Shown here: positions 1-64,000 of the stretch, in pieces
Layout of the letters: the number at the start of each line of letters is the position of its first letter
How positions within the stretch are numbered: position 1 is the stretch's first letter
Assembly (NCBI GenBank): GCA_900314905.1
Contig: OMXA01000007.1
Location: 1 to 64,000, forward strand
Length of the DNA: 64,000 nt
Source: an uncultured Erysipelotrichaceae bacterium
Lineage (GTDB): Bacteria > Bacillota_I > Bacilli_A > Erysipelotrichales > Erysipelotrichaceae
Direction: 5' to 3'
Translations under genes and position numbers: made by a program
Notes under the pieces: generated by a model
Database searches by the model: none
What the model saw: the letters and a program-made list of their open reading frames with translations, nothing else
Told to the model about the DNA's origin: nothing

Positions 1-50
1 ATAAAGAGTGATTTTCTACGAATTGCTCTACGAATTTCGTAAGAGTAAAG

Positions 51-76
51 AAAAACCGCATTGTTATGCGGTTTTC
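51..76 (-). terminator. Intrinsic terminator of tRNA-Val
   Basis: A 9-bp perfect stem (AAAACCGCA / TGCGGTTTT) with a 6-nt loop lies just 3' of the tRNA on the minus strand and runs into a T-rich tail there. It reads as the factor-independent terminator of the tRNA transcript. Confidence 0.8.
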
Positions 77-86
77 TGAAACCAAA

Positions 87-162
87 TGGTGAGCGCTAAG
101 GGACTCGAACCCATGACCCCTTCCACGTCAAGGAAGTGCTCTCCCAACTGAGCTAAGCACTC
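87..162 (-). tRNA. tRNA-Val (anticodon GAC)
   Basis: Read on the minus strand, the sequence folds into a standard cloverleaf. It has a 7-bp acceptor stem (GAGTGCT/AGCGCTC), a D-stem GCTC/GAGC, an anticodon stem CTTCC/GGAAG with loop TTGACGT, and a T-arm with TTCGAGT. The anticodon GAC decodes GUC (valine). The 3' CCA is encoded (ACCA at 87-90). A T-tailed hairpin follows directly. Confidence 0.95.
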
Positions 163-283
163 AACTCACGATTGCCTGTTTATATTACCACAATGCAGGA
201 AGAATGGAAATAGGTTTTTTACCCTGTCAGATCCTGGAATGGCAAAATTTCAGAGCTATGCCCACCGATATTTGTGAAATATA

Positions 284-808
284 ATGGAACAAGTTATGAA
301 AACGGATGAACCGCTGTTCCTGAATCAGTCACTGTTCATGAAACTGGGGAAGATCAGACTGAGTGATGGAACAGAGCTTGATGGAGAAGAAACTATCCTT
401 GCCTTTGCGCAATGCTGTAGAGATAAGGGATCTGTCTGGATGGGGATTGATTCTCTTCGCCATGGCATGCAGGAGAAACGTGCTGCTCGTTTTCAGAGAG
501 CACTGGAAGAAAAGCAGCGGATCAGAGTATATTTTGCGATTCATAATCAGCACTATGATAATGAGATCGCGTATACATCAATTCTGGAGAAACTGGTCAA
601 TATGAAGGAACCGGTACAGTGCCCGGATCATGACATGAGACCAGCAGTATTCCGGGATGATGGAAAAGCCTGCCTCTGGCTGAAGCTGAAGGAGATTCAG
701 CCAAGCAAAGAAAAGGCAGAGCACTTCGTGATTGCAAGCACAGGCAGGAATCTGAAATGGACGATATGCAATTCAAGGTTCTTTTTCGGATATATTGAGG
801 AGGGGTGA
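284..808 (+). CDS. Hypothetical protein, 174 aa
   Basis: I do not recognise this family. The product is soluble, mixed-charge and cysteine-containing, with no signal peptide, membrane segment or motif I can name. The reading frame is open over its whole length and ends six bases before the flavoprotein start, which suggests an operon with it. The first ATG overlaps a perfect -10-like hexamer TATAAT (280-285), and no Shine-Dalgarno sequence precedes it. If that hexamer is the promoter, translation more likely starts at the ATG at 296 (170 aa) on an almost leaderless mRNA. The gene is probably real; its function is unknown. Confidence 0.6.
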   Translation: MEQVMKTDEPLFLNQSLFMKLGKIRLSDGTELDGEETILAFAQCCRDKGSVWMGIDSLRHGMQEKRAARFQRALEEKQRIRVYFAIHNQHYDNEIAYTSILEKLVNMKEPVQCPDHDMRPAVFRDDGKACLWLKLKEIQPSKEKAEHFVIASTGRNLKWTICNSRFFFGYIEEG

Positions 809-814
809 ATCAGG

Positions 815-1435
815 ATGAAAGTTCTTTTGGTAAACGGAAGCCCGCATCTGCATGGGTGCACAGATGTAGCATTGTCTGAAGTGGCAATGCGGCTGGAACA
901 GCATGGAATTGAAACAGAAATGCTGTGGCTGGGCAATGAAGCACTGCACGGATGCATTGCGTGCGGAAAGTGCAGTAGGTCAGGAAAGTGCATCTTTGAT
1001 GATGTGGTGAACCGGACTGCAGCGAAAGCAGATGAATATGACGGAATCATAGTCGGCAGCCCGGTATACTACGGGGGCCCTGACGCACAGATCTGTGCGT
1101 TCCTGGACCGGCTGTTCTACAGCGCAGGAAAGAAGTTTGCGCGCAAGCCAGCTGCAGCAGTCGTATCATGCCGAAGAGGCGGAGCGTCAGCTTCGTTTGA
1201 AAGGCTGAATAAATATTTCGAAATGTCGAATATGCCGCTGGTTACTTCCCAGTACTGGAATCAGATTCATGGGAATAATGCCGAAGAAGCAAGACAGGAT
1301 GAAGAAGGTCTGCAGACGATGCGTACGCTTGCAGAGAATATGGCATGGCTCCTGAAGTGCATTGAAGCTGGCAGGAAGGCTGGAGTGGAAGAACCTGTTT
1401 ATGAGCCATTCCATGCGACGAACTTCATCCGGTAA
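815..1435 (+). CDS. Flavodoxin-fold NAD(P)H-dependent FMN reductase / iron-sulfur flavoprotein family
   Basis: The product is a 206-aa flavodoxin-fold oxidoreductase expected to bind FMN and pass electrons from NAD(P)H or ferredoxin to small acceptors. The N-terminus VLLVNGSPH is the phosphate-binding loop of the FMN reductase family. A cysteine-rich segment around residues 47-60 (CIACGKCSRSGKC) is typical of the members that resemble iron-sulfur flavoproteins. The GSPVYYGG segment near residue 86 is the conserved flavin-ring loop. The gene sits between a hypothetical gene and a YdcF-type gene that begins on its stop codon (TAATG). The physiological acceptor cannot be deduced. Confidence 0.85.
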   Translation: MKVLLVNGSPHLHGCTDVALSEVAMRLEQHGIETEMLWLGNEALHGCIACGKCSRSGKCIFDDVVNRTAAKADEYDGIIVGSPVYYGGPDAQICAFLDRLFYSAGKKFARKPAAAVVSCRRGGASASFERLNKYFEMSNMPLVTSQYWNQIHGNNAEEARQDEEGLQTMRTLAENMAWLLKCIEAGRKAGVEEPVYEPFHATNFIR

Positions 1436-2184
1436 TGATTCTTCTTGTTCTTGCACTTCTCTTATCAGTATACGGAACGGTGATTCTGATCGGAGAAAAG
1501 GGGAATCGATTCTGCATTGCATGGTATCTGACCGGAGGGTTCTTTCTGCTGAGCTGGTTTCTTCTGGAAAAGGGAATTCTGCGGGGAGGCCTGCTTGCGG
1601 TATGGGCGTCTGCGGTGTGCGCGTATACGGGAATGCTGATTGCAAACTGTCTGCTGATTATTCATGCATGCATGTATGAGCCTTCTGATGACTGCAGAGA
1701 AGTAATCGTTCTCGGAGCTCGGGTGATGCCGCATGGCGGTCCTTCCAATGCTTTGCGCTCCAGATGCAGAAGCGCTGCTGAGTATCTGAAGGATCATCCT
1801 GCCTGCGGGTGCATTGTTTCCGGAGGAAAAGGCGCAGATGAGCCTTGCTCAGAAGCATCCTGCATGAAGAGAGTGCTGACGCAGATGGGAATTGATCCGA
1901 AGCGGATCAGGATGGAAGACAAGTCCGAAAGCACCATTGAGAATCTCAGTTATTCGAAACAGATGCTGTCTTCAGAAGAGGAGCCGATCGCAATCGTGAC
2001 GAGCAGCTATCACCTGTACAGAAGTCTGAGGATTGCAGAGAAGACTGGGTTGAAGAATGTTTCCGGAATCGGTGCAGAAACGAATATGCTCTATCTCCCT
2101 TCCTCAGTGTATCGGGAATGCCTCTGCATTGCGGCAGAAGTGGTCATTGAAAAGTTCAGATCAGTGAAAATGCGTTATACTTAG
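1435..2184 (+). CDS. YdcF/SanA/ElyC-family membrane protein (DUF218)
   Basis: The 249-aa product has two or three hydrophobic N-terminal segments (about residues 1-75), followed by a cytosolic or extracellular DUF218 domain. Family hallmarks are visible: VIVLGARV near residue 85, VSGGKG near 122, the acidic ES-ST-EN stretch near 160, and IVTSSYHLYRS near 185. Relatives (ElyC, SanA, YdcF) are linked to envelope integrity or possibly bind S-adenosylmethionine, but no general reaction is established. The ATG overlaps the preceding gene's stop by one base, so the two are translationally coupled. Confidence 0.85.
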   Translation: MILLVLALLLSVYGTVILIGEKGNRFCIAWYLTGGFFLLSWFLLEKGILRGGLLAVWASAVCAYTGMLIANCLLIIHACMYEPSDDCREVIVLGARVMPHGGPSNALRSRCRSAAEYLKDHPACGCIVSGGKGADEPCSEASCMKRVLTQMGIDPKRIRMEDKSESTIENLSYSKQMLSSEEEPIAIVTSSYHLYRSLRIAEKTGLKNVSGIGAETNMLYLPSSVYRECLCIAAEVVIEKFRSVKMRYT

Positions 2185-2208
2185 GGACATCAGAAGGAGA
2201 ATCAGACG

Positions 2209-3189
2209 ATGGAGCGCGATGGCAGCTATTATGTTCCGTATGAGGAACGGACAGGCAATGAATCGATTGTGTATTTTACCCGTGATCTTTCTGCTGCGGG
2301 AATGATGAAGGTTTATGACAAGGTTAAGGAAGGAGTCTTCGGAAAGATCGGAGTCAAGCTTCATACCGGTGAGAAACATGGACCGAATATCATTCCGCAT
2401 GGATGGGTAAAAGAGTTCATGGAGAAAGAATGCCCGGATGCAAGCATCGTGGAAACGAATACCTATTATGAAGGAGATCGTTACACGACAGAACTTCACC
2501 GCGAGACACTGAAGGTAAATGGCTGGACGTTCTGCCCGGTGGACATCATGGATGAAGATGGCACTGTGGATCTTCCGGTAAAGGGCGGCAGGTGGTTTGA
2601 TCATATGACGCATGGCAGCCATATGGTGAACTATGATTCCTTGATTATCCTGACCCATTTCAAAGGTCATACGCAGGGTGGCTTCGGCGGCTCGAACAAG
2701 AATATCGGCATCGGCTGCGCAGATGGAAGAATCGGCAAAGCGATGATTCATAAGAAGAATGGCGATCAGTGGGGCGTCAGTCAGGAAGAACTGATGGAGA
2801 AGATCACGGAGTCCACGAAGGCAACCATTGATTATTTCGGAAAGCATATCACGTATGTGAATGTGATGAGAAATATGTCTGTTTCCTGCGATTGCGAGGG
2901 AGTTCAGGCTGCCCCGGTTGTCACTCCGAATGTCGGCATTCTTGCCTCTGTGGATATTCTGGCTGCAGACCAGGCTTCTGTTGATCTCATTCATGCCATG
3001 AAGGGAAGCGACCGTCATGATCTCTGGGAGCGGATGTCTTCCCGCCATGGGTTCCGCCAGCTTTCCTATATGAAAGAGCTTGGGATGGGAAATGATCGGT
3101 ATGTTCTGATCGATCTGGATCATGACGAAGAGCGCATCACACCGGAATATGCAGTGAAGGATGTTGTTCCGTTCAAGCTGATCGGCTGA
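2209..3189 (+). CDS. DUF362 domain-containing protein
   Basis: This 326-aa protein has the DUF362 signatures: GVKLHTGE near residue 47, the THFKGHTQGGFGG segment near 148 and a CDC motif near 226. DUF362 proteins usually come with a C-terminal or adjacent 4Fe-4S ferredoxin domain and have been implicated in redox or radical enzyme systems, but their reaction is unknown. This copy ends without the ferredoxin cysteines, so it is the short form. A Shine-Dalgarno AGAAGGAGA sits about ten bases before the ATG. A strong terminator follows, closing the cluster that began at position 284. Confidence 0.8.
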   Translation: MERDGSYYVPYEERTGNESIVYFTRDLSAAGMMKVYDKVKEGVFGKIGVKLHTGEKHGPNIIPHGWVKEFMEKECPDASIVETNTYYEGDRYTTELHRETLKVNGWTFCPVDIMDEDGTVDLPVKGGRWFDHMTHGSHMVNYDSLIILTHFKGHTQGGFGGSNKNIGIGCADGRIGKAMIHKKNGDQWGVSQEELMEKITESTKATIDYFGKHITYVNVMRNMSVSCDCEGVQAAPVVTPNVGILASVDILAADQASVDLIHAMKGSDRHDLWERMSSRHGFRQLSYMKELGMGNDRYVLIDLDHDEERITPEYAVKDVVPFKLIG

Positions 3190-3214
3190 GCTTTCAAGCG
3201 ATTGTGAAGCGAGG

Positions 3215-3243
3215 AAAGCGGGTCCCTGCGGATCTGCTTTTTT
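3215..3243 (+). terminator. Intrinsic terminator after the DUF362 gene
   Basis: An 11-bp stem (starting AAAGCGGG, ending TCTGCTTT, with G-U pairs) and a CTGC loop are followed by six T residues. It separates the 284-3189 cluster from rpoD. Confidence 0.85.
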
Positions 3244-3256
3244 CACGAAAAAAGTC

Positions 3257-3285
3257 TTTGCAATAAGAAAAAAAACATTTAATAT
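3257..3285 (+). promoter_or_regulatory. Promoter of rpoD
   Basis: TTTGCA (3257-3262) and TAATAT (3280-3285) are separated by exactly 17 bases, a good housekeeping sigma promoter. It lies downstream of the preceding terminator and about 30 bases before the rpoD start. Confidence 0.7.
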
Positions 3286-3317
3286 GTCAGATGCAATATA
3301 GGAGAGTGTTCTGAGGG

Positions 3318-4538
3318 ATGGCTTCAAGCAAGACGAAAAAGACAAAACCGGAAGTAAATCCGATTATCAATATTTACAGAGATCCGAAAAAGAAAGAGCT
3401 CAAGGATCTGGATGAACTGAAAGAAGAGCTTCGCTCGGTTTACCAGAAGGATGGGGAACTCAGACAGAAGGATATCACCGACGCAATTGCGGCGATGAAA
3501 CTGAGCGATGAAGATACTGACCTGCTCTGGAACTGGCTCAATGAAGAAAATCTGATCGGCAGTTCTGAGGAAGACCTGGAAGAAGCAGAAGAAGTCATGG
3601 AAGAAGATGCTGCTTCTTATGACGGGGATGAAGAAAGTGACGAAGACAAAGAGGATGAAGAGGAAACGGAACTGGTTCCGGACTTCAATGGCCTCGAGAA
3701 TGTGCGCTCCAGCGATCCGGTCCGCAGCTATCTGAAGCAGATCGGTCAGATTCCGCTGCTGACGGCAGAACAGGAACTGGATGTTGCCCATCGCATGAAG
3801 CAGGGTGATGAAGAAGCAAAGCAGCTGCTGGTTTCCTCTAATCTGCGTCTGGTTGTTTCCATTGCCAAGAAATATGTCGGCCGCGGCATGCAGTTTCTGG
3901 ATCTGATTCAGGAGGGCAACATCGGTCTGATGAAGGCGGCTGATAAGTTTGACCCGGATAAGGGATTCAAGTTCAGCACGTATGCGACCTGGTGGATCCG
4001 TCAGGCAATCTCACGTGCGATTGCTGATCAGGCAAGAACGATCCGTCTTCCGGTTCATCTGGTTGAAGCAAATGGCAAGGTCGTGCGCATGCAGCGTCAG
4101 CTGGTGCAGGAACTCGGCAGAGATCCGACCCCGGAAGAGATTGCGGCAAGGCTGAAGGATATCACTCCGGAAAAAGTGAAGGAGCTTCAGCTGGTTACTA
4201 TGGATCCGGTTTCGATGGAAACGCCGGTCGGCGACGAGAGCGATGCCCACCTGGGAGATTTCATTGAAGACAAGACCGGGCAGAGGCCGGAAGACTTTGC
4301 CGAAGGACAGCTTCTGAAAGAAGAAATCAACCGGGTTCTAAGTGAACTCACGGAACGGGAAGAGCAGGTCATCCGCCTGCGTTTCGGATTGGATGGATCC
4401 CGCCCGATGACGCTGGAAGAAGTCGGCAGAGAGTTCGGCGTGACGCGTGAACGGGTCCGCCAGATTGAGGCAAAAGCCCTCCGGAAGCTTTCTCATCCGG
4501 TTCGTTCCAGAAGACTCAAGGATTTCATGACAGACTGA
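3318..4538 (+). CDS. rpoD: RNA polymerase primary sigma factor (RpoD/SigA)
   Basis: This 406-aa protein is the housekeeping sigma factor that directs RNA polymerase to -35/-10 promoters. After an acidic, low-complexity region 1.1-like segment (about residues 85-120) come region 1.2 ([11 protein letters not shown]), region 2 with the melting and -10 recognition helix ([13 protein letters not shown] near residue 225), region 3, and region 4 with the -35 helix-turn-helix ([21 protein letters not shown] near 370). Length and domain order fit group 1 sigma factors of Bacillota. It has its own promoter and terminator and no dnaG beside it. Confidence 0.97.
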
Positions 4539-4560
4539 CAGCGGAAAAACCGCTGTTTTC
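4538..4560 (+). terminator. Intrinsic terminator of rpoD
   Basis: A 7-bp perfect stem ACAGCGG/CCGCTGT with a five-A loop begins at the last base of the rpoD stop codon and is followed by TTTTC. Confidence 0.8.
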
Positions 4561-4619
4561 TGTTTTCACATAATTTCACACGTTTCTGACAATGATCTGC
4601 GGGGATTTCTGGCTATATT

Positions 4620-4730
4620 ATCAATGCAAGTAAAAGGAAGAGCTTGCGCGGAGATATGTTGCTGGAGTCCCCCTTTCACCAGCAATATGTCTGGAAACAG
4701 AAAGCCCGGAACTGTGAGCCGGACTTTTTT
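4620..4730 (+). ncRNA. Unidentified structured RNA with its own terminator
   Basis: Four consecutive foldable elements fill this gap. Stem GCAAG/CTTGC spans 4626-4647. A 12-bp stem lies at 4654-4690 (ATATGTTGCTGG / CCAGCAATATGT, with G-U pairs). A CTG-GAAA-CAG hairpin with a GNRA loop lies at 4691-4700. A T-tailed terminator hairpin occupies 4702-4730. A -10-like TATATT is at 4614-4619. It could be a small RNA or an attenuator for the following gene. It does not match the SRP RNA, 6S or riboswitch consensus sequences that I know. A long open frame through this segment (from 4624) is unlikely to be coding. Confidence 0.45.
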
Positions 4731-4764
4731 CATGAAGCCTGATGTAATTTGCAGTGAAGCACTT

Positions 4765-4770
4765 TATAAT
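4765..4770 (+). promoter_or_regulatory. -10 element immediately before the 4783 gene
   Basis: A perfect TATAAT ends 12 bases before the ATG at 4783, with no good -35 and no Shine-Dalgarno sequence. The predicted transcript would start around 4777, leaving a leader of about six bases. Confidence 0.45.
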
Positions 4771-4782
4771 AATTCAAGTCAT

Positions 4783-5289
4783 ATGAAGAAAGAAGAACTG
4801 ATTCCGTATCTGCAGAGCTTTGTGACCCTTGTCACGGAAGATGGTTCCCGCCATTCCGGGTATATTTCAAACCCTGAGGAAGTGAAGAATGCATCCGATG
4901 ACTCCTTTTCCGTTGCCTTGCTCAATGGCTTCTTCTCTCAGAATATCCAGGCTTCCGAAATTGCTGCGGTGGAGATTCCTTCCCGGCAGGAAACGGTATC
5001 GATTCCGGTTGTGGATCTGAAGAAGGGATATGAAACCGAATCGCTTCTGAAACCGGAAGATTTCCGGAATTATCATGGACCGATTGACCAGGAGCTTTCT
5101 GATCTGTACCTGGAATACATTGAACGTTTTCATAAACACCCGGACGAGCGGGCAGATCTGGACTTTGACCTGATGAACCTGGATGAATTCAAGGAGTGCA
5201 TCCGCAAGTGCCTGAAACAGAATGAGCCGGTCAATGTCGTGATGAATTCGTTCATGCAGGCGTTCTATCACGCATTCCACAAGGAATAA
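4783..5289 (+). CDS. Hypothetical protein, 168 aa
   Basis: I cannot assign a family. The product is acidic and soluble, beginning MKKEELIPYL. It has a beta-rich N-terminal half (a small barrel-like stretch VTLVTEDGSRHSGYIS near residue 13) and a helical, cysteine-containing C-terminal half. I start it at 4783 rather than at an upstream in-frame ATG because the upstream 53 codons cover a structured RNA and terminator, and a TATAAT lies just before this ATG. No ribosome binding site is visible, so translation may be leaderless. The gene stands alone between rpoD and a minus-strand tRNA. Confidence 0.65.
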   Translation: MKKEELIPYLQSFVTLVTEDGSRHSGYISNPEEVKNASDDSFSVALLNGFFSQNIQASEIAAVEIPSRQETVSIPVVDLKKGYETESLLKPEDFRNYHGPIDQELSDLYLEYIERFHKHPDERADLDFDLMNLDEFKECIRKCLKQNEPVNVVMNSFMQAFYHAFHKE

Positions 5290-5446
5290 GATGAAGCGAA
5301 TCTGCCTCGAAGACAGTTTTCTTCTCAATGCATGTTCTGCTATGCACTGCTGGCTGTGCTTCTGCTTTCTGGTCAGGCGCGATCCTGATCTGCCCTTTGC
5401 CTGATGGTGGTCTGATTCCACATCTGGATATTCAGAATTGCATACG

Positions 5447-5478
5447 AAAAAACGAAGAGATCCCGGTCTCTTCGTTTT
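5447..5478 (-). terminator. Terminator of tRNA-Leu (bidirectional)
   Basis: A 10-bp perfect stem AACGAAGAGA/TCTCTTCGTT with a 6-nt loop. On the minus strand it is followed by a T run directly after tRNA-Leu; on the plus strand it could also close the 4783 gene. Confidence 0.8.
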
Positions 5479-5481
5479 CAG

Positions 5482-5561
5482 TGCGCCTAACAGGACTTGA
5501 ACCTGCACGGTTTCCCAAAGGATCCTAAATCCTTCGCGTCTGCCAGTTCCGCCATAGGCGC
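5482..5561 (-). tRNA. tRNA-Leu (anticodon TAG)
   Basis: The minus strand folds as a class II tRNA. It has acceptor GCGCCTA/TAGGCGC, anticodon stem AAGGA/TCCTT with loop TTTAGGA (anticodon TAG, reading CUN leucine codons), an extended variable arm, and T-loop TTCAAGT. The CCA end is not encoded (A-C-T follows the acceptor stem), unlike tRNA-Val in this window. Confidence 0.93.
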
Positions 5562-5597
5562 GTGCCTATAGTTTAACACAACAGGCAGACAGAATGT

Positions 5598-6353
5598 TCA
5601 GCATACGAAATTCAGATAATACGGAAGCTGCTTGCGCCACCATGGCCAGTCATGGGCGACATCCGGTCCCCAGAAATCAACCCAGGCAGGAATATTCTTA
5701 TACTCGAACAGTTCCTTCATCCGGGCACTGTCTTCCTGCATCGGGTGTTCCCAGGCTCCTCTGCCGCAGCATAGAATGATATCCCGATGGCGGTACATCT
5801 CTACATAGGGATGATCATAAGGCATCCCGTTGATGTAATCCACCGGTGAATTGGCATACACCAGATCGTCAAAGTAGTCCGGGAAGAACAGCCTTGCATT
5901 GTAAGCACCGGATAAAGCGATGCACCCGGAGAACAGATCCGGTCTGCGCAGCAGGAAATTCAGCGCATGTGTGCCGCCCATGGAACATCCGGTAGTCAGA
6001 ATCCCCGATGGCTGCCTGCCTCCATTTGCAGAAGCGCTGAGTTCCCGGATGCGGGGAACAAGCTCTTCGGTGATATATCGCACATAGGCTTCCTGAGCCT
6101 CGATACGGGCCCGATTATCCCAGCTTCTGCTGGACCAGCTGTTCTGATCATTGGAATCACAGCAGAACATCTGGATTCTGCCAGCATCGATATATGGGGC
6201 AGCAGCCTCGATCATGCCCTGATTCTCATAATCGAAGAATCTGCCATCCTGACTCGGAAATACCAGAACCGGTTTTCCGGCATGGCCATATACCTTATAT
6301 TCCATCTCTCTTCCGAGATGATTGCTGTACTCCTTGAAATATTCTGTCTTCAT
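5598..6353 (-). CDS. Alpha/beta-hydrolase, putative esterase
   Basis: The 251-aa protein belongs to the esterase D-like alpha/beta-hydrolases. The nucleophile elbow GCSMGG lies near residue 123, the oxyanion region VLVFPSQDGRFFDYEN near residue 29, and the likely catalytic His is in VAHDWPWW near residue 235. No signal peptide is seen, so it is probably cytosolic. Its ATG follows the stop of the upstream ATP-grasp gene directly (TGAATG), meaning the two are made together. The substrate is unknown; a product of the ATP-grasp ligase is a reasonable guess but only inference. Confidence 0.85.
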   Translation of the reverse strand: MKTEYFKEYSNHLGREMEYKVYGHAGKPVLVFPSQDGRFFDYENQGMIEAAAPYIDAGRIQMFCCDSNDQNSWSSRSWDNRARIEAQEAYVRYITEELVPRIRELSASANGGRQPSGILTTGCSMGGTHALNFLLRRPDLFSGCIALSGAYNARLFFPDYFDDLVYANSPVDYINGMPYDHPYVEMYRHRDIILCCGRGAWEHPMQEDSARMKELFEYKNIPAWVDFWGPDVAHDWPWWRKQLPYYLNFVC

Positions 6354-7646
6354 TCAGTCTTTCCGCTTTTTCTGTTTTGTGCTGGCTTTCTCTGCTTCCT
6401 GTTCGCTGACTTTCTCAGCCAGCTCATTTGCCGCTTCATCCGGAGAGACTACATTGCCCTTGCGGAGAAATACATACTTGGCAAACTGATTGACTTCTTC
6501 CATCGTGCGGAAGCGTGCAATATATGCGTCATCGCCCATCGCCGATCCTAAGATCCCTGGCATGCGTTCATGCATGCAGATGGCCTGGCCATACTGACGG
6601 TAAACAGAAGCACTGTCATGCTCGTAGGCAACTGAATCTCTTAGCCCGCAATAGACACAGTAATACGGCCGATCGGTTTTGTAGAGCCCTTCATTGAACA
6701 TCGCCATATTGGCATAGATCCGGTAGACATTGATGTCATTGGCGTAGTCCATCATGTCAGGAGTATACCCTCCGGGCGGCCTCATGTTGACTTCCAGCCC
6801 AACGAGACTGCCCTTCGTTCCAAGTCCTGGTTTATCCTCCGTGAGGCGGAAATATTCAGTATGAAAGAATCTTCCTCTGATTCCGAAGGCATGGATGACT
6901 GCTGTTCCCATCTGATCCAGGTCTTCCGGAATATCCCTGACACTGTAATAGAAACATTCGCCCTTCGTATTCACGATATCCATGATGGCAACCGGGAATA
7001 CATGACTGGTCTTGAAGATGATCTCATTATTCTGATCAGCAATGCCATCAAAACTCACAATATAACCAGGAACATATTCTTCCATGATGTACTGGCAATG
7101 CAGATTCTGGTGATAGAAGTCTTCCAGTTCCTCGTCATTGGAAATCTTCCAGGTCGCATTTGCGCCGACCCCATCATTCGGCTTCACGATAACCGGATAG
7201 CCGACTTGCGAAACGAACTTCTGGCCTTCCTGGATCGTCGTGACGAGATGCCAGCGAGCAGTCGGAACACCCGCCTTCTCATAGAATGCCTTCATGTTGG
7301 ACTTGGTCTTGAAGCGCATGACGGTATCCGATTTATCTCCAGTCGTGATATTGAAGTCTGTGCGAAGTCTCGCGTCCTGTTCCAGCCAGAATTCGTTATT
7401 GGATTCCAGCCAGTCTATCTTGCCATGCTTGTGGGCAAACCATGCCACCGCACGGTACATCTGGTCATAATCCTTCATGGAGCTGACCTGATAATATTCA
7501 TCCATGGATTCCTTCAATTCCGGAGAAAGGGAGTCATAGGGGTCTTCTCCGATGCAGAGGGACGTGCCTCCGATCTGCTTCCATGCTTTAGGAAACTGAT
7601 AGTAGGTTTTCGGGAAGTTCGGAGAAATAAACACGAAGTTTTTCAT
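6354..7646 (-). CDS. ATP-grasp domain protein (carboxylate-amine ligase type)
   Basis: A 430-aa ATP-grasp enzyme, expected to activate a carboxylate as acyl phosphate and join it to an amine or thiol. An N-terminal preATP-grasp domain (FVFISPNFPKTYYQFP) is followed by the ATP-binding lobe (GYPVIVKPNDGVGANAT near residue 155), the EEYVPG clamp near 190, and a metal-binding segment GLEVNMRPPGGYTPD near 285. The tail is Lys/Glu-rich. I start it at 7646 because TACAGGAGG lies at good spacing upstream; a longer frame adds 14 hydrophobic residues without a ribosome site. An extended -10 (TGCTAAAAT, 7667-7675) precedes it. The acceptor substrate is unknown. Confidence 0.85.
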   Translation of the reverse strand: MKNFVFISPNFPKTYYQFPKAWKQIGGTSLCIGEDPYDSLSPELKESMDEYYQVSSMKDYDQMYRAVAWFAHKHGKIDWLESNNEFWLEQDARLRTDFNITTGDKSDTVMRFKTKSNMKAFYEKAGVPTARWHLVTTIQEGQKFVSQVGYPVIVKPNDGVGANATWKISNDEELEDFYHQNLHCQYIMEEYVPGYIVSFDGIADQNNEIIFKTSHVFPVAIMDIVNTKGECFYYSVRDIPEDLDQMGTAVIHAFGIRGRFFHTEYFRLTEDKPGLGTKGSLVGLEVNMRPPGGYTPDMMDYANDINVYRIYANMAMFNEGLYKTDRPYYCVYCGLRDSVAYEHDSASVYRQYGQAICMHERMPGILGSAMGDDAYIARFRTMEEVNQFAKYVFLRKGNVVSPDEAANELAEKVSEQEAEKASTKQKKRKD

Positions 7647-7713
7647 ATCGGCCTCCTGTACGGCAAATTTTAGCACAAATATGAACACCCGATCGATTTT
7701 CTGGAGGACATGA

Positions 7714-7722
7714 TGCTATAAT
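7714..7722 (+). promoter_or_regulatory. Extended -10 promoter of the guanine riboswitch transcript
   Basis: TGC-TATAAT, an extended -10 element, lies about 16 bases before the riboswitch P1 helix. No convincing -35 is seen, as usual for extended -10 promoters. Confidence 0.6.
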
Positions 7723-7737
7723 ACCCGGGTATCCACA

Positions 7738-7860
7738 TATCGTATATGCTTTCGGATTGGCGGGAGTGTCTCTACCCTGCAGCCATAACTGCGGGACTAC
7801 GATTCATAGCAGACCATCTGCACTTCTTCAGGGGATAGGAAGAATGCAGACCGTTTTTCC
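7738..7860 (+). promoter_or_regulatory. Guanine (purine) riboswitch with terminator
   Basis: The aptamer shows P1 ATCGTA/TACGAT (7739-7744 with 7799-7804), P2 CTTTCG/CGGGAG, P3 CTGCAG/CTGCGG, the conserved TCTCTACC core, and GACTA where the C specifies guanine or hypoxanthine rather than adenine. The expression platform is a long terminator stem, TCTGCA-CTTCTTC with GAAGAA-TGCAGA (7817-7850), followed by five T. Guanine binding should therefore switch the downstream permease off. Confidence 0.9.
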
Positions 7861-7895
7861 TCGTTTCTGATATGTGGCCGGAAAGGGGATTTTTT

Positions 7896-9260
7896 ATGTT
7901 TGAAAAGGTATTCAAGCTCAGCGCCAACCACACCAATGTGAAAACAGAACTGACCGCCGGAATCACGACCTTCATGACGATGGTCTATATTCTGGCTGTC
8001 AATCCGAGCATTCTGAGTGCATCCGGAATGGATGCCGGTGCAGTGCTCACGGCAACCGCAGTTGCTTCCGCAATTGCCTGCTTCGCCATGGCTGCATTCT
8101 CCAACAAACCATTCGCACTCTCAGCCGGTCTTGGCCTGAATGCCTATTTTGCCTATACGGTCTGCGGAGCAATGGTCTATTCCTGGCAGGTGGCTCTGAC
8201 TGCAGTCCTGGTAGAAGGCATCATCTTCATTCTGATGTCTCTGGCAGACGTCCGCGAGAAGATTTTTGACGCTATTCCGTTTTCTCTGAAAACCGCAGTT
8301 TCTGTCGGCATCGGCTTATTCATCTGCTTTATCGGCCTGCAGAATGCCGGCATCATCGTCGATTCTGCCACGCTGGTGAGCCTGTTCTCCTTCAAATCTT
8401 CCATTGAATCCGGAACATTCTTTACTTCCGGAATCACTGTTATTCTGGCAATGATCGGTGTCGTCGTTACTGCCCTCCTTCTGATCAAGGGCAGGAAGGG
8501 ATATATGCTGTATGGCATCCTGATCACCTGGGTCCTCGGAATCCTCTGCGAACTCATCGGTCTCTATCGCCCGGATGGTGTCACATTCTTCTCTGTGATT
8601 CCGACAGCAATCTTCTCTGCTCCAGCATCGATGTCGAGCACGTTCATGAAGTTTGACTTCGGCTTCATCGGCAGTCACTTCCTGGATTTCCTCGCTGTTG
8701 TGATTGCATTCCTGTTCGTTGATGTCTTCGATACGATCGGAACCGTCATCGGCTGTGCTTCTAAGGCTGATATGCTCGACAAGGATGGAAAGCTTCCGGA
8801 AATCAAGGGAGTTCTGCTCGCTGATGCGGTCGGCACCGTTGCCGGTGCTTGCTGCGGAACCTCTACCATCACAACCTTCGTTGAATCTTCTTCCGGTATT
8901 ACCGAAGGCGGCAGAACCGGTCTGACAAGCTGCACGGTAGGAGTTCTGTTCCTTGCGGCTCTCTTCCTGTCTCCGCTGTTCCTGACCATTCCGAGCTTTG
9001 CTACTGCCCCTGCCCTGATCGTTGTCGGCTTCCTGATGGTTCAGCAGGTCACAAAGATCAACTGGTCTGATATGACAGATGCAATCCCGTGCTTCATCTG
9101 CATGACCATGATGGCATTCTCCTATTCCATCTCCGATGGTATTGCATTCGGCATCATCAGCTGCGCAGTCATCCATCTTCTGACTGGCAAGGGCAAAGAT
9201 CTGTCACCGCTGATGTATGTGCTGGCAGTGCTCTTCGTTCTGAAGTATTTCCTGATCTGA
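7896..9260 (+). CDS. NCS2-family purine permease (guanine/hypoxanthine type)
   Basis: A 454-aa membrane protein with 12-14 hydrophobic segments, importing purine bases by proton symport. AzgA/PbuG-branch motifs are visible: GITTFMTMVYILAVNPSIL near residue 22, GLGLNAYFAY near 75, FVDVFDTIGTVIG near 275, and GTSTITTFVESSSGI near 320. The start is the ATG at 7896 because AAAGGGG sits seven bases before it; an upstream in-frame ATG lacks a site. The guanine riboswitch directly upstream supports guanine/hypoxanthine as substrate. Confidence 0.93.
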   Translation: MFEKVFKLSANHTNVKTELTAGITTFMTMVYILAVNPSILSASGMDAGAVLTATAVASAIACFAMAAFSNKPFALSAGLGLNAYFAYTVCGAMVYSWQVALTAVLVEGIIFILMSLADVREKIFDAIPFSLKTAVSVGIGLFICFIGLQNAGIIVDSATLVSLFSFKSSIESGTFFTSGITVILAMIGVVVTALLLIKGRKGYMLYGILITWVLGILCELIGLYRPDGVTFFSVIPTAIFSAPASMSSTFMKFDFGFIGSHFLDFLAVVIAFLFVDVFDTIGTVIGCASKADMLDKDGKLPEIKGVLLADAVGTVAGACCGTSTITTFVESSSGITEGGRTGLTSCTVGVLFLAALFLSPLFLTIPSFATAPALIVVGFLMVQQVTKINWSDMTDAIPCFICMTMMAFSYSISDGIAFGIISCAVIHLLTGKGKDLSPLMYVLAVLFVLKYFLI

Positions 9261-9287
9261 TCAGAACTGAATATCATGATTCATTCG

Positions 9288-9311
9288 GGCAGGTGGAAAC
9301 ACCTGCCTTTA
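9288..9311 (+). terminator. Terminator of the purine permease
   Basis: An 8-bp perfect stem GGCAGGTG/CACCTGCC with a GAAA tetraloop is followed by TTTAT. Confidence 0.85.
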
Positions 9312-9313
9312 TC

Positions 9314-9340
9314 ATAAAAAAAGACTGCATTGCGCAGTCT
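9314..9340 (-). terminator. Terminator of rpoE (delta)
   Basis: Stem AGACTGC/GCAGTCT (9322-9340) is followed on the minus strand by seven T residues, immediately after the rpoE stop codon. Confidence 0.8.
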
Positions 9341-9696
9341 CAGTATTCAATCCTCTCCCCTGGAACATCGAGATCATTTCCTTTTTCATCTTCCTCAGAA
9401 TCTTCAAGGCTCATCTCATCGTCCTCATCATCATTGTCATCATCGAGATCGAGATGATGCTGGGTATCTTCGAACTTCACCCGGTTCTTGAGGTCCCAGA
9501 CGTTGCCTGGAAGGGAAACAAAACGGCTGTCATCATTCAGCTCTCCGTAAAGCTTGCGCTTCTTGACCTTCTTCAGGGATTCAGGAATTCCCGCAGCTTC
9601 TGCGGCAGCTTCGAACAGATCATTGAAGGCGGCAGACTTTCCGGCGGAAGACAGAATGTCGAACGCATAGTCCGTCAGGGTTTTCTTCGTGCTCAT
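9340..9696 (-). CDS. rpoE: DNA-directed RNA polymerase delta subunit
   Basis: The 118-aa product has the two-part layout of the Gram-positive delta subunit: an N-terminal winged-helix (HARE-HTH) domain (DYAFDILSSAGKSAAFNDLF to about residue 80) and an extremely acidic disordered C-terminal tail rich in Asp and Glu. Delta modulates promoter escape and polymerase recycling. I start at the ATG at 9696, since the conserved domain begins there. A GGAGG lies 15 bases upstream, which is unusually far. A well-formed promoter precedes it. Delta is restricted to Bacillota, a useful taxonomic marker. Confidence 0.88.
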   Translation of the reverse strand: MSTKKTLTDYAFDILSSAGKSAAFNDLFEAAAEAAGIPESLKKVKKRKLYGELNDDSRFVSLPGNVWDLKNRVKFEDTQHHLDLDDDNDDEDDEMSLEDSEEDEKGNDLDVPGERIEY

Positions 9697-9735
9697 GTAT
9701 CTGTACAGTATCCTCCTTAGTTCACAGCGACGTAA

Positions 9736-9764
9736 AATATATCTCCGAACATGTATGGAGTCAA
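9736..9764 (-). promoter_or_regulatory. Promoter of rpoE
   Basis: On the minus strand, TTGACT (9764-9759) and TATATT (9741-9736) are separated by 17 bases, a near-consensus housekeeping promoter. Confidence 0.7.
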
Positions 9765-9898
9765 GCATAATTTCCCGCATATTTATGTACAATTTTCCGG
9801 AAATGGCAAGCCTCTGACGAATTCTGATTTTCCTGCAGGGAAGTCCTTCCGGGAAGATCGCATGTATTATAATGAAGGCTGCGGGAGGGATCTGTCAC

Positions 9899-11143
9899 AT
9901 GAAGAATCAGGAAGCGATGAGATGTCTGCTCTGTCCGAAACCGAGATGTTCCGAATCATGTCCAGTTCATACACCAGTTCCTGAGTGCATGAGATATTAC
10001 CGGGAAGACAGGCTGGAAGAAGCAGGCAGAGTACTGTTTCAGAATAACCCGATGACGGCAGTGACTTCCCAGGTGTGTGACTGGAAGAAGTTCTGCTATG
10101 GTCATTGCGTGCTCAATGCCAGAAATGTTCCGGTCCGCTGGTATGAGATTGAGCAGGAAATCAGCGAAGCATATCTCCTGAACCATCATGAAGATAAACC
10201 TGAGCAGAACGGAAAGAATGTCGCGGTGATCGGGGCAGGACCTGCCGGAATGACGGCTGCGATTCTGCTTGCCCAGAAGGGATATCTGATTGATCTCTAT
10301 GATGATCACGAGCGCCCTGGCGGTGTATTGCGCTATGGCATTCCGCCATTCCGTCTGGATCGGAAGTATTCAGATGCCTATGAACGCATTATGAAGGAGC
10401 TAGGGGTGGTATTTCATCCGAACGTGAAAATCGGTTCAGAGGTGACAGCAGACAGCCTGGCCATGAGTCATGACGCAGTGCTTGCGGCAAGCGGTGCCGT
10501 GAAACCGAGAGCCTTGCGCATTCCAGGAGAGGAGCTTCCGCATGTAAAACATGCAATCACCTGGCTCAGTGATCCGAAAGCAGAAGACCTTGGCGAGCAT
10601 GTAATCGTCATCGGCGGCGGCAACGTTGCGATGGATGCCTGCCGGACTGCAGAGAGGTTCGGAAAAGACACCTGGGTATACTACCGCAAGACCTTTGAAA
10701 ACATGCCTGCTAATCCGCTTGAAGTGGAAGAAGCAAAGAAGGAAGGAGTCCGGTTTTCAGTATTCGAAGCACCGGTTGAGGTCAGAAGCCATTCAGTGAT
10801 TTTCCGGAAATGTGAGAATGTCACAGATGAGAATGGGAAAATCGTGACGAAGATTCTGCCGGATACCGATCATGAGGTTCCGTGTGATACGCTTCTGATC
10901 GCAGCCGGAGAAACCATTGATCTGTCGGTATTCAGGGATCATACCCCGGAATTGAATGAATGGCATTATCTGAAGACAGATGAGGATGGAAAGACAAGCC
11001 TGGAAAACGTCTGGGTCGCAGGGGATCTGAGGCTTGGCGCCAGAACGGTTGTAGAAGCAGCAGCGACTGCTAAGAAGAGTGCATTGGCAATTGATTCCGC
11101 ATTGATGGGGAAACTGCATGAAGCATTGAGAAAGAAGGAATAG
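9899..11143 (+). CDS. GltD/NfnB-like FAD-dependent NAD(P) oxidoreductase with Fe-S N-terminus
   Basis: This 414-aa flavoprotein resembles the small subunit of glutamate synthase. The N-terminal cysteine-rich domain (CLLCPKPRC, then CP and further Cys near residues 70-80) fits two 4Fe-4S clusters. The FAD site GAGPAGMTAA is near residue 115 and the NADPH site GGGNVAMDACRTA near 240. A C-terminal FAD segment (VAGDLRLGARTVVEAA) completes it. I start at 9899 because GGGAGGG sits nine bases upstream; the earlier ATG overlaps a -10-like TATAAT (9868-9873). No large GltB-type subunit is adjacent, so the electron acceptor is unknown. Confidence 0.85.
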   Translation: MKNQEAMRCLLCPKPRCSESCPVHTPVPECMRYYREDRLEEAGRVLFQNNPMTAVTSQVCDWKKFCYGHCVLNARNVPVRWYEIEQEISEAYLLNHHEDKPEQNGKNVAVIGAGPAGMTAAILLAQKGYLIDLYDDHERPGGVLRYGIPPFRLDRKYSDAYERIMKELGVVFHPNVKIGSEVTADSLAMSHDAVLAASGAVKPRALRIPGEELPHVKHAITWLSDPKAEDLGEHVIVIGGGNVAMDACRTAERFGKDTWVYYRKTFENMPANPLEVEEAKKEGVRFSVFEAPVEVRSHSVIFRKCENVTDENGKIVTKILPDTDHEVPCDTLLIAAGETIDLSVFRDHTPELNEWHYLKTDEDGKTSLENVWVAGDLRLGARTVVEAAATAKKSALAIDSALMGKLHEALRKKE

Positions 11144-11145
11144 AA

Positions 11146-11592
11146 ATGGGAGAATTACTTACACAGCTTCGCAAAGAGAACATGATGGCAATGAAGAATC
11201 ATGATACCCTGAAAAAGGGAGTCCTGAGTCTTCTGATCAGCAGCATTGCTCTGGCAGAGAAAGAAAGCGGCAAGACGCTGACAAAGGAAGAAGAGCTTGC
11301 CTATGTGCAGAAAGAACTCAAGCAGACCAGAGAGACTCTGGCAGAAACTCCGGCAGACCGCACGGATGTGCTGGAAGAGACCAGCCAGAAAATCGCGCTT
11401 CTCGAAAGCTATCTGCCGAAGCAGATGACCGAAGAAGAGATCAAAGCCGCGATTGAATCGATTCTGCAGGAAAAGGGACTTGAACCTGTGAAGAAGAACC
11501 AGGGACCGGTCATGAAGGAAATGATGGCGAAATACAAAGGCCAGACTGACGGAAAGACCGTGAATAAAGTTCTCGGAACAATTCTGAAATGA
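11146..11592 (+). CDS. GatB/YqeY domain-containing protein
   Basis: A 148-aa protein of the YqeY family, which shares its fold with the tRNA-binding tail domain of GatB (amidotransferase) and is presumed to bind tRNA. Typical features are the helical N-terminus with MMAMKNHDTLKKGVLSLL, the central segment LLESYLPKQMTEEEI near residue 88, and the C-terminal KGQTDGKTVNKVL. It starts three bases after the flavoprotein stop, so the two share a transcript. The family's function is still unclear. Confidence 0.9.
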   Translation: MGELLTQLRKENMMAMKNHDTLKKGVLSLLISSIALAEKESGKTLTKEEELAYVQKELKQTRETLAETPADRTDVLEETSQKIALLESYLPKQMTEEEIKAAIESILQEKGLEPVKKNQGPVMKEMMAKYKGQTDGKTVNKVLGTILK

Positions 11593-11594
11593 AT

Positions 11595-11614
11595 AAAAGG
11601 GCGTGAGCCCTTTT
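11595..11614. terminator. Bidirectional terminator between yqeY and hydE
   Basis: An 8-bp perfect stem AAAAGGGC/GCCCTTTT with a GTGA loop serves the two convergent genes and slightly overlaps the hydE stop. Confidence 0.85.
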
Positions 11615-12689
11615 ATTTCGCTGGAGCAGTGCCCTTCTTCCAGAGTCTCGGGGCATCTCCTCTGCCGATTTCAACTTCATAGCCAAGACCATGGATTCTG
11701 CCGGACATGCAGCCGGCACACATCAGTGCATCATCGCTCAGACAGATCTTATTATCGTAAAGCAGATACTTCTTCCGATTCTCGACCGGAGAAAGATTCG
11801 GCATCACGACATTGGCACCCGCAAGAATGCCTTTCTCGCGGCCGCGCGGATCGGCGGTGCCGAGAGCAGTAGTAGCTGGCAGCAGGGCTTTGGGAAACAT
11901 GAGTCTCAGAACACCGAGCATGAATAGCGTGAGTTCGGTGCTCCCTTCAGGTTCATCGCGGAAGGGAGTCTCCTTGTGAGGAAGGAAGGGACCGATTCCG
12001 ATCATGTCCGGTTCCAGTTCCTTCAGAAAGAAGAGATCGTTCACAAGATCATCTGTCGTCTGGCCTGGCGCATCGATCATCATGCCTGCTCCGACCTGAT
12101 ATCCGATGTCTTTCAGATCCCAGAGGCAGCGGACACGGTTCAGCAGGGTCTGAGGTTCCGGGTGCAGCTTCCGGTAGAGTGAAGGAGAAGCAGTCTCGTG
12201 TCTCAGAAGATAGCGGTCAGCCCCAGCTTCGTAGTATTTCTCGAAGGAGGTCCTGCTTTTTTCGCCGATTGATAACGTGACCGCACTGTCCGGGAAGCGC
12301 TTCTTCAGCTCCCGGATGATGTCACAGAGAATCTCATCGGTATACCAGAGATCTTCCCCGCTCTGCAGAACAAACGTCCGGAACCCGACCTCATGGCCAA
12401 GAGCGGCACAGGAAATGATTTCTTCAGGACTCATGCGGTAGCGCTCAGCATGTTCATCTGAGCGGCGGATGCCGCAATAGCGGCAGTCGCACCGGCAGTA
12501 ATTGCTGAATTCAATGATGCCGCGCAGATAGACTTTATTGCCGAATACTTCCTTTGCTCTATTGCGGGCAAGTGAAAAAAGGTGCTCTGCACTTTCCGGA
12601 GTTCTGCCTTCGATCAGTTCATGGAACTCTTCCCGGGTGAGCATGCCTTCTTCGCTGAGTTTCTCAATCAATATTGCCTGATGATCCAT
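11613..12689 (-). CDS. hydE: Radical SAM enzyme, [FeFe]-hydrogenase maturase HydE type
   Basis: A 358-aa radical SAM protein. The AdoMet 4Fe-4S motif CRCDCRYC (C-X3-C-X2-C) is near residue 65 in the context IIEFSNYC, as in HydE, which helps build the dithiolate bridge of the [FeFe]-hydrogenase H-cluster. The barrel segments ETASPSLYRKLHP and GIGPFLPHKETPF are also HydE-like. The C-terminal CAGCMSG pair may bind the accessory cluster. Start at 12689 follows AAGGAAATCC at good spacing. HydF, HydG and a hydrogenase are not in this window, so it could be elsewhere-partnered, or a PylB/BioB-type relative. Confidence 0.82.
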   Translation of the reverse strand: MDHQAILIEKLSEEGMLTREEFHELIEGRTPESAEHLFSLARNRAKEVFGNKVYLRGIIEFSNYCRCDCRYCGIRRSDEHAERYRMSPEEIISCAALGHEVGFRTFVLQSGEDLWYTDEILCDIIRELKKRFPDSAVTLSIGEKSRTSFEKYYEAGADRYLLRHETASPSLYRKLHPEPQTLLNRVRCLWDLKDIGYQVGAGMMIDAPGQTTDDLVNDLFFLKELEPDMIGIGPFLPHKETPFRDEPEGSTELTLFMLGVLRLMFPKALLPATTALGTADPRGREKGILAGANVVMPNLSPVENRKKYLLYDNKICLSDDALMCAGCMSGRIHGLGYEVEIGRGDAPRLWKKGTAPAK

Positions 12690-12821
12690 TGGATTTCCTT
12701 GCTTTCTATGATGATGTTCTTTTTGCTCTGGTTCGCTGTTCATTATCCTATGTTCCTCATCAGAAAACAAGAAACGTGAATCCCGGACGATTGCCTTCCC
12801 ATACATGGCGGCAGGAAGAAC

Positions 12822-12830
12822 TGCTATAAT
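12822..12830 (+). promoter_or_regulatory. Extended -10 promoter of the DAHP synthase gene
   Basis: TGC-TATAAT lies 25 bases before the start codon, upstream of the AGGAG ribosome site. It has no clear -35 element. Confidence 0.6.
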
Positions 12831-12855
12831 GATGCGCGTATCAGGAGATCGTATT

Positions 12856-13893
12856 ATGGAAAAACACATGCAGTATATTCAGGAATTGCCGACGCCGGAA
12901 GAACTGAAGAAGCAGTTCCCGCTCAGCGATGCAATTCATGAGATCAAGAAAGAACGAGATCGGCAGATTGAAGAGATCTTCACCGGAAAAGATCACCGCC
13001 TGCTGCTGATCATCGGACCATGTTCGGCAGATCGTGAAGACGCAGTGCTGGACTATATGACGAGACTTGCTGCGGTGCAGGAGAAAGTAAAAGATAAGAT
13101 CTTCATGATTCCCCGTGTTTATACGAACAAGCCGCGCACGAAGGGAATCGGCTATAAAGGCATGCTGCATCAGCCGGATCCGCATAAGAAAGAAGATATG
13201 CTGGCAGGCATTATTGCCATCCGTGAGCTTCATACCCGGGTGGTAAAGGAAACCGGGTTCACGACTGCAGAGGAGATGCTGTATCCTGAAAATCATCGGT
13301 ATCTTTCTGACTTGCTAAGCTATGTTGCAGTAGGGGCTCGTTCCGTGGAAGATCAGCAGCATCGCATGACTGCTTCCGGCATCGGCATTCCTGCCGGAAT
13401 GAAGAATCCGACTGGCGGAGATATCTCGGTCATGATGAATGCCATCACCGCGGCACAGTCTCCCCAGGGCTTTGTCTACCGCGGCTGGGCAGTGCGCACG
13501 ACTGGCAACCTGATGGCGCATGCCATTCTGCGGGGATACGTGGACCGCTTCGGCCGGAATCTTCCGAATTATCATTACGAAGATATCATGAATCTGCTCG
13601 AGGAATATCAGAAGCGGGATCTTCAGAACCCGGCTCTGATCGTAGACTGCAATCATTCCAATTCCAACAAGAATTATCTGGAGCAGATCCGGATTGCAAA
13701 AGATGTTCTGCACAGCTGCAAAGTCTCAGAGGACATCCATAAGATCGTCAAAGGCCTGATGATTGAAAGCTATCTGGAAGACGGATGTCAGAAACCGGAA
13801 GACAGTGAATACGGGAAATCCATCACCGATCCCTGCCTTGGCTGGGAGAAGAGCGAGAAACTGATTTACGAACTTGCAGAACTGATTGATTAA
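12856..13893 (+). CDS. aroF: 3-deoxy-7-phosphoheptulonate (DAHP) synthase, class I
   Basis: A 345-aa enzyme condensing phosphoenolpyruvate and erythrose 4-phosphate, the first step of the shikimate pathway. Signature stretches of the AroFGH type are IIGPCSADR near residue 53, RVYTNKPRTKGIGYKG near 92, GARSVEDQQHR near 160, KNPTGGD near 185, and DCNHSNSNKN near 262. Length matches the E. coli enzymes (about 350 aa), including an N-terminal extension that in that type carries feedback sites. AGGAG lies eight bases before the ATG at 12856. It stands alone with its own promoter and terminator; a chorismate mutase is at 56.5 kb. Confidence 0.95.
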   Translation: MEKHMQYIQELPTPEELKKQFPLSDAIHEIKKERDRQIEEIFTGKDHRLLLIIGPCSADREDAVLDYMTRLAAVQEKVKDKIFMIPRVYTNKPRTKGIGYKGMLHQPDPHKKEDMLAGIIAIRELHTRVVKETGFTTAEEMLYPENHRYLSDLLSYVAVGARSVEDQQHRMTASGIGIPAGMKNPTGGDISVMMNAITAAQSPQGFVYRGWAVRTTGNLMAHAILRGYVDRFGRNLPNYHYEDIMNLLEEYQKRDLQNPALIVDCNHSNSNKNYLEQIRIAKDVLHSCKVSEDIHKIVKGLMIESYLEDGCQKPEDSEYGKSITDPCLGWEKSEKLIYELAELID

Positions 13894-13916
13894 GAGGCAG
13901 CAGAACAATGGAAATC

Positions 13917-13949
13917 AATCCGGCTGGTCAGATGCCTGCCGGATTTTTT
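13917..13949. terminator. Terminator after DAHP synthase (possibly bidirectional)
   Basis: An 8-bp stem AATCCGGC/GCCGGATT with a 13-nt loop is followed by a six-T run on the plus strand. It could also serve the convergent azlCD operon, though the minus-strand tail is poorer in T. Confidence 0.75.
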
Positions 13950-13998
13950 CAGCATATTCGGAAGCTGTTTCGTTCTGGCTTCTGAGGTGATCTGCCGA

Positions 13999-14346
13999 TC
14001 AGAATACGCCCTGTACCAGAAACATGTAGATGGCAGTTCCGGCTGCCATGGCGAGCATCATGCTGCGGGTTCTGCAGAAAATGACGGAAGTCATCAGAAG
14101 ACCGGCAAGCTCCGGAAGGCCATGGGCTCCTCCATCAGCGAAGGAAGTCAGAAAATCTGTATTCCGGAAACAGTATACGACCAGAAGACCGAATACCGCC
14201 GGACCCAGAACCTTGCCCAGATAGAGAATAAAGGAAGGAATCTGTTTTCCTTCGGGAAAAGCAAGATAGGAAATGAAGCGCGTGAAGATCGTGCCGGCGA
14301 CCACGATCGCTACCGTAATCACCGCCTGTGCTGCTGTCATGATCAT
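13999..14346 (-). CDS. azlD: AzlD-family branched-chain amino acid transport subunit
   Basis: A 115-aa protein with three to four hydrophobic segments, matching the small subunit of AzlCD exporters of branched-chain amino acids. The family motif TRFISYLAFPEGKQIPSFI occurs near residue 23 and the GKVLGPAVFGLLVVYCF stretch near 44. Its start overlaps the azlC stop by four bases (ATGA), which is the usual azlC-azlD arrangement. Confidence 0.88.
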   Translation of the reverse strand: MIMTAAQAVITVAIVVAGTIFTRFISYLAFPEGKQIPSFILYLGKVLGPAVFGLLVVYCFRNTDFLTSFADGGAHGLPELAGLLMTSVIFCRTRSMMLAMAAGTAIYMFLVQGVF

Positions 14347-15116
14347 GCCTGAATGCCTCCTTCCTGCAGGTGGCTGAGCTCATCTGCAATCGGTTCTGCA
14401 CGCTTCCTGAAACATGCAAGAATGACAAGGATCAGAATCATCGAAGGGATGATGAAATGCTCGGATCCGAAGATCAGCAGGCAGAGCAGAGATCCAAGCA
14501 CGCCAGTCAGCTCTCCGGCATGGGCCAGGAGCATCTGTTTCCATGGAACTTTCTTCCCGTATTTCTGAATCAAGAGATCGCGGTCGCGGAGCCACTGGCT
14601 TAAGAAGATGCAGATGAACATCGCGGTCATCACGAAGTCAAGTCCTTCGGTACTGACCGTGATATAGCTGCCGAAGAATGCTCCGAGCGCAGCCCCGGCA
14701 ACCCAGTACATCTGATCGAGAAATGAGGTCCAGAAGTAATACTTTGACTTATCCATTCCTTCCGGAATCTTTGCGTTGCAATTCAGCGCAAAGGTTTCAT
14801 CACTCGTCGTATAGATGAGATAGAACTTTGCTCTGCCCGTTCCGCGGTATTTCGTCAGCATTGCCAGTCCGTAGAAGATATGTCTTGCGCCGACCATCAG
14901 GGTGGTGGCAAGCACGGAAAATGGATTGAACGGCGCAAGCAGAATGCTGACGAGCAGGAATTCCATGGATCCGGTATAGACGATGAGTGCACTCAGAACC
15001 GGAACCCAGGCCGGCAAGCCGCTTGTTACAGCCAGAATCCCATAAGTCATGCCAAGAAACAGATATCCGGCAAGGACCGGAAGTGTTTTCGGAAATACTT
15101 CTTTCAGTTCACGCAT
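14343..15116 (-). CDS. azlC: AzlC-family branched-chain amino acid permease
   Basis: A 257-aa membrane protein with seven to eight hydrophobic segments, the large subunit of an AzlCD-type amino acid exporter. Family landmarks are GYLFLGMTYGILA near residue 17, YTGSMEFLLVSILLAPFNP near 47, and VGARHIFYGLAM near 75. The operon has no visible Lrp-type regulator beside it. The exported substrate is inferred from the family only. Confidence 0.9.
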   Translation of the reverse strand: MRELKEVFPKTLPVLAGYLFLGMTYGILAVTSGLPAWVPVLSALIVYTGSMEFLLVSILLAPFNPFSVLATTLMVGARHIFYGLAMLTKYRGTGRAKFYLIYTTSDETFALNCNAKIPEGMDKSKYYFWTSFLDQMYWVAGAALGAFFGSYITVSTEGLDFVMTAMFICIFLSQWLRDRDLLIQKYGKKVPWKQMLLAHAGELTGVLGSLLCLLIFGSEHFIIPSMILILVILACFRKRAEPIADELSHLQEGGIQA

Positions 15117-15157
15117 GCGATCATTTTAGACTTTGCGGAAAAAAGAGTCTATGGAAA

Positions 15158-15185
15158 AAGAAAAGGCGCAGCCCGAAGCTGCGCC
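15158..15185 (-). terminator. Terminator of pflBA
   Basis: An 8-bp GC-rich perfect stem GGCGCAGC/GCTGCGCC is followed by TTTTCTTTTT on the minus strand, ten bases after the pflB stop. Confidence 0.88.
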
Positions 15186-15194
15186 AGGAAGGAA

Positions 15195-17459
15195 TTACAG
15201 AAGCTGGTGGGCGTTTCTTGCAATGACGTCGAGCTGCTGTTCCTTCGTCAGATCAATGAACTTGACGGCATAGCCAGATACCCGGATCGTGAAGTTGGCA
15301 TATTCCGGCTTCTCCGGATGTTCCATTGCATCCTTGAGCTTCTCAATGCCGAAGACATTGACATTCAGATGGTGAGCGCCCTGATCGAAGTAGCCATCCA
15401 GAACATTCACGAGGTTGGCGGTGCGCTGATCCTCATCATTTCCTAATGCGGAAGGGCTGATGGTCTGCGTATTGGAGATGCCATCCAGAGCATATTCATA
15501 CGGAAGCTTTGCAACACTGTTGAGGGAAGCAAGCAGACCGTTCTTCTCTGCACCATATGCAGGATTGGCACCAGGTGAGAATGGCTCGTAAGCTGCCCTG
15601 CCATCCGGCAGAGCTCCGGTTGCCTTGCCGTATACGACATTGCTGGTGATCGTGAGAATGGAAGTGGTGGCTTCGCTGTTGCGATAAGTGTGATGCTTTC
15701 TGATCTTCGTGATGAACGTCTTCAGCAGCCATACAGCAATTTCATCGGCACGCTCATCGTCATTGCCATAGCGTGGGAAATCACCTTCCACCTTATAATC
15801 TACTGCCAGTCCGGTTTCGTCGCGGATGACCTTGACTTTGGCGTAGCGGATGGCAGACAGGGAATCGACGACATGGGAGAAGCCGGCGATGCCGGTAGCG
15901 AACGTGCGGCGCACATCGGTATCGATGAGAGCCATCTCCGCTGCCTCATAGTAGTACTTGTCATGCATGTACTGAATCAGATTCAGAATATTGACATAGA
16001 GTCCTGCCAGCCAGTCCATCATCTGATCATACTTGTGCATCACTTCGTCATAGTTGAGATAGTCTGAGGTGATCGGCGCATATTCAGGTCCTACCTGCAT
16101 ATGATTTCCGTTCTTGTCGAGGAATTTCTCGTCCTTGCCGCCATTGATGGCATAGAGCAGGCACTTGGCAAGGTTTGCCCGGGCACCGAAGAACTGCATT
16201 TCCTTGCCGGTCTCAGTGGCACTGACGCAGCAGCAGATGCTGTAGTCGTCACCCCAGATCGGACGCATGACATCATCATTCTCATACTGGATCGAAGATG
16301 TGCGGATTGAGATCCGGGCAGCGTATTTCCGGAACGCTGCCGGAAGCCGTGAGCTGTAGAGCACGGTGAGATTCGGCTCTGGTGCGGGACCCATGTTTTC
16401 AAGGGTGTGCAGGAAGCGGAAGTCATTCTTCGTGACCATGGAACGACCGTCCATGCCAAGTCCGGCAACTTCCAGGGTTGCCCATACCGGGTCTCCGGAG
16501 AATAATGCGTTGTAGCTTGGAATGCGGGCGAACTTGACCATGCGGAACTTCAGGACAAGATGGTCGATCAGTTCCTGTGCTTCTTCTTCGGTGAGGGTGC
16601 CTTCCTCCAGATCTCTCTGGATATAAATGTCCAGGAAGGTGGAGATTCTTCCGACTGACATCGCAGCCCCATTCTGGGTCTTGATTGCGGCAAGATAGCC
16701 GAAATACAGCCACTGCACTGCTTCTTTTGCAGTTTCTGCCGGCTTTGAGATGTCATAGCCGTAGATCTCAGCCATCTTCTTCATGCCGTTCAGAGCACGG
16801 ATCTGATCGGCAAGCTCTTCGCGCTGGCGGATGATGTCATCGGTCATTGTTCCGTCACCGCAGTTTGCAAAGTCATTCTGCTTTTCGCGGATCAGATAAT
16901 CGATGCCATACAGGGCAATGCGGCGGTAGTCGCCGACAATTCTGCCTCTTCCGTAGGTGTCCGGAAGACCGGTGATGATATGGCTGTGACGGGCTGCTTT
17001 CATCTCCGGGGTATAGGCATCGAACACTCCCTGATTATGGGTCTTATGGTATTCTGTGAAGATCTTATGGAATTTGTCATTGACATGATATCCATATGTC
17101 TCAGCAGCTTCTTCTGCCATCTTGATGCCGCCGTATGGCATGAATGCACGCTTCAGCGGCTTATCGGTCTGCAGACCGACAACCTGTTCCAGGTCTTTCA
17201 TGGATTCGTCGATATAGCCTGGCCCATAGGCGGTCAGACCGGATACTACTTCGGTCTCGCAATCGAGAACGCCGCCTTTTGCGCGTTCTTCTTTCTGCAG
17301 TTCCTGGACCTTTGCCCACAGCTGATCGGTCCGTTCCGTCGGTCCTTTCAGAAATGATTCATCGCCGTCATACGGTTTGTAGTTGTTCTGAATGAAGTCA
17401 CGGACGTTGACGTCATTCTTCCAGTGTGTTCCTCTGAATGATCTCCATGCATTGCTCAT
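15195..17459 (-). CDS. pflB: Formate C-acetyltransferase (pyruvate formate-lyase)
   Basis: A 754-aa glycyl radical enzyme splitting pyruvate with CoA into acetyl-CoA and formate in anaerobic fermentation. The C-terminal radical site is RVSGYAV (Gly729) and the catalytic cysteines lie in the [10 protein letters not shown] stretch in the middle of the protein. There are three consecutive Cys where the E. coli enzyme has two. The length matches E. coli PflB (760 aa). The order here is pflA first and then pflB, on one transcript, with the pflB ATG overlapping the pflA stop by four bases. Expression is probably induced without oxygen through the FNR site upstream of pflA. Confidence 0.97.
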
Positions 17460-18235
17460 AAGGTATGCCTTCTTTCTTGATAAACCAGATCAGGAGTGCT
17501 GAATGCCTGTTGGCCATTCAGGATTCTCCTGGCGTTTTCGATGCGTTCTGCGGATGGCGGGTTTACGCCGGCCAGCGAGTAAGGAATTCCAAGGGCTTCA
17601 TACTTGTGGATGCCCAGGGTGTGATAGGGCAGCACATCAATCCGCTCTATGTTATGAAGAGAGGACAGGAATGCCCTTGTCTGATGCAGCCAGGTATCAT
17701 CATCTGTGATCCCGGGAACCAGCACATGCCTGATCCAGACTGGCTGATGGATCTCATCGAGATACTTCAGCATATCCAGAATGTTCTCATTGGACTTTCC
17801 GGTTAAAAGACGATGCTGGTGCGGATCGATGTGCTTGATATCCACCAGCAGGAGATCGGTATATTCCATCAGTTCCTCAAACTTGCTGAAGAATGGTTCC
17901 GTTCTGGAAAATGGCTGTCCGGCAGTATCGATGCAGGTCGAGATATTCCGCTGCTTTGCCTTGCGGAAAAGATCAATCAGAAAATCAATCTGCAGCAGCG
18001 GTTCCCCGCCGCTGACCGTGATGCCGCCATCTTTTCCCCAGTAGGGACGGTAGCGTTCCGCCTGATTGAGCAGTTCGTCTGCGGTACGAAGATCCTTGCT
18101 TTCAGGATTCCAGGTATCCGGATTGTGACAGTACCGGCACCGGAGATTGCAGCCTTTCAGAAAAATCAGAAAGCGGACGCCTGGTCCGTCTGCAGAACCG
18201 AAGCTTTCAACGGAGTGTATTCTTCCCTGAATCAT
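17456..18235 (-). CDS. pflA: Pyruvate formate-lyase activating enzyme (radical SAM)
   Basis: The 259-aa activase uses S-adenosylmethionine and a 4Fe-4S cluster to place the glycyl radical on PflB. The cluster motif CNLRCRYC (C-X3-C-X2-C) is near residue 30 and the GGEPLLQ glycine-rich SAM motif near 78. The N-terminus [17 protein letters not shown] is characteristic of PFL-AE. GGAGAG lies at good distance before the ATG. It is the first gene of the pflA-pflB transcript, the reverse of the common pflB-pflA order. Confidence 0.95.
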
Positions 18236-18248
18236 GTCATCTCTCCGA

Positions 18249-18270
18249 AAGAAACCCGCTGGGGTTTCTT
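18249..18270 (-). other. Hairpin in the pflA leader
   Basis: A 9-bp perfect stem AAGAAACCC/GGGTTTCTT with a 4-nt loop sits at the 5' end of the predicted pflA leader, just before GGAGAG. It could stabilise the mRNA, or end readthrough from the fnr gene; the tail is only moderately T-rich. In a readthrough RNA the segment CCCGCTG (18299-18293) could pair instead with CAGCGGG inside this hairpin. Confidence 0.5.
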
Positions 18271-18282
18271 CTCACAAGAGAG

Positions 18283-18324
18283 AGAATACCTTCAGCGGGC
18301 TGGATGTTCCTTGATCAGGATCAA
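18283..18324 (-). promoter_or_regulatory. FNR-box promoter of pflA-pflB (class II)
   Basis: A perfect palindromic FNR box TTGATcaggATCAA occupies 18311-18324. On the minus strand, TATTCT (18288-18283) is placed so that the predicted start is about 18276, putting the box centre at -41.5, the classic position for FNR-activated promoters. There is no -35 hexamer, as expected when the activator replaces it. Confidence 0.8.
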
Positions 18325-18341
18325 ATTGTGTGGGATTTTAC

Positions 18342-19058
18342 TCAATCTGCGGAAGCACTCTGAAACAGAAGCTGAAGCGTCGGCCGGTCGATGACCTGGA
18401 TCTTTCCCTGGCCGATCCTTCGGATCAGTCCTTTTTTCTCCAGCTTTGTGAGGTTTCTGGATACGGTTTCCGGCCGCAGGCTGATGGAAGCGGCAATATC
18501 ATCAAGGCGCATGCTGATAAAGGGGCCGATGCAGCGCGTGTCGCGGTCCAGCAGAAAGCCTGCCAGCCGGACCTCAGGATCCCGGATCGATAGCAGGAGC
18601 GTCTTTTCCTTTGCTTCAGAAAGTTCCGTGCTCAGCATCTGAATCAGGCTCATTGCAGTCTCGGGCTGCTGTTTCAGAAGGTCTAGAAATTCCTCTCTGC
18701 GGATCTCGCAGATCGAAACATCGGTCACGCATACAACCGAATAGTGATAGACCGGATCTTTGAGAAACATGTCATGCCAGATTGCCTGGCCGTCATGAAG
18801 GATATCAAGCACATGCTCTTCCCCGTTCGGGTCCAGGCGGCAGGTTTTCAGCCGTCCTTTCCGGATAATGATGATGGAATCGATGCGCTGTCCTTCATGA
18901 ATCAGTATCTGGTCTTTCGGGTGCCTGCTCATGATTGCATGCGCAACGAGTTTCTCCTGAGCCTGTTCCGGAAGATCGCGGAATAAGCGGATCTTTGAGG
19001 TACATAGTGTTTTCTCCTGGCAATAGCGGCAGGAAGTTTCATCACAGGCGGCGGTCAT
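18342..19058 (-). CDS. fnr: FNR-type oxygen-sensing Crp-family transcription regulator
   Basis: A 238-aa Crp/Fnr protein. An N-terminal cysteine cluster Cys10-X2-Cys13-X5-Cys19 has the same spacing as Cys20/23/29 of E. coli FNR. Cys117 in SICEIRREEF matches Cys122 there, so an oxygen-labile 4Fe-4S cluster is likely. A cyclic-nucleotide-type beta barrel precedes the helix-turn-helix, whose recognition helix RPETVSRNL keeps the E-X2-S-R that reads TTGAT. I start at 19058, after the deoD terminator. No ribosome site is seen, but TGC-TACCAT places the transcript start at the ATG, suggesting leaderless translation. Confidence 0.88.
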   Translation of the reverse strand: MTAACDETSCRYCQEKTLCTSKIRLFRDLPEQAQEKLVAHAIMSRHPKDQILIHEGQRIDSIIIIRKGRLKTCRLDPNGEEHVLDILHDGQAIWHDMFLKDPVYHYSVVCVTDVSICEIRREEFLDLLKQQPETAMSLIQMLSTELSEAKEKTLLLSIRDPEVRLAGFLLDRDTRCIGPFISMRLDDIAASISLRPETVSRNLTKLEKKGLIRRIGQGKIQVIDRPTLQLLFQSASAD

Positions 19059-19118
19059 AGGTCCATGGTAGCAGAGATTCCGGGAATCCTCCAGATGGGT
19101 TCCCTCAGATTGATTGGC

Positions 19119-19143
19119 AGAGAAAAGAAGCCTTTCGGCTTCT
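19119..19143 (-). terminator. Terminator of mtnA-deoD
   Basis: Stem AGAAGCC/GGCTTCT with a GAAA loop (minus strand) is followed by TTTTCTC, six bases after the deoD stop. Confidence 0.8.
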
Positions 19144-19149
19144 GGAGGT

Positions 19150-19881
19150 TTATTCAGCGAATTCCCAGGCAGTATCCAGGGCAATCTCCATCATATCCGT
19201 GAAGGAATCGCGGATCTGCTCAGAGGTAAGTGCCTGCTGCTTGAACAGATGATCGCTGATCGAGAGAATCGTCAGCGCACGCTTGCGGTTGACTGCGGCT
19301 TCCCAATAAAGGCCTGCAGATTCCATTTCAATGGCCAGATGTCCGTAGTCTCTGAGCTTTTCATTGATTTCTCCTGCTTTCGGATTGTAGAAGAAGTCAG
19401 AGCTGAAGATCTTTCCGACCTTGAAATTGCAGCCCTTTGCCCGGGCTTTATTGACAGCAGTTTCCAGGAGATCGAAGTCTGCGCATGGAGCGAACTGACC
19501 GATGCCGTACTGATTCCCGTAATTGGAATTGGTTGTGCACGCTTCGGCGATGACGATATCGGAAGTGTTGACATCCATCGCCAGCGCTCCGGCAGAACCG
19601 ATGCGGATAATGGATTCTACCCCGAACTGCGTGAACAGCTCATGCGTATAGAGACCGACTGAAGGAATTCCCATGCCGTGGCCCATGACGGAAATCTTCT
19701 TTCCTTTATAGATTCCGGTATAGCCGAGCATATTGCGGACATCATTGAAGCAGACCACATCGCTGAGATAGGTGTCTGCCACCTTCTTGGCACGGAGCGG
19801 ATCTCCAGGCATCAGGACAACCTTGGCAATCTCTGCCTTCTGTCCGATGCAGGCACTGATACTTTCCTTGTAAACTGTCAT
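19150..19881 (-). CDS. deoD: Purine-nucleoside phosphorylase, DeoD type
   Basis: A 243-aa hexameric-type phosphorylase that cleaves purine (deoxy)nucleosides with phosphate to base and (deoxy)ribose 1-phosphate. Hallmarks are VVLMPGDPLRAKKVA near residue 21, GHGMGIPS near 68, RIGSAGAL near 92, and EMESAGLYWEAA near 187. GAGGAGAATGAA supplies the ribosome site. It is the second gene after mtnA with a 19-base gap, sharing mtnA's promoter. This pairing suggests sugar 1-phosphates made here, perhaps from methylthioadenosine or 5'-deoxyadenosine, pass to MtnA; that link is inference. Confidence 0.95.
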   Translation of the reverse strand: MTVYKESISACIGQKAEIAKVVLMPGDPLRAKKVADTYLSDVVCFNDVRNMLGYTGIYKGKKISVMGHGMGIPSVGLYTHELFTQFGVESIIRIGSAGALAMDVNTSDIVIAEACTTNSNYGNQYGIGQFAPCADFDLLETAVNKARAKGCNFKVGKIFSSDFFYNPKAGEINEKLRDYGHLAIEMESAGLYWEAAVNRKRALTILSISDHLFKQQALTSEQIRDSFTDMMEIALDTAWEFAE

Positions 19882-19900
19882 TTCATTCTCCTCTTCTATT

Positions 19901-20971
19901 TCAGTCCTGGAACAGTTTCTTCATATTCTCATCAAATGGCGGATAGACAATCCCGCGTTCAGTGATGATAGCGGTGAGCAGTTCATGATCCGTGACATCA
20001 AACGCTGGGTTATAGCATTTCACTTCCGGCAGAATCATCGGTTCCTTGTACCACATGGAACGGACCTCGTCCGGATCCCGCTGTTCGATCCGGATCTCTT
20101 CGCCAGTCGGAGTATTGAAGTCGATCGTCGAGGAAGGAGCCACCGTATAGAACGGAATCCCGTAATGCTTTGCGAGAATCGCTACACCGCTGGTGCCGAT
20201 CTTGTTAGCGAAGTCGCCATTTGCGGCAACCCGGTCGCAGCCGACGAATACTGCATTGATCTTTCCCTGCTTCATGACAATGCTCGCCATGTTATCGCAG
20301 ATTGCTGTCACATCTACACCGGCTCTGGCAAGCTCATAGGAGGTCAGCCGGGCACCCTGCAGCAGCGGCCTTGTCTCGTCAGAATAGACATGGATATTCC
20401 AGCCTTTCTCATGGGCGAGATACATCGGAGCGGTCGCGGTTCCGTAGCCAAGGCAGGCAAGCCGGCCAGCGTTGCAGTGGGTGAGCAGACCATCTCCGTC
20501 TTTGATCAGAGAAAGGCTGTATTCGGCCAGCTTCTTCGTGATATCCAGCTGTTCCTGATGAATTGTCAGCGCTTCCTGCTTCAGCAGCTCGACAATCTCA
20601 GAAACCGGCAGATTGCATTTTTCTTTAACCAGCGTTTCCTGGCGGTTCAGCGCCCAGGAAAGATTGACTGCAGTCGGACGGGAAGTATTCAGATATTCTT
20701 TCTGACGGTGAAATTCCCTGAAGAATGATTCATAGCTGTCAGAGGGATCATTCAGAGCCAGCACATACATTGCATATCCGGCAAAGACCCCGATGACCGG
20801 AGCGCCTCTGACCTGCAGGAGCTTGATGGCATCCCACATCTCCTGTTCCTTGTTCAGCGTGAGGTCAATGGTGCGGTTAGGGAGCTGCGTCTGATCCAGT
20901 ATGATTACGCTGCGTTCATCTTCCGAGAGTCTGACGACCTCATCTTTCCGCACAGCATCACTGATTTTCAT
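19901..20971 (-). CDS. mtnA: S-methyl-5-thioribose-1-phosphate isomerase
   Basis: A 356-aa aldose-ketose isomerase of the eIF2B-alpha-like family that converts methylthioribose 1-phosphate (or 5-deoxyribose 1-phosphate) to the ribulose form. Motifs are VRGAPVIGVFAGY near residue 53, HCNAGRLACLGYGTA with the catalytic Cys near 165, DETRPLLQGARLT near 200, and DRVAANGDFANKIGT with the catalytic Asp near 245. I use the ATG at 20971, seven bases after AAGGAGA; a TTG two codons earlier is too close to that site. The rest of the methionine salvage pathway is not here. Confidence 0.93.
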   Translation of the reverse strand: MKISDAVRKDEVVRLSEDERSVIILDQTQLPNRTIDLTLNKEQEMWDAIKLLQVRGAPVIGVFAGYAMYVLALNDPSDSYESFFREFHRQKEYLNTSRPTAVNLSWALNRQETLVKEKCNLPVSEIVELLKQEALTIHQEQLDITKKLAEYSLSLIKDGDGLLTHCNAGRLACLGYGTATAPMYLAHEKGWNIHVYSDETRPLLQGARLTSYELARAGVDVTAICDNMASIVMKQGKINAVFVGCDRVAANGDFANKIGTSGVAILAKHYGIPFYTVAPSSTIDFNTPTGEEIRIEQRDPDEVRSMWYKEPMILPEVKCYNPAFDVTDHELLTAIITERGIVYPPFDENMKKLFQD

Positions 20972-20996
20972 GTTCAATTCTCCTTTTTCTCAATTT

Positions 20997-21025
20997 ATTC
21001 TAGGACCCGGACCAGAAAGGGTCAA
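20997..21025 (-). promoter_or_regulatory. Promoter of mtnA-deoD
   Basis: On the minus strand, TTGACC (21025-21020) and TAGAAT (21002-20997) are 17 bases apart. Confidence 0.7.
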
Positions 21026-21167
21026 TGAAGGAAACCGTCCAGAACTGTGAGAATCTCAGCAGAAAACAGTTTCTGATGATATAAGCTTGTGAAGAAAGAT
21101 TAATGAAAAATATTTCAGATCTATGCTGAAAAATCAAAGCAGAATCTGAAAAAAGAAGAAAACGCAG

Positions 21168-21196
21168 TTGACTTCGGGACATCGGATGCGGAGAAT
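21168..21196 (+). promoter_or_regulatory. Promoter of the trpXYZ T-box transcript
   Basis: TTGACT (21168-21173) and GAGAAT (21191-21196), 17 bases apart, lie directly upstream of the T-box. The -35 is strong and the -10 is weaker. Confidence 0.5.
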
Positions 21197-21202
21197 ACAG
21201 GT

Positions 21203-21486
21203 ATACCAGAAAACCGAAGACGGAGACGAGTAGCTCAGACTGAAACTTCAAAGAGAGTTCCGGGCGGTGGAATCGGAACAGGCGGATGCTGAAGGAATGG
21301 ACTCCATGAGGGCTGACTGAACGGAACGGATGTTCCAAGTACGAAGGCCGGGATTCGATCCCGTTATCAATCAGATGCGTATGATGGTACGTAAGCGAGA
21401 GGATGTCAGGTATAGACATCAAGTTGGGTGGTATCGCAGAAGTTATCAAAGACTCCTGTCCCATATATGGGATAGGAGTCTTTTTT
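21203..21486 (+). promoter_or_regulatory. T-box leader, tryptophan-specific (specifier TGG)
   Basis: All major T-box parts are readable: the S-turn AGTA (21230 region), the AGAGAG distal element, and the specifier loop GAA-TGG-A closed by GGAG/CTCC with the Trp codon at 21298-21300. The T-box proper TTGGGTGGTATCGC is at 21424-21437. A terminator follows with 7-bp outer stem GACTCCT/AGGAGTC (21451-21480) and six T. Uncharged tRNA-Trp should favour the antiterminator and turn on the transporter. The TATCGC variant differs from the usual TACCGC. Confidence 0.9.
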
Positions 21487-21557
21487 CCTGAAACAGCTGC
21501 TCTGGCAAAGCAGCTGCACATCTGCCGCTCAGACGAAGGAAAGATGAGGAAAGAAAC

Positions 21558-22604
21558 ATGAAGTACACAGCAATGATGAAATCTGCACTTACAGCACTGA
21601 TGGCAGGAAGCCTTGCTGCATGCAGCAGCGGATCCGCCGCTGCCGCTGCAGGCACTGCGTCTGCGACTGCCGCCGCTTCTGCAGAATCGAAAACGTATAA
21701 GGTTGCGGTCGTCAAACAGCTTGATCATGCATCGCTCGATGAGATTGCCGATGCCATTACTGCTGAGCTGGACAAGCTTGCTGAAGAAAACGGTGTGACG
21801 ATTCAATATGGCGATGTGTATTCCGGTCAGAATGATCAGACCACGCTGCAGCAGATCGGCTCTCAGGTCATCGCTGATGGCGCTGACTGCATCATTCCGA
21901 TTGCGACGCTGGCTGCTCAGACGATGACGGCAGCAGCAGAAGAAACCAGGACTCCGGTCATCTTTGCGGCAATCTCTGATCCGGACAGCGCAGAACTCAC
22001 CGGAATTGATTATGTTTCAGGGACTTCCGATGCGCTGAACACGACTCAGATCATGGATATGATCTTTGCCCAGAACCCGGATGCGAAGAAGATCGGTCTC
22101 CTCTATTCGAAATCGGAAACCAACTCCGTCAAGCCGATCGAGGATGCAAAGGCATATCTGGATCAGAAGGGAATTGAATATGTCGAAGCAACCGGAAATA
22201 CGAATGATGAAGTCATCCAGGCAGCTTCTTCGCTTGTCGCAGATGGCGTGGATGCGGTCTTCACTCCGACGGATAATGTCGTCATGGCAGCAGAACTTGC
22301 CATCGCTCCGACGCTTGCAGAAGCTGGAATCCCGCATTATGCAGGGGCTGATTCCTTTGTCCGCAATGGTGCATTCGCAACCTGCGGCGTGAACTATACT
22401 GATCTTGGAACAGAAACAGCTGATCTTGCCTTCAAGGCGATGACGGAAGGAATGGAATCTCTTGGCGATTATTATGAATCCTATGAAGTGATGCCAGGCG
22501 GAATCATCACGGTCAACACGGAGACCGCAGCTGCTCTGAACGCAGATTATTCCATGTTCAATGATTTCGGAAAAATCGTCGAGGTAACTACAACAGAAGA
22601 CTGA
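21558..22604 (+). CDS. trpX: Tryptophan ABC transporter substrate-binding lipoprotein (TrpX family)
   Basis: A 348-aa secreted lipoprotein with a signal peptide and the lipobox LAAC (Cys22), then an Ala/Ser-rich linker. The periplasmic-binding-fold domain has the ABC_sub_bind (DUF534-like) signatures, such as TVKQ-like VAVVKQLDHASLDEI near residue 48 and DAVFTPTDNVVMAA near 235. Family members bind tryptophan or related aromatic amino acids outside the membrane. The Trp T-box upstream is strong support for tryptophan. AGGAAAG precedes the ATG. Confidence 0.9.
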   Translation: MKYTAMMKSALTALMAGSLAACSSGSAAAAAGTASATAAASAESKTYKVAVVKQLDHASLDEIADAITAELDKLAEENGVTIQYGDVYSGQNDQTTLQQIGSQVIADGADCIIPIATLAAQTMTAAAEETRTPVIFAAISDPDSAELTGIDYVSGTSDALNTTQIMDMIFAQNPDAKKIGLLYSKSETNSVKPIEDAKAYLDQKGIEYVEATGNTNDEVIQAASSLVADGVDAVFTPTDNVVMAAELAIAPTLAEAGIPHYAGADSFVRNGAFATCGVNYTDLGTETADLAFKAMTEGMESLGDYYESYEVMPGGIITVNTETAAALNADYSMFNDFGKIVEVTTTED

Positions 22605-22617
22605 CGGAGGATAAGAC

Positions 22618-23526
22618 ATGCTTCACATCATTCAGACTGCACTGGAACTCGGGTGCATCTACTCACTGGTAGCCCTGGCCCTGTTCCTGAGCTATCGCAT
22701 TCTGAATATTGCGGATCTTACAACGGATGGCTGCTTCGTGCTCGGGATGGCGGTTTGCGTCAGCTCGGCTGCGAACGGGCATCCGTTTGCTGGTCTCTTT
22801 CTTGCGCTTGCGGCAGGAGCGTGTGCCGGATTCGTGACGGCATTCCTGCAGACCAGGCTGGGAGTCCCATCGATTCTTGCCGGCATTGTGACCAATACCG
22901 GACTGTACACGATCAATCTGATGGCCATGGGCTGGTCGAGCAATGTCAGCCTGCTGAAGTCGGATACGGTATTTACGCTTTTCCGCAAGACCGGCATCGG
23001 CGGCAGCTGGTACACGATCCTCTTCAGCGGCATGATTGCATTTCTGTGCATGGCGATCCTGCGCTGGTTTCTGACGACAAGACTTGGTCTCAGCATCCGT
23101 GCAACCGGCGATAATCCGGATATGGTGCGGGCTAGTTCGATCAATCCCCGCTTTACCATTACCGTGGGTCTCTGCATCGCAAACAGCCTGACGGCACTTT
23201 CCGGAGGCCTGGCCGGACAGCTGCAGCGCAGTGCCGATATCAATGCCGGTACCGGCATTGTGACGATCGGCCTTGCCTGCCTGATCATCGGCGAAGGCAT
23301 CATCAAAGGAAGAAAGTCCCTGACAGGAAACATTTTCGCATGTCTTATCGGCAATCTTGTCTATCGGTTCATCTATGCCATTGTCCTGCAGACCAGAATC
23401 ATTCCGATTGAGGGTCTGAAGCTGATGACTGCAATCATCGTGGCCCTCGCCATCGCTGCTCCGGCAATCAAGGACAATATGGCAGTCTCGGCAAGAGCGA
23501 GAAAGGAAGGACACAGATCATGCTGA
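22618..23526 (+). CDS. trpY: Tryptophan ABC transporter permease (TrpY family)
   Basis: A 302-aa integral membrane protein with eight to nine hydrophobic segments, of the branched-chain-amino-acid/ribose-type permease superfamily (LivH-like). Visible landmarks are YSLVALALFLSYRILNIADLTTDG near the N-terminus (given here as hallmark of this subfamily's first helix and loop) and RATGDNPDMVRASSINP near residue 160, the cytoplasmic loop contacting the ATPase. It lies 13 bases after trpX and its stop overlaps the trpZ start. Confidence 0.9.
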   Translation: MLHIIQTALELGCIYSLVALALFLSYRILNIADLTTDGCFVLGMAVCVSSAANGHPFAGLFLALAAGACAGFVTAFLQTRLGVPSILAGIVTNTGLYTINLMAMGWSSNVSLLKSDTVFTLFRKTGIGGSWYTILFSGMIAFLCMAILRWFLTTRLGLSIRATGDNPDMVRASSINPRFTITVGLCIANSLTALSGGLAGQLQRSADINAGTGIVTIGLACLIIGEGIIKGRKSLTGNIFACLIGNLVYRFIYAIVLQTRIIPIEGLKLMTAIIVALAIAAPAIKDNMAVSARARKEGHRSC

Positions 23527-24320
23527 AGATCGATCGGATCTCAAAAACCTTCAATCCTGGTACCGTCAATGAGAAGAAGGCGCTGGACCAGTTCAGCCTG
23601 ACGGTAGAAGACGGTGATTTCATTACGATCGTCGGATCTAACGGAGCTGGCAAGTCCACCTTGTTCAATGCTATCTGCGGTACGTTTCTCGTTGACTCCG
23701 GTTCCATTATTCTGGATGGAGAGAATATCACGTTCCTGCCGGAATACAGAAGATCAAAATATATCGGAAGGCTGTTCCAGGATCCCCTGAAGGGAACTGC
23801 TCCGAATATGACGATTGAAGAGAACCTGGCCCTTGCTTATCTCCGCGCTGGCGAACATACCAGGGCATTTTCGAGAATCTCGAAGAAAGATGAAGCAGAA
23901 TTCCGAAAACAGCTGAAGCTGTTAGGCAATGGCCTGGAAGAACGCATGAATGCGCCAGTCGGGACCCTGTCAGGAGGTCAGAGGCAATCTCTGACTCTGT
24001 TAATGGCGACCATTGTTCCGCCGAAGCTGCTGCTGCTGGATGAGCATACTGCGGCACTGGATCCGCAGGCTGCAGAGCAGATCATGAAGCTGACGGAAGA
24101 AACAGTCGCGAAGAATCATACGACCTGCATGATGGTGACCCATAACATGCATCAGGCACTGTCAGTCGGAAACCGGACGCTGATGATGAAGGATGGAAAG
24201 ATTGTGCTGGACCTGAGGGGAGAAGAACGGACCCACCTCACAGTTGAAAAACTGGTTCGCATGTTCCATGAAAAATCCGGCAGCGATCTGGACAATGATC
24301 GTATTCTGCTTTCCGATTGA
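23520..24320 (+). CDS. trpZ: Tryptophan ABC transporter ATP-binding protein (TrpZ family)
   Basis: A 266-aa ABC ATPase energising TrpXY. Walker A GSNGAGKST is near residue 39, the signature LSGGQRQSLTL near 149, Walker B LLLLDEHTAALDP near 168, and the switch His in MVTHNMHQAL near 204. The Asp-Glu of Walker B is intact. The start overlaps the trpY stop by seven bases, so all three subunits are translated from the T-box-controlled mRNA. Confidence 0.93.
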   Translation: MLKIDRISKTFNPGTVNEKKALDQFSLTVEDGDFITIVGSNGAGKSTLFNAICGTFLVDSGSIILDGENITFLPEYRRSKYIGRLFQDPLKGTAPNMTIEENLALAYLRAGEHTRAFSRISKKDEAEFRKQLKLLGNGLEERMNAPVGTLSGGQRQSLTLLMATIVPPKLLLLDEHTAALDPQAAEQIMKLTEETVAKNHTTCMMVTHNMHQALSVGNRTLMMKDGKIVLDLRGEERTHLTVEKLVRMFHEKSGSDLDNDRILLSD

Positions 24321-24355
24321 ACCAGAGAGAGGCATAATCATTTCCGGAGGCTGAT

Positions 24356-24847
24356 ATGGCAAAGGATAAAAAAGTGAAAACCAATGTGATGCGCATTCTG
24401 GACGCGGAGCACATTGCATATACCGAGCATACCTATGATGCCGAAGATGGCAGGATCGATGGAGTTTCAGTCGCTGAAAAATGCGGAGAGGATCCGGACC
24501 AGGTGTTCAAGACCCTGGTGACGGAAGGAAATGATAAGAACTTTTATGTGTTCGTGGTTCCGGTGAAGCAGAAGCTTGATCTCAAAGCGTGTGCTGCAGC
24601 AGCTGGCGTCAAGAGCGTAGAGATGATTCCCCAGAAAGATCTTCTGAAGACCACCGGCTATATTCATGGCGGCTGCAGCCCGATCGGAATGAAGAAGCAG
24701 TTCAGAACTTTCTATGATGAGACGATCATCCTGTTTGATACGGTACTGGTATCCGGAGGGAAGATCGGCACCCAGGTGGAACTCGCTCCGGATGATCTGA
24801 TCCGGATTACCTCCGGAACGACGGAAGCAATTGCAAGAGAAGATTGA
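24356..24847 (+). CDS. ybaK: YbaK/EbsC-family Cys-tRNA(Pro) deacylase
   Basis: A 163-aa trans-editing enzyme that hydrolyses Cys-tRNA(Pro) formed in error by prolyl-tRNA synthetase. Family hallmarks are KTLVTEG near residue 56 (catalytic Lys), VPVKQKLDLK near 67, and GYIHGGCSPIGMKK near 101. Length and order fit bacterial YbaK. It follows trpZ by 35 bases with no terminator seen between, so it may be co-transcribed with the transporter, or have its own promoter. Confidence 0.92.
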   Translation: MAKDKKVKTNVMRILDAEHIAYTEHTYDAEDGRIDGVSVAEKCGEDPDQVFKTLVTEGNDKNFYVFVVPVKQKLDLKACAAAAGVKSVEMIPQKDLLKTTGYIHGGCSPIGMKKQFRTFYDETIILFDTVLVSGGKIGTQVELAPDDLIRITSGTTEAIARED

Positions 24848-24853
24848 TTGGTA

Positions 24854-25390
24854 TTACCGGCTAATTGCGGCAGACAGGACCATCTGGTCAAACTGCTCTG
24901 CTTTCAGCATTGGCCTGTAGATCGCATCCTCCAGAGAGTTTGCATGCCCCGAAAGACGCTTGTCTTTCTGAATGAAAATACCGGAATGAACTGTTATCTT
25001 ACTATTGAACCAGAATGTCTCGCAGTACCACGTCGAATCATAATCATCAATTGCTTCGCTTGTTTTCTGCATTCCATCTTTTCCGATCGAAAGTACGTAT
25101 GACGGTGATGTAAGCAGAATTACGTCTTGTGCCTGATCATAAACCATTGCATAATAGCGGTCATCGAGCTTATATTTCTTTGCAATTCCTCCGTCTTCAT
25201 CTGCTGTGATCAGCAAAGAATCACTTCCAGACTGTGCAAGCACTGCGGTTTTCCACTCCGCTAGTTCTGAACAGGAAGAATCGGTCAACCTGGGCGTACT
25301 GAAATCGGGACCAATCAAATTCATCATTGCAAGAATTACATTGCATATGATCGAAATGAACAGGATGATAGTCTGCTTATTGTTTTTCAT
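24854..25390 (-). CDS. Hypothetical membrane-anchored protein, 178 aa
   Basis: I do not recognise this protein. One N-terminal hydrophobic segment (residues 8-27) should act as a signal anchor; the remaining 150 residues would be outside the membrane and look beta-rich, with two cysteines (about 40 and 128). GGAGGTC lies upstream of the ATG and AT-rich sequence with TATAAT-like hexamers lies around 25425. It is convergent with ybaK and lies downstream of the araC-type gene on the same strand, 100 bases away. No function can be given. Confidence 0.65.
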   Translation of the reverse strand: MKNNKQTIILFISIICNVILAMMNLIGPDFSTPRLTDSSCSELAEWKTAVLAQSGSDSLLITADEDGGIAKKYKLDDRYYAMVYDQAQDVILLTSPSYVLSIGKDGMQKTSEAIDDYDSTWYCETFWFNSKITVHSGIFIQKDKRLSGHANSLEDAIYRPMLKAEQFDQMVLSAAISR

Positions 25391-25491
25391 TCTCGTCAGA
25401 AGACCTCCGATGTTCTTTCTCGTTATCTATATTATATATTATTGGAGTTATCTAGTTTCAGCTTCCTGACCTTCATGCATGCATATAATGC

Positions 25492-26355
25492 TTATGCTCT
25501 TGAAGCATTCCGGTAGGCTTTTGGTGTTACTCCGTATTCTCTTAAGAACATCCGGTTGAAGTAGCTCTGCTGGCTGAAGCCGCAGGAAAAAGCAATCGAA
25601 GAGATTGAATCATTGGTATTCTTCAGCATAGCTGCTGACATCTCGAGACGATAGGAATTCAGAAAGTCAATGGGAGAAGTTTCCGTATACTTGCTGAAGA
25701 CGGCGGCACACTTGGAACGGCTGATGCCAGCGGAGGAAGCGATGTCATTCAGACCGATGCGGTCTGCGTAGTGCTCATAGATATAAGTAGTCATCTTCTT
25801 CTGAAGACGGAGATCTTCATCGTGATCCTGTTCCATAGGCTCGTTCATATGGACGAGATAGACCTGTCTCAGAATCATGGAGACATATGCCAATGCCTGC
25901 AGCTCATAGCCTGCAGGTTTTTCTTCTGCGAGCTGCCTCAGCTCGTCCATGAGATCTGAGATCATCCGGGCATGACTGTTTCTTCCGTTCATGCGGATAT
26001 GCGTGAAGTCGCCATCGCTGATGACCGGCAGGATCAGTTCGTTATACAGATCGTGAATCGATGACAGCATCATCGGATTCACGGTCAGAGTATGAGCAGA
26101 ACAGGGCTTCTCTTGTTCTGTGCTGTAGACTCGATGGACTTGTTCCTGATTGATGATGCAGATATCTCCTTTCTTCAGAAGAAAGTCCGAGTCATTGACG
26201 TGGCAGTGCATTTCGCCGCTCTCTACCTGGATCAGTTCCAGCATATCGTGCCAGTGGGCTAATTCCTGATGCGGATCGGCTGAACATATTTCCTTGTTTT
26301 CCAGATAAACCGGAAGGTTTCCGAAGGAATAGTTTTCTTCTGTGTTCTTTTTCAT
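25492..26355 (-). CDS. AraC-family transcriptional regulator
   Basis: A 287-aa regulator with an N-terminal cupin-like sensing domain (HWHDMLELIQVESGEMHCHV near residue 34 is the metal/ligand-type barrel strand) and a C-terminal double helix-turn-helix. The second HTH ends in the AraC signature SIAFSCGFSQQSYFNRMFLREYGVTP-type sequence (key residues G-F-S-x-x-S-Y-F-x-R-x-F-x-x-x-x-G-x-x-P). Such proteins usually control sugar or stress genes. It is divergent from dps-ahpC across a 245-bp gap, so those genes are possible targets, but there is no direct evidence. Confidence 0.9.
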   Translation of the reverse strand: MKKNTEENYSFGNLPVYLENKEICSADPHQELAHWHDMLELIQVESGEMHCHVNDSDFLLKKGDICIINQEQVHRVYSTEQEKPCSAHTLTVNPMMLSSIHDLYNELILPVISDGDFTHIRMNGRNSHARMISDLMDELRQLAEEKPAGYELQALAYVSMILRQVYLVHMNEPMEQDHDEDLRLQKKMTTYIYEHYADRIGLNDIASSAGISRSKCAAVFSKYTETSPIDFLNSYRLEMSAAMLKNTNDSISSIAFSCGFSQQSYFNRMFLREYGVTPKAYRNASRA

Positions 26356-26600
26356 GCCTTTATTCTGACATGAAAGTCATGAATTAGGAAAGAAAATGCA
26401 ACTATCTTTTCAAAATAATCTAAAAAGTGCTGATATTCCGGATGATCGTATTATTATTCACAATAAAAAATTAATAGAACGGAAAATAATGCAATAAAAT
26501 GCGTTCAAAATTGCTATAAACAGGTGATGGCAAAGAATATTATATCAATGTCAAAAGACAGTAAAGGAACGGAAACAGTTCCTGGAAGGAGATATAAGAA
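26356..26600. promoter_or_regulatory. AT-rich divergent regulatory region (araC-type / dps)
   Basis: This 245-bp gap is markedly more AT-rich than its surroundings. It contains a TTGCTA (26511-26516) with an AGAATA 17 bases later as a possible dps promoter, and a short TTATT/AATAA dyad near 26452-26467. I looked for a PerR box (TTATAAT-N-ATTATAA) because dps and ahpC are common PerR targets, but found no good match. GGAAC/GTTCC (26567-26583) could form a hairpin just before the dps ribosome site. Confidence 0.4.
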
Positions 26601-27044
26601 ATGAAAAAAGAATTGAATGGATCCATGAATGAACTGCTCAGCAGTCTCGAAGTGTTTTACCACAAGCTTCAGTCTTATCACTGGTATGTGAAAGGAAGTG
26701 CATTCTTCACGGTTCATGCGCAGCTGGAATCTTATTACGATGAAGTCAGCGAAGAGATTGATGAAGTTGCGGAGACACTGCTGATGATCGGCGGGGCTCC
26801 GGCATCTACCCTGAAGGAATTCCTGAAGCTTTCGAAGATTTCAGAGTCTGAGGGTGTGTATGTGAAGGCAGATGAACTTCTTCCGAAGGTCAGAGATGAC
26901 TTCGCATTGCTGGAAAAGCTTGCTGAAGAAGTGAAGACTGCTGCTGAAGAAGAAGGATCCGCTCTGGTCTCTGCAAAGATGGATGACCTGATTGAGTCTT
27001 TCAGCAAGGCAATCTGGATGATTTCCCAGTCTCTGATGGACTGA
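26601..27044 (+). CDS. dps: Dps-family ferritin-like DNA-protection protein
   Basis: A 147-aa four-helix-bundle protein that forms a dodecamer storing iron oxidised by hydrogen peroxide. The inter-subunit ferroxidase ligands are visible: HWYVKG (His27) and, in the second helix, H-x-x-x-x-x-Y-Y-D-E-V-x-E-E-I-D. AAGGAGAT precedes the ATG. It is followed after 35 bases by ahpC with no terminator between, making a peroxide-defence operon. Confidence 0.9.
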
Positions 27045-27079
27045 GAAATCGGTGTGACGATAGAAAGAGAGAAGAAAAC

Positions 27080-27643
27080 ATGTCTTTAATCAACAAGGAA
27101 GTATCCCCGTTCAGCGTACAGGCCTATGCCGATGAAACCTTCAAGACCGTGACCAAGGATGATCTGCTCGGCAAGTGGAGCGTATTCTTCTTCTATCCGG
27201 CTGACTTTACCTTTGTCTGCCCGACAGAGCTCGAAGATCTCCAGAATAACTATGAGAGCTTCAAGAAGATCGGATGCGAAATCTATTCCGTATCCTGCGA
27301 TACGCACTTCGTGCACAAGGCATGGCATGATCATTCGGAAGCGATTTCCAAGATCACATTCCCGATGATCGGCGATCCGACGCAGGCCCTGGCAAAGGAC
27401 TTCGATGTGCTGATCGAATCTGATGGTCTTGCAGAACGCGGAACATTCATCATCGATCCGGATGGAAAGATCGTGTCTTATGAAGTCAGTTCCGGCAGTG
27501 TCGGCAGAAATGCTGACGAACTGCTCCGCAAGGTAGAGGCTTGCCAGTTTGTCCGTGAGAATGGCAATGAAGTATGCCCTGCTAAGTGGAGACCGGGTGC
27601 CAAGACGCTGAAGCCGGGCATCGATCTCGTCGGAGCGATCTGA
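27080..27643 (+). CDS. ahpC: Alkyl hydroperoxide reductase subunit C (2-Cys peroxiredoxin)
   Basis: A 187-aa typical 2-Cys peroxiredoxin reducing hydrogen peroxide and organic hydroperoxides. The peroxidatic Cys lies in [12 protein letters not shown] near residue 47, and the resolving Cys in [10 protein letters not shown] near 166. The GGLG/YF-like features of sensitive bacterial AhpC are not examined. No ahpF follows; a terminator comes directly after, so its reductase must be encoded elsewhere. It lies 35 bases after dps. Confidence 0.95.
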
Positions 27644-27672
27644 GTTTCTTCCAAGATCCGCTTCCCTATCAG

Positions 27673-27715
27673 AAAAGGAATGCAGAATCCTGTATCAGGA
27701 CCATGCATTCCTTTT
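27673..27715. terminator. Bidirectional terminator between ahpC and the VanZ gene
   Basis: A 12-bp perfect stem AAAAGGAATGCA/TGCATTCCTTTT encloses a further small hairpin (TCCTG/CAGGA). It serves both convergent genes. Confidence 0.85.
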
Positions 27716-27722
27716 CATGCTG

Positions 27723-28190
27723 TCAGGATGGAGTCTTCGGGTGACAGAACAGATCTTTCAGGATCAGAAACAGCACATAGCAGAGAAAGCCACCCAAAAG
27801 ACAGCCGCTGCAGTCAATCAGCATATCTGTGAACTGGCTGCTTCGCCCCGCAACGTGAAGCTGGATCTTCTCGTCCGCAAACGGGACACTGAACAGAAAC
27901 AGCAGAAAGTTCAGCGATCGGTGATAAAACAGCGGACAGATATGCATGGCCAGCACGACCAGAAAGCCAAGTCCGGCAAACTCCGTGAAATGGGCAAGCT
28001 TGCGGACATAGTGATGGAAGGTGCTGAAATCCGCATACAGGCCGAAATGCTGAAGAATATTCATCAGGTAATGCGTGACTCTGGAAGAAAGCGCATCGCT
28101 TGCCGAAGCGACCATCAGAGAATTGCGGAAGATCAGCCAGATATAGAAGCCGACCAGAATCCAGATCCACCAGTGTTTTCTAGGTTTCAA
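27723..28190 (-). CDS. VanZ-family membrane protein
   Basis: A 155-aa protein with four hydrophobic segments. The VanZ-like signatures are RKLAHFTEFAGLG near residue 65 and a C-terminal D-E-x-x-Q-x-x-x-x-G-R-x-x-Q-x-x-D-x-x-x-D-x-x-G pattern near 105-130. The name comes from low-level teicoplanin resistance clusters, but most chromosomal members have no known role and this one has no resistance genes nearby. It diverges from the yitT-type gene. Confidence 0.85.
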   Translation of the reverse strand: MKPRKHWWIWILVGFYIWLIFRNSLMVASASDALSSRVTHYLMNILQHFGLYADFSTFHHYVRKLAHFTEFAGLGFLVVLAMHICPLFYHRSLNFLLFLFSVPFADEKIQLHVAGRSSQFTDMLIDCSGCLLGGFLCYVLFLILKDLFCHPKTPS

Positions 28191-28240
28191 ATGGCACCTC
28201 CTTCAAGTGTTCCCGTATGATACCACAGTTTGCAGGGGCA

Positions 28241-28249
28241 TGTTATAAT
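28241..28249 (+). promoter_or_regulatory. Extended -10 promoter of the YitT-type gene
   Basis: TGT-TATAAT ends nine bases before the GTG start codon; the predicted transcript start (about 28256) leaves a two-base leader. Confidence 0.55.
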
Positions 28250-28257
28250 CTGAAGTC

Positions 28258-29121
28258 GTGAAGAAACCGGCTCGCAAGGAAATCAAGGATATTGTTCTGG
28301 TGATTGCAGGGACGTTTCTGCTGTGTCTTTCGGTAGAGATGTTCATCCTGCCTTTTCATGTGCTTTCCGGCGGTGTTGCGGGAATTGCAGTTGCTGTGCA
28401 GCCGCTGACCAGAATGTCGCCGACGCTGATTGCCAATATTCTGACGCTGGTGCTGCTGGAGGTCGGGTCATTGACGCTCGGACGCCAGTTCTTTCTGAAA
28501 ACAGCTCTGTCTTCTCTGTGCTATCCGGTCTTCAACAGCCTGCTGGCAAGAACTGTGCCGATTCCGGATATCGATCCGGTCCTGGCTTCGTTCTATGCGG
28601 GTCTGCTCGGAGGCGTCGGTGTCGGTCTGGTCATGCGGACCGGGGCAAGCACTGGCGGAATGGATGTGCCGCCGCTGATCGTGCATAAATATACCGGGAT
28701 TCAAGTCAGCACGCTGGTCCTGATCACGGATGGACTGACAGTTCTGCTTGGCTGGTTCACGTATGGCTTGAGTGCGGTTCTGATCGGTCTCATCTCCGTG
28801 TTTGCGACGTCCTGGGCAATCAATCAGGTGCTGAGTTATGGAGAAGGTGCGGTTTCCAAGTCTGTGCAGATCATCAGCGGTCAATGGAAAGAAATTTCCC
28901 AGGCAATTTCGGATGAACTCGAGAGAGGCTCCACCGTTTTCAATGCCAGAGGGACATATCAGGGAGAGGAACGCGTCGTGCTCTTATGCGTAGTTTCTCA
29001 TCAGCAGTATTCAAAATTGCTGGAAATCATCAATCGGTATGACAAGAAAGCATTCGTGATCACAACGGATGCCACGGACATGCATGGAGAGGGGTTTACC
29101 TACCCGAGTTTCCATCTGTGA
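28258..29121 (+). CDS. YitT-family membrane protein (DUF161/DUF2179)
   Basis: A 287-aa protein with five or six N-terminal hydrophobic segments and a soluble C-terminal DUF2179 domain. Family motifs are the LPFHVLSGGVAGIA segment near residue 32, GLVMRTGASTGGMDVPPLI near 123, and TYQGEERVVLLCVVSHQQYSKL near 235. Function is not established. The frame starts with GTG and has no ribosome site; an extended -10 lies right before it, so this is a candidate leaderless mRNA. Confidence 0.88.
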   Translation: MKKPARKEIKDIVLVIAGTFLLCLSVEMFILPFHVLSGGVAGIAVAVQPLTRMSPTLIANILTLVLLEVGSLTLGRQFFLKTALSSLCYPVFNSLLARTVPIPDIDPVLASFYAGLLGGVGVGLVMRTGASTGGMDVPPLIVHKYTGIQVSTLVLITDGLTVLLGWFTYGLSAVLIGLISVFATSWAINQVLSYGEGAVSKSVQIISGQWKEISQAISDELERGSTVFNARGTYQGEERVVLLCVVSHQQYSKLLEIINRYDKKAFVITTDATDMHGEGFTYPSFHL

Positions 29122-29126
29122 TTCTT

Positions 29127-29155
29127 TTGCAGAGAACATGGTCCTGCCTTATAAT
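29127..29155 (+). promoter_or_regulatory. Promoter of ftsE-ftsX-pcsB-like operon
   Basis: TTGCAG (29127-29132) and TATAAT (29150-29155), 17 bases apart, with GGAGGAGG downstream before the ftsE ATG. Confidence 0.75.
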
Positions 29156-29186
29156 GAATTGACATCTGACGACAGGAGGAGGACGG

Positions 29187-29879
29187 ATGATCGAGTGCTC
29201 GCATGTCTACAAGAAATACAGAAACGGCGTCAACGCGCTTTATGATATCAATCTGAAAGTTGATCAGGGCGAATTCGTCTATATCATCGGGCCGACTGGC
29301 TCCGGCAAGTCCACATTGATCAAGCTGCTGGATGGGGAAGAAATCCCGACGAAGGGAACTGTTCGTGTGGTCGGAATCGATGTCGGCAAGCTCAGGCATT
29401 CGAAGGTGCCGATCTATCGGCGCAATATCGGAGTCGTGTTCCAGGATTTCCGGCTGCTGCCGACGAAGACGGTTTTCGAGAATATTTCGTATGCTCTGGA
29501 AGTGATCAACATGGATAAAAGACTGATCCGCCGCAGAGTGCGTTCCGTGATGAATCTGGTCGGACTGGATGATAAAGGAAACAGTTTTCCGCATGAACTG
29601 TCCGGCGGTCAGCAGCAGCGTGTGGCGATTGCCAGAGCGATTGCAAACCGCCCGAAGGTGCTGATTGCGGATGAACCGACCGGAAACCTGGACCCGGCAA
29701 TGTCGGATGAAATCATGGGTCTGCTTGCCAAGATCAACCGGGAATACGGGACGACGATTCTGATGGTCACGCATGATCTCACTATCGTGAATAAGTATCG
29801 CAAGCGCACGGTGGTTCTGGAACATGGGCATATTGTCGCAGACCTTGCGGAAGGAGGATATGTTCAGCATGATCAGTAG
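29187..29879 (+). CDS. ftsE: Cell division ATP-binding protein FtsE
   Basis: A 230-aa ABC ATPase that, with FtsX, transmits ATP hydrolysis across the membrane to activate peptidoglycan hydrolases at the septum. Walker [10 protein letters not shown] is near residue 36, the Q-loop FQDFRLLP near 83, the signature LSGGQQQRV near 137, Walker [14 protein letters not shown] near 160, and His in MVTHD near 195. Its end overlaps the ftsX start by 11 bases. Confidence 0.95.
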
Positions 29880-30777
29880 AATCTTCCGCCCGATCCGGGA
29901 AGGATTCCGCGGGGTAGGCCGGCATGGTGCAATGTCTTTCTCGGCTGCTTCTGCGGTTACGATTACGCTGGTGATCATCAGCCTGTTCATGCTGTTCACC
30001 ATGAATATGAACCAGGTGACATCCGGTCTGGAACAGTCGATTCAGATTTCTGTCATGGTCGACTATGACTATGAGTCAGCAGAACAGGAAGACCGGATCA
30101 GTCTGGCGATTCAGGATATTCCGGAAGTCACGAATGTGACCTATTACACCAAGGATCAGGAATACCAGTATTACATGGACAGCTTCACGGATGAGGCGAC
30201 CAGAAAAGTCATGACTCCCTTTGAAGGGGATGAGAATCCGTTCCATGATTCGTTTTATGTGGAAATCAGCGATGGCACGAAACTGAAGCAGGTTGCGGAT
30301 CAGATTTCTGAGATTGAAGGGGTATCTGCCGTCAACTTCGGCGGCATGAGTGCGACCGAGCTGGTCAGCGTGCTGAGGACGATCCGCTATGGCGGGCTGA
30401 TTCTGGCACTGTCGCTGTCGATTCTGGCGATTTTCCTGATTCAGAATACGATCAAGCTCACGATTCTTGCCCGGGCTGATGAGATTGCGATCATGCGCAA
30501 TGTCGGCGCAACGAATAACTTCATCCGTTCTCCGTTTGTCGTGGAAGGCATCATCATCGGAGCCCTCGGCTCGATTGTTCCGATGGTGCTGACCTATTAT
30601 GGCTACCGCTATCTTTATCAGTATACCGGGGGCTATGTGATCACGCAGATGTTCTCGCTGATTCCGCCGGAAACGCTTGTGTGGAAAGTCAATGGAGTGC
30701 TGTTATTGACCGGAATGATTGTCGGTCTGATCGGTTCGTTCTTCTCGGTGACAAAATACCTGAGGTGGAAGCGCTGA
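29869..30777 (+). CDS. ftsX: Cell division protein FtsX
   Basis: A 302-aa membrane protein with the FtsX layout: a cytoplasmic N-terminus, a first membrane helix near residues 25-45, a large extracellular loop (about 46-160), then three helices with the MacB/FtsX permease domain. AAGGAGG (29851-29857) lies 11 bases before the ATG at 29869 and only two before an ATG at 29860, so I prefer 29869. The stop overlaps the start of the next gene (TGATG), tying FtsX to its presumed hydrolase partner. Confidence 0.93.
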   Translation: MISRIFRPIREGFRGVGRHGAMSFSAASAVTITLVIISLFMLFTMNMNQVTSGLEQSIQISVMVDYDYESAEQEDRISLAIQDIPEVTNVTYYTKDQEYQYYMDSFTDEATRKVMTPFEGDENPFHDSFYVEISDGTKLKQVADQISEIEGVSAVNFGGMSATELVSVLRTIRYGGLILALSLSILAIFLIQNTIKLTILARADEIAIMRNVGATNNFIRSPFVVEGIIIGALGSIVPMVLTYYGYRYLYQYTGGYVITQMFSLIPPETLVWKVNGVLLLTGMIVGLIGSFFSVTKYLRWKR

Positions 30778-32219
30778 TGAGAAAACTGTTCAGAATACTG
30801 CTTTCGGCATGGCTGGCAGTCAATATGCCGCTGACAGTTCTGGCAGAGGGGGAAGACAGCGGAGATCCGGATCATCCTTATTCAGATACGGAATACTGGG
30901 GAAATCTATGCACGAGTTCCGGTTCTGCAAATCAGGCGGCCTGCACGGCGTACCTGCAGTATCAGTCCGGACATAGTTCAGATCTTTCGCAGAAGCTCAA
31001 GGACATCGAAAGTCAGCGGGCTGAGATTGCTGAGAATATCACTTATTATGCTTCTCTGGTTCAGGATTATCAGAATCAGGCAGACGCATTGAATGGTGAT
31101 ATTGCAAGTCTGAATGCGCAGATCGCAGAGATGAATGGCAGGATTTCGGTCAAGGAAGCAGAGATCTCAAGTCTGGAAGCAGAGATCGAAGCGAATCAGA
31201 AAGAAATCGATCAGGCGGAAAGCAAGATCAAGGCACGCATGGCCTATCAGCAGCAGACGATGCGGCTGAATCAGTATCTGGATGTGCTGATGGGGGCAAA
31301 GACGTTTGATGAGCTGATCCGGATTGCAAATGGACTCAGCGCAATTACGGAATATGACAATAAAACGATGGAAGACCTGGCGGATCAGATCAGCAAGCTG
31401 AATGCAGATAAAGAAAAACTGGATTCGGATAAGGCGGATCTGGAGCAGCAGAAGGCACAGCTGGATACGGCCAAGCAGGAAGTCGTGGACAAGCAGAATC
31501 AGATCCTGACCCTGAAGTATCAGGCTCAGGTAATCGAAGAAGAATATCAGCAGAAGAGTGCCGATCTCGAAGCAGAAGGCAACCGGATTGCGGCAGATAT
31601 TGAGTCCATCCGTGCGCAGATGGCTGAGATCAGCGAAGCACTCAATGAAGTTGCTGCGACGTCAGGATGGACGTATCCGGTACCAGGTGTTTCGATCAAC
31701 CCGAATGCCGGAACGTGGCATTATGCCAGCGGCGGTGTTCACCTGGGAGCCGATTTCTCGGGTGCGCTTGGTTCTTCGGTCGTGGCAGTCGGCAATGGCG
31801 TTGTGATCAACAGTGCCAATGGCTGCGGATACGGAAATCTCGGCAATGGCTGCGGCTCGCAATACGGCGGAAGCTGGGGCGGCGGCAACCAGGTATATCT
31901 TCTGACGAAGATCAACGGAAATCTGTATGCAGTCAAGTATCTGCACCTGCTGGCAGGCTCTCCGCTTGCCAAGGGGACGATTGTCACTGCCGGTCAGCAG
32001 ATCGGGCTGCTTGGTTCTTCCGGCAACAGCACGGGACCGCATTGCCATATCGAGGTGTTCTACCTTGGCAGTGCCGATCAGTTTGCAAGCTATGCCCAGA
32101 GCTGGAATGGCGATCTGGCCTTCGGCTGCGGCTGGGGTTCGGCAGCACTGAATCGCCTATGCGAAAATGGTGTGGGTGCACCGTGCCGAGTCAAGCCGGA
32201 ATCCGTGTTCGGCGGATGA
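30777..32219 (+). CDS. PcsB/EnvC-like coiled-coil murein hydrolase with M23 domain
   Basis: A 480-aa secreted protein: signal peptide (residues 1-23, ending VLAEG), a long coiled coil (about 60-290, Gln/Glu/Lys/Ala-rich heptads), and a C-terminal LytM/M23 domain (about 300-450). Zinc ligands are visible as HLGAD (H-x-x-x-D) and GPHCHIEV (H-x-H). The domain has a Gly/Cys-rich insert (GCGYGNLGNGCG) between strands. Overlap with ftsX and the EnvC/PcsB architecture make it the likely FtsEX-activated septal hydrolase or hydrolase activator. Confidence 0.9.
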   Translation: MRKLFRILLSAWLAVNMPLTVLAEGEDSGDPDHPYSDTEYWGNLCTSSGSANQAACTAYLQYQSGHSSDLSQKLKDIESQRAEIAENITYYASLVQDYQNQADALNGDIASLNAQIAEMNGRISVKEAEISSLEAEIEANQKEIDQAESKIKARMAYQQQTMRLNQYLDVLMGAKTFDELIRIANGLSAITEYDNKTMEDLADQISKLNADKEKLDSDKADLEQQKAQLDTAKQEVVDKQNQILTLKYQAQVIEEEYQQKSADLEAEGNRIAADIESIRAQMAEISEALNEVAATSGWTYPVPGVSINPNAGTWHYASGGVHLGADFSGALGSSVVAVGNGVVINSANGCGYGNLGNGCGSQYGGSWGGGNQVYLLTKINGNLYAVKYLHLLAGSPLAKGTIVTAGQQIGLLGSSGNSTGPHCHIEVFYLGSADQFASYAQSWNGDLAFGCGWGSAALNRLCENGVGAPCRVKPESVFGG

Positions 32220-32229
32220 ATTCATCAGG

Positions 32230-32257
32230 GTACCGGAGCTTCCGGTACTTTGTTTTT
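32230..32257 (+). terminator. Terminator of the ftsEX operon
   Basis: An 8-bp perfect stem GTACCGGA/TCCGGTAC with a 3-nt loop is followed by TTTGTTTTT. Confidence 0.85.
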
Positions 32258-32325
32258 GGAAGGGATTCATTCTGCTTTCTGCATCTAGCGCAAGAGTATA
32301 GAATAGGAGCAGTGCGAGGATAGCC

Positions 32326-33861
32326 ATGGAAGAAGAAAAGAATGAGAAAGAGCCTGAGATCATGCACCTGTCGACGGATCAGCATCCGAAGAATGATCAG
32401 TCAGAAACAAAGAAGCTCCGCCGGCAGAACAGAACTCTGAAGACCTGGCTGGCGGTGCTTTCGATTGCGGTATTTCTGGTCGGCTGGCTGCTGGGCAGTC
32501 TGATCCCGCTTCCGAATATGACTGGCGTGAGGTCCTTGCTTTCAACGGCTGGCAAGGCTTCTTCATCTGACAAGATCAATGTGGTCATGAACCTGATGGA
32601 GAACAGCTGGTTCTTTGCGGATTCGATTGAGGATCTTGATACCAGACTGACGGATCAGGCCCTGAAAGGCATTACCGCAAATCAGGAAGATCTTCATACC
32701 GAATACATGTCTGCCGATGAGATCACGCAATTCACGCAATCGATCAACCGGAACTTTGTCGGCATCGGCGTGCAGTTCACCAACAGCGATGGCATTCCGC
32801 TGGTCACGAAGGTCATCCGCAGCTCACCGGCGGAGGCTGCTGGCGTTCAGGCAGGGGATATCATCTATTCCGTAGATGGCACAAAAGTGGAAGGGATGAC
32901 TTCTGATGAAATCCGGGGACTGGTGCAGGGAGAAGAGGGCACCAAGGTTACCGTGGTTTTCAAGCGCGGGGATGAACTGGTCACGATGGAGATCACCAGA
33001 GCGGAGGTTTCCAATACGATTGATGGCCGGATCACGGAGGAAGGAGATGGCTACCTGCAGATTCTGCAGTTCGGAGAAGGAACCGCAGGCCAGCTGAAGT
33101 CCTATCTCGATGAGTTTGAAGAAAAAGGAGTCACCAGGCTGATCATCGACTTGCGGGATGACGGCGGCGGATACCTGGATGCGCTGAAGGGGGTTCTCAG
33201 CTATTTTCTGAAGGAGAACACGCTGATTCTGCAGCGGGAATACTCAGATGGAACCCTGATGAAAACCTATACAGATAAAGGCCAGTACACCTCCTTCGGA
33301 CCGATTGTGCTGCTGGTGAATGGAAATACTGCTTCGGCAGCGGAAGCGTTCACGCTGGCCATGAAAGAACAGAGAGATGATGTGACCATCGTCGGAGAGA
33401 CGACGTATGGAAAAGGAACGGTTCAGATCACGAAGTATTTCGATGATGGCAGTGCACTGAAATATACCGATTCGAAATGGATGTCTCCGGAAGGAGTATG
33501 GGTCAATGGCACCGGCATTGTTCCGGATGAAGAAGTGAAGCTCCCGGAGGTGCTCTATACGAGCTATACCGCAATGGAGGAAGGCGATTCCTATGCGCTG
33601 GATTCGGTTTCTGATTATACGAAGGAAGCACAGATGCTGCTGCAGTATCTTGGCTATGAGGCGGATCGCACCGATGGGTATTTTGATGAATCGACGCAGA
33701 ATGCAATTCTGAAGTATCAGCAGGATCATGAAATGGAAGAGACCGGAATCCTGAACAAAGATGTCTATGAGAGACTGATTTCAGCAGTGGTGCTGGACTG
33801 GCAGACGAATGAGGATCATGATCCGCAGCTTGCAAAGGCAAAGGAGATTCTACATGGCTGA
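32326..33861 (+). CDS. S41-family carboxyl-terminal processing protease (CtpA/CtpB-like)
   Basis: A 511-aa membrane-anchored protease: one signal anchor (residues about 40-62), a PDZ domain (about 140-215, [19 protein letters not shown]), the S41 catalytic domain with the Ser in [10 protein letters not shown] (near 345) and the Lys in [12 protein letters not shown] (near 370), and a C-terminal peptidoglycan-binding domain (about 425-490). The wall-binding domain suggests it acts on envelope proteins outside the membrane. GAGGAT precedes the ATG. A PG-binding C-terminus is also found in B. subtilis CtpA-type enzymes. Confidence 0.93.
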
Positions 33862-35830
33862 TCATTTTGAACTGGTTTCGCCGTTTTCTCCGACTGGCGA
33901 TCAGCCGCAGGCAATTGATCAGCTGGTCGAAGGACTGAAAGAAGGAAAAAAAGAACAGGTGCTGGAAGGTGCTACCGGCACTGGAAAGACCTTCACCATG
34001 GCAAATGTCATAGCCAGAGTCAATCGGCCTACTCTGGTCTTTTCTCATAACAAGACCCTGGCCGGACAGCTTTACAGCGAATTCAAGGAACTGTTTCCGC
34101 ACAACCGGGTCGAATACTTTGTCTCGAACTTCGACTACTATCAGCCTGAGGCTTATATGCCGAAAACCGACATGTATATCGAGAAGACGGCGGCGATCAA
34201 TGAAGAGCTGGATATGTTCCGCGAGTCTGCTCTGAATTCGCTGCTCGAGCGCAGAGATACGATTGTGGTGGCATCGGTCGCCTGCATCTATGCTGCTTCG
34301 GATCCGAAGCAGTACAAGGATATGTTCTTCACGATCCGGGTAGGAGAAACCTATGATCGCAATACGCTGCTGCGCAAGTTCATCAGTCTGCAGTACCGCC
34401 GCAATGATCAGGACCAGCTGCGCGGAACGCTGCGGGTGCGCGGAGATGTGATTGAAGTCACGCCGAGCTATACCGATCAGTTCAATATCCGCATCGAGAT
34501 GTTCGGCGATGAGATCGACCGGATTTCGGAAGTGGATCCGGTAACCGGACATACCCAGCAGGCTTATCAGTTCTACAATATCTTTCCTGCTTCCGGATAT
34601 GCGCGCTCTAAGGAAACGATGGAACGGGCATGCAATGATATCGAAGCAGAGCTCGAGGACAGACTGAAATATTTCCGCTCAGAGGGGAAGCTGCTGGAAG
34701 CCGAACGTCTGGAGCAGAGAACCAGATTTGACCTGGAAGCACTCCGGGAGAATGGCTACTGTTCCGGCATCGAGAACTATTCCATGCATATTGACGGAAG
34801 AGTTCCGGGACAGAGGCCATGGAATCTGTTTGATTATTTTCCGAAGGACTTCCTGCTGTTTGTGGATGAGTCGCATGTTTCTCTGCCGCAGGTCAGAGGA
34901 ATGTACAATGGCGATCATCAGCGCAAGCAGGTACTGGTGGATTACGGGTTCCGCCTGCCTTCTGCTCTGGAAAACAGACCGATGAAGTTTGATGAATGGG
35001 AGTCCATGATCAACCAGGTAGTCTACTGCAGTGCTACCCCAGGAGATTATGAGCTGGATCATGTGAATCATGAAGTCGTGGAGCAGATCATCCGTCCGAC
35101 CGGACTGCTCGATCCGAAAATCACCGTCAAGCCGACAAAAGGACAGGTGGATGATATCTGCGATCAGATTGATGCCCGCATTGCCCGCAATGAACGGGTG
35201 CTGATCACGACGCTGACCGTACGCATGGCCGAGGATCTGACCCAGTATCTGAAGGATCGTTCTTATAAAGTTGCTTATCTGCATCATGAGACCAAGACGC
35301 TGGAACGTTCGGAAGTGATCCGGAATCTGAGACTTGGCAAGATTGATGTCATCGTCGGCATCAACCTGCTTAGAGAAGGCCTGGACATTCCGGAGGTTTC
35401 TCTGGTCTGCATCCTGGATGCAGATAAGGAAGGATTCCTGCGTTCGGAACGTTCGCTGATTCAGACAATCGGCCGGGCAGCCCGCAATGCCAATGGTGAA
35501 GTCATCATGTATGCGGATGTCATGACGGATTCGATGAAGCATGCGATTGATGAAACCAATCGCAGACGGACTATTCAGGAAGCATATAACAGAGAACATG
35601 GCATCACGCCGAAAACGGTCATCAAGCCGGTCGAGGAAGCGATCCGCGGCAAGGAAACCAAGGAGATGGCCGCAAAGTATCTGAAAAAGAAGAACAAGCT
35701 CGGAAAGAAGGACAAGGAATCTCTGATTGCTGATATGGAAGCAGAGATGAAAGAAGCAGCTAAGTCTCTCGACTTTGAACGGGCAGCGGAGCTGCGCGAT
35801 ATGATTTTCGAGCTGAAAGCAGAAGATTGA
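33854..35830 (+). CDS. uvrB: UvrABC system protein B
   Basis: A 658-aa DNA repair helicase-like subunit of the excinuclease. Walker A GATGTGKT is near residue 38, the beta-hairpin YYQPEAYMP that inserts into damaged DNA near 92, helicase motif DESHV near 335, the C-terminal helicase motifs (TIGRAARN near 535), and the UVR domain ending [12 protein letters not shown] that contacts UvrC. The start at 33854 overlaps the protease gene's end by eight bases and follows AAGGAGA. uvrA does not follow directly, unlike in B. subtilis. Confidence 0.97.
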
Positions 35831-35878
35831 GCAATTGCTTTCTTAAATTTCATTTAAGATCCATCAGCCGAATTCCAT

Positions 35879-35905
35879 GAAAAGCGCATGGTTATGCACT
35901 TTTCT
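35879..35905 (+). terminator. Probable terminator of uvrB
   Basis: Stem AAAAGCGCA/TGCACTTTT (one C-A mismatch) with a 6-nt loop; the tail is only moderately T-rich. Confidence 0.55.
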
Positions 35906-35993
35906 GAAGAATTCAGCTTTTCTTTCCTGACTTGGTTCGGTTGCGGCAGAATCGTCCGCATTTTAAAATGAAGCAGATACGGGGGAAGTGCGC

Positions 35994-37682
35994 ATGGCAG
36001 AGAAAAAGGATTTCATGGCTGAGCTTGCCAAGGAAGTAGACGCAAAGAAGCATGGCCGGAATGTGAAAATTGATACGGTTGATGATTTTGTCCCGAAAAA
36101 GCGTCTCGTCAGAGAAACTGAATATGACCGGGAAGAAGATTATACGGCACCAGTGAAAAAGAAGCCGGGAACCGATCTGGATGAGATGGTCCGGATGGAG
36201 GAACCGAAGAAGCTGAAGACGTTTTCGGATGAGCTGAAAGACAATTCCGGATTTGATGAAAAAGAGGCGTATGGAGATCCGGATTCCCCGGATTCGTTTG
36301 CAGAAGAAGAACGGGTGAAGATTGAGAAGCCGAAGCGGCATCTGTCAGCAGGAGGAAAGATTCTGATTGCGGCAGCTGCAGCGGCTGCGGCTTTCCTGAT
36401 CTACTGGTTCGGATTTGCTCCGCATATCGTGATGCAGGACTTTGTCGGAAAGGATCTCAATTCTGTCTCTGCCTGGGCAAAGCAGAATAAGATGGATGCC
36501 GGCGTGGTCGCAACGGCTACGCCCGAATACAGCATGGAGATCGATAAAGACCTGATTCTTTCGCAGAGTGTTTCTGCCGGGACAAAGATCAGGAAGGATA
36601 CTCCGGTGACCTTCACGCTCTCGCTTGGACCGGATCCGGATGAGGCTGTGACGTTTCCGGATATCAGGAATATGACTCAGAGCGAGATCACGGACTGGAT
36701 CAATGAAAATAAGCTTCTGAAGACCAAGGTTACCACACAATACAGCACGACAGTGGAAAGCGGTGCAGTGATTTCCTATGATCTGAAGAATGCGGATGAA
36801 TCTTCCTTTACCAGGGGAACGACCTTGAATATCATCTGTTCCAAAGGTGCTGCGCCGGCTGGACAGGTTACGGTCGAGAGCTGGGTGAATAAGGAATTCG
36901 CAGGGGCAAACGGCTGGGCTGCGTCCAAGAAGCTGACTGTCAACAAGCAGGAGACTTATTCTGACAAGGTGGATTCCGGATTAGTCATTTCCCAGTCTCC
37001 GGAGGCTGGTCAGACCCTGGAAGAAGGCGGGACGATCACCTTTGTGGTTTCCAAAGGCAAAGGGGTGACCGTTCCGAATCTGGTCGGCTATACCAAGGAA
37101 CAGCTGGACGCCTGGACGGCGGATAAGAACAATGATGTCACGGTAGTCACCAAGTCTATCTATAATGAGGCGCCCGCAGGTTCTGTCATTTCCCAGTCCA
37201 TCAATGCCGGTACTGTCGTAGACAGCGGAACAGTTCTGGAGCTGACGGTTTCTCTGTATCTTCCGATCCTGCAGACGAACAGCCGCCAGTGGCTTGGCAA
37301 GGATTATCTGGAACTGAAAGCATGGGTGGATGATGTGAATTCCAAAGGAGCGAATATCCAGGCTGGCGAATATGGTGCAGATTATCAGCCGACGACCAGC
37401 GATGAATATCCGACGCCGGGCCAGATCACAAAATATGCCTGCAGCTATGGAACAAGTGATGTCGGCAATGGCTGTGAACGCCCGCTGTCTCTGAATGCAC
37501 GCATTGCATATCAGGTATCGACAGGACCGAAGACCGCTGCCACCCCGACGCCTGCGCCGACGGCAGAACCGACGACCGCTCCGAGCAGCTCAGGCTCTAA
37601 TAATCCTGATGCTGTACCGGTCTCGCCGGGATCCAGTTCTTCGCCGGAAGCATCTGCTTCTCCGACGGCAGAAACTCATTGA
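35994..37682 (+). CDS. PASTA-domain membrane protein (no kinase domain)
   Basis: A 562-aa single-pass protein: charged cytoplasmic segment (residues 1-118), a membrane helix (about 121-142), then four PASTA-like repeats (about 143-430; each with the F/P-D-x-x-G and S-x-G-x-x-x-x-x-G-x-x-x-x-x-x-S pattern), and a Thr/Pro/Ser-rich tail. PASTA domains bind cell-wall precursors or muropeptides. The usual Ser/Thr kinase or penicillin-binding domain is missing and replaced by the acidic/basic cytoplasmic region. GTG two codons upstream is an alternative; GGGGG lies eight bases before the ATG used. Role is unknown but likely envelope sensing or scaffolding. Confidence 0.85.
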   Translation: MAEKKDFMAELAKEVDAKKHGRNVKIDTVDDFVPKKRLVRETEYDREEDYTAPVKKKPGTDLDEMVRMEEPKKLKTFSDELKDNSGFDEKEAYGDPDSPDSFAEEERVKIEKPKRHLSAGGKILIAAAAAAAAFLIYWFGFAPHIVMQDFVGKDLNSVSAWAKQNKMDAGVVATATPEYSMEIDKDLILSQSVSAGTKIRKDTPVTFTLSLGPDPDEAVTFPDIRNMTQSEITDWINENKLLKTKVTTQYSTTVESGAVISYDLKNADESSFTRGTTLNIICSKGAAPAGQVTVESWVNKEFAGANGWAASKKLTVNKQETYSDKVDSGLVISQSPEAGQTLEEGGTITFVVSKGKGVTVPNLVGYTKEQLDAWTADKNNDVTVVTKSIYNEAPAGSVISQSINAGTVVDSGTVLELTVSLYLPILQTNSRQWLGKDYLELKAWVDDVNSKGANIQAGEYGADYQPTTSDEYPTPGQITKYACSYGTSDVGNGCERPLSLNARIAYQVSTGPKTAATPTPAPTAEPTTAPSSSGSNNPDAVPVSPGSSSSPEASASPTAETH

Positions 37683-37726
37683 GAACAGAATCAGATCAAG
37701 ATAGAAATGAAGGGAGGGTCTGAACT

Positions 37727-39286
37727 TTGAATGCTCTGAAACGCGCCTGGGCTTATGTAAGACGCAAGCCAACCAAAACCATACTTCTGATGATCACGTT
37801 CTTCCTGATCGGGAATCTGGTGATTCTCGGCCTTGGCATTTCTGAAGCGGCTGAAAATGCGAAGATCCTTACCAGGAAGTCCATGCGGGCCGTCGTGAGT
37901 TATGAAGTGGATTACAACTCGTATTACAACTACGTGAATACTCTGACGGATGAAGATGAGATCAATCAGGCGTATCAGAATTCACCGACCATTGACGCTT
38001 CACTTGCTCAGGAACTGTCCAGGGATGAGCGGGTCATTGCGTTCAACTACATGGTTAATACAACTGCCTACAGCGTCGGATTTGACAATGTGCCGGTCGG
38101 CAATGAGGAGAACCGGGGAACTTCTACGTATACCGATGAGAATGGCAATACGGTAGAGTACCGGGATCCGAATATCATGATCTATGCGAACATGTATCCG
38201 AATATGATTGAATTTGCGGAAGGAACCTTCAATGTGGTTTCCGGAAACATGTTCACGCAGAGCGATATCGATGACGCAAAGAATGTTGTCCTGATCACGC
38301 AGGAACTTGCCGATCAGAATAATCTGAAGGTCGGCGATACCATCACCCTGACGACTCTGGATACCTATTCCCAGCAGGATTATCTCAATGGCGGTGCGAC
38401 TGCAGATGAGCTGAACCTCGAACTGGAAATCTGCGGCATCTACACGACCAAGAACGATGTGGATCCGAGCTCAGAGAATTATAAATGGATGTCCCCCTAT
38501 GAATCGCCGAAGAATATCGTGCTCATGCCGATGACATCTTATGCAGAATACATGAAGAAGCAGATCGAGGTTGCGGTTAAGGTTCATCCGGAATATTACG
38601 AGGGAGTGAACCTGGAAGATATCGAAGCGGCAGTGAGTGTTCCGACCAAGGTTGTGTATCTGCTCGATGATCCGCTCCATGTCGACCAGTTCGTGGCAGA
38701 TCATAGCAGCAGCCTGGCACCTTATACGATTCTCAATGCGAACAATGAGACCTTCAAGAAGATGGCCAGACCCCTTGATACGCTGAGCTTCTTTGCCAAT
38801 ATCGTGGTCTGGATCGTGGTCGTCAATGCGGTAGTGATCATTTCTCTGGTGACTGCGCTGACGCTCAAGACCAGAGAATACGAGATCGGTGTACTGCTTT
38901 CGATCGGCGTGTCCAAGGCAAAAATCGTGCTGCAGCTGTTCGCGGAGCTGTTCGTGATTGCAGTCATCGGATTCGGGCTTGCTTCGATATCCGGTTCTCT
39001 GCTTGCCGGCAAGGTTGGCGAGACTGTGCTGAATTATCAGACAGCTTCGGATGCCCAGTATGAGACGGATGACAATGATGGCGGCTATTACTTCAGCGAC
39101 AGCACCGATTATTTCACGGAGGTGACGCAGGAAGATCTGCTTTCTCAGTACCATGTGTCTGTTTCGCCGCTGCTGATCGGGAAGATCTATCTGCTCGGAA
39201 CGGGAGTCGTGCTGATTGCAATCATTATTCCTTCCTTCATGATCATGCGTCTGAATCCGAAGCAGATTCTTCTGGAGCAGAACTGA
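37727..39286 (+). CDS. FtsX/MacB-like ABC transporter permease
   Basis: A 519-aa membrane protein with one N-terminal helix (residues 17-40), a large extracellular domain (about 41-355), and three C-terminal helices (about 360-515), the MacB/FtsX fold. It begins with TTG: AGGGAGGG (37711-37718) is eight bases upstream, and the ATG four bases further on is out of frame. The partner ATPase starts ten bases after its stop. MacB-type pairs export peptides or lipoproteins, or act as mechanotransmitters; the substrate is not known. Confidence 0.88.
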   Translation: MNALKRAWAYVRRKPTKTILLMITFFLIGNLVILGLGISEAAENAKILTRKSMRAVVSYEVDYNSYYNYVNTLTDEDEINQAYQNSPTIDASLAQELSRDERVIAFNYMVNTTAYSVGFDNVPVGNEENRGTSTYTDENGNTVEYRDPNIMIYANMYPNMIEFAEGTFNVVSGNMFTQSDIDDAKNVVLITQELADQNNLKVGDTITLTTLDTYSQQDYLNGGATADELNLELEICGIYTTKNDVDPSSENYKWMSPYESPKNIVLMPMTSYAEYMKKQIEVAVKVHPEYYEGVNLEDIEAAVSVPTKVVYLLDDPLHVDQFVADHSSSLAPYTILNANNETFKKMARPLDTLSFFANIVVWIVVVNAVVIISLVTALTLKTREYEIGVLLSIGVSKAKIVLQLFAELFVIAVIGFGLASISGSLLAGKVGETVLNYQTASDAQYETDDNDGGYYFSDSTDYFTEVTQEDLLSQYHVSVSPLLIGKIYLLGTGVVLIAIIIPSFMIMRLNPKQILLEQN

Positions 39287-39296
39287 GGAGGACACT

Positions 39297-39971
39297 ATGG
39301 GAACGATACTGAAACTGGAAGATCTCTGCTATGGCTATATTGACGGCGGCTACAAGCGCGAGATCCTGAAGCATCTCTCCTACAGCTTTGAAGAAGGAAC
39401 GTTCTATACGATCCTGGGCCCTTCCGGATCAGGCAAGACGACCTTGCTGTCGATCATGGCAGGCCTGGATAAGCAGGAAAGCGGACATGTTTATTATCAG
39501 GAGGAAGATATCGATCAGATGGGGCTGTATAAATACCGCCGCAACAAGATCGGGGTGGTCTTCCAGTCTTATAACCTGATCACCTATCTCACCGGCCTGG
39601 AGAATATCCTGGTGGCGATGACGGAAACGGACAATGATATTCCTGGGAACCATAAGGACATGGCATATGCACTGCTGAATATGGTGGGCATTGCCAATAC
39701 GAAGGCAGATCGGCTTGTCACGCATCTTTCCGGCGGAGAACAGCAGAGAATTGCGATTGCCAGAGCAATTGCCGGAAACGTTGATCTGATCTTCGCGGAT
39801 GAGCCGACTGGCAATCTGGATACGGAGACGGAGCAGGAGATCATCAAGCTGTTCCAGATGCTGAGCGAGAAGTTCGGCAAGACCATCATTGCCGTTACAC
39901 ACTCGAATGAAGTCTCCAAGCTCAGCGATCACCGAGTGCTGCTGAAGAACGGTGTGCTGCAGGATCTGTAA
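39297..39971 (+). CDS. ABC transporter ATP-binding protein (MacB/LolD type)
   Basis: A 224-aa ATPase partner of the preceding permease. Walker A GPSGSGKTT is near residue 39, the Q-loop FQSYNLI near 87, the signature LSGGEQQRIAIARA near 145, Walker [14 protein letters not shown] near 165, and His in AVTHSNEV near 200. GAGGA precedes the ATG. Confidence 0.93.
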   Translation: MGTILKLEDLCYGYIDGGYKREILKHLSYSFEEGTFYTILGPSGSGKTTLLSIMAGLDKQESGHVYYQEEDIDQMGLYKYRRNKIGVVFQSYNLITYLTGLENILVAMTETDNDIPGNHKDMAYALLNMVGIANTKADRLVTHLSGGEQQRIAIARAIAGNVDLIFADEPTGNLDTETEQEIIKLFQMLSEKFGKTIIAVTHSNEVSKLSDHRVLLKNGVLQDL

Positions 39972-39978
39972 ACCGAAA

Positions 39979-40031
39979 AGAAGCCTTGTGTCCTGAATGG
40001 AGGATTCTCCATCCGGATGCAAAGCTTCTTT
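39979..40031 (+). terminator. Terminator of the MacB-like pair
   Basis: Stem AAGAAGC-TTG/CAA-GCTTCTT (single-base bulges) around a branched loop that itself contains GGAGGATTCTCC; it is followed by five T. Confidence 0.65.
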
Positions 40032-40052
40032 TTCGATCAGAATATCCGGGAT

Positions 40053-40892
40053 TCAGAGATTCAGAAATGCGGGGATCTTTTCTGCTTCCTTCTGCCCTTT
40101 GTGATAGAGATCAATGATCTTCTGCCGGTCTTTGGTCAGCGTGTCCATGCCTTCAATGCTGTCCGGAGCAAGGATCAGAATTTTCCCCTGCCGTTCGAGA
40201 CTGATTGCTTCATCCAGCTCACGGTTGTAAGTCTCTGCCCGTTTCTTCAGCGCTTCAGCAGCCATCGGCCATTTCTTCAAGAACCATGCGAACTTCTGAT
40301 CCTTTGAGGAATTGCGGTAATAGTGCCGCGGTCTTGTGAGGATGACGATGACCTTCTCGCAGCCGGCATCGAATGCCTTCTGAAATGGAATGGGGTCAGA
40401 GAGTCCCCCATCGAAATAGATACCGCCTTTCCATGCATAAGGCTTGGAAGCAACCGGTACGCAGCTGCTGGCTTTGATTGCGCCATAGTCATCCTGCACC
40501 ATATCATGAGAATCAAAGTATACTGGCTTGCCTGTCACAGCGTCTGTCGCAACGATGCGGAAAGTTCTGCCGCTTTTCATGATCTGTTCGAAGTTCAGCG
40601 GGTTCTCGCCCCCTGAATTCGTCAGCGCATCCCCATAGATATATTCCAGATCAATATAGTTTCCTTTGGTGATCATGTTGCGGAAGCTCATGTAGTCTTT
40701 CCGGAAACTGTAATTGGTGTAGAACTGATAGTTCCTTCCCTTCTGACCTGCCAGGAAAGATGCTTCATTTGCGCTGCCGGCAGAAACACCGATGAGATAA
40801 TCAAATGAGACTCCATGATCCAGGCACCAGTCAAAGATGCCTGCTCCGAAGATGCCGCGTTCTCCGCCTCCTACGTCCACGATTCCATTCAT
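40053..40892 (-). CDS. Patatin-like phospholipase
   Basis: A 279-aa cytosolic acyl hydrolase of the YjjU-like patatin branch. The oxyanion motif GGGERG is near residue 8, the nucleophile elbow GVSAG near 37 (Ser39), and the catalytic Asp in DGGLSDPIP near 158 completes the Ser-Asp dyad. GAGGGG lies upstream of the ATG, and TAGAAT (minus strand, 40923-40918) is a probable -10. The lipid substrate is not known. Confidence 0.92.
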   Translation of the reverse strand: MNGIVDVGGGERGIFGAGIFDWCLDHGVSFDYLIGVSAGSANEASFLAGQKGRNYQFYTNYSFRKDYMSFRNMITKGNYIDLEYIYGDALTNSGGENPLNFEQIMKSGRTFRIVATDAVTGKPVYFDSHDMVQDDYGAIKASSCVPVASKPYAWKGGIYFDGGLSDPIPFQKAFDAGCEKVIVILTRPRHYYRNSSKDQKFAWFLKKWPMAAEALKKRAETYNRELDEAISLERQGKILILAPDSIEGMDTLTKDRQKIIDLYHKGQKEAEKIPAFLNL

Positions 40893-41015
40893 GAAAATGT
40901 CCCCTCTTTACGCAAGGATTCTATCATCTGGAAGAGGATCATGAAAACTTCATTCGAGGCAATCTGTATAGACTTCCTGGCAGTTCAATTCTCCTGTTTC
41001 TTTCAGGAACAGGGA

Positions 41016-41024
41016 TGCTAGAAT
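41016..41024 (+). promoter_or_regulatory. Extended -10 promoter of the lrp-aminotransferase operon
   Basis: TGC-TAGAAT with GGAGGG downstream before the ATG at 41054. Confidence 0.55.
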
Positions 41025-41053
41025 AAAGGCATTATCCGGATGGAGGGTTTATT

Positions 41054-41542
41054 ATGGATGAACTGGCAATGCTGCACCTGCTTGAAAATGACCCGCAGAT
41101 TTCAGCTGAAGATCTGGCAGATGCACTGAATGAGAAGGAAGCGGATGTCCTGCGTGCAAAAGAGCGGCTGGAAAAGGACAAAGTAATCTGCGGCTATCAT
41201 ACGGTGATCAACTGGGACAAGACCAATGATGAGCGCTGCAGCGCGGTCATTGAAGTCAGCGCGAAGCCGGAACGTGACGTAGGCTACGATGCCATTGCAG
41301 AGCGTATCGCGCGCTTTGATGAGGTGACCAGCCTGTATCTCATGAGCGGGAAGTCGGAATTCCTGGTGACGATTGAAGGCAAAACGATGAGGGAGATCGG
41401 CGATTTCGTCGGGCAGAAACTGGCGCCGATTGAAGGCGTCACTTCCACTGTGACCTGCTTCATGCTGAAAAAATACAAAGTAGAAGGCATGATGCTGGAA
41501 GAAGAGCCGCTTAAGGATGAAAGGCAGATTGTCCATGAGTGA
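41054..41542 (+). CDS. Lrp/AsnC-family transcriptional regulator
   Basis: A 162-aa regulator with an N-terminal winged helix (ISAEDLADALNEKEADVLRAKERLEKDKVI) and a C-terminal RAM ligand domain (about 70-150) that usually senses amino acids. It overlaps the aminotransferase start by eight bases, so the two proteins are made together. It may regulate the operon in response to the amino acid handled by that enzyme, as in other Lrp-aminotransferase pairs. Confidence 0.92.
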   Translation: MDELAMLHLLENDPQISAEDLADALNEKEADVLRAKERLEKDKVICGYHTVINWDKTNDERCSAVIEVSAKPERDVGYDAIAERIARFDEVTSLYLMSGKSEFLVTIEGKTMREIGDFVGQKLAPIEGVTSTVTCFMLKKYKVEGMMLEEEPLKDERQIVHE

Positions 41543-42704
41543 AAGCTATCTGAGCGATCGCGTCAAAGACATGCCGGAATCTCTGCTCTGGAAATTCTTT
41601 TCCCTGGCAAGGCAGACTCCGGGTGTCATTTCGCTGTCAGTCGGCGAACCGGATTTTCCGACGCCCTGGCATATCAGCGAAGAAGGAATCTATGCCATTG
41701 AAAAGGGACGTACGTATTACCCGCCTTCCAAGGGCCTGGAGCAGTTAAGAAAAGGAGTTCCGGAATACTACCGCAGAAGATTCGGCGTCGAAGGCTATGA
41801 AACCGAGAATGTTCTGGTGACATGCGGTGCTTCGGAAGCGATTGATCTGGCTTGCCGCTGTGTGCTGAATCCGGGCGATGAGTGCATCGTTCTGGATCCT
41901 GGCTATATTGCATATGAGCCTGCAGTTCTTCTGGCTGGGGCTGTTCCGGTCTATCTGAAGCTGAAGGAGAGCGAAGGCTTCAAGGTTACTCCGGAGGCAC
42001 TGGAAGCCTGCATCACCGATAAGACGAAGATGATCATCCTGAACTATCCGTGCAATCCGACCGGCGGAATCATGGAGAAAACGGACTATGAGAAGATCAT
42101 CCCGATTCTGAAGAAGCATCATATCTATACGCTGAATGATGAGATCTATCTGGAACTGACCTATGGCGGCGAGCGGTATTCCATGGCAAGATTTGAAGAC
42201 ATGCGTGATCAGATGATGATCGTCTCAGGGTTCTCCAAGGCATATTCCATGACCGGATGGAGACTTGGCTATGTGCTGGCCAGCAAAGAGATGATCAATG
42301 CCATGACGACCATCCATCAGTACACGACAATGGGTCCGGCTACGCCGGCTCAGTTTGCGGCAATCGAAGCGATTTCGAAGCGCTCGGATCATGACATTGA
42401 TCTGCATTGTGAGTCGTTCAAAGCCAGAAGAAACTTCCTGGTCAGCCAACTGAATAAGATGGGCCTTCATACACCGATGCCGGAAGGTGCATTCTATGTG
42501 TTTGCTAACATCACGCCGACCGGACTTTCCAGCTATGACTTCTGCGTGCGCCTGCTGCAGGAAGAAAAGGTGTGCGTGATTCCAGGTAATGCGTTCGGTC
42601 CAAGCGGTGAGGGGTTTGTCCGGATTTCCTATGCATACAGCCTGGAAGAACTGAAGTCGGCCTGTGCCCATATTCAGAATTTCCTGAAGCAGTTCGGCTT
42701 ATGA
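41535..42704 (+). CDS. PLP-dependent aminotransferase (class I/II)
   Basis: A 389-aa fold-type I aminotransferase of the AspC/PatA branch. [12 protein letters not shown] is near residue 35, the Asn-Pro motif NYPCNPTGG near 172, the PLP Lys in [16 protein letters not shown] near 237, and the substrate-carboxylate Arg in FVRISYAY near 370. The start at 41535 lies within the 3' end of the lrp gene. Substrate could be aromatic amino acids, aspartate or alanine. Confidence 0.92.
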
Positions 42705-42964
42705 GCGACCGTAGTTTTGTTCCGGGAGAAATCGTGAAGCATTTCAAGCGGGAACTCCATCCGGAAGGATCGACTTATCTGTACCGGATCATGGGCGTTG
42801 CAGAGCAGACTGAAACCGGAGAACAGCTGATGGTCTACCAGGCCCTTTACGGAGACTGCAGGCTTTATGCAAGGCCCCTTGAGATGTTTCTGAGCGAAGT
42901 GGATCATAAGAAATATCCGGAGATTGTCCAGAAGTACCGGTTTGAGAAATATACTGGCAGATAA
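42701..42964 (+). CDS. DUF1653 domain-containing protein
   Basis: An 87-aa small protein with the DUF1653 pattern: G-x-x-V-x-H-F-K near residue 9, [17 protein letters not shown] near 26, VYQALYGD near 45, and [10 protein letters not shown] near 58. Function is unknown. Its ATG overlaps the aminotransferase stop by four bases (ATGA), so it is the third gene of that operon. Confidence 0.88.
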
Positions 42965-43005
42965 GGATGGAGAGCTGGATAGACGCAAAAGGCATTTTCA
43001 AGTAA

Positions 43006-43080
43006 CCGGCGAGAAAGCCTAAGTGCTTCAGCTTTGGGATGAAAGCCGGAACATGTTCAGCAGAAACACTCTTTCTGCTG
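43006..43080 (+). other. Structured remnant with two hairpins, upstream of the tnpB fragment
   Basis: CCGGC/GCCGG (43006-43010 with 43045-43049) encloses AAAGC/GCTTT (43014-43018 with 43031-43035); directly after is a 9-bp perfect hairpin CAGCAGAAA/TTTCTGCTG (43058-43080). In one frame it also reads a Cys/Gly/Ala-rich peptide, with a frame change inside the second hairpin. It is likely the end region of an IS200/IS605-type element (hairpin end or guide-RNA scaffold). Confidence 0.4.
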
Positions 43081-43102
43081 CGTATCCGATAATAGGAGCA
43101 CA

Positions 43103-43237
43103 GTGGTAAAAGGATACAAGTTCAGATTAGAACCGAATGAAACTCAGAAGAAGCAGATCCAGGAAACACTTGATTCTGCTTGTTTTGTGTCGAAAAGTAT
43201 ATGGTGCTATTTTCGAAAGACGGGCGATTTCATTTGA
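43103..43237 (+). pseudogene. tnpB: TnpB (IS200/IS605 OrfB) N-terminal fragment
   Basis: A GTG-initiated frame with AGGAG upstream (43094-43098) encodes VVKGYKFRLEPNETQKKQIQ and then ETLDSACFV before a stop after 44 codons. That is the typical opening of TnpB, which begins with a K-G-Y-K-F-R-L-x-P-N-x-x-Q segment followed by a C-x-x-x-x-F-V-Y-N-like stretch. The remaining 300-plus residues, the RuvC nuclease sites and a TnpA transposase are missing. The stretch up to the rpsF promoter shows no further TnpB coding sequence. It is a decayed insertion-sequence remnant. Confidence 0.7.
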
Positions 43238-43307
43238 CTCCATCAGGGAAAATGTGCAGGCCTGCTCAATCATTGATAGCAAAATCGCAGATGCAGGAAA
43301 ATTAAGA

Positions 43308-43336
43308 TTGCAGAAGTTCTTTGAACCTGTTATGAT
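43308..43336 (+). promoter_or_regulatory. Promoter of rpsF-ssb-rpsR
   Basis: TTGCAG (43308-43313) and TATGAT (43331-43336), 17 bases apart. The leader to the rpsF ATG (about 65 bases) contains small hairpins AGATT/AATCT and GCCT/AGGC; S6:S18 autoregulatory binding here is possible but not shown. Confidence 0.65.
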
Positions 43337-43408
43337 TCTCTCCGTGAGTTAGATTTTTTAATCTGCTCCTTGCCTGTATAGGCCATTAGTCCAGAAGGAG
43401 GTGCTAGA

Positions 43409-43732
43409 ATGAGCAAGTACGAAGTCATGTACATCATCAATGCGGGTGTCGAGGACGACAAGCGCGCTGCTCTCATCGAAAGCCTTAACGGAATTATCAC
43501 CAGAGAAGGTGGCAAGGTCGTTAATGTCAACGAATGGGGCATGCGGGATTTCGCCTACCGTATTGACGATATGACCAAAGGTTACTACGTCGTAGTGAAC
43601 TTTGAGGCAGACAATGCCGGCGTCAAGGAATTTGATCGTCTGATGCGTATCAATCCGAACGTTGTGCGTTTCCTGATCGTCAACATGGATGAAGTAAAAG
43701 AAAACAAACCTGCTGCCAAGGAGGCTAAGTAA
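43409..43732 (+). CDS. rpsF: 30S ribosomal protein S6
   Basis: The 107-aa protein S6 sits on the platform of the small ribosomal subunit together with S18. It begins with KYEVMYIINAG and has the RPS6 signature around WGMRDFAYRIDDMTKGYYVVV. AAGGAGGTG lies seven bases before the ATG. The gene order rpsF-ssb-rpsR is conserved in nearly all bacteria. The stop overlaps the ssb start by one base (TAATG). Confidence 0.97.
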   Translation: MSKYEVMYIINAGVEDDKRAALIESLNGIITREGGKVVNVNEWGMRDFAYRIDDMTKGYYVVVNFEADNAGVKEFDRLMRINPNVVRFLIVNMDEVKENKPAAKEAK

Positions 43733-44265
43733 TGGCCGGCAGCATCAACAGTGTCGTTCTGGTCGGAAGACTGACCAGAGATGCGGAAGTGCGCAAGACC
43801 CAGTCAGGTCTTTCTGTCGCTACGTTCACGGTTGCCTGCGATCGCAGGTTCTCTTCCCAGAATGGGAATCAGAGCCAGAATGGTCAGCAGCCGACAGCTG
43901 ATTTCATCAGCTGCGTGGCATGGAGACAGCAGGCTGATTTCCTGGGAAGCTATGCTCACAAGGGCTCGCTCGTAGGAGTCCAGGGTTCTATTCAGACGCG
44001 GAATTACACCGCTCAGGATGGAAGAAAGGTATACGTTACAGAAGTAATCTGCGATCGTGTGCAGCTCCTGGAATCAAAGAATGCAAGCCAGTCCAGAAGT
44101 GATACCGGCAGCTACGGATACGGAAACTACGGCAACGAGCCGCAGGATCCGTACGCTGGCGGGATGAACCATGGATCTGCCGATACTGGTGCGCAGCCGT
44201 CCGCTTCGGATGGCTTCAACACAGGTCCGAGTCTCGATATCTCGAGCGACGATCTGCCTTTCTGA
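43732..44265 (+). CDS. ssb: Single-stranded DNA-binding protein
   Basis: A 177-aa SSB with an N-terminal OB fold (VVLVGRLTRDAEVRKTQSG to about residue 112), a Gly/Gln/Tyr-rich disordered linker, and the C-terminal acidic tip DISSDDLPF that recruits replication and repair partners. It binds single-stranded DNA during replication, recombination and repair. It lies between the S6 and S18 genes. Confidence 0.97.
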   Translation: MAGSINSVVLVGRLTRDAEVRKTQSGLSVATFTVACDRRFSSQNGNQSQNGQQPTADFISCVAWRQQADFLGSYAHKGSLVGVQGSIQTRNYTAQDGRKVYVTEVICDRVQLLESKNASQSRSDTGSYGYGNYGNEPQDPYAGGMNHGSADTGAQPSASDGFNTGPSLDISSDDLPF

Positions 44266-44286
44266 AAAAAAGAAGGAGAGTAAACC

Positions 44287-44517
44287 ATGGCATTCAAGAA
44301 ACAGAGAATGGGTGGCCGCAAGGTATGCTATTTCACCAAGAATAACATCACCTATATCGACTATAAGGATGTTGAGCTGCTGAAGAAGTTCGTTTCCGCC
44401 AACGGCAAGATCATTCCGCGCCGTGTCACGGGGACCAGCGCTAAGTACCAGCGTCAGCTTGCTGTCGCTGTAAAGCGTGCTCGTCAGATGGCTCTGCTGC
44501 CATACGTCGGAGACTGA
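44287..44517 (+). CDS. rpsR: 30S ribosomal protein S18
   Basis: The 76-aa S18 forms a heterodimer with S6 on the small subunit. The RPS18 signature is seen in [20 protein letters not shown] and [27 protein letters not shown] lies upstream of the ATG. A single Cys (residue 15) is kept; no full zinc ribbon is present. Confidence 0.97.
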
Positions 44518-44528
44518 CCAATCAATCG

Positions 44529-44556
44529 CCAGGCCTGAACAAGGTCTGGTTTTTTT
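44529..44556 (+). terminator. Terminator of rpsF-ssb-rpsR
   Basis: An 8-bp stem CCAGGCCT/AGGTCTGG (one G-U) with a 5-nt loop is followed by seven T. Confidence 0.88.
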
Positions 44557-44571
44557 GTGTTTTCGTAGATT

Positions 44572-44634
44572 TACACAAGTAGACCTTGACATAGAACGCA
44601 TAGTTATTTATTCTAAGTTTGAGCTACTTAAGTA
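44572..44634 (+). promoter_or_regulatory. Promoter and paired operators of the blaI-like operon
   Basis: TTGACA (44586-44591) and TATTCT (44609-44614) are 17 bases apart, a near-perfect promoter. Two related dyads flank it: TACACAAGTA (44572-44581), just before the -35, and the perfect palindrome TACTTAAGTA (44625-44634), just after the predicted start. They share the form TAC-TNNN-GTA in dyad sense. They are good candidates for the binding sites of the BlaI-like repressor encoded downstream. Confidence 0.65.
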
Positions 44635-44653
44635 AACCTGAAGGGGTATCGCC

Positions 44654-45028
44654 ATGAATCATTCATTAAGCAATGCAGAGATCAAGATTGCGGAGATTGT
44701 CTGGGAACATCCGGGGATTTCTTCTATGGAGACTGTTCGTCTATGCGCTGAAAAGTTTGGATGGAAGAAGTCTACCGTATTCACCCTGATCCGCAGAATG
44801 AGTCAGAAGAAACTGCTCTTGTCTCTGGATCACTGTCTGGAGATGACAATTTCCAGACAGAAGTATCTGGATGAGATGGCTTCGGAAGTGATCCAGGATG
44901 ATTTTTCCGGTTCTCTGCCGTTGTTTCTGACTTCCTTCATGCGGGCAAATACGCTTTCGGAAGCGGAAGTGAAGGAACTGAAGAAACTGATTTCCGATTA
45001 TCCGGGGAAGGAGGAACATGATGGTTGA
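44654..45028 (+). CDS. BlaI/MecI-family transcriptional repressor
   Basis: A 124-aa winged-helix repressor. The N-terminal DNA-binding domain (AEIKIAEIVWEHPGISSMETV, then KKSTVFTLIRRMSQKKLL) and the C-terminal dimer helix with a protease-sensitive loop (about residues 90-105) match BlaI and MecI. AAGGGG precedes the ATG. It overlaps the M56 protease gene by eight bases, the usual blaI-blaR order. It probably binds the two dyads around its own promoter. No beta-lactamase or PBP2a gene is nearby, so its target is not obviously antibiotic resistance. Confidence 0.9.
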   Translation: MNHSLSNAEIKIAEIVWEHPGISSMETVRLCAEKFGWKKSTVFTLIRRMSQKKLLLSLDHCLEMTISRQKYLDEMASEVIQDDFSGSLPLFLTSFMRANTLSEAEVKELKKLISDYPGKEEHDG

Positions 45029-46385
45029 TGTGCTGTTTCGCTGCATCCTCAATATGTCTATTACTGCTTCATTGACGATTGCTGTGGTGATTGGCGCAAG
45101 AGCTCTGCTCAGAAAATCACGCCGGGTCTGGTCGGTTTTCCTCTGGGTTCCGGTATTATTCCGGCTGCTCTGTCCGTTTTCCTGGAAGAGCCCGGTTTCT
45201 GCGGTTGCTTTCACGCCTGCAGAAACCATGACGCTTCCCTCCGGGAGCGGGAATACTTCGATGGTCAACTATGTAGATCTTCCGGAGTCTGCGGTTTCTT
45301 CCCAGGGAATCTCCTTTTTCCGGATTGTCAGCATCATCTGGATCGTCGGGGTAGTATTGCTGCTTTGTTATTCGATTCTTTCTGAAGTGAAACTGGTGAG
45401 CAGACTGCCGCCTGCAGATCAGGAGAATGTCGTGGAAGATCTGACAATTTCTTCTCCTTTCCTGCATGGCATCCTCAAGCCGGTGATTTATATTCCTTCC
45501 GGGCTTACGGAAGAAGAGAAGGGAACCATCCTTCTGCATGAGCGCTGTCATATCCGGAATCTGGATCCATTGTTTAAACTTCTCTTCTGGCTGGCAGTGA
45601 TTCTGCACTGGTTCAATCCGATGGTATGGATCGCTTTCCGGCTGATGAGCGAAGATCTGGAGAGCCGCTGCGATGAGTATGTTCTTTCGCATAGTACTGT
45701 TACGCCGCCGGCTTATGCAGAGCTTCTGCTTCGCTTTGCGGCTGGAAATGAAACATCTGCAGGCCAGGGAAGAACTTCCTTCTCCATGGAAGATTCAAAG
45801 AACAGAATTATTCATGTTCTGAAGTATGAACACCGTTCTGAAAAATGGATTGCAGTTTCCGCCGCATTGATCGTGGTGCTCTGCACTGCGGCATGTGCTT
45901 CTAATCCTGCTGCTTCAGTTCCTGCCGGGACTGCAGATATGTCTGCATATCGGGAAATCGGGGCCAGAAGAAATCAGTTCAATGAAGTGGATATCAACGG
46001 GCTGCTCGAGTTCTTTGAGAATCAGGAAACTGGCTTGATTTACATCGGAAGACCGGATCTGGAATATTGCCAGGGGACGGTACCGGTTCTCAATCAGGTT
46101 GCCGCAGACCAGGGACTCACAGTTCTATATCTGGATGATAAGAAACTCATTGACCTAGCCCCGGATGATTCTTATTTCATGCAGAATTGGTATCAGCTCT
46201 GTAATGACCTCGGGCCGGCTGGAGATCCCAGAGGCCTTATCTCCATGCCGGTGGCCGCATGGGTAGAGAATGGAGAATTGGTCCGATATGAATCGGTTGC
46301 CCCGGATTCCTATGGAAAGAAACTGACTGCGTTGGAAAAGCAGACAGTCTATGATTCCTATCGGAATCTGATTCCGGCTTCATGA
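45021..46385 (+). CDS. BlaR1/MecR1-like M56 metalloprotease with thioredoxin-like sensor domain
   Basis: A 454-aa membrane sensor. Three to four hydrophobic segments flank an M56 zinc-protease domain with HERCH (H-E-x-x-H, residues 173-177) and the E-x-x-x-R-C-D helix near 212. After a last membrane helix (about 276-292) the extracellular part (310-454) is not the penicillin-binding domain of BlaR1. It looks like a thioredoxin fold: GLIYIGRPDLEYC with one Cys (350) where CxxC is expected, then a beta strand VLYLD and an M-P segment near 409 like the cis-proline. I prefer the second ATG, six bases after AAGGAGG. It may cleave the BlaI partner on a redox or cell-wall signal. Confidence 0.85.
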   Translation: MVDVLFRCILNMSITASLTIAVVIGARALLRKSRRVWSVFLWVPVLFRLLCPFSWKSPVSAVAFTPAETMTLPSGSGNTSMVNYVDLPESAVSSQGISFFRIVSIIWIVGVVLLLCYSILSEVKLVSRLPPADQENVVEDLTISSPFLHGILKPVIYIPSGLTEEEKGTILLHERCHIRNLDPLFKLLFWLAVILHWFNPMVWIAFRLMSEDLESRCDEYVLSHSTVTPPAYAELLLRFAAGNETSAGQGRTSFSMEDSKNRIIHVLKYEHRSEKWIAVSAALIVVLCTAACASNPAASVPAGTADMSAYREIGARRNQFNEVDINGLLEFFENQETGLIYIGRPDLEYCQGTVPVLNQVAADQGLTVLYLDDKKLIDLAPDDSYFMQNWYQLCNDLGPAGDPRGLISMPVAAWVENGELVRYESVAPDSYGKKLTALEKQTVYDSYRNLIPAS

Positions 46386-46476
46386 CTAAGTGGATAGAAA
46401 AATAGAATGTTGCTAGTTTTCGGAACTGCTTACTAGGAAAATGATTTGTAAATTGTCGGTTTTGTTGGAGAAACTT

Positions 46477-46878
46477 ATGAAATAATTGTTGACAATAGTT
46501 ATTTCCCTCTTTGCGTGTATTATTACTGTCACTCCGGTTAGGGCTTCGGAAAATATATCTGATGAGCCAGGAGACCCAATAGACAACAATGATTATGCTA
46601 TTCGGATGATTTCGGGGTCTACGTACTTCACGTTTATGATGCCGAACTCCCGCCCACAAGGAATGGTAGGTATTAGTGCATCTGGAACGATTACGTTGGA
46701 TGCAAATAACCAAGGAGTTTCAGCAGATATTACCATTGAATATGGGCCGAAAGAGTTTTATACGGTTTCAACTTCTCATTACATTAGTGGCTCTCAAGTA
46801 ATTGTGAACTATACAGCTACAGCAAAAGCTTGGTACTACGATCCTTACACTACAAGTGGCTCATTTGTGGTCAGTTAA
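46477..46878 (+). pseudogene. Secreted protein with a stop at codon 3 (nonsense or recoded)
   Basis: The natural start is an ATG at 46477, six bases after GGAG, but the third codon is TAA: ATG-AAA-TAA-TTG-TTG. From the TTG at 46486 the same frame runs 130 codons with a clean signal peptide (LLTIVISLFACIITVTPVRASE-type; cleavage near Ala-Ser) and a beta-rich mature domain of about 108 residues. Restoring TAA to AAA would give the standard MKKLL start. Either it is a recent pseudogene, or translation restarts at the TTG. The sequence is AT-richer than its neighbours, which suggests later arrival. I do not recognise the mature domain. Confidence 0.65.
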
Positions 46879-46910
46879 TTAACCCTCTTGTGATATTATC
46901 TTTCAGCACT

Positions 46911-46945
46911 GGTTCAGATGCAATCTTCTGTATCTGAACCTTTTT
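46911..46945 (+). terminator. Terminator after the secreted-protein gene
   Basis: A 9-bp perfect stem GGTTCAGAT/ATCTGAACC with a 12-nt loop is followed by five T. Confidence 0.85.
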
Positions 46946-46986
46946 CTGTGCTGCTTTGTGCACCAAATGCAGGCCTGCTTTCAGCA

Positions 46987-46995
46987 TGTTATAAT
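46987..46995 (+). promoter_or_regulatory. Extended -10 promoter of yybS-gdpP-rplI-dnaB
   Basis: TGT-TATAAT about 50 bases upstream of the DUF2232 gene. Confidence 0.6.
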
Positions 46996-47045
46996 AACAG
47001 GCAGTCCTGAAGTCTTTTTATCGTACGTTTGAGAGGTGTCTTCTT

Positions 47046-47993
47046 ATGAATCACAGTGTTCGGAAATTGACAGATGGGGCAATGATGATCGCGATCGTCG
47101 GCGTATTCCTGCTGATTGACCGCCAGCTTGGCGGGGCGCTCAGCAGTATGCTGATGTTTCTTCTGCCGCTGCCGATAGTATTCTATTCAGCTAAATATGG
47201 CATGAAGGATAGCTGGGTCGTTCTGATTGCAATGGTGCTGCTTTCCTTTATTGTCAGCACACCTGCCTCAATCTTCTATGTTGCTTCAGAGTCTCTGGTC
47301 GGTATGCTTTATGGCTCCGGCACCAAGGCGCATATGCCGATGCGACGGCTGGTGCTATTGACGATGCTTGCTGGCATCTTCATCAATATCATCGATCTGG
47401 TCGTGATCGGGGCAATGCTCGGCTATGGCCTGGCAGAGAATGTAAAGGATCTGATGACAATGGTGGATCAGTTTTTTGCAACAGCCAATGTTGCAGTTCC
47501 CGCAACCGTAGACATGACGTCATTTGTGACGAATATCATCTTCATCGGTACAGCCTTGACTGGTGTGCTGCAGGGGCTGGTCACGCATCTGCTGAGCAGG
47601 CTTCTGCTGAAGCGGCTGCGGTTTCCGGTGGAAATGCCTAAGCCGCTTGGCTCGTATTATCCGCCGAAGTGGAGCGGGTATCTCGGGCTTGCCGGGTTCA
47701 TGCTCTATTACTATACGCTGGTGCGGCCGCTTTCATCGGCTCTGCTGCAGAATTTCTCGCAGGCGTTCGGAATGTGCGGGTATCTGTATCTGGTGGTCTA
47801 TGGCTGCATTGCGGTGGTGCTTCAGGTATCGCTGTTTCATCCGAAGGCAAAGGTGCTGGCAGGGGTCCTGACGTTCTTCTTGATTTTCTCGTTTCCGATG
47901 TTTCTGTTGATTCTCGGGTTCCTGTATATCACGACGGACTTCCATAAGCGGATGCTGGAAGGAGCTGGAGTTCATGCAAAAGAAGATGAGTGA
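47046..47993 (+). CDS. DUF2232 membrane protein (YybS family)
   Basis: A 315-aa protein with eight or so hydrophobic segments, of the YybS family that precedes gdpP in many Bacillota. The function is unknown; the fold resembles ECF-type substrate-binding membrane proteins. GAGAGGTG lies eight bases before the ATG. Its end overlaps the gdpP start by 20 bases, so they are translated together. Confidence 0.88.
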   Translation: MNHSVRKLTDGAMMIAIVGVFLLIDRQLGGALSSMLMFLLPLPIVFYSAKYGMKDSWVVLIAMVLLSFIVSTPASIFYVASESLVGMLYGSGTKAHMPMRRLVLLTMLAGIFINIIDLVVIGAMLGYGLAENVKDLMTMVDQFFATANVAVPATVDMTSFVTNIIFIGTALTGVLQGLVTHLLSRLLLKRLRFPVEMPKPLGSYYPPKWSGYLGLAGFMLYYYTLVRPLSSALLQNFSQAFGMCGYLYLVVYGCIAVVLQVSLFHPKAKVLAGVLTFFLIFSFPMFLLILGFLYITTDFHKRMLEGAGVHAKEDE

Positions 47994-49947
47994 TCTGAAA
48001 CGGTTCCTGATCATTGTGGTAGGGATTCAGGCGGTTCTGCTGTTTGTTTTCCGAACGGGCCTGGAACAGGGCATCATGACTGCGACGCTGATCCTGATCC
48101 TGGAAGCAGTGCTGTTCTACTATCTGACGGACCGGTTTGAGGCGATGAGCGAAGAGCGCTCAACGGGAATCAGCGAAGTGCTCGGCAATGCTGCCAATGA
48201 TGCATTCCTGTTTGCAGAGACCGGCATGATCATGTATGACGATGATCATGTGATCACGTGGATGAGCGAACTATTCGAAAAGCGTGGCATCAACCGGGTC
48301 GGGCGAAAAGTGCTTTCCTGGCTGCCGGAAGCGGAGACGCTGCTGGATGGAACGTCTGACCGGATCAGCGTGCAGCTGGATGATCGGGTTTATGAGATTA
48401 CCCGCAAGGAAGACGAGCCGGTACTGTTCTTCAAGGATGTGACGGACCTTTCCCGTACGAAAGAATCTCTGGAAGAGGGGCGTACCGTCATCGGCATGGC
48501 TTCGCTGGACAACTATGAGGAATCCACCCAGTATGAAGATGACAGCGTGGCGACAGCAATCTCGGTTGCGGTCAGAACTCCGATCACGGAATACTGCAAG
48601 GAACATGGCATCCTGGTCAAGCGGGTCAATAACTACCGGTACTTCATGGTGCTGAACGAGAAGATCTTCAGCGACCTGGCTGCGGATCATTTCAGCGTTC
48701 TGACTTCGGTTCGCAAAGCTGCGCAGAAACAGGATGTTTCCATCACGCTCTCGCTTGCCTTTGCAAGAGGAGAAGTGTCTTATGAAGAACTGGATGATAT
48801 GGTATCCAGGCTCATGGACCTTGCTCAGAGCAGAGGCGGGGACCAGGTGGCAGTGCAGAAGGTCGGCGAAGAAGTGAAATACTTCGGCGGTTCTTCTGAA
48901 GCGACGGAAAAGCGCAGCAGAGTCCGGGTGCGGGTGATGGCGCATACCTTGAGAGAACTGATTTCCCGTTCCTCCAATGTCATCATCTGCGGCCATAAGG
49001 TCATGGATTTTGACTGCATGGGGGCGGCGATCGGAATCTCGAGAATTGCCCAGGCGCTTCATAAGCCTGCGGTCATTATTGAAAAGACCGGCGGCGTGGA
49101 GGACAAGCTGAAATCCGTTATCACGAAGAATCTGGACGAGCTGAATCAGGAAGTGAAGTTCGTCACCGAAAGCGAAGCCCTCAACCAGCTGCAGGAGAAG
49201 ACGCTTGTAGTCATGGTAGATCACCATAATGTGCGGACTTCGAATGGTGCGGCTGTATTGGAGCGGGCAAAGAATGTTGCGGTCATCGATCATCATCGCC
49301 GCAGCACGGAAATGGGCGTGAAACCGGTTCTGGTCTACATTGAAGCCGGGGCCAGCTCAGCATGCGAACTGATTACGGAACTGTTCCCGTATATTTCCAA
49401 CCGGATTGAGATCAGCGAGCTGGATGCGGATATCATGCTTGCAGGCATGACGATCGATACTGGACATTTCCATGTCCGCACAGGATCCAGAACGTTCGAT
49501 GCGGCTTCGAATCTGAGAAGACTTGGGGCAGATCCGCAGGAAGTCGATGAGTTTCTGAAAGATACCTATGAGGAGTTTGCAATCAAGGCAGCCGTGACCG
49601 CGGTCAGCGAGCGCTATGAACATGGAGTGATCATCACGCCATACAAAGGGAAATCGCTCAGCCGGACACTGCTTTCGCAGACAGCGGATGATCTGCTGGA
49701 AATACAGGATGTCGATGCAGTCTTTGTGATTGCAAAAGATACGGAAGGGCTCACCTGCATCAGTGCCCGTTCCAACGGGAAAGTCAATGTGCAGGTGATT
49801 ATGGAAGCGATGAAGGGCGGCGGTCATATGACGGCTGCGGCAGTTCAGCGGACGAACAGTTCAGTGGACGATATGAAGAAAGAACTGATTCAGGTTCTGA
49901 ATGGATATTTCAAGGAGGCACAGGATGAAGGTAATACTGAAAAGTGA
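47974..49947 (+). CDS. gdpP: Cyclic-di-AMP phosphodiesterase GdpP
   Basis: A 657-aa membrane enzyme that hydrolyses c-di-AMP to pApA. Two N-terminal membrane helices (about residues 10-50) are followed by a degenerate PAS domain, a degenerate GGDEF domain (about 165-300), and the DHH/DHHA1 catalytic module. The metal-site motifs are [13 protein letters not shown] near 340, VDHH near 412 and IDHHRRS near 435, and the DHHA1 motif is GGGHMTAAA near 610. It sets c-di-AMP levels, which in Bacillota affect potassium, osmotic balance and beta-lactam tolerance. The order yybS-gdpP-rplI-dnaB is classic. Confidence 0.96.
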
Positions 49948-50371
49948 TGTGAAGAAGGTTGGAAAGAAAGGCGAAATTGTCGAAGTAGCGGATGGATATG
50001 CACGCAACTTTCTGATTGCCAGAGGGCTGGCAGTGCCCTCCACGGAAAAGAGCAGAGAGATTCTTGCAGAGCAGAAAGAACTGGAAAAAGAAGAAGATGC
50101 CAGAAAGAAGGCAGAAGCCGAAGAGCTTGCTAAGAAGCTTGAAAGCATCATGCTGGAATTCAGAGTGAATGCGAATAAGGATGGCCGGGTGTTTGGCTCT
50201 GTTTCGACGAAGCAGATTGTCGAAGAACTTGCAAAGAAAGGGATCCGGGTTGATAAGCGCAAGATTCTGGATACGTATCCGATCAGTGCGCTCGGCGTCA
50301 CGAAGGTCCGGGTGGAACTGTATAAAGGTATGATCGGCACCATCAGCTGCCAGGTTAAGGGAACGGAATAA
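49925..50371 (+). CDS. rplI: 50S ribosomal protein L9
   Basis: The 148-aa L9 has two RNA-binding domains joined by a long helix. The N-terminal signature is [20 protein letters not shown] followed by GYARNFLI; the connecting helix is Lys/Glu-rich (about residues 45-75). I start at 49925, seven bases after AAGGAGG; the gene overlaps the gdpP end by 23 bases. L9 helps keep the reading frame. Confidence 0.97.
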
Positions 50372-50374
50372 ACT

Positions 50375-51748
50375 ATGCCGATGCGGACCATGCCATCAGC
50401 TCCTGAAGCGGAAGCGAGTCTGCTCGGAACGATGATGCTGTATGATCGCTCTGCTCGTGATGCGATCGAAGAAGGCTTGTCGGAAGAGGATTTCTACGTC
50501 GATGTGAATCGGCGTATTTACCATGCGGCACTGAGTCTGTACCGGGAAGGAAAGCAGGTAGACCTGACCTCAGTTTCCACGCGTCTCAAGGACACCGGGG
50601 AACTGGATACTGTAGGCGGGATTGCATATCTTGCAAATCTGACGAATGCAGCGGTTACCAGCTACAACACGAAGAGCTATGTTCAGATGATCCGGGATAA
50701 GGCACTGACCCGCAACATGATTCTGGCTTGCCAGAAGATTGCGGAAGAAGGCCTGGAAGGCCAGACCGATGTCAATGCCTACATGGATGAAGCGGAAAAA
50801 GCGATCACGGATGTTTCCCGCAACCGCCGCACGACGGAATTCAAGAGCACGCCGGAACTGATGACCGGAGTTCTGGATCAGATTCACCGGATGTCTGATA
50901 ATCGTTCTGATGTGACCGGAATCCGGACAGGGTTCCGGGATCTGGATCATCTGACGCATGGCTTTCAGCCAGGCGATCTGATTATTCTGGCTGCACGTCC
51001 TTCTATGGGAAAGACGGCGGTGGCATTGAACCTTGCCATGAACATTGCTGCTTATCAGCCGGACCGTGCCGTTGCGATCTTCTCGCTCGAAATGAGCGCA
51101 GAATCGCTGGCAATGCGTCTGTTATCAGGAAGAAGCCGGGTTCCGGGTGACAATCTCAAGACGGGAAGACTCGATAATGATCAATGGAACCGAGTCAATG
51201 AAGGTGCTGCCAGCCTGAGAAAGAACAAGATCTATATCGATGATACTTCCGGGATCAAGACGGCAGAGATTTTCTCGAAGTGCCGGAAGCTGCAGGCTGA
51301 GCAAGGTCTGAGCATGGTGCTCATCGACTATATTCAGCTGATCACCGGTTCTTCCAATGGCCGCGGCGGTGATTTCAATCGTCAGCAGGAGGTATCGGAG
51401 ATTTCACGTCAGCTCAAAGCTCTGGCAAGAGAACTGAAAGTTCCGGTCATTGCCTTGTCGCAGCTTTCCCGCTCGGTAGAATCGCGTGAAGACAAGAAGC
51501 CTCAGCTTTCTGATCTGCGTGAATCCGGCGCTATTGAACAGGATGCCGATCTGGTGATGCTGCTGTTCCGCAAGTCGTACTATGACGAAGAAGCGAAAGC
51601 ACAGGCAGAGAAGACCGGAACTGAAGAACTGGAAATCAATGTGGCCAAGCACCGTAATGGTGCTACCCGCAAGGTATTCCTGATGTTCGAACCGAATACG
51701 AATGCCTTGATGAATCTTGACCGCAGACCGGATGGGGGCGGACAGTGA
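50375..51748 (+). CDS. dnaB: Replicative DNA helicase DnaB (DnaC in B. subtilis)
   Basis: A 457-aa hexameric helicase that opens the replication fork. An N-terminal primase-interaction domain (EAEASLLGTMMLYDRSA) is followed by the RecA-like motor. Walker A ARPSMGKTA is near residue 210, EMSAESLAMRLL near 240, Walker B VLIDYIQLI near 315, and the arginine finger region LSQLSRSVESR near 365. No intein is present. It starts three bases after rplI, and its stop overlaps the next gene (TGATG). Confidence 0.97.
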   Translation: MPMRTMPSAPEAEASLLGTMMLYDRSARDAIEEGLSEEDFYVDVNRRIYHAALSLYREGKQVDLTSVSTRLKDTGELDTVGGIAYLANLTNAAVTSYNTKSYVQMIRDKALTRNMILACQKIAEEGLEGQTDVNAYMDEAEKAITDVSRNRRTTEFKSTPELMTGVLDQIHRMSDNRSDVTGIRTGFRDLDHLTHGFQPGDLIILAARPSMGKTAVALNLAMNIAAYQPDRAVAIFSLEMSAESLAMRLLSGRSRVPGDNLKTGRLDNDQWNRVNEGAASLRKNKIYIDDTSGIKTAEIFSKCRKLQAEQGLSMVLIDYIQLITGSSNGRGGDFNRQQEVSEISRQLKALARELKVPVIALSQLSRSVESREDKKPQLSDLRESGAIEQDADLVMLLFRKSYYDEEAKAQAEKTGTEELEINVAKHRNGATRKVFLMFEPNTNALMNLDRRPDGGGQ

Positions 51749-53295
51749 TGAAGCGGATTCTTCAGATTCTCGGATGTCTTGCGGCATCCATTGCGATCGT
51801 GGTTTTTCTGCCGCGCATCATGCCTTCTCCTTCCGAAGAAAATGCGGCTGTCTCTGCAGAGGAAACAAGCATTCTTCCGCAGCAGGTGGAGAGCATCAAT
51901 TCTTCTCCTGCGGAAATCTATCGGATTTACAGCAGCGGAAAGCTGATCGGGGTTCTGAAGAATCGTTCGAAGCTTGATGCGCTGCTGGATTCCATCTATG
52001 CAGAGGAGTATGCAGAAGAGTTTCCGCATTCAGAAGCTGCTCTTGGAAAAGATGTCTATCTGGTCAGCGAGCAGAGCTATTTCACGTATACCGATATTGA
52101 TGATGATATCTGCAATTATCTCCGGGAGAACAATCTCTTTACTCTGAAGGCTGCTGAAGTCGAGTTCTCTGACAGCAATGGCATTTATGCAAAAATCTAT
52201 GTGGGTAATCAGTCCATGTATGAAGCGGCGATGAATACCTATCTGTCCTACTTCATCAGTTCTTCAGATCTTGCCCTGCTCAACAGCGGGCAGACCGTCC
52301 CGGAGCTGAGAGATTACGGCAGCCGGGCAACAAGTGTGAGCATTTCCCAGACCATCACGGTCCGGGATTCATATGCGCCTGCGTCTGAGATCCTCAATAC
52401 CGAAGCAGATATTCTGGAATATCTCGAATACGGAAATGATACGGAAAAGGAATATTACACGGTTCAGAAGTACGATACGGTTGCCGGTGTCGGAGCGAAG
52501 AATCATGGCCTTTCAGCTACGCAGATCATGAATATCAATCGTGACAAGATCAGAAGCACGGACCAGGTTCTCAGCGAAGGCGAGCAGCTCTGCGTTACGT
52601 ATTTCAATTCTCCGATTGATATTGTCGTGAACCAGGAATCCATGCGCAAAGAAGTAGTCTATTTTGAAACCGTCTATCAGGAAGATCCGGATCTCAAGGA
52701 AGGCGAAGTGGAAACCTCGCAGGCTGGTTCCAATGGGTCCAGAAATGCACTGTATGGCGAGAAATGGATCAATGGAGTTCTGGTTTCCGGTTCTCTGATT
52801 TCCTATGCGGATACGCTGCAGCCGGTGAATGAAGTGGTTTCGATCGGAACAATGCAGATTCCGGGAGTCGGTACCGGACAGTTCCGCTGGCCGGTGGACA
52901 ATCCATCAATTACCTGCCATTGGGGCTGCTATTATGGTCATCGGGCGATTGATATCCAGAATGCCTATGATCATTACGGAAATATCTATGCCGCCGATCG
53001 CGGTGTCATTTCTGAGAATTCCTATAACTCGATCAACGGAAACTACGTGATCATCAATCATAACAATGGCTACTATACCTACTATGGTCATATGAATGTT
53101 CCAAGTCCGCTTGCTGTCGGAACGATTGTCGACAAGGGCGATGTGATTGGGCAGATCGGCATGACCGGCGTTGCGGCGGGACCGCATACGCACTTCTTCA
53201 TTTTCTCATTGACGCAGAATGCGGACGGTACGACAACTGCAGAGCGATATGATCCGTGTTCGCTCAGCAGCTTCCCGAGCTGTGACGGCGTATGA
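51748..53295 (+). CDS. Membrane-anchored LysM/G5/M23 endopeptidase
   Basis: A 515-aa cell-wall hydrolase. A signal anchor (residues 5-24) is followed by an extended region, a LysM-like domain (YYTVQKYDTVAGVGAKNHGL to about residue 290), a G5 domain (about 292-370), and a C-terminal M23 domain. Its zinc ligands lie in GHRAID (H-x-x-x-D) and GPHTHFFI (H-x-H). It should cut peptide cross-links in peptidoglycan. It occupies the position between dnaB and walJ where the WalRK system usually lies, and it overlaps both neighbours, so its dose is tied to replication and wall genes. Confidence 0.92.
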   Translation: MKRILQILGCLAASIAIVVFLPRIMPSPSEENAAVSAEETSILPQQVESINSSPAEIYRIYSSGKLIGVLKNRSKLDALLDSIYAEEYAEEFPHSEAALGKDVYLVSEQSYFTYTDIDDDICNYLRENNLFTLKAAEVEFSDSNGIYAKIYVGNQSMYEAAMNTYLSYFISSSDLALLNSGQTVPELRDYGSRATSVSISQTITVRDSYAPASEILNTEADILEYLEYGNDTEKEYYTVQKYDTVAGVGAKNHGLSATQIMNINRDKIRSTDQVLSEGEQLCVTYFNSPIDIVVNQESMRKEVVYFETVYQEDPDLKEGEVETSQAGSNGSRNALYGEKWINGVLVSGSLISYADTLQPVNEVVSIGTMQIPGVGTGQFRWPVDNPSITCHWGCYYGHRAIDIQNAYDHYGNIYAADRGVISENSYNSINGNYVIINHNNGYYTYYGHMNVPSPLAVGTIVDKGDVIGQIGMTGVAAGPHTHFFIFSLTQNADGTTTAERYDPCSLSSFPSCDGV

Positions 53296-54122
53296 TGAAG
53301 TTTGCAATGCTGGCATCCGGCTCCAGAGGAAACTGCTTTCTGCTGCAGGATGAGAATACGTTTCTGATGATTGACTGCGGCACGACAAAGAAATATCTCT
53401 CTGAAGCGTTTTCTGCTTCTGGGTTTTCCAGAGAAGATCTGGATGCGGTGCTGATCACGCACACGCATACGGACCATATCTCATGCCTGCGAATGTTTGA
53501 GGACTATCCGATCTATGCTGCAGCAGATCTCGGGGAGGTTCCGTATACCCGGCTTAAGCCGATGGAGAAGTTCGCCCTGGAACATCTGACAATCCTGCCG
53601 CTTCCATTGAGCCATGATGCACAGGATACAGTCGGGTATGTCATTGAAAGCTGGCAGGAGAAGCTGGTGTATATCACGGATACCGGGTATGTGAAGGATT
53701 CCTACCTGCCGCTTCTGAAAGGAGCAGACTACATCATTCTCGAAAGCAATCATGATGTGGAGATGCTCATGCAGACGAGAAGACCGCAGTATCTGAAAAT
53801 GAGAATTGCTTCAGATTCCGGCCATCTCTGCAATGAAGACTGTGCTGCAATTCTGGATCAGATCGTGACGGAGCGCACGAAGCAGATCATCCTGGCCCAT
53901 ATCAGCCGGGAAGCAAATACGAGAGAACGTGCCCTGGAAGTGAACAGACAGGTTCTGGAACATCATCCGAACAGAAATCCGAACCTGCTGCTCTGTGCGG
54001 CAGGACAGTATGAAGTGATCAGAGGAGGAGCATGGAAAGATGAAGAAATGGATCCTGGCAGCTGCAGCTGCATTATTGATCTGGAACATCTATCTGACCG
54101 TATCAATCAGAAATCTATCTGA
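53295..54122 (+). CDS. walJ: WalJ/YycJ metallo-beta-lactamase-fold hydrolase
   Basis: A 275-aa MBL-fold protein with the start KFAMLASGSRGNC and the metal motif THTHTDH (H-x-H-x-D-H, near residue 57); DTGYV near 140 and SNHD near 163 are later metal or substrate positions. YycJ is a 5'-3' exonuclease-like protein linked to mismatch repair and to cell wall-division coordination. Two ATGs (53292, 53295) are possible; I use the second, which gives the family's usual MKF start. The htrA-like gene begins inside its last 83 bases. Confidence 0.93.
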   Translation: MKFAMLASGSRGNCFLLQDENTFLMIDCGTTKKYLSEAFSASGFSREDLDAVLITHTHTDHISCLRMFEDYPIYAAADLGEVPYTRLKPMEKFALEHLTILPLPLSHDAQDTVGYVIESWQEKLVYITDTGYVKDSYLPLLKGADYIILESNHDVEMLMQTRRPQYLKMRIASDSGHLCNEDCAAILDQIVTERTKQIILAHISREANTRERALEVNRQVLEHHPNRNPNLLLCAAGQYEVIRGGAWKDEEMDPGSCSCIIDLEHLSDRINQKSI

Positions 54123-55143
54123 AAAAAGCCATTCTGCTTCTCCGGAAGCTACCTCGGATTCGCATGGAGCTTCTGTGGTATATAACACGACGATTGAAGG
54201 ATATACGACGGATATCACGGAGACCGCTGCCTCGGTGCAGCCGATGATCGTGCAGATCACTGTCAGATCAGAAGACAGCGAGGCGGCAGACCGCGTTTCC
54301 TCCGGTGTGATCTATTCAAGTTCGGATGATGAGTGCTGGATTCTGACTACTGCAGAGAATATTGCCGATGGCAATACGTACTTGATCACGTTCGACAGCG
54401 GTATCACAATCCAGGCGGATTCTGCCGTCAGCGATCCATCTGCAGATATTGCGCTATTGCTCTGTCATCCTTCTTTCCCCACGACGCCGATCGAGATCGG
54501 GGATTCCTCTGCAGTCAAAGAAGGAGAATACGTGATTGCCGTCGGTTCTCATCCGATTGAAAACCAGAGCGGCAGTGTCTCTTTCGGGGTCGTTTCTCTG
54601 CCCGGACAGGTGTTCAGGGCAGGCACCGAAGAACGGCAGCCATGGATTACCGAAGTATTCACGACAGATGCCGAGGTTTCAAGAACCGGCAGCGGCGGTC
54701 CGCTGATCAATTTGTCCGGTCAGCTGATCGGCATGGTTTCATCTTCCATGACTTCTGCTAATTCGGCTGGCTTTTCGACTGCGATCACCTCTTCAGAGAT
54801 TCTGTCTTCCGCGAAAGAACTGCAGAAAGAAGGAGCTGTTACCAGAGGCTATCTCGGAGCTGCTGCAGCGGATGTCGGCAGTCTTGCACTGTATCAGAAG
54901 AGTGCCTGGAATCTTTCGCTGGATTTAGTGGATGGAGTGCTTGTGACGGTCGTGGAACCTGGATCTCCAGCGGAGGAAGCAGGCATTCAGACAGGAGATG
55001 TGATCATGAGTATCAATGAAACAGCGGTCCACAGTGCTGACGATCTGAAGGAGTTTCTCTACAATTCCGCTCCTGGAGATACCGTAACCGTTTCTCTGAG
55101 CCGGCAGTCGGCTGCGATCACGACGACTGCGACACTGCAATGA
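54040..55143 (+). CDS. HtrA/DegP-like protein with PDZ, catalytic His replaced
   Basis: A 367-aa membrane-anchored trypsin-fold protein: signal anchor (residues 4-22), protease domain (about 55-275), PDZ domain (about 278-367). Asp136 (in DPSADIALL) and Ser218 (in TGSGGPL) are kept. In the segment equal to T-N-x-H-V-I of active HtrA the sequence is LTTAENIADG, with Glu106 where the catalytic His belongs. It is therefore probably not a working serine protease but a chaperone or scaffold. GGAGGAG lies about ten bases before the ATG. It overlaps walJ by 83 bases and rlmH by four. Confidence 0.85.
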   Translation: MKKWILAAAAALLIWNIYLTVSIRNLSEKSHSASPEATSDSHGASVVYNTTIEGYTTDITETAASVQPMIVQITVRSEDSEAADRVSSGVIYSSSDDECWILTTAENIADGNTYLITFDSGITIQADSAVSDPSADIALLLCHPSFPTTPIEIGDSSAVKEGEYVIAVGSHPIENQSGSVSFGVVSLPGQVFRAGTEERQPWITEVFTTDAEVSRTGSGGPLINLSGQLIGMVSSSMTSANSAGFSTAITSSEILSSAKELQKEGAVTRGYLGAAAADVGSLALYQKSAWNLSLDLVDGVLVTVVEPGSPAEEAGIQTGDVIMSINETAVHSADDLKEFLYNSAPGDTVTVSLSRQSAAITTTATLQ

Positions 55144-55616
55144 TCCGCGTCATCGCGTGCGGCAGAGTGAGAGACCGCTGGCTGCAGGACGGCATTGCTG
55201 AGTATGCAAAACGCATTCGTCCCTATGATCGTCTGGAACTCATTGAAGTTCAGGATGAGATGGCACCGGAGAAGAACTCTGCCGCAGAAAATGAACAGGT
55301 CAAGAAGATCGAAGGACAGCGTCTGCTGAAGCAGATTCATCCGCAGGAATTTGTGATTCTCCTGGATCTTGCAGGAAAAGAACTGGATTCTGAGAAGCTT
55401 GCTGCAAAGATCGATCAGCTGAATATTTCCGGAAAGAGCAGAATTGACTTCGTCATCGGCGGCTCGCTCGGCGTATCAGAGGAACTGATTCAGAGAGCAG
55501 ATTTCCGCTGGAAGCTTTCTGCAAATACCTTTCCGCATCAGCTATGCAGACTGATCGTGCTGGAGCAGATCTACCGGAGTTTCAGGATTCTGCATCATGA
55601 GCCATACCATAAGTGA
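55140..55616 (+). CDS. rlmH: 23S rRNA (pseudouridine1915-N3)-methyltransferase RlmH
   Basis: A 158-aa SPOUT methyltransferase that modifies pseudouridine 1915 in helix 69. Signatures are IRVIACGRVRDRWLQDGIAEY at the start, VILLDLAGKELDSEKLA near 70, FVIGGSLGVSEEL near 103, and the C-terminal HQLCRLIVLEQIYRSFRI with HEPYHK. The length fits the family (about 159 aa). It overlaps the htrA-like gene by ATGA and closes the conserved dnaB-walJ-htrA-rlmH run. Confidence 0.97.
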   Translation: MIRVIACGRVRDRWLQDGIAEYAKRIRPYDRLELIEVQDEMAPEKNSAAENEQVKKIEGQRLLKQIHPQEFVILLDLAGKELDSEKLAAKIDQLNISGKSRIDFVIGGSLGVSEELIQRADFRWKLSANTFPHQLCRLIVLEQIYRSFRILHHEPYHK

Positions 55617-55717
55617 AAAGAAGAATTAACCTGATACCAGCCGGCAATGCGACGCAGATGGATTTCTGCAATGCTTGTGATTGCGTATATGGATCCTGTC
55701 CTCTTGTCAGCACAGCA

Positions 55718-55747
55718 GAACCCCTCGCAGCATCCTGCGAGGGGTTC
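55718..55747. terminator. Bidirectional terminator between rlmH and the lipoprotein gene
   Basis: A 13-bp perfect stem GAACCCCTCGCAG/CTGCGAGGGGTTC with a 4-nt loop. T-rich tails are short (TTCCTTC); it serves both convergent units. Confidence 0.75.
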
Positions 55748-55770
55748 CTTCATTCTTCAGCAGATGCAGG

Positions 55771-56154
55771 TCATTCCGGAGCAGTGATTCGCTCTGCATT
55801 TTCGATGACCGCAAAGGTATCCAGTGATTCCGCTGAAGTAGAAACGCGGATGGTATCCCCAGCCTGAATTTCAGAAGGATACAGATTTTCTACTTCAGAA
55901 AGATTCAGTTTCATCGGCTTATCTTCGACAAGAACTGTGAGCTCCTCACCGTTCTTTTCCGTTACTGCTGCGTCGATATAGTATTGCAGCGCTCCGGTAT
56001 CTGAAGAAGCAGAGGCGACTTCGGTATTCTCCATAGAAGATGCTGTCGTCTGTGAAGTGGGAGAGACTGCTTGAGAATTGCTTCCGGAAGAAGCACATCC
56101 GACGATCAGAAAACAAGGAACAGCAGTCAGAAAAATGATCTTTTGAAATTTCAT
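55771..56154 (-). CDS. Small lipoprotein, 127 aa
   Basis: A secreted lipoprotein with a signal peptide and lipobox LIVGC (Cys20), a Ser/Thr/Gln-rich linker (about 21-60), and a small beta-barrel-like domain (about 62-127) with KNGEELTVLVEDKPMKLNL and IQAGDTIRVSTSAESLDT. GGAGG lies eight bases before the ATG at 56154, so I use it rather than the ATG five codons upstream. No specific family is recognised; the C-terminal domain resembles small OB-like modules of other Bacillota lipoproteins. Confidence 0.75.
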   Translation of the reverse strand: MKFQKIIFLTAVPCFLIVGCASSGSNSQAVSPTSQTTASSMENTEVASASSDTGALQYYIDAAVTEKNGEELTVLVEDKPMKLNLSEVENLYPSEIQAGDTIRVSTSAESLDTFAVIENAERITAPE

Positions 56155-56169
56155 AATGAATTCCTCCAT

Positions 56170-56488
56170 TAACAGTGCAGATTTGTATGACTAAATGCTG
56201 GAAAAGAGAAGCGGGTACAGGTCTCTGAGATTTTCCCAGACCTGTGAGTCCTGTACAAGATGATTACCTCGAATACTCGGACGCATAAGGATAGAAACAC
56301 AATATGTCCAGTCAATCCTTTTTTCTGAGATATCAGATTCCCCCCGATCATTGGCATCATTCCCTCTTCATAAAAGCTCAGTTCCTTTTTTCAATCATGA
56401 TCGATCCTGTGATGATCAGTGCTCTGCAGCTGATCCCTCTTTGGCTGCACTCGCCAGGAAGCATTGTTTATTGTCTTCTCTTTTTCGT
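56170..56488. other. Intergenic region without a convincing gene (319 bp)
   Basis: No frame here has a ribosome site or recognisable product. The only structure seen is ACAGGTCT/AGACCTGT (8-bp stem, 56217-56245), which competes with GTACAGG/CCTGTAC (56214-56220 with 56251-56257). On the minus strand it would lie in the leader of the lipoprotein gene, so it may be a small attenuator; this is speculative. Confidence 0.35.
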
Positions 56489-56764
56489 TCAATCACGCTT
56501 CAGCATGTCTTTCTGATATTCCTTAGACACTTCCATGGTGTACTGATACCATTCTTCGAAGTACTTCCTGAGTTTCTGGTCTTCAAGCTTGGCAGAATTC
56601 TTCTCAATGTTTTCTTTCTCCCGATAGGAGTCAGATACAGGCATATTGTTTTCTGCTTTGTATTTTGCGACATTCTCAACCGCATGCATGCGTTCCTCGA
56701 AGAGTCTGACAAGCTGGTCATCGATTTCATTGATTCTGATACGGCTTTCCTGGAGTAAGTTCAT
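56489..56764 (-). CDS. Chorismate mutase (AroQ type)
   Basis: A 91-aa all-helical mutase that converts chorismate to prephenate for phenylalanine and tyrosine. The AroQ pattern is visible: R-x-x-I-N-E-I-D-D-Q-L-V-R-L-F-E-E-R near residue 8, VAKYKAEN near 32 and REKE near 48. AAAGGAAAA precedes the ATG. Its start overlaps by ATGA the end of an open frame upstream that seems to be a broken gene (56761-57057). Confidence 0.9.
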   Translation of the reverse strand: MNLLQESRIRINEIDDQLVRLFEERMHAVENVAKYKAENNMPVSDSYREKENIEKNSAKLEDQKLRKYFEEWYQYTMEVSKEYQKDMLKRD

Positions 56765-57057
56765 GGTAGTTTTCCTTTTTCTTTATTATAAGTGGTTTGC
56801 GTATCAAACATCCATCCTTTCTGAAGCTCGGCAATGAATGCAGTCTGCTGTTCCGAATGAACTGAAATCTCATCCTCATCTGAAACGCAGCCATATCATT
56901 TCTGATCCGATCAGGATCATGCACCGCCTGGATCGAGTGAGGGAGATGCATCATCCGCTGTAATGCAGCTATTTCCTTCTGGTTTCCATGAATAGCCAGC
57001 AGACAATCTGCAAATTCCCTGTATGCAGTTTTGTACCTTCTCTCTGAAAAAACTGCG
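56761..57057 (-). pseudogene. Possible frameshifted gene remnant upstream of chorismate mutase
   Basis: One minus-strand frame reads through about 57057-56885 (containing AVFSERRYKTAYREFADCLL and AIHGNQKEIAALQ). Another frame takes over near 56885 (SDEDEISVHSEQQTAFIAEL, then QKGWMFDTQTTYNKEKGKLP) and stops in an ATGA overlap with the chorismate mutase start. That exact coupling suggests the second part was the 3' end of a real gene. There is no start codon with a ribosome site for the first part. The family is not recognised; the case is weak. Confidence 0.35.
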
Positions 57058-57191
57058 AAGTGAAAGACTATCTGATCATTTTTCCAGAATCATATCAGGC
57101 CGCAGGAATGTCTGATTTCTCTCTAGAAGAGAGCTTCCGCGTCTTAAAGACAGGAATCAGGTCTGGACAGAAATGGCTTTTCAGTCCAGGT

Positions 57192-57237
57192 GCAGGTTTG
57201 CGAAACGCAATTAAGCAGGTTTGCGAAACGCAAGTAA
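57192..57237 (+). repeat. Two tandem 23-bp repeats, each a palindrome, upstream of ptsH
   Basis: The 19-mer GCAGGTTTGCGAAACGCAA occurs twice in tandem (57192-57214 and 57215-57237; the copies differ by one base in the last four). Each holds the dyad TTGCG-AAA-CGCAA. Centres are about 23 bp apart and lie near -73 and -50 of the predicted ptsH start, the position of activator sites. Confidence 0.8.
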
Positions 57238-57270
57238 GCGCTTGTAGTTTGGCGGGGTCTGAAGTAAAAT
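57233..57270 (+). promoter_or_regulatory. Promoter of ptsH with a cre-like site
   Basis: TTGTAG (57242-57247) and TAAAAT (57265-57270) are 17 bases apart. AGTAAGCGCTTGTA (57233-57246) overlaps the -35 and matches 11 of 14 positions of the CcpA cre consensus TGWAANCGNTNWCA. That could give carbon catabolite control of HPr itself. The call is tentative. Confidence 0.55.
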
Positions 57271-57303
57271 GATCCTAGAATTGACCAGGAGGAGATAAAA
57301 ACT

Positions 57304-57570
57304 ATGAAGCAGATATCTGTAACTGTTGTGGATCCGGTAGGACTTCACGCACGCCCTGCTACTGTTGCAGTCAACGCAGCCAGCAAGTTCAAGAGCGAAG
57401 TCAAGGTTGCTTACAAGGGACGTACCGTTAACATGAAGTCCATCATGGGCGTGATGTCACTGGGCATTCCGACACAGTCTGAGATCACCGTTACCTGCGA
57501 TGGCGACGATGAAGACGTTGCGATCAAGACGATTGAAGAAGTGCTTCGTGCTCAGAAAGTCATTGCTTGA
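57304..57570 (+). CDS. ptsH: Phosphocarrier protein HPr
   Basis: The 88-aa HPr carries phosphate from enzyme I to sugar-specific EIIA proteins. His15 lies in GLHARPAT, and the regulatory Ser46 in MKSIMGVMSLG, the site of HPr kinase typical of Bacillota. AGGAGGAG lies before the ATG. It stands alone, without ptsI downstream. Upstream are two tandem palindromes and a cre-like site. Confidence 0.96.
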   Translation: MKQISVTVVDPVGLHARPATVAVNAASKFKSEVKVAYKGRTVNMKSIMGVMSLGIPTQSEITVTCDGDDEDVAIKTIEEVLRAQKVIA

Positions 57571-57591
57571 TTGACTGAAGCAATCCGAACA

Positions 57592-57621
57592 GGAAGATGC
57601 CGCTGAGCATCTTCCTTTTTT
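57592..57621 (+). terminator. Terminator of ptsH
   Basis: A 9-bp perfect stem GGAAGATGC/GCATCTTCC with a 6-nt loop is followed by six T, confirming ptsH as a single-gene unit. Confidence 0.9.
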
Positions 57622-57642
57622 AGAAAAAAGGAGATAATTGGT

Positions 57643-59325
57643 ATGTATCAGGAGGAGTATGAGCGCTGGTGTTCTGCAGATCTGGAGGATATCGATCTTT
57701 CGAATGAGCTTCGTGAAATCCGCGGAGATGAGAATGCGATCAAAGATCGGTTTGCTGCAGCCCTGAAGTTCGGCACCGCCGGCTTACGCGGAACGCTCGG
57801 AGCGGGCACAAACAGGATGAATATCTGGGTGGTCCGTCAGGCAACGCAGGGAGTGGCGGACTGGGTGAAGACCCAGGGCGGAACGCAGACCGTCGCCATC
57901 AGCTATGATTCCCGGCTCAAGGGATGGACCTTTGCCAGAGATGCGGCTGGAGTTCTGGCTGCCAATGGCATCCATGTAAGGATTTATGATGAGCTGATGC
58001 CGGTTCCGGCACTGAGCTTTGCTACGAGGTATTATCACTGCAATGCCGGCATCATGATCACGGCTTCCCATAACCCAGCCCAGTATAATGGCTATAAGGC
58101 TTATGGACCGGATGGCTGCCAGATGACGGATGATGCGGCTGGCGTGGTCTATGCGCAGATTCAGAAGACGGATGTGCTGACTGGCGCGAAGTATATGCCA
58201 TTCCGGGAGGGCGTTGAGAAGGGATTGATCAGATTTGTCCAGGATGACTGCATCCAGGCGCTCTATGAGGCAATTGAATCCCGTCAGGTCCGGCCGGGTC
58301 TCTGCCGGACTGCCGGACTGAAGCTGGTATATTCTCCGCTGAACGGAACCGGTCTGGTCCCGGTAACCCATGTGCTGAGAGATATCGGCATCACGGATAT
58401 TACAATTGTTCCGGAACAGGAATACCCGAATGGCTATTTCACAACCTGCCCGTATCCGAATCCGGAAATCCGCGAGGCTTTGCAGAAAGGCCTGGAGCTT
58501 GCCGAAAAAACCGGGGCAGATCTGATGCTGGCAACGGATCCGGATGCGGATCGCGTCGGCATTGCGATGAAGTGCCCGGATGGTTCTTATGAGCTGGTCT
58601 CCGGCAATGAGATGGGCGTGCTGCTGCTGGACTATATCTGTGCTGGCAGAATTGAAAAGGGAACAATGCCTGAGAAACCGGTTGCGGTCATGTCAATTGT
58701 CAGCACGCCGCTAGCAGATAAGGTTGCAGAGCATTATGGCGTAGAGCTTCGTCATACGCTGACAGGCTTCAAGTGGATCGGCGATCAGATTGCACAGCTG
58801 GAAGCTGCTGGCGAAACGGATCGCTTCATCTTCGGATTTGAAGAGAGCTATGGCTATCTGGCCGGACCGTATGTCCGCGATAAGGATGCAGTGGTCGGAA
58901 GTATGCTGATCTGCGAGATGGCGGCGTATTATCGTTCGATCGGTTCTTCGATCAAGCAGCGGCTGGAAGAGATCTATCAGCAGTATGGTCGCTATCTGAA
59001 CAAGGTTGACAGCTATTCGTTCCCGGGTCTTTCCGGCATGGATAAGATGGCTGGCATCATGGAAGATCTGCGGAAGAACCCGCCAGCAGAGTTTGCAGGG
59101 GATAAGGTCGTCAAGGCAATCGATTACGAAAAGCCGGAAGAAACCGGTCTGCCGAAGGCAAATGTGCTGACGTATCATCTGGAAGATGGTGCGACGGTAG
59201 TGGTTCGTCCTTCCGGAACGGAACCGAAGATCAAGACCTACTTCACGACACTTGGCAGAACGCTTGCGGAAGCAGAGGCAGAAAAAGAAAGGCTTGCAGA
59301 GGCACTGAAGCCGATTCTGAAATAG
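57643..59325 (+). CDS. Phospho-sugar mutase (alpha-phosphoglucomutase, PgcA type)
   Basis: A 560-aa enzyme interconverting glucose 1- and 6-phosphate (or mannose phosphates). The phospho-Ser loop is ITASHNPAQYNGYK near residue 142, the Mg site DPDADRVG near 302, the sugar loop GFEESYGYL near 400, and the phosphate-binding RPSGTEPKIK near 525. Length matches B. subtilis PgcA (about 580 aa). It links glycolysis with glycogen (glgB/glgP 2 kb downstream) and cell-envelope sugars. Confidence 0.95.
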   Translation: MYQEEYERWCSADLEDIDLSNELREIRGDENAIKDRFAAALKFGTAGLRGTLGAGTNRMNIWVVRQATQGVADWVKTQGGTQTVAISYDSRLKGWTFARDAAGVLAANGIHVRIYDELMPVPALSFATRYYHCNAGIMITASHNPAQYNGYKAYGPDGCQMTDDAAGVVYAQIQKTDVLTGAKYMPFREGVEKGLIRFVQDDCIQALYEAIESRQVRPGLCRTAGLKLVYSPLNGTGLVPVTHVLRDIGITDITIVPEQEYPNGYFTTCPYPNPEIREALQKGLELAEKTGADLMLATDPDADRVGIAMKCPDGSYELVSGNEMGVLLLDYICAGRIEKGTMPEKPVAVMSIVSTPLADKVAEHYGVELRHTLTGFKWIGDQIAQLEAAGETDRFIFGFEESYGYLAGPYVRDKDAVVGSMLICEMAAYYRSIGSSIKQRLEEIYQQYGRYLNKVDSYSFPGLSGMDKMAGIMEDLRKNPPAEFAGDKVVKAIDYEKPEETGLPKANVLTYHLEDGATVVVRPSGTEPKIKTYFTTLGRTLAEAEAEKERLAEALKPILK

Positions 59326-59332
59326 ATTCCTG

Positions 59333-59359
59333 AGGAACTGTGTAGAGCAGTTCCTTTTT
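59333..59359 (+). terminator. Terminator of the phosphoglucomutase gene
   Basis: An 8-bp perfect stem AGGAACTG/CAGTTCCT with a 7-nt loop is followed by five T. Confidence 0.85.
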
Positions 59360-59394
59360 GGTACAATAATCAGGAAAGAATTGGCGGGGACAAG

Positions 59395-60036
59395 ATGAAC
59401 AAGGTACTGGCAGCCATCGCAGGGACTTTTTTTCTGCTGGCAGGAGTTTACGACTGCTTTGATTCAGCACATCATGGAAAGCGCAGGCTGAAGCCATTTC
59501 TGATGCCGCTCCTGACGGTGTTCTACGTAACTTCTGCGGATGAGATTTCCTGGCTTGTGACAGCAGGACTTCTGCTGGGCGGAATCGGCGATACGCTGCT
59601 GATTCATAAGCAGAATGGAAAAGCTCTGCTTGGCGGAACGGCTGCGTTTCTTGGCGGTCATCTATGCTATGCGCTGCGGTTCCTGCAGGATTGCAGATGG
59701 GGCATCATTCCGGAATGGTCGGTTCTGGTACTGCTTGGATATGCCGGGTATGCAGCAGTATTTGCACCGCGCCTGCTCAGGCATGTGGAAAAGAAGCTTC
59801 TTGCCCCGGTGGCTGCCTATATGATCGGTCTTCTTGCGATGAGCATCCTTGCATTTGGGAGGTTCAGCAGCGGTGCCGATTCCGGCAGGCTTCTGGTCTG
59901 GCTGGGGTCTGTATGCTTTCTGCTTTCAGATACGATTCTTTCTTTTTCTATTTTTGCCAGAGGGAGTCATCGCGGAGTCATGGAAACATATCTTGCTGCA
60001 CAGACTCTGATCGCGATTGGCTTTCTTCATGCTTGA
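59395..60036 (+). CDS. YhhN-family membrane protein (lysoplasmalogenase-like)
   Basis: A 213-aa protein with seven or eight hydrophobic segments. YhhN features are KPFLMPLLTVFY near residue 31, the GGIGDTLL segment near 61 and LGSVCFLLSDTILSFSIFA near 168. Relatives (TMEM86) hydrolyse the vinyl-ether bond of lysoplasmalogens. Plasmalogens occur in anaerobic Bacillota, so this role is plausible but untested. GGGGA precedes the ATG; TACAAT near 59362 may be its -10. Confidence 0.8.
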   Translation: MNKVLAAIAGTFFLLAGVYDCFDSAHHGKRRLKPFLMPLLTVFYVTSADEISWLVTAGLLLGGIGDTLLIHKQNGKALLGGTAAFLGGHLCYALRFLQDCRWGIIPEWSVLVLLGYAGYAAVFAPRLLRHVEKKLLAPVAAYMIGLLAMSILAFGRFSSGADSGRLLVWLGSVCFLLSDTILSFSIFARGSHRGVMETYLAAQTLIAIGFLHA

Positions 60037-60094
60037 ATTCCTGCGATATACTTGAATGTACAGAACATCATCAGAAACGGGAGGGTGCGTAATC

Positions 60095-61957
60095 ATGGAT
60101 CAGGCACAGATCATTGAAGAATTCCATCAAGGCCGATGCATCAGAGCTTATCAGCTGTTCGGTGCGCATTTTGCCTATGAAGGTGGAGAGGGGGTGCGCT
60201 TCACGGTCTATGCGCCTCATGCGCATTCCGTCAGTGTGATCGGCAGCTTCAATGACTGGGATGGAAATGCGGATCGCATGACCAGGACAGACTTCAAGGG
60301 GGTCTGGTCGGTTTTCGTGAAAGGTGTGAAGGAGTGGGATTCCTATAAATATCATATCGAAGACAAGAATGGAGCATTTCTCGATAAGTCGGATCCGTAT
60401 GCCTTCTACAGTGAGACTCCTCCGGAAACTGCATCAAAGGTCTACAGCCTGCATGATCTCTGCTGGAGCGATCAGGACTGGATGAAGCAGAGATCAGTGA
60501 ATTTCGATCGTCCGGTTTCGATCTATGAAGTCTATGCCGGGGGCTGGAAGAAAAATGGAAAATACCCGTATACTTACCCGATGATGCAGCAGAATCTGAT
60601 TCCGTATGTGAAAGAACATGGCTTTACGCATATCGAGATGATGCCGCTGACCGAGTATCCGTTTGATGGCTCCTGGGGCTATCAGGCAAGCGGCTATTTC
60701 AGCGTGACGTCCAGATATGGAAACCCGACGGAGTTTGCGGCGTTTGTCAATGCATGCCACCAGGCGGGCATCGGGGTGATCATCGATATGGTTCCGGTTC
60801 ATTTCGTCAGAGATGCATATGGCCTCAGAAACTTTGATGGACAGCCTCTGTATGAGTATCAGAAGCGCAGTGATGCCGAGAGCCAGTGGGGTACCCTGAA
60901 CTTCGATCTCTGGAACGAAGAAGTGCGTTCCTTTCTGATCTCTTCGATGATCTTCTGGTGTGAGACCTATCATGTGGATGGCATTCGCATGGATGCAGTT
61001 TCCAACATGATCTACTGGGGAGGAAATCGGGACAGGGGTGAGAATTCCGGGGCGATTGATTTCATGAAGCGCATGAATTACTACGTGAAGAAGGAATTCC
61101 CTCAGGTCATGATGATTGCAGAGGATTCTTCTGATTATCCCAGCGTGACCGCAAGTACGCTGGATGGTGGACTTGGGTTTGATTACAAGTGGGATCTCGG
61201 CTGGATGAATGATACGCTGAGGTATTATTCCGAAGATCCGATCTACCGATCTTATGATCATTCAAAGCTGACGTTCTCGATGGCCTATTTCTACAGCGAG
61301 AAGTTTCTGATGCCCTTGAGCCATGACGAGAATGTGCATGGCAAGAAGACGATCATCGACCGGATGTGGGGAAACTATGATCAGAAGTTCTCGCAGGTAA
61401 GAAATCTTTATGCGTATATGTATGCACACCCTGGCAAGAAGCTGAATTTCATGGGCAATGAGATTGCGAGCTTCCGGGAGTTTGATGAGAAACGGGAACT
61501 CGACTGGCTATTGCTGAAGTATCCGAGGCACCAGGCTTTTCAGAGATATTTCACTGATCTGAACCGGATATATCTGGCACATTCGTGTCTGAGCAGGTAT
61601 GATTATGACTACTGCGGATTCCGCTGGATTGATGCCGATGATGCGGCGCATTCGGTATTCTCGTTCTATCGGGAAGATGAGAAGGAGATTCTGGTATGCG
61701 TGCTGAACATGACACCGGTCTCATATGAGCGTTTCACGATCGGGGTTCCGCAGCAGGGATCTTATTCGGAAATACTGAATTCTGAAAAAGATATTTATGA
61801 TGGCTGCAACATGTGCAACTTCCGGCCTTTGAAGTCCGCAAAGTCTGAGAACCGGAAATGGAGCAGTCAGATCACCATCCGGCTGGCTCCATTTGCGGCA
61901 GTCTGGCTGGTTCATGAAAAGAAGAATAGAAGCGAGGGGCAAGATGTTCAGAAATAA
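60095..61957 (+). CDS. glgB: 1,4-alpha-glucan branching enzyme
   Basis: A 620-aa GH13 enzyme that makes alpha-1,6 branches in glycogen. The N-terminal CBM48 domain has GVRFTVYAPHAHSVSVIGSF-type sequence (residues 30-50). The catalytic nucleophile lies in DGIRMDAVSNM (near 307), the acid in AEDSSDYP (near 355), and the third Asp in LSHDENVHGKK (near 420). GGGAGGG lies before the ATG at 60095. Its end overlaps the glgP start by 14 bases. No glgC/glgA is in the window. Confidence 0.96.
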   Translation: MDQAQIIEEFHQGRCIRAYQLFGAHFAYEGGEGVRFTVYAPHAHSVSVIGSFNDWDGNADRMTRTDFKGVWSVFVKGVKEWDSYKYHIEDKNGAFLDKSDPYAFYSETPPETASKVYSLHDLCWSDQDWMKQRSVNFDRPVSIYEVYAGGWKKNGKYPYTYPMMQQNLIPYVKEHGFTHIEMMPLTEYPFDGSWGYQASGYFSVTSRYGNPTEFAAFVNACHQAGIGVIIDMVPVHFVRDAYGLRNFDGQPLYEYQKRSDAESQWGTLNFDLWNEEVRSFLISSMIFWCETYHVDGIRMDAVSNMIYWGGNRDRGENSGAIDFMKRMNYYVKKEFPQVMMIAEDSSDYPSVTASTLDGGLGFDYKWDLGWMNDTLRYYSEDPIYRSYDHSKLTFSMAYFYSEKFLMPLSHDENVHGKKTIIDRMWGNYDQKFSQVRNLYAYMYAHPGKKLNFMGNEIASFREFDEKRELDWLLLKYPRHQAFQRYFTDLNRIYLAHSCLSRYDYDYCGFRWIDADDAAHSVFSFYREDEKEILVCVLNMTPVSYERFTIGVPQQGSYSEILNSEKDIYDGCNMCNFRPLKSAKSENRKWSSQITIRLAPFAAVWLVHEKKNRSEGQDVQK

Positions 61958-64000
61958 GCAGGAGTTCAAGAAAGAGTTCAGTCAGAGACTGATTGAAGCG
62001 TATGGCACGACCGTAGATCAGACGCATCCGACCGAGAAGTATCTGGTCTTAGGCGAAATGGTCCGTGATTATGCAAGCGTCAACTGGAAGGATACCAAAG
62101 TGGCAGTATCCGAAAAGCAGGCGAAGCAGGTGTATTACTTTTCCATGGAGTTTCTGCTCGGGAGGATGCTGACGAGCAATCTGAGAAATCTCGGGATCTA
62201 TGACATTGTCACCGAAGGACTGGAAGAACTTGGCATTGATTATGAAAATCTGGCTTCCATGGAACGAGATGCGGGGCTTGGAAATGGCGGCCTCGGCAGA
62301 CTTGCCGCATGTTTCATGGATAGTGCTGCGACGGAGAATCTGCCGGTGAACGGAAACTGCATCCGCTATCAGTGCGGTCTGTTCCGTCAGAAGATCGATA
62401 ACCAGGGCAATCAGGTTGAGGTTCCGGATATGTGGATGCGGATCGGCAACCCATGGGAAGTGCGCAAGCTGAAGCATTCCGTGGATGTGAAGTTCTGGGG
62501 AAATGTGGAAGTTCATGGCGATGAGAATGGAAATCTGCATTTCAATCATGTGAATGCAGAGCATATCCTCGCAGTTCCGTATGACATGCCCATGATCGGG
62601 GCAGGCACGAAGATGACCAACACGCTGCGCTTATGGAGTGCGGAAGCAGCAGATGAGTCGCCTTCGTGGATGGATTACCGGGAATATCTCTCTGAAGTCA
62701 ATCAGATCTGCCTGAATGTGTATCCGGATGATTCGACGGAAGAAGGAAAGTATCTCCGTCTGAAGCAGCAGTATTTCTTTGTCAGTGCAGGCATTGATTC
62801 GATCATCAACACGCATCTGAAGCAGTATGATACGCTGGACAATCTCGGCGAGAAGGTCAGTGTTCAGCTGAATGATACGCATCCGGTGCTGGCTATCCCG
62901 GAACTGATGCGGGTGCTGATGGATAACTACGGATATTCCTGGGATAAGGCTCAGGAAATCACGATGTCGGTGATGTCCTATACCAACCACACGGTCATGA
63001 GCGAAGCACTGGAGAAGTGGCCGGTGGAATATGTTCAGAAGCTGCTTCCGAGAATCTATATGATCATCGATGAGCTCAACAGCAGATACGGACGTTTCCT
63101 GAATGAACGCTATCCGAATCGTCAGGATCTCTGGTACAGCACGCGCATCATTGACAATGGCATGATTCATATGGCTCGGCTTGCGGTCATCATGTCGCAC
63201 GCAGTCAATGGTGTGGCAGAGATTCATACCGGACTGCTTGAGAGCGAGCTGTTCCATGAGTATTACTCCATGTGGCCTGAGAAGTTCACGAACAAGACCA
63301 ACGGCATCACCCCGCGCAGATGGATGCTATACAGCAACCCGGAACTCAGGGAACTGCTGAAGAGCCATATCGGCAGAGGATTCGAGACTGATTTCTCGAA
63401 GATCGAAAAGCTCATGAATCATGTCGATGAGCCGAAGCTTCAGGAAGAGTTCCTTAAGGTGAAGCAGCAGCGCAAGGAGATTCTTGCGGCATATATTCAG
63501 AGATCAACCGGAATCATCGTGGATCCCTCTTCGATCTTTGACAGCCAGGCAAAGCGCCTGCATGCATATAAGCGTCAGCTGCTGAACATCATGCATGTGA
63601 TCTATCTCTACCAGAGAATCAAAAGCGATCCTGGTTTCAGAATCTATCCGCATACGTTCATTTTCGCTGCCAAGGCAGCTCCTTCCTATGTATTTGCCAA
63701 GAAGGTCATCAAGCTGATCAGCTGTGTATCGAAGGTCGTCAACAGTGATCCTGATGTCAATGGGATGCTGAAGGTGGTATTCCTCCCGAACTACAGTGTC
63801 TCGATGAGCGAGGTGCTGATGAACGGTTCTGATGTCAGTGAGCAGATCAGCACGGCAGGCAAGGAAGCAAGCGGCACCGGCAATATGAAATTCATGATGA
63901 ATGGTGCAATTACCCTTGGCACCCTGGATGGTGCTACGGTCGAGATCGATCGTCTGGTGGGACGTGAGAATGATGTGATCTTCGGAATGACGGTCGAGGA
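61944..64000 (+). CDS. glgP: Glycogen/starch/maltodextrin phosphorylase (3' end cut by window)
   Basis: The first 685 codons of a GT35 phosphorylase, releasing glucose 1-phosphate from glycogen. The N-terminal part has YYFSMEFLLGRML near residue 67 and the catalytic GLGNGGLGRLAACFMDS near 110. NDTHP near 312, TNKTNGITPRRW near 450, and the PLP lysine in EASGTGNMKFMMNGA near 645 are present. The frame has no stop before the window end; about 65-140 residues should be missing. GCGAGGGG precedes the ATG, which lies inside the end of glgB. Confidence 0.96.
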   Translation, partial: MFRNKQEFKKEFSQRLIEAYGTTVDQTHPTEKYLVLGEMVRDYASVNWKDTKVAVSEKQAKQVYYFSMEFLLGRMLTSNLRNLGIYDIVTEGLEELGIDYENLASMERDAGLGNGGLGRLAACFMDSAATENLPVNGNCIRYQCGLFRQKIDNQGNQVEVPDMWMRIGNPWEVRKLKHSVDVKFWGNVEVHGDENGNLHFNHVNAEHILAVPYDMPMIGAGTKMTNTLRLWSAEAADESPSWMDYREYLSEVNQICLNVYPDDSTEEGKYLRLKQQYFFVSAGIDSIINTHLKQYDTLDNLGEKVSVQLNDTHPVLAIPELMRVLMDNYGYSWDKAQEITMSVMSYTNHTVMSEALEKWPVEYVQKLLPRIYMIIDELNSRYGRFLNERYPNRQDLWYSTRIIDNGMIHMARLAVIMSHAVNGVAEIHTGLLESELFHEYYSMWPEKFTNKTNGITPRRWMLYSNPELRELLKSHIGRGFETDFSKIEKLMNHVDEPKLQEEFLKVKQQRKEILAAYIQRSTGIIVDPSSIFDSQAKRLHAYKRQLLNIMHVIYLYQRIKSDPGFRIYPHTFIFAAKAAPSYVFAKKVIKLISCVSKVVNSDPDVNGMLKVVFLPNYSVSMSEVLMNGSDVSEQISTAGKEASGTGNMKFMMNGAITLGTLDGATVEIDRLVGRENDVIFGMTVE

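Follow-up and report, generated by a model that had tools for sequence, protein, structure and literature searches.

Does the FNR-type regulator encoded next to the pyruvate formate-lyase (PFL) genes of this genome control them, and is oxygen the signal to which it responds? A sequence-only reading of this DNA had proposed a complete oxygen-sensing FNR circuit on PFL in a Bacillota-type genome. The description of the genome is correct, as the source belongs to the Erysipelotrichaceae in the phylum Bacillota. We analysed a stretch of 64 kb (64,000 nucleotides), here called the window, from an assembly of 2,136,555 bases in 76 contigs. On its minus strand, deoD is followed by the regulator gene, pflA, and pflB (Table 1).

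Table 1 Features of the regulator-PFL locus in the window
Feature	Position	Strand	Remark
deoD	19150..19881	-	
FNR-type regulator gene, 238 aa, CRP/FNR superfamily	18342..19058	-	cNMP_binding + HTH_Crp_2
Codons of the N-terminal cysteine motif C10-X2-C13-X5-C19	19002..19031	-	C10 and C19 invariant in 16/16 orthologues (alignment A1)
Codon of the central cysteine C117 (aligns with E. coli C122)	18708..18710	-	kept in 13/16 genus orthologues
Codons of the recognition helix E197-x-x-S200-R201	18456..18470	-	invariant in 16/16 orthologues
FNR box TTGAT-N4-ATCAA 5' of pflA	18311..18324	.	exact match
GGA immediately 3' of the box	18308..18310	-	RGA in 12/12 promoters
-10-like hexamer TATTCT, 22 nt after the box	18283..18288	-	predicted transcription start at 18276
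Terminator-like hairpin 3' of the regulator gene, pflA -10 in loop	18253..18301	-	folding
pflA, pyruvate formate-lyase-activating enzyme	17456..18235	-	TIGR02493 300.5 bits, cut-off 231.75
pflB, pyruvate formate-lyase	15195..17459	-	TIGR01255 1159.2 bits, cut-off 994.2

Two other features of the window were recorded. Close to the PFL locus, positions 11613-12869 (minus strand) encode HydE, an [FeFe] hydrogenase maturase (519 bits). The first 22 codons of this ORF overlap a DAHP synthase ORF on the opposite strand and the profile match begins at residue 67; hence, the true start is probably later. On the plus strand, a T-box leader (RF00230, 21208-21466) with 87 bits, slightly below the gathering score of 93, lies 5' of a gene at 21558 whose product is TrpX-like, the substrate-binding protein of an ABC transporter (161 bits, cut-off 390).

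The residues of the regulator are numbered from the ATG at 19058, which was the choice of the earlier reader. This start codon is only putative because, in the region 19055-19092 of the window (minus strand), the closest GGAGG is 29 nt upstream of it and a tiny frame, ATG-GAC-CTA-TGA, overlaps it. The longest ORF begins with TTG at 19184. Family membership is read directly from the protein: matches to PF00027 (66.3 bits, cut-off 27.5) and PF13545 (48.7 bits, cut-off 27) place it in the CRP/FNR superfamily. The predicted structure agrees, with a cNMP-binding-type beta-barrel and a Crp-type winged helix; residues 1-18 of the model have pLDDT values below 50. The NCBI Fnr model NF008365 requires 228 bits, and the protein scores 59.8, which places it far outside the NCBI Fnr subfamily. 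No second protein of its kind was found in the window's genome at E ≤ 0.001. The E-x-x-S-R recognition helix that had been read from the sequence is present.

Cysteines are found at positions 5, 10, 13, 19, 73, 110, 117, and 176. In E. coli FNR (sequence from NC_000913), the cysteines are at 16, 20, 23, 29, and 122, of which C20, C23, C29, and C122 are the cluster ligands. The regulator therefore has the N-terminal cluster-type arrangement, C-X2-C-X5-C plus a central cysteine, formed by C10, C13, C19, and C117. As it has the N-terminal cysteines 5, 10, 13, and 19 in addition to 117, it is not of the two-cysteine FLP type. No Bacillus-type C-terminal C-X2-C-X4-C was found; the last cysteine of the 238-residue protein is C176. 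All four cluster cysteines had been claimed to match the spacing in E. coli. For the three N-terminal ones, the spacing is indeed identical. The step to the fourth is different, with 98 residues from C19 to C117 versus 93 in E. coli FNR. The alignment with E. coli FNR that had been suggested as a check thus confirms the N-terminal layout but not a close match overall, with 54 of 234 aligned residues identical.

On the minus strand, the box reads TTGATCCTGATCAA from 18324 to 18311. It is the perfect box before pflA that had been reported and the only exact TTGAT-N4-ATCAA in the window. The genome scan proposed along with it gave two exact matches in the 2.14-Mb assembly and none for the backward control pattern. 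The second one (C56:1742) was rejected as a target as it is located within an ORF which by eye is FtsK-type and mobile-element-like. Assuming a transcription start 7 nt 3' of the TATTCT hexamer, the box is centred at -41.5, in line with the earlier assignment. Counts of the box as such say little. If one mismatch is tolerated, 4 sites occur in the window compared with 5.2 expected; the looser TTGA-N6-TCAA occurs 14 times in the genome and is no commoner than its control (18); and genomes of the genus carry 1-15 exact boxes with the regulator versus 0-28 without it. Exact boxes are present in 63 of the 71 genus genomes with or without the regulator, and genome-wide box counts were dropped as evidence. 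When the box was extended by the RGA and a TAnnnT -10 element and up to two mismatches were allowed, the genome had one match, the pflA promoter, without any mismatch. The backward control of this pattern, with two mismatches allowed, also gave one match. Hence, only the exactness and the place of the pflA match count, and the box gains its significance from its position, as the relatives show. In G000, two TTGACA-N2-TGTCAA palindromes 41 bp apart (G000:C52:9983 and 10024) were seen, which are perhaps sites of another regulator.

We searched for the regulator in all 71 genomes of the genus and found 16 orthologues at E ≤ 1e-30. The PflA search covered 61 of these genomes, of which 18 gave a match at E ≤ 1e-60, and one more, in G088, was found adjoining the regulator gene. 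Regulator and PFL are both present in 12 genomes (G000, G035, G005, G036, G075, G071, G080, G081, G088, G077, G025, and G034), of which G036 and G088 are near copies. Four genomes have the regulator with no PflA found (G027, G030, G061, and G078, which are 80, 69, 95, and 94% complete). In seven others, PflA is present with no orthologue; one of these, G073, encodes a distantly related FNR-like protein with two cysteines (26% identity).

In all 12 genomes with both, a box precedes pflA (8) or pflB (4). It is exact in 11 and has one mismatch in G077, in which pflB is located approximately 2.9 kb behind pflA. In a given 313-nt stretch, an exact box arose by chance in 0 to 9 of 4000 mononucleotide shuffles at each of the 12 loci. 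A TAnnnT element follows the box at an offset of 22 in nine promoters and of 21 in two. None of the other offsets (50 tested) has more than four, and three of the four at the best of them come from one subclade. In the twelfth promoter, that of G034, the hexamer at 22 is CAGAAT, preceded by a TG. In the subclade of G005, G036, G088, and G077, the regulator gene overlaps pflA and the box is found before pflB instead; thus, the site goes with the promoter. Box and spacing are also kept while the remaining intergenic sequence has diverged. Both observations give the circuit added force. The claim that the regulator acts on pflAB from a class II position by way of this box is thereby supported as a prediction from conserved box, 21-22-nt spacing, and co-occurrence.

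The six assessable non-carriers have the gene order pflB-pflA versus pflA-pflB in carriers. An exact box was absent from the 300 nt 5' of pflB/pflA in all six assessable non-carrier loci, where the best sites have 2-4 mismatches; G009, with 6 nt of upstream sequence, was outside this test. Two one-mismatch look-alikes in non-carriers were discarded, one in G070 that overlaps the annotated pflB start and one in G063 downstream of pflA, and neither is part of the upstream test. In the trees of PflA (100/97) and PflB (86/86), the carriers are on one side of a single branch. Hence, the contrast between carriers and non-carriers amounts to one evolutionary event, and the trees do not show independent gains of box and regulator; the weight of the comparison is in the conservation within the carrier clade.

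The promoter region also has the potential to form a hairpin. In the four genomes in which the regulator gene is located directly before the box and pflA (G000, G035, G075, and G071), a hairpin with a T-rich run spans the -10 element. The leader folding energies against mononucleotide shuffles correspond to z values of -3.3, -3.8, -2.2, and -2.4, respectively, and those of seven other promoters range from -1.6 to 0.3 (G088 was not folded). The stem sequences differ among the four genomes. The 5' arm precedes the predicted pflA start, and in G035 it contains the -10 element. A transcript from the pfl promoter would thus be without the 5' arm. We infer that the hairpin is the terminator of the regulator gene and insulates pflAB. 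Our separate terminator scan, which admits loops of 3-8 only, did not report this structure. A second possible hairpin (-13.5 kcal/mol) is found in the predicted pflA transcript.

The output side of the circuit is constant among the carriers, and the sensor side varies. C-X2-C is present in 5 of the 16 genus orthologues, namely the window protein and those of G005, G036, G088, and G077, the latter four with C-X2-C-X4-C. It is missing from seven of the eight rows of the window protein's own clade. Three members of this clade (G025, G075, and G081) have an additional upstream cysteine at C-X3-C, so that "three-cysteine" is used here as a class label and not as a strict count. The two nearest rows in the tree, G035 and G071, have C-X8-C plus the central cysteine and retain box and PFL; hence, the circuit seems not to require all four cysteines. 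Among the 12 regulators linked to PFL, four (G035, G034, G071, and G080) have just two N-terminal cysteines. A second alignment of the orthologues shows a gap at C10 in G078. The position of C117 is occupied by alanine in G027, G030, and G061, genomes with no PFL found, and their fetched regulator loci (L037, L034, and L076) contain no exact box. In G264, from another genus of the family, a protein with 51% identity lacks N-terminal cysteines in its ORF as read, and phenylalanine occupies the central cysteine position. In these comparisons, the sensory cysteine set is unstable and varies between close relatives, which counts against the [4Fe-4S] reading.

To place the protein in its wider family, we used a profile of the 16 orthologues. 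It matched 81 of 316 genomes of the order at E ≤ 1e-20 and 28 of 392 genomes across the phylum at E ≤ 1e-27, all in the window's class. The 76 Bacilli rows compared consist of the 16 orthologues, 36 proteins from L152-L187 (35 from other genera and one from G073 of the window's genus), three of family f2, and 21 from the 24 loci L188-L211, without L196 and L198 (repeat rows) and L207 (no blastp match). These rows are the better-scoring matches and not a random sample; among them, 27 have C-X2-C plus a central cysteine, 22 have at least two N-terminal cysteines without C-X2-C plus a central cysteine, 22 have one N-terminal plus a central cysteine, and five have other forms. The expectation that an enterobacterial-like layout would be unusual here is therefore not borne out. 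A tree of 77 rows adds E. coli FNR as the 28th four-cysteine row. On this quick tree, in which the deep branches are weak and the E. coli branch is very long, the cysteine class changes at least 19 times compared with a shuffled mean of 38.8. In 49 of 56 rows, one of the 56 being E. coli FNR, the distance from an N-terminal cysteine to the central position is 97-99 residues. Given the 27 C-X2-C forms, the low identity, and the low Fnr model score, the regulator belongs to a lineage of its own and is not an import of E. coli FNR.

The same promoter geometry occurs outside the genus. In 63 loci near FNR-like genes, both strands of which were scanned, we found 21 distinct exact boxes, and 17 of them have TAnnnT at an offset of 22 (18 counts), with at most five counts at any of the other offsets (45 tested). 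The 63 loci include the repeats L196 and L198, the near-copies G043 and G048, and L170, which is from the window's genus and has no box. This count replaced a hand-picked list of 16 boxes outside the genus. The four boxes without TAnnnT at 22 are L040:6382, which has it at 23, and L155:7902, L187:8069, and L203:1163, which are inside ORFs. The regulators in loci with such sites include two-cysteine (G042, G043, G124, G186, and G407), three-cysteine class (G314, G198, G207, and G515a), and four-cysteine proteins (G295, G309, G310, and G312).

Genes adjoining the FNR-like genes in the 63 loci include those of P-type ATPases and, in G314, of an Fe-S repair-type protein. In L038, L040, L169, and L187, two-cysteine FNR-like genes are near a small ORF and a P-type ATPase-like ORF, and exact boxes have the same spacing; in L187, both ORFs were tested against Pfam and the small one had no match. 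In L153 (G314, 2717-5295), an FNR-like gene is followed by an exact box with TAnnnT at 22, a ScdA_N-hemerythrin protein, and a DUF438-hemerythrin-PAS protein. This looks like the same switch placed on a seeming Fe-S repair function.

The box in all 12 promoters, the fixed TAnnnT spacing, the sole match of the extended pattern, and the invariant E-x-x-S-R make the regulator read as a dedicated activator of pflAB. As far as seen, it would serve the single adjacent operon pflA-pflB, and targets of other geometry are possible. Quite probably, it is a class II activator of the FNR type dedicated to pflAB, with oxygen sensing through a [4Fe-4S] cluster as a likely part of this. A dimer would bind TTGATCCTGATCAA centred at -41.5 and recruit RNA polymerase. 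Without oxygen, the regulator would be active, most likely by means of an N-terminal [4Fe-4S] cluster on C10, C13, C19, and C117, and oxygen would break the cluster so that the activity is lost. PFL, a glycyl-radical enzyme, needs the absence of oxygen. The oxygen-fragile enzyme would hence be made only when it is able to work, and the hairpin across the pflA promoter would stop transcription of the regulator gene from entering pflAB. For the four-cysteine protein of the window, a cluster answering to oxygen is likely and our best guess, based on the family and the nature of PFL. Against this overall reading stand the unstable cysteine set, the low Fnr model score, the carriers' single branch, the FNR-like protein of non-carrier G073, the control match of the extended pattern, and the second hairpin.

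Other readings differ in the sensor or in the role of the box. A thiol/disulphide switch, as which the FLP of Lactobacillus casei reportedly functions, would make C19 and C117 essential and C10 and C13 accessory, with no cluster. Such a switch would agree with the pair approximately 98 residues apart, which is the most widely kept part of the sensor, and with the 22 of 77 rows that have one N-terminal plus a central cysteine, some of them beside exact boxes with the same spacing. However, the complete C-X2-C-X5-C plus C117 of the window protein and the genus-invariant C10 exceed the needs of a disulphide pair, and the central cysteine is lost in three genus orthologues, so we regard this switch as rather unlikely. 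Still less credit is given to a cluster or switch that senses nitric oxide or Fe-S damage and not oxygen as such. The locus of G314, a related genus, would suit it, as a box with identical spacing separates the FNR-like gene there from the gene of the ScdA_N-hemerythrin protein, but the target in the window's genus is PFL and the sole extended-pattern match in the genome is at pflA.

That the box serves repression or is a chance palindrome is very improbable. It is true that exact boxes are widespread in the genus, and most of the genomes that have one are without an orthologue. However, an exact box at a given locus is rare in shuffled sequence, and the fixed spacing to the -10 element, inside and outside the genus, fits class II activation. 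A broader statement on the FNR-type activators can be put forward with about even odds: in this Bacilli lineage, the output side (E-x-x-S-R helix, TTGAT-N4-ATCAA, and approximately 22 nt to the -10) may be frozen while the sensor side is fluid, with four, three, two, or no cysteines, and may have changed repeatedly even between close relatives acting on the same pfl promoter. If so, the window protein is a four-cysteine member of an otherwise three-cysteine-class clade, and the series is a natural experiment in which a [4Fe-4S] oxygen sensor turns into another redox sensor.

Among known systems, FNR of E. coli and Aliivibrio fischeri resembles the regulator in the CRP/FNR fold, C-X2-C-X5-C plus a central cysteine, E-x-x-S-R, and TTGAT-N4-ATCAA at -41.5; pfl is reportedly a target of E. 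coli FNR. Besides the low identity, the longer C19-C117 step, and the score below the NCBI Fnr cut-off, the regulator differs by having one clear target in the window's genome compared with the global regulon of E. coli, and its C-X2-C is not kept by the nearest relatives. A Bacillota lineage thus combines, in several genera, an N-terminal cysteine layout with the box and promoter geometry of E. coli. Among the matches listed in our literature search, in which subscription papers were mostly outside, neither an FNR circuit controlling PFL in Erysipelotrichaceae nor a four-cysteine N-terminal FNR in Bacillota was the subject of any paper.

Fnr of Bacillus subtilis and B. cereus is likewise a CRP/FNR-family protein of Bacillota in anaerobic control. 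Its cluster cysteines are in a C-terminal extension, the fourth ligand is an aspartate, and the ligands occupy positions 219-235 (PMC3520743). The difference from Bacillus Fnr that had been pointed out holds against these positions, as the regulator has no such C-terminal cluster and its last cysteine is 176. A 2026 structural review still separates Gram-negative FNRs, in which the cluster is N-terminal, from Gram-positive ones, in which it is C-terminal (PMC12937710). Against Bacillus Fnr and this division, the enterobacterial layout is surprising, but it is common and unstable in its own Bacilli family.

FLP, FlpA, and FlpS of Lactobacillales are also FNR-like and have cysteines in the N-terminal part; the window protein has extra N-terminal cysteines at the E. 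coli spacing. Two-cysteine relatives of the regulator adjoin pflBA in L199 and L201 (family f3), where the fetched loci contain no exact box, and recall proteins of the FLP/FlpS type. The two-cysteine regulators of Erysipelotrichales by P-type ATPase operons (G042, G043, G124, and G186) share box, spacing, and E-x-x-S-R with the window protein, but have other targets and one N-terminal cysteine only. PFL is among the genes affected by FlpS of S. suis, and a C129S change in FlpS had no visible effect (PMC5039431). According to the same paper, two cysteines are frequent in FNR-like proteins of Gram-positive bacteria, and whether a cluster plays a role is disputed (PMC5039431). The present series bears on this dispute: box and promoter are constant, and the number of sensory cysteines ranges from four down to two or none, which makes close relatives directly comparable for the ligands that an oxygen sensor needs.
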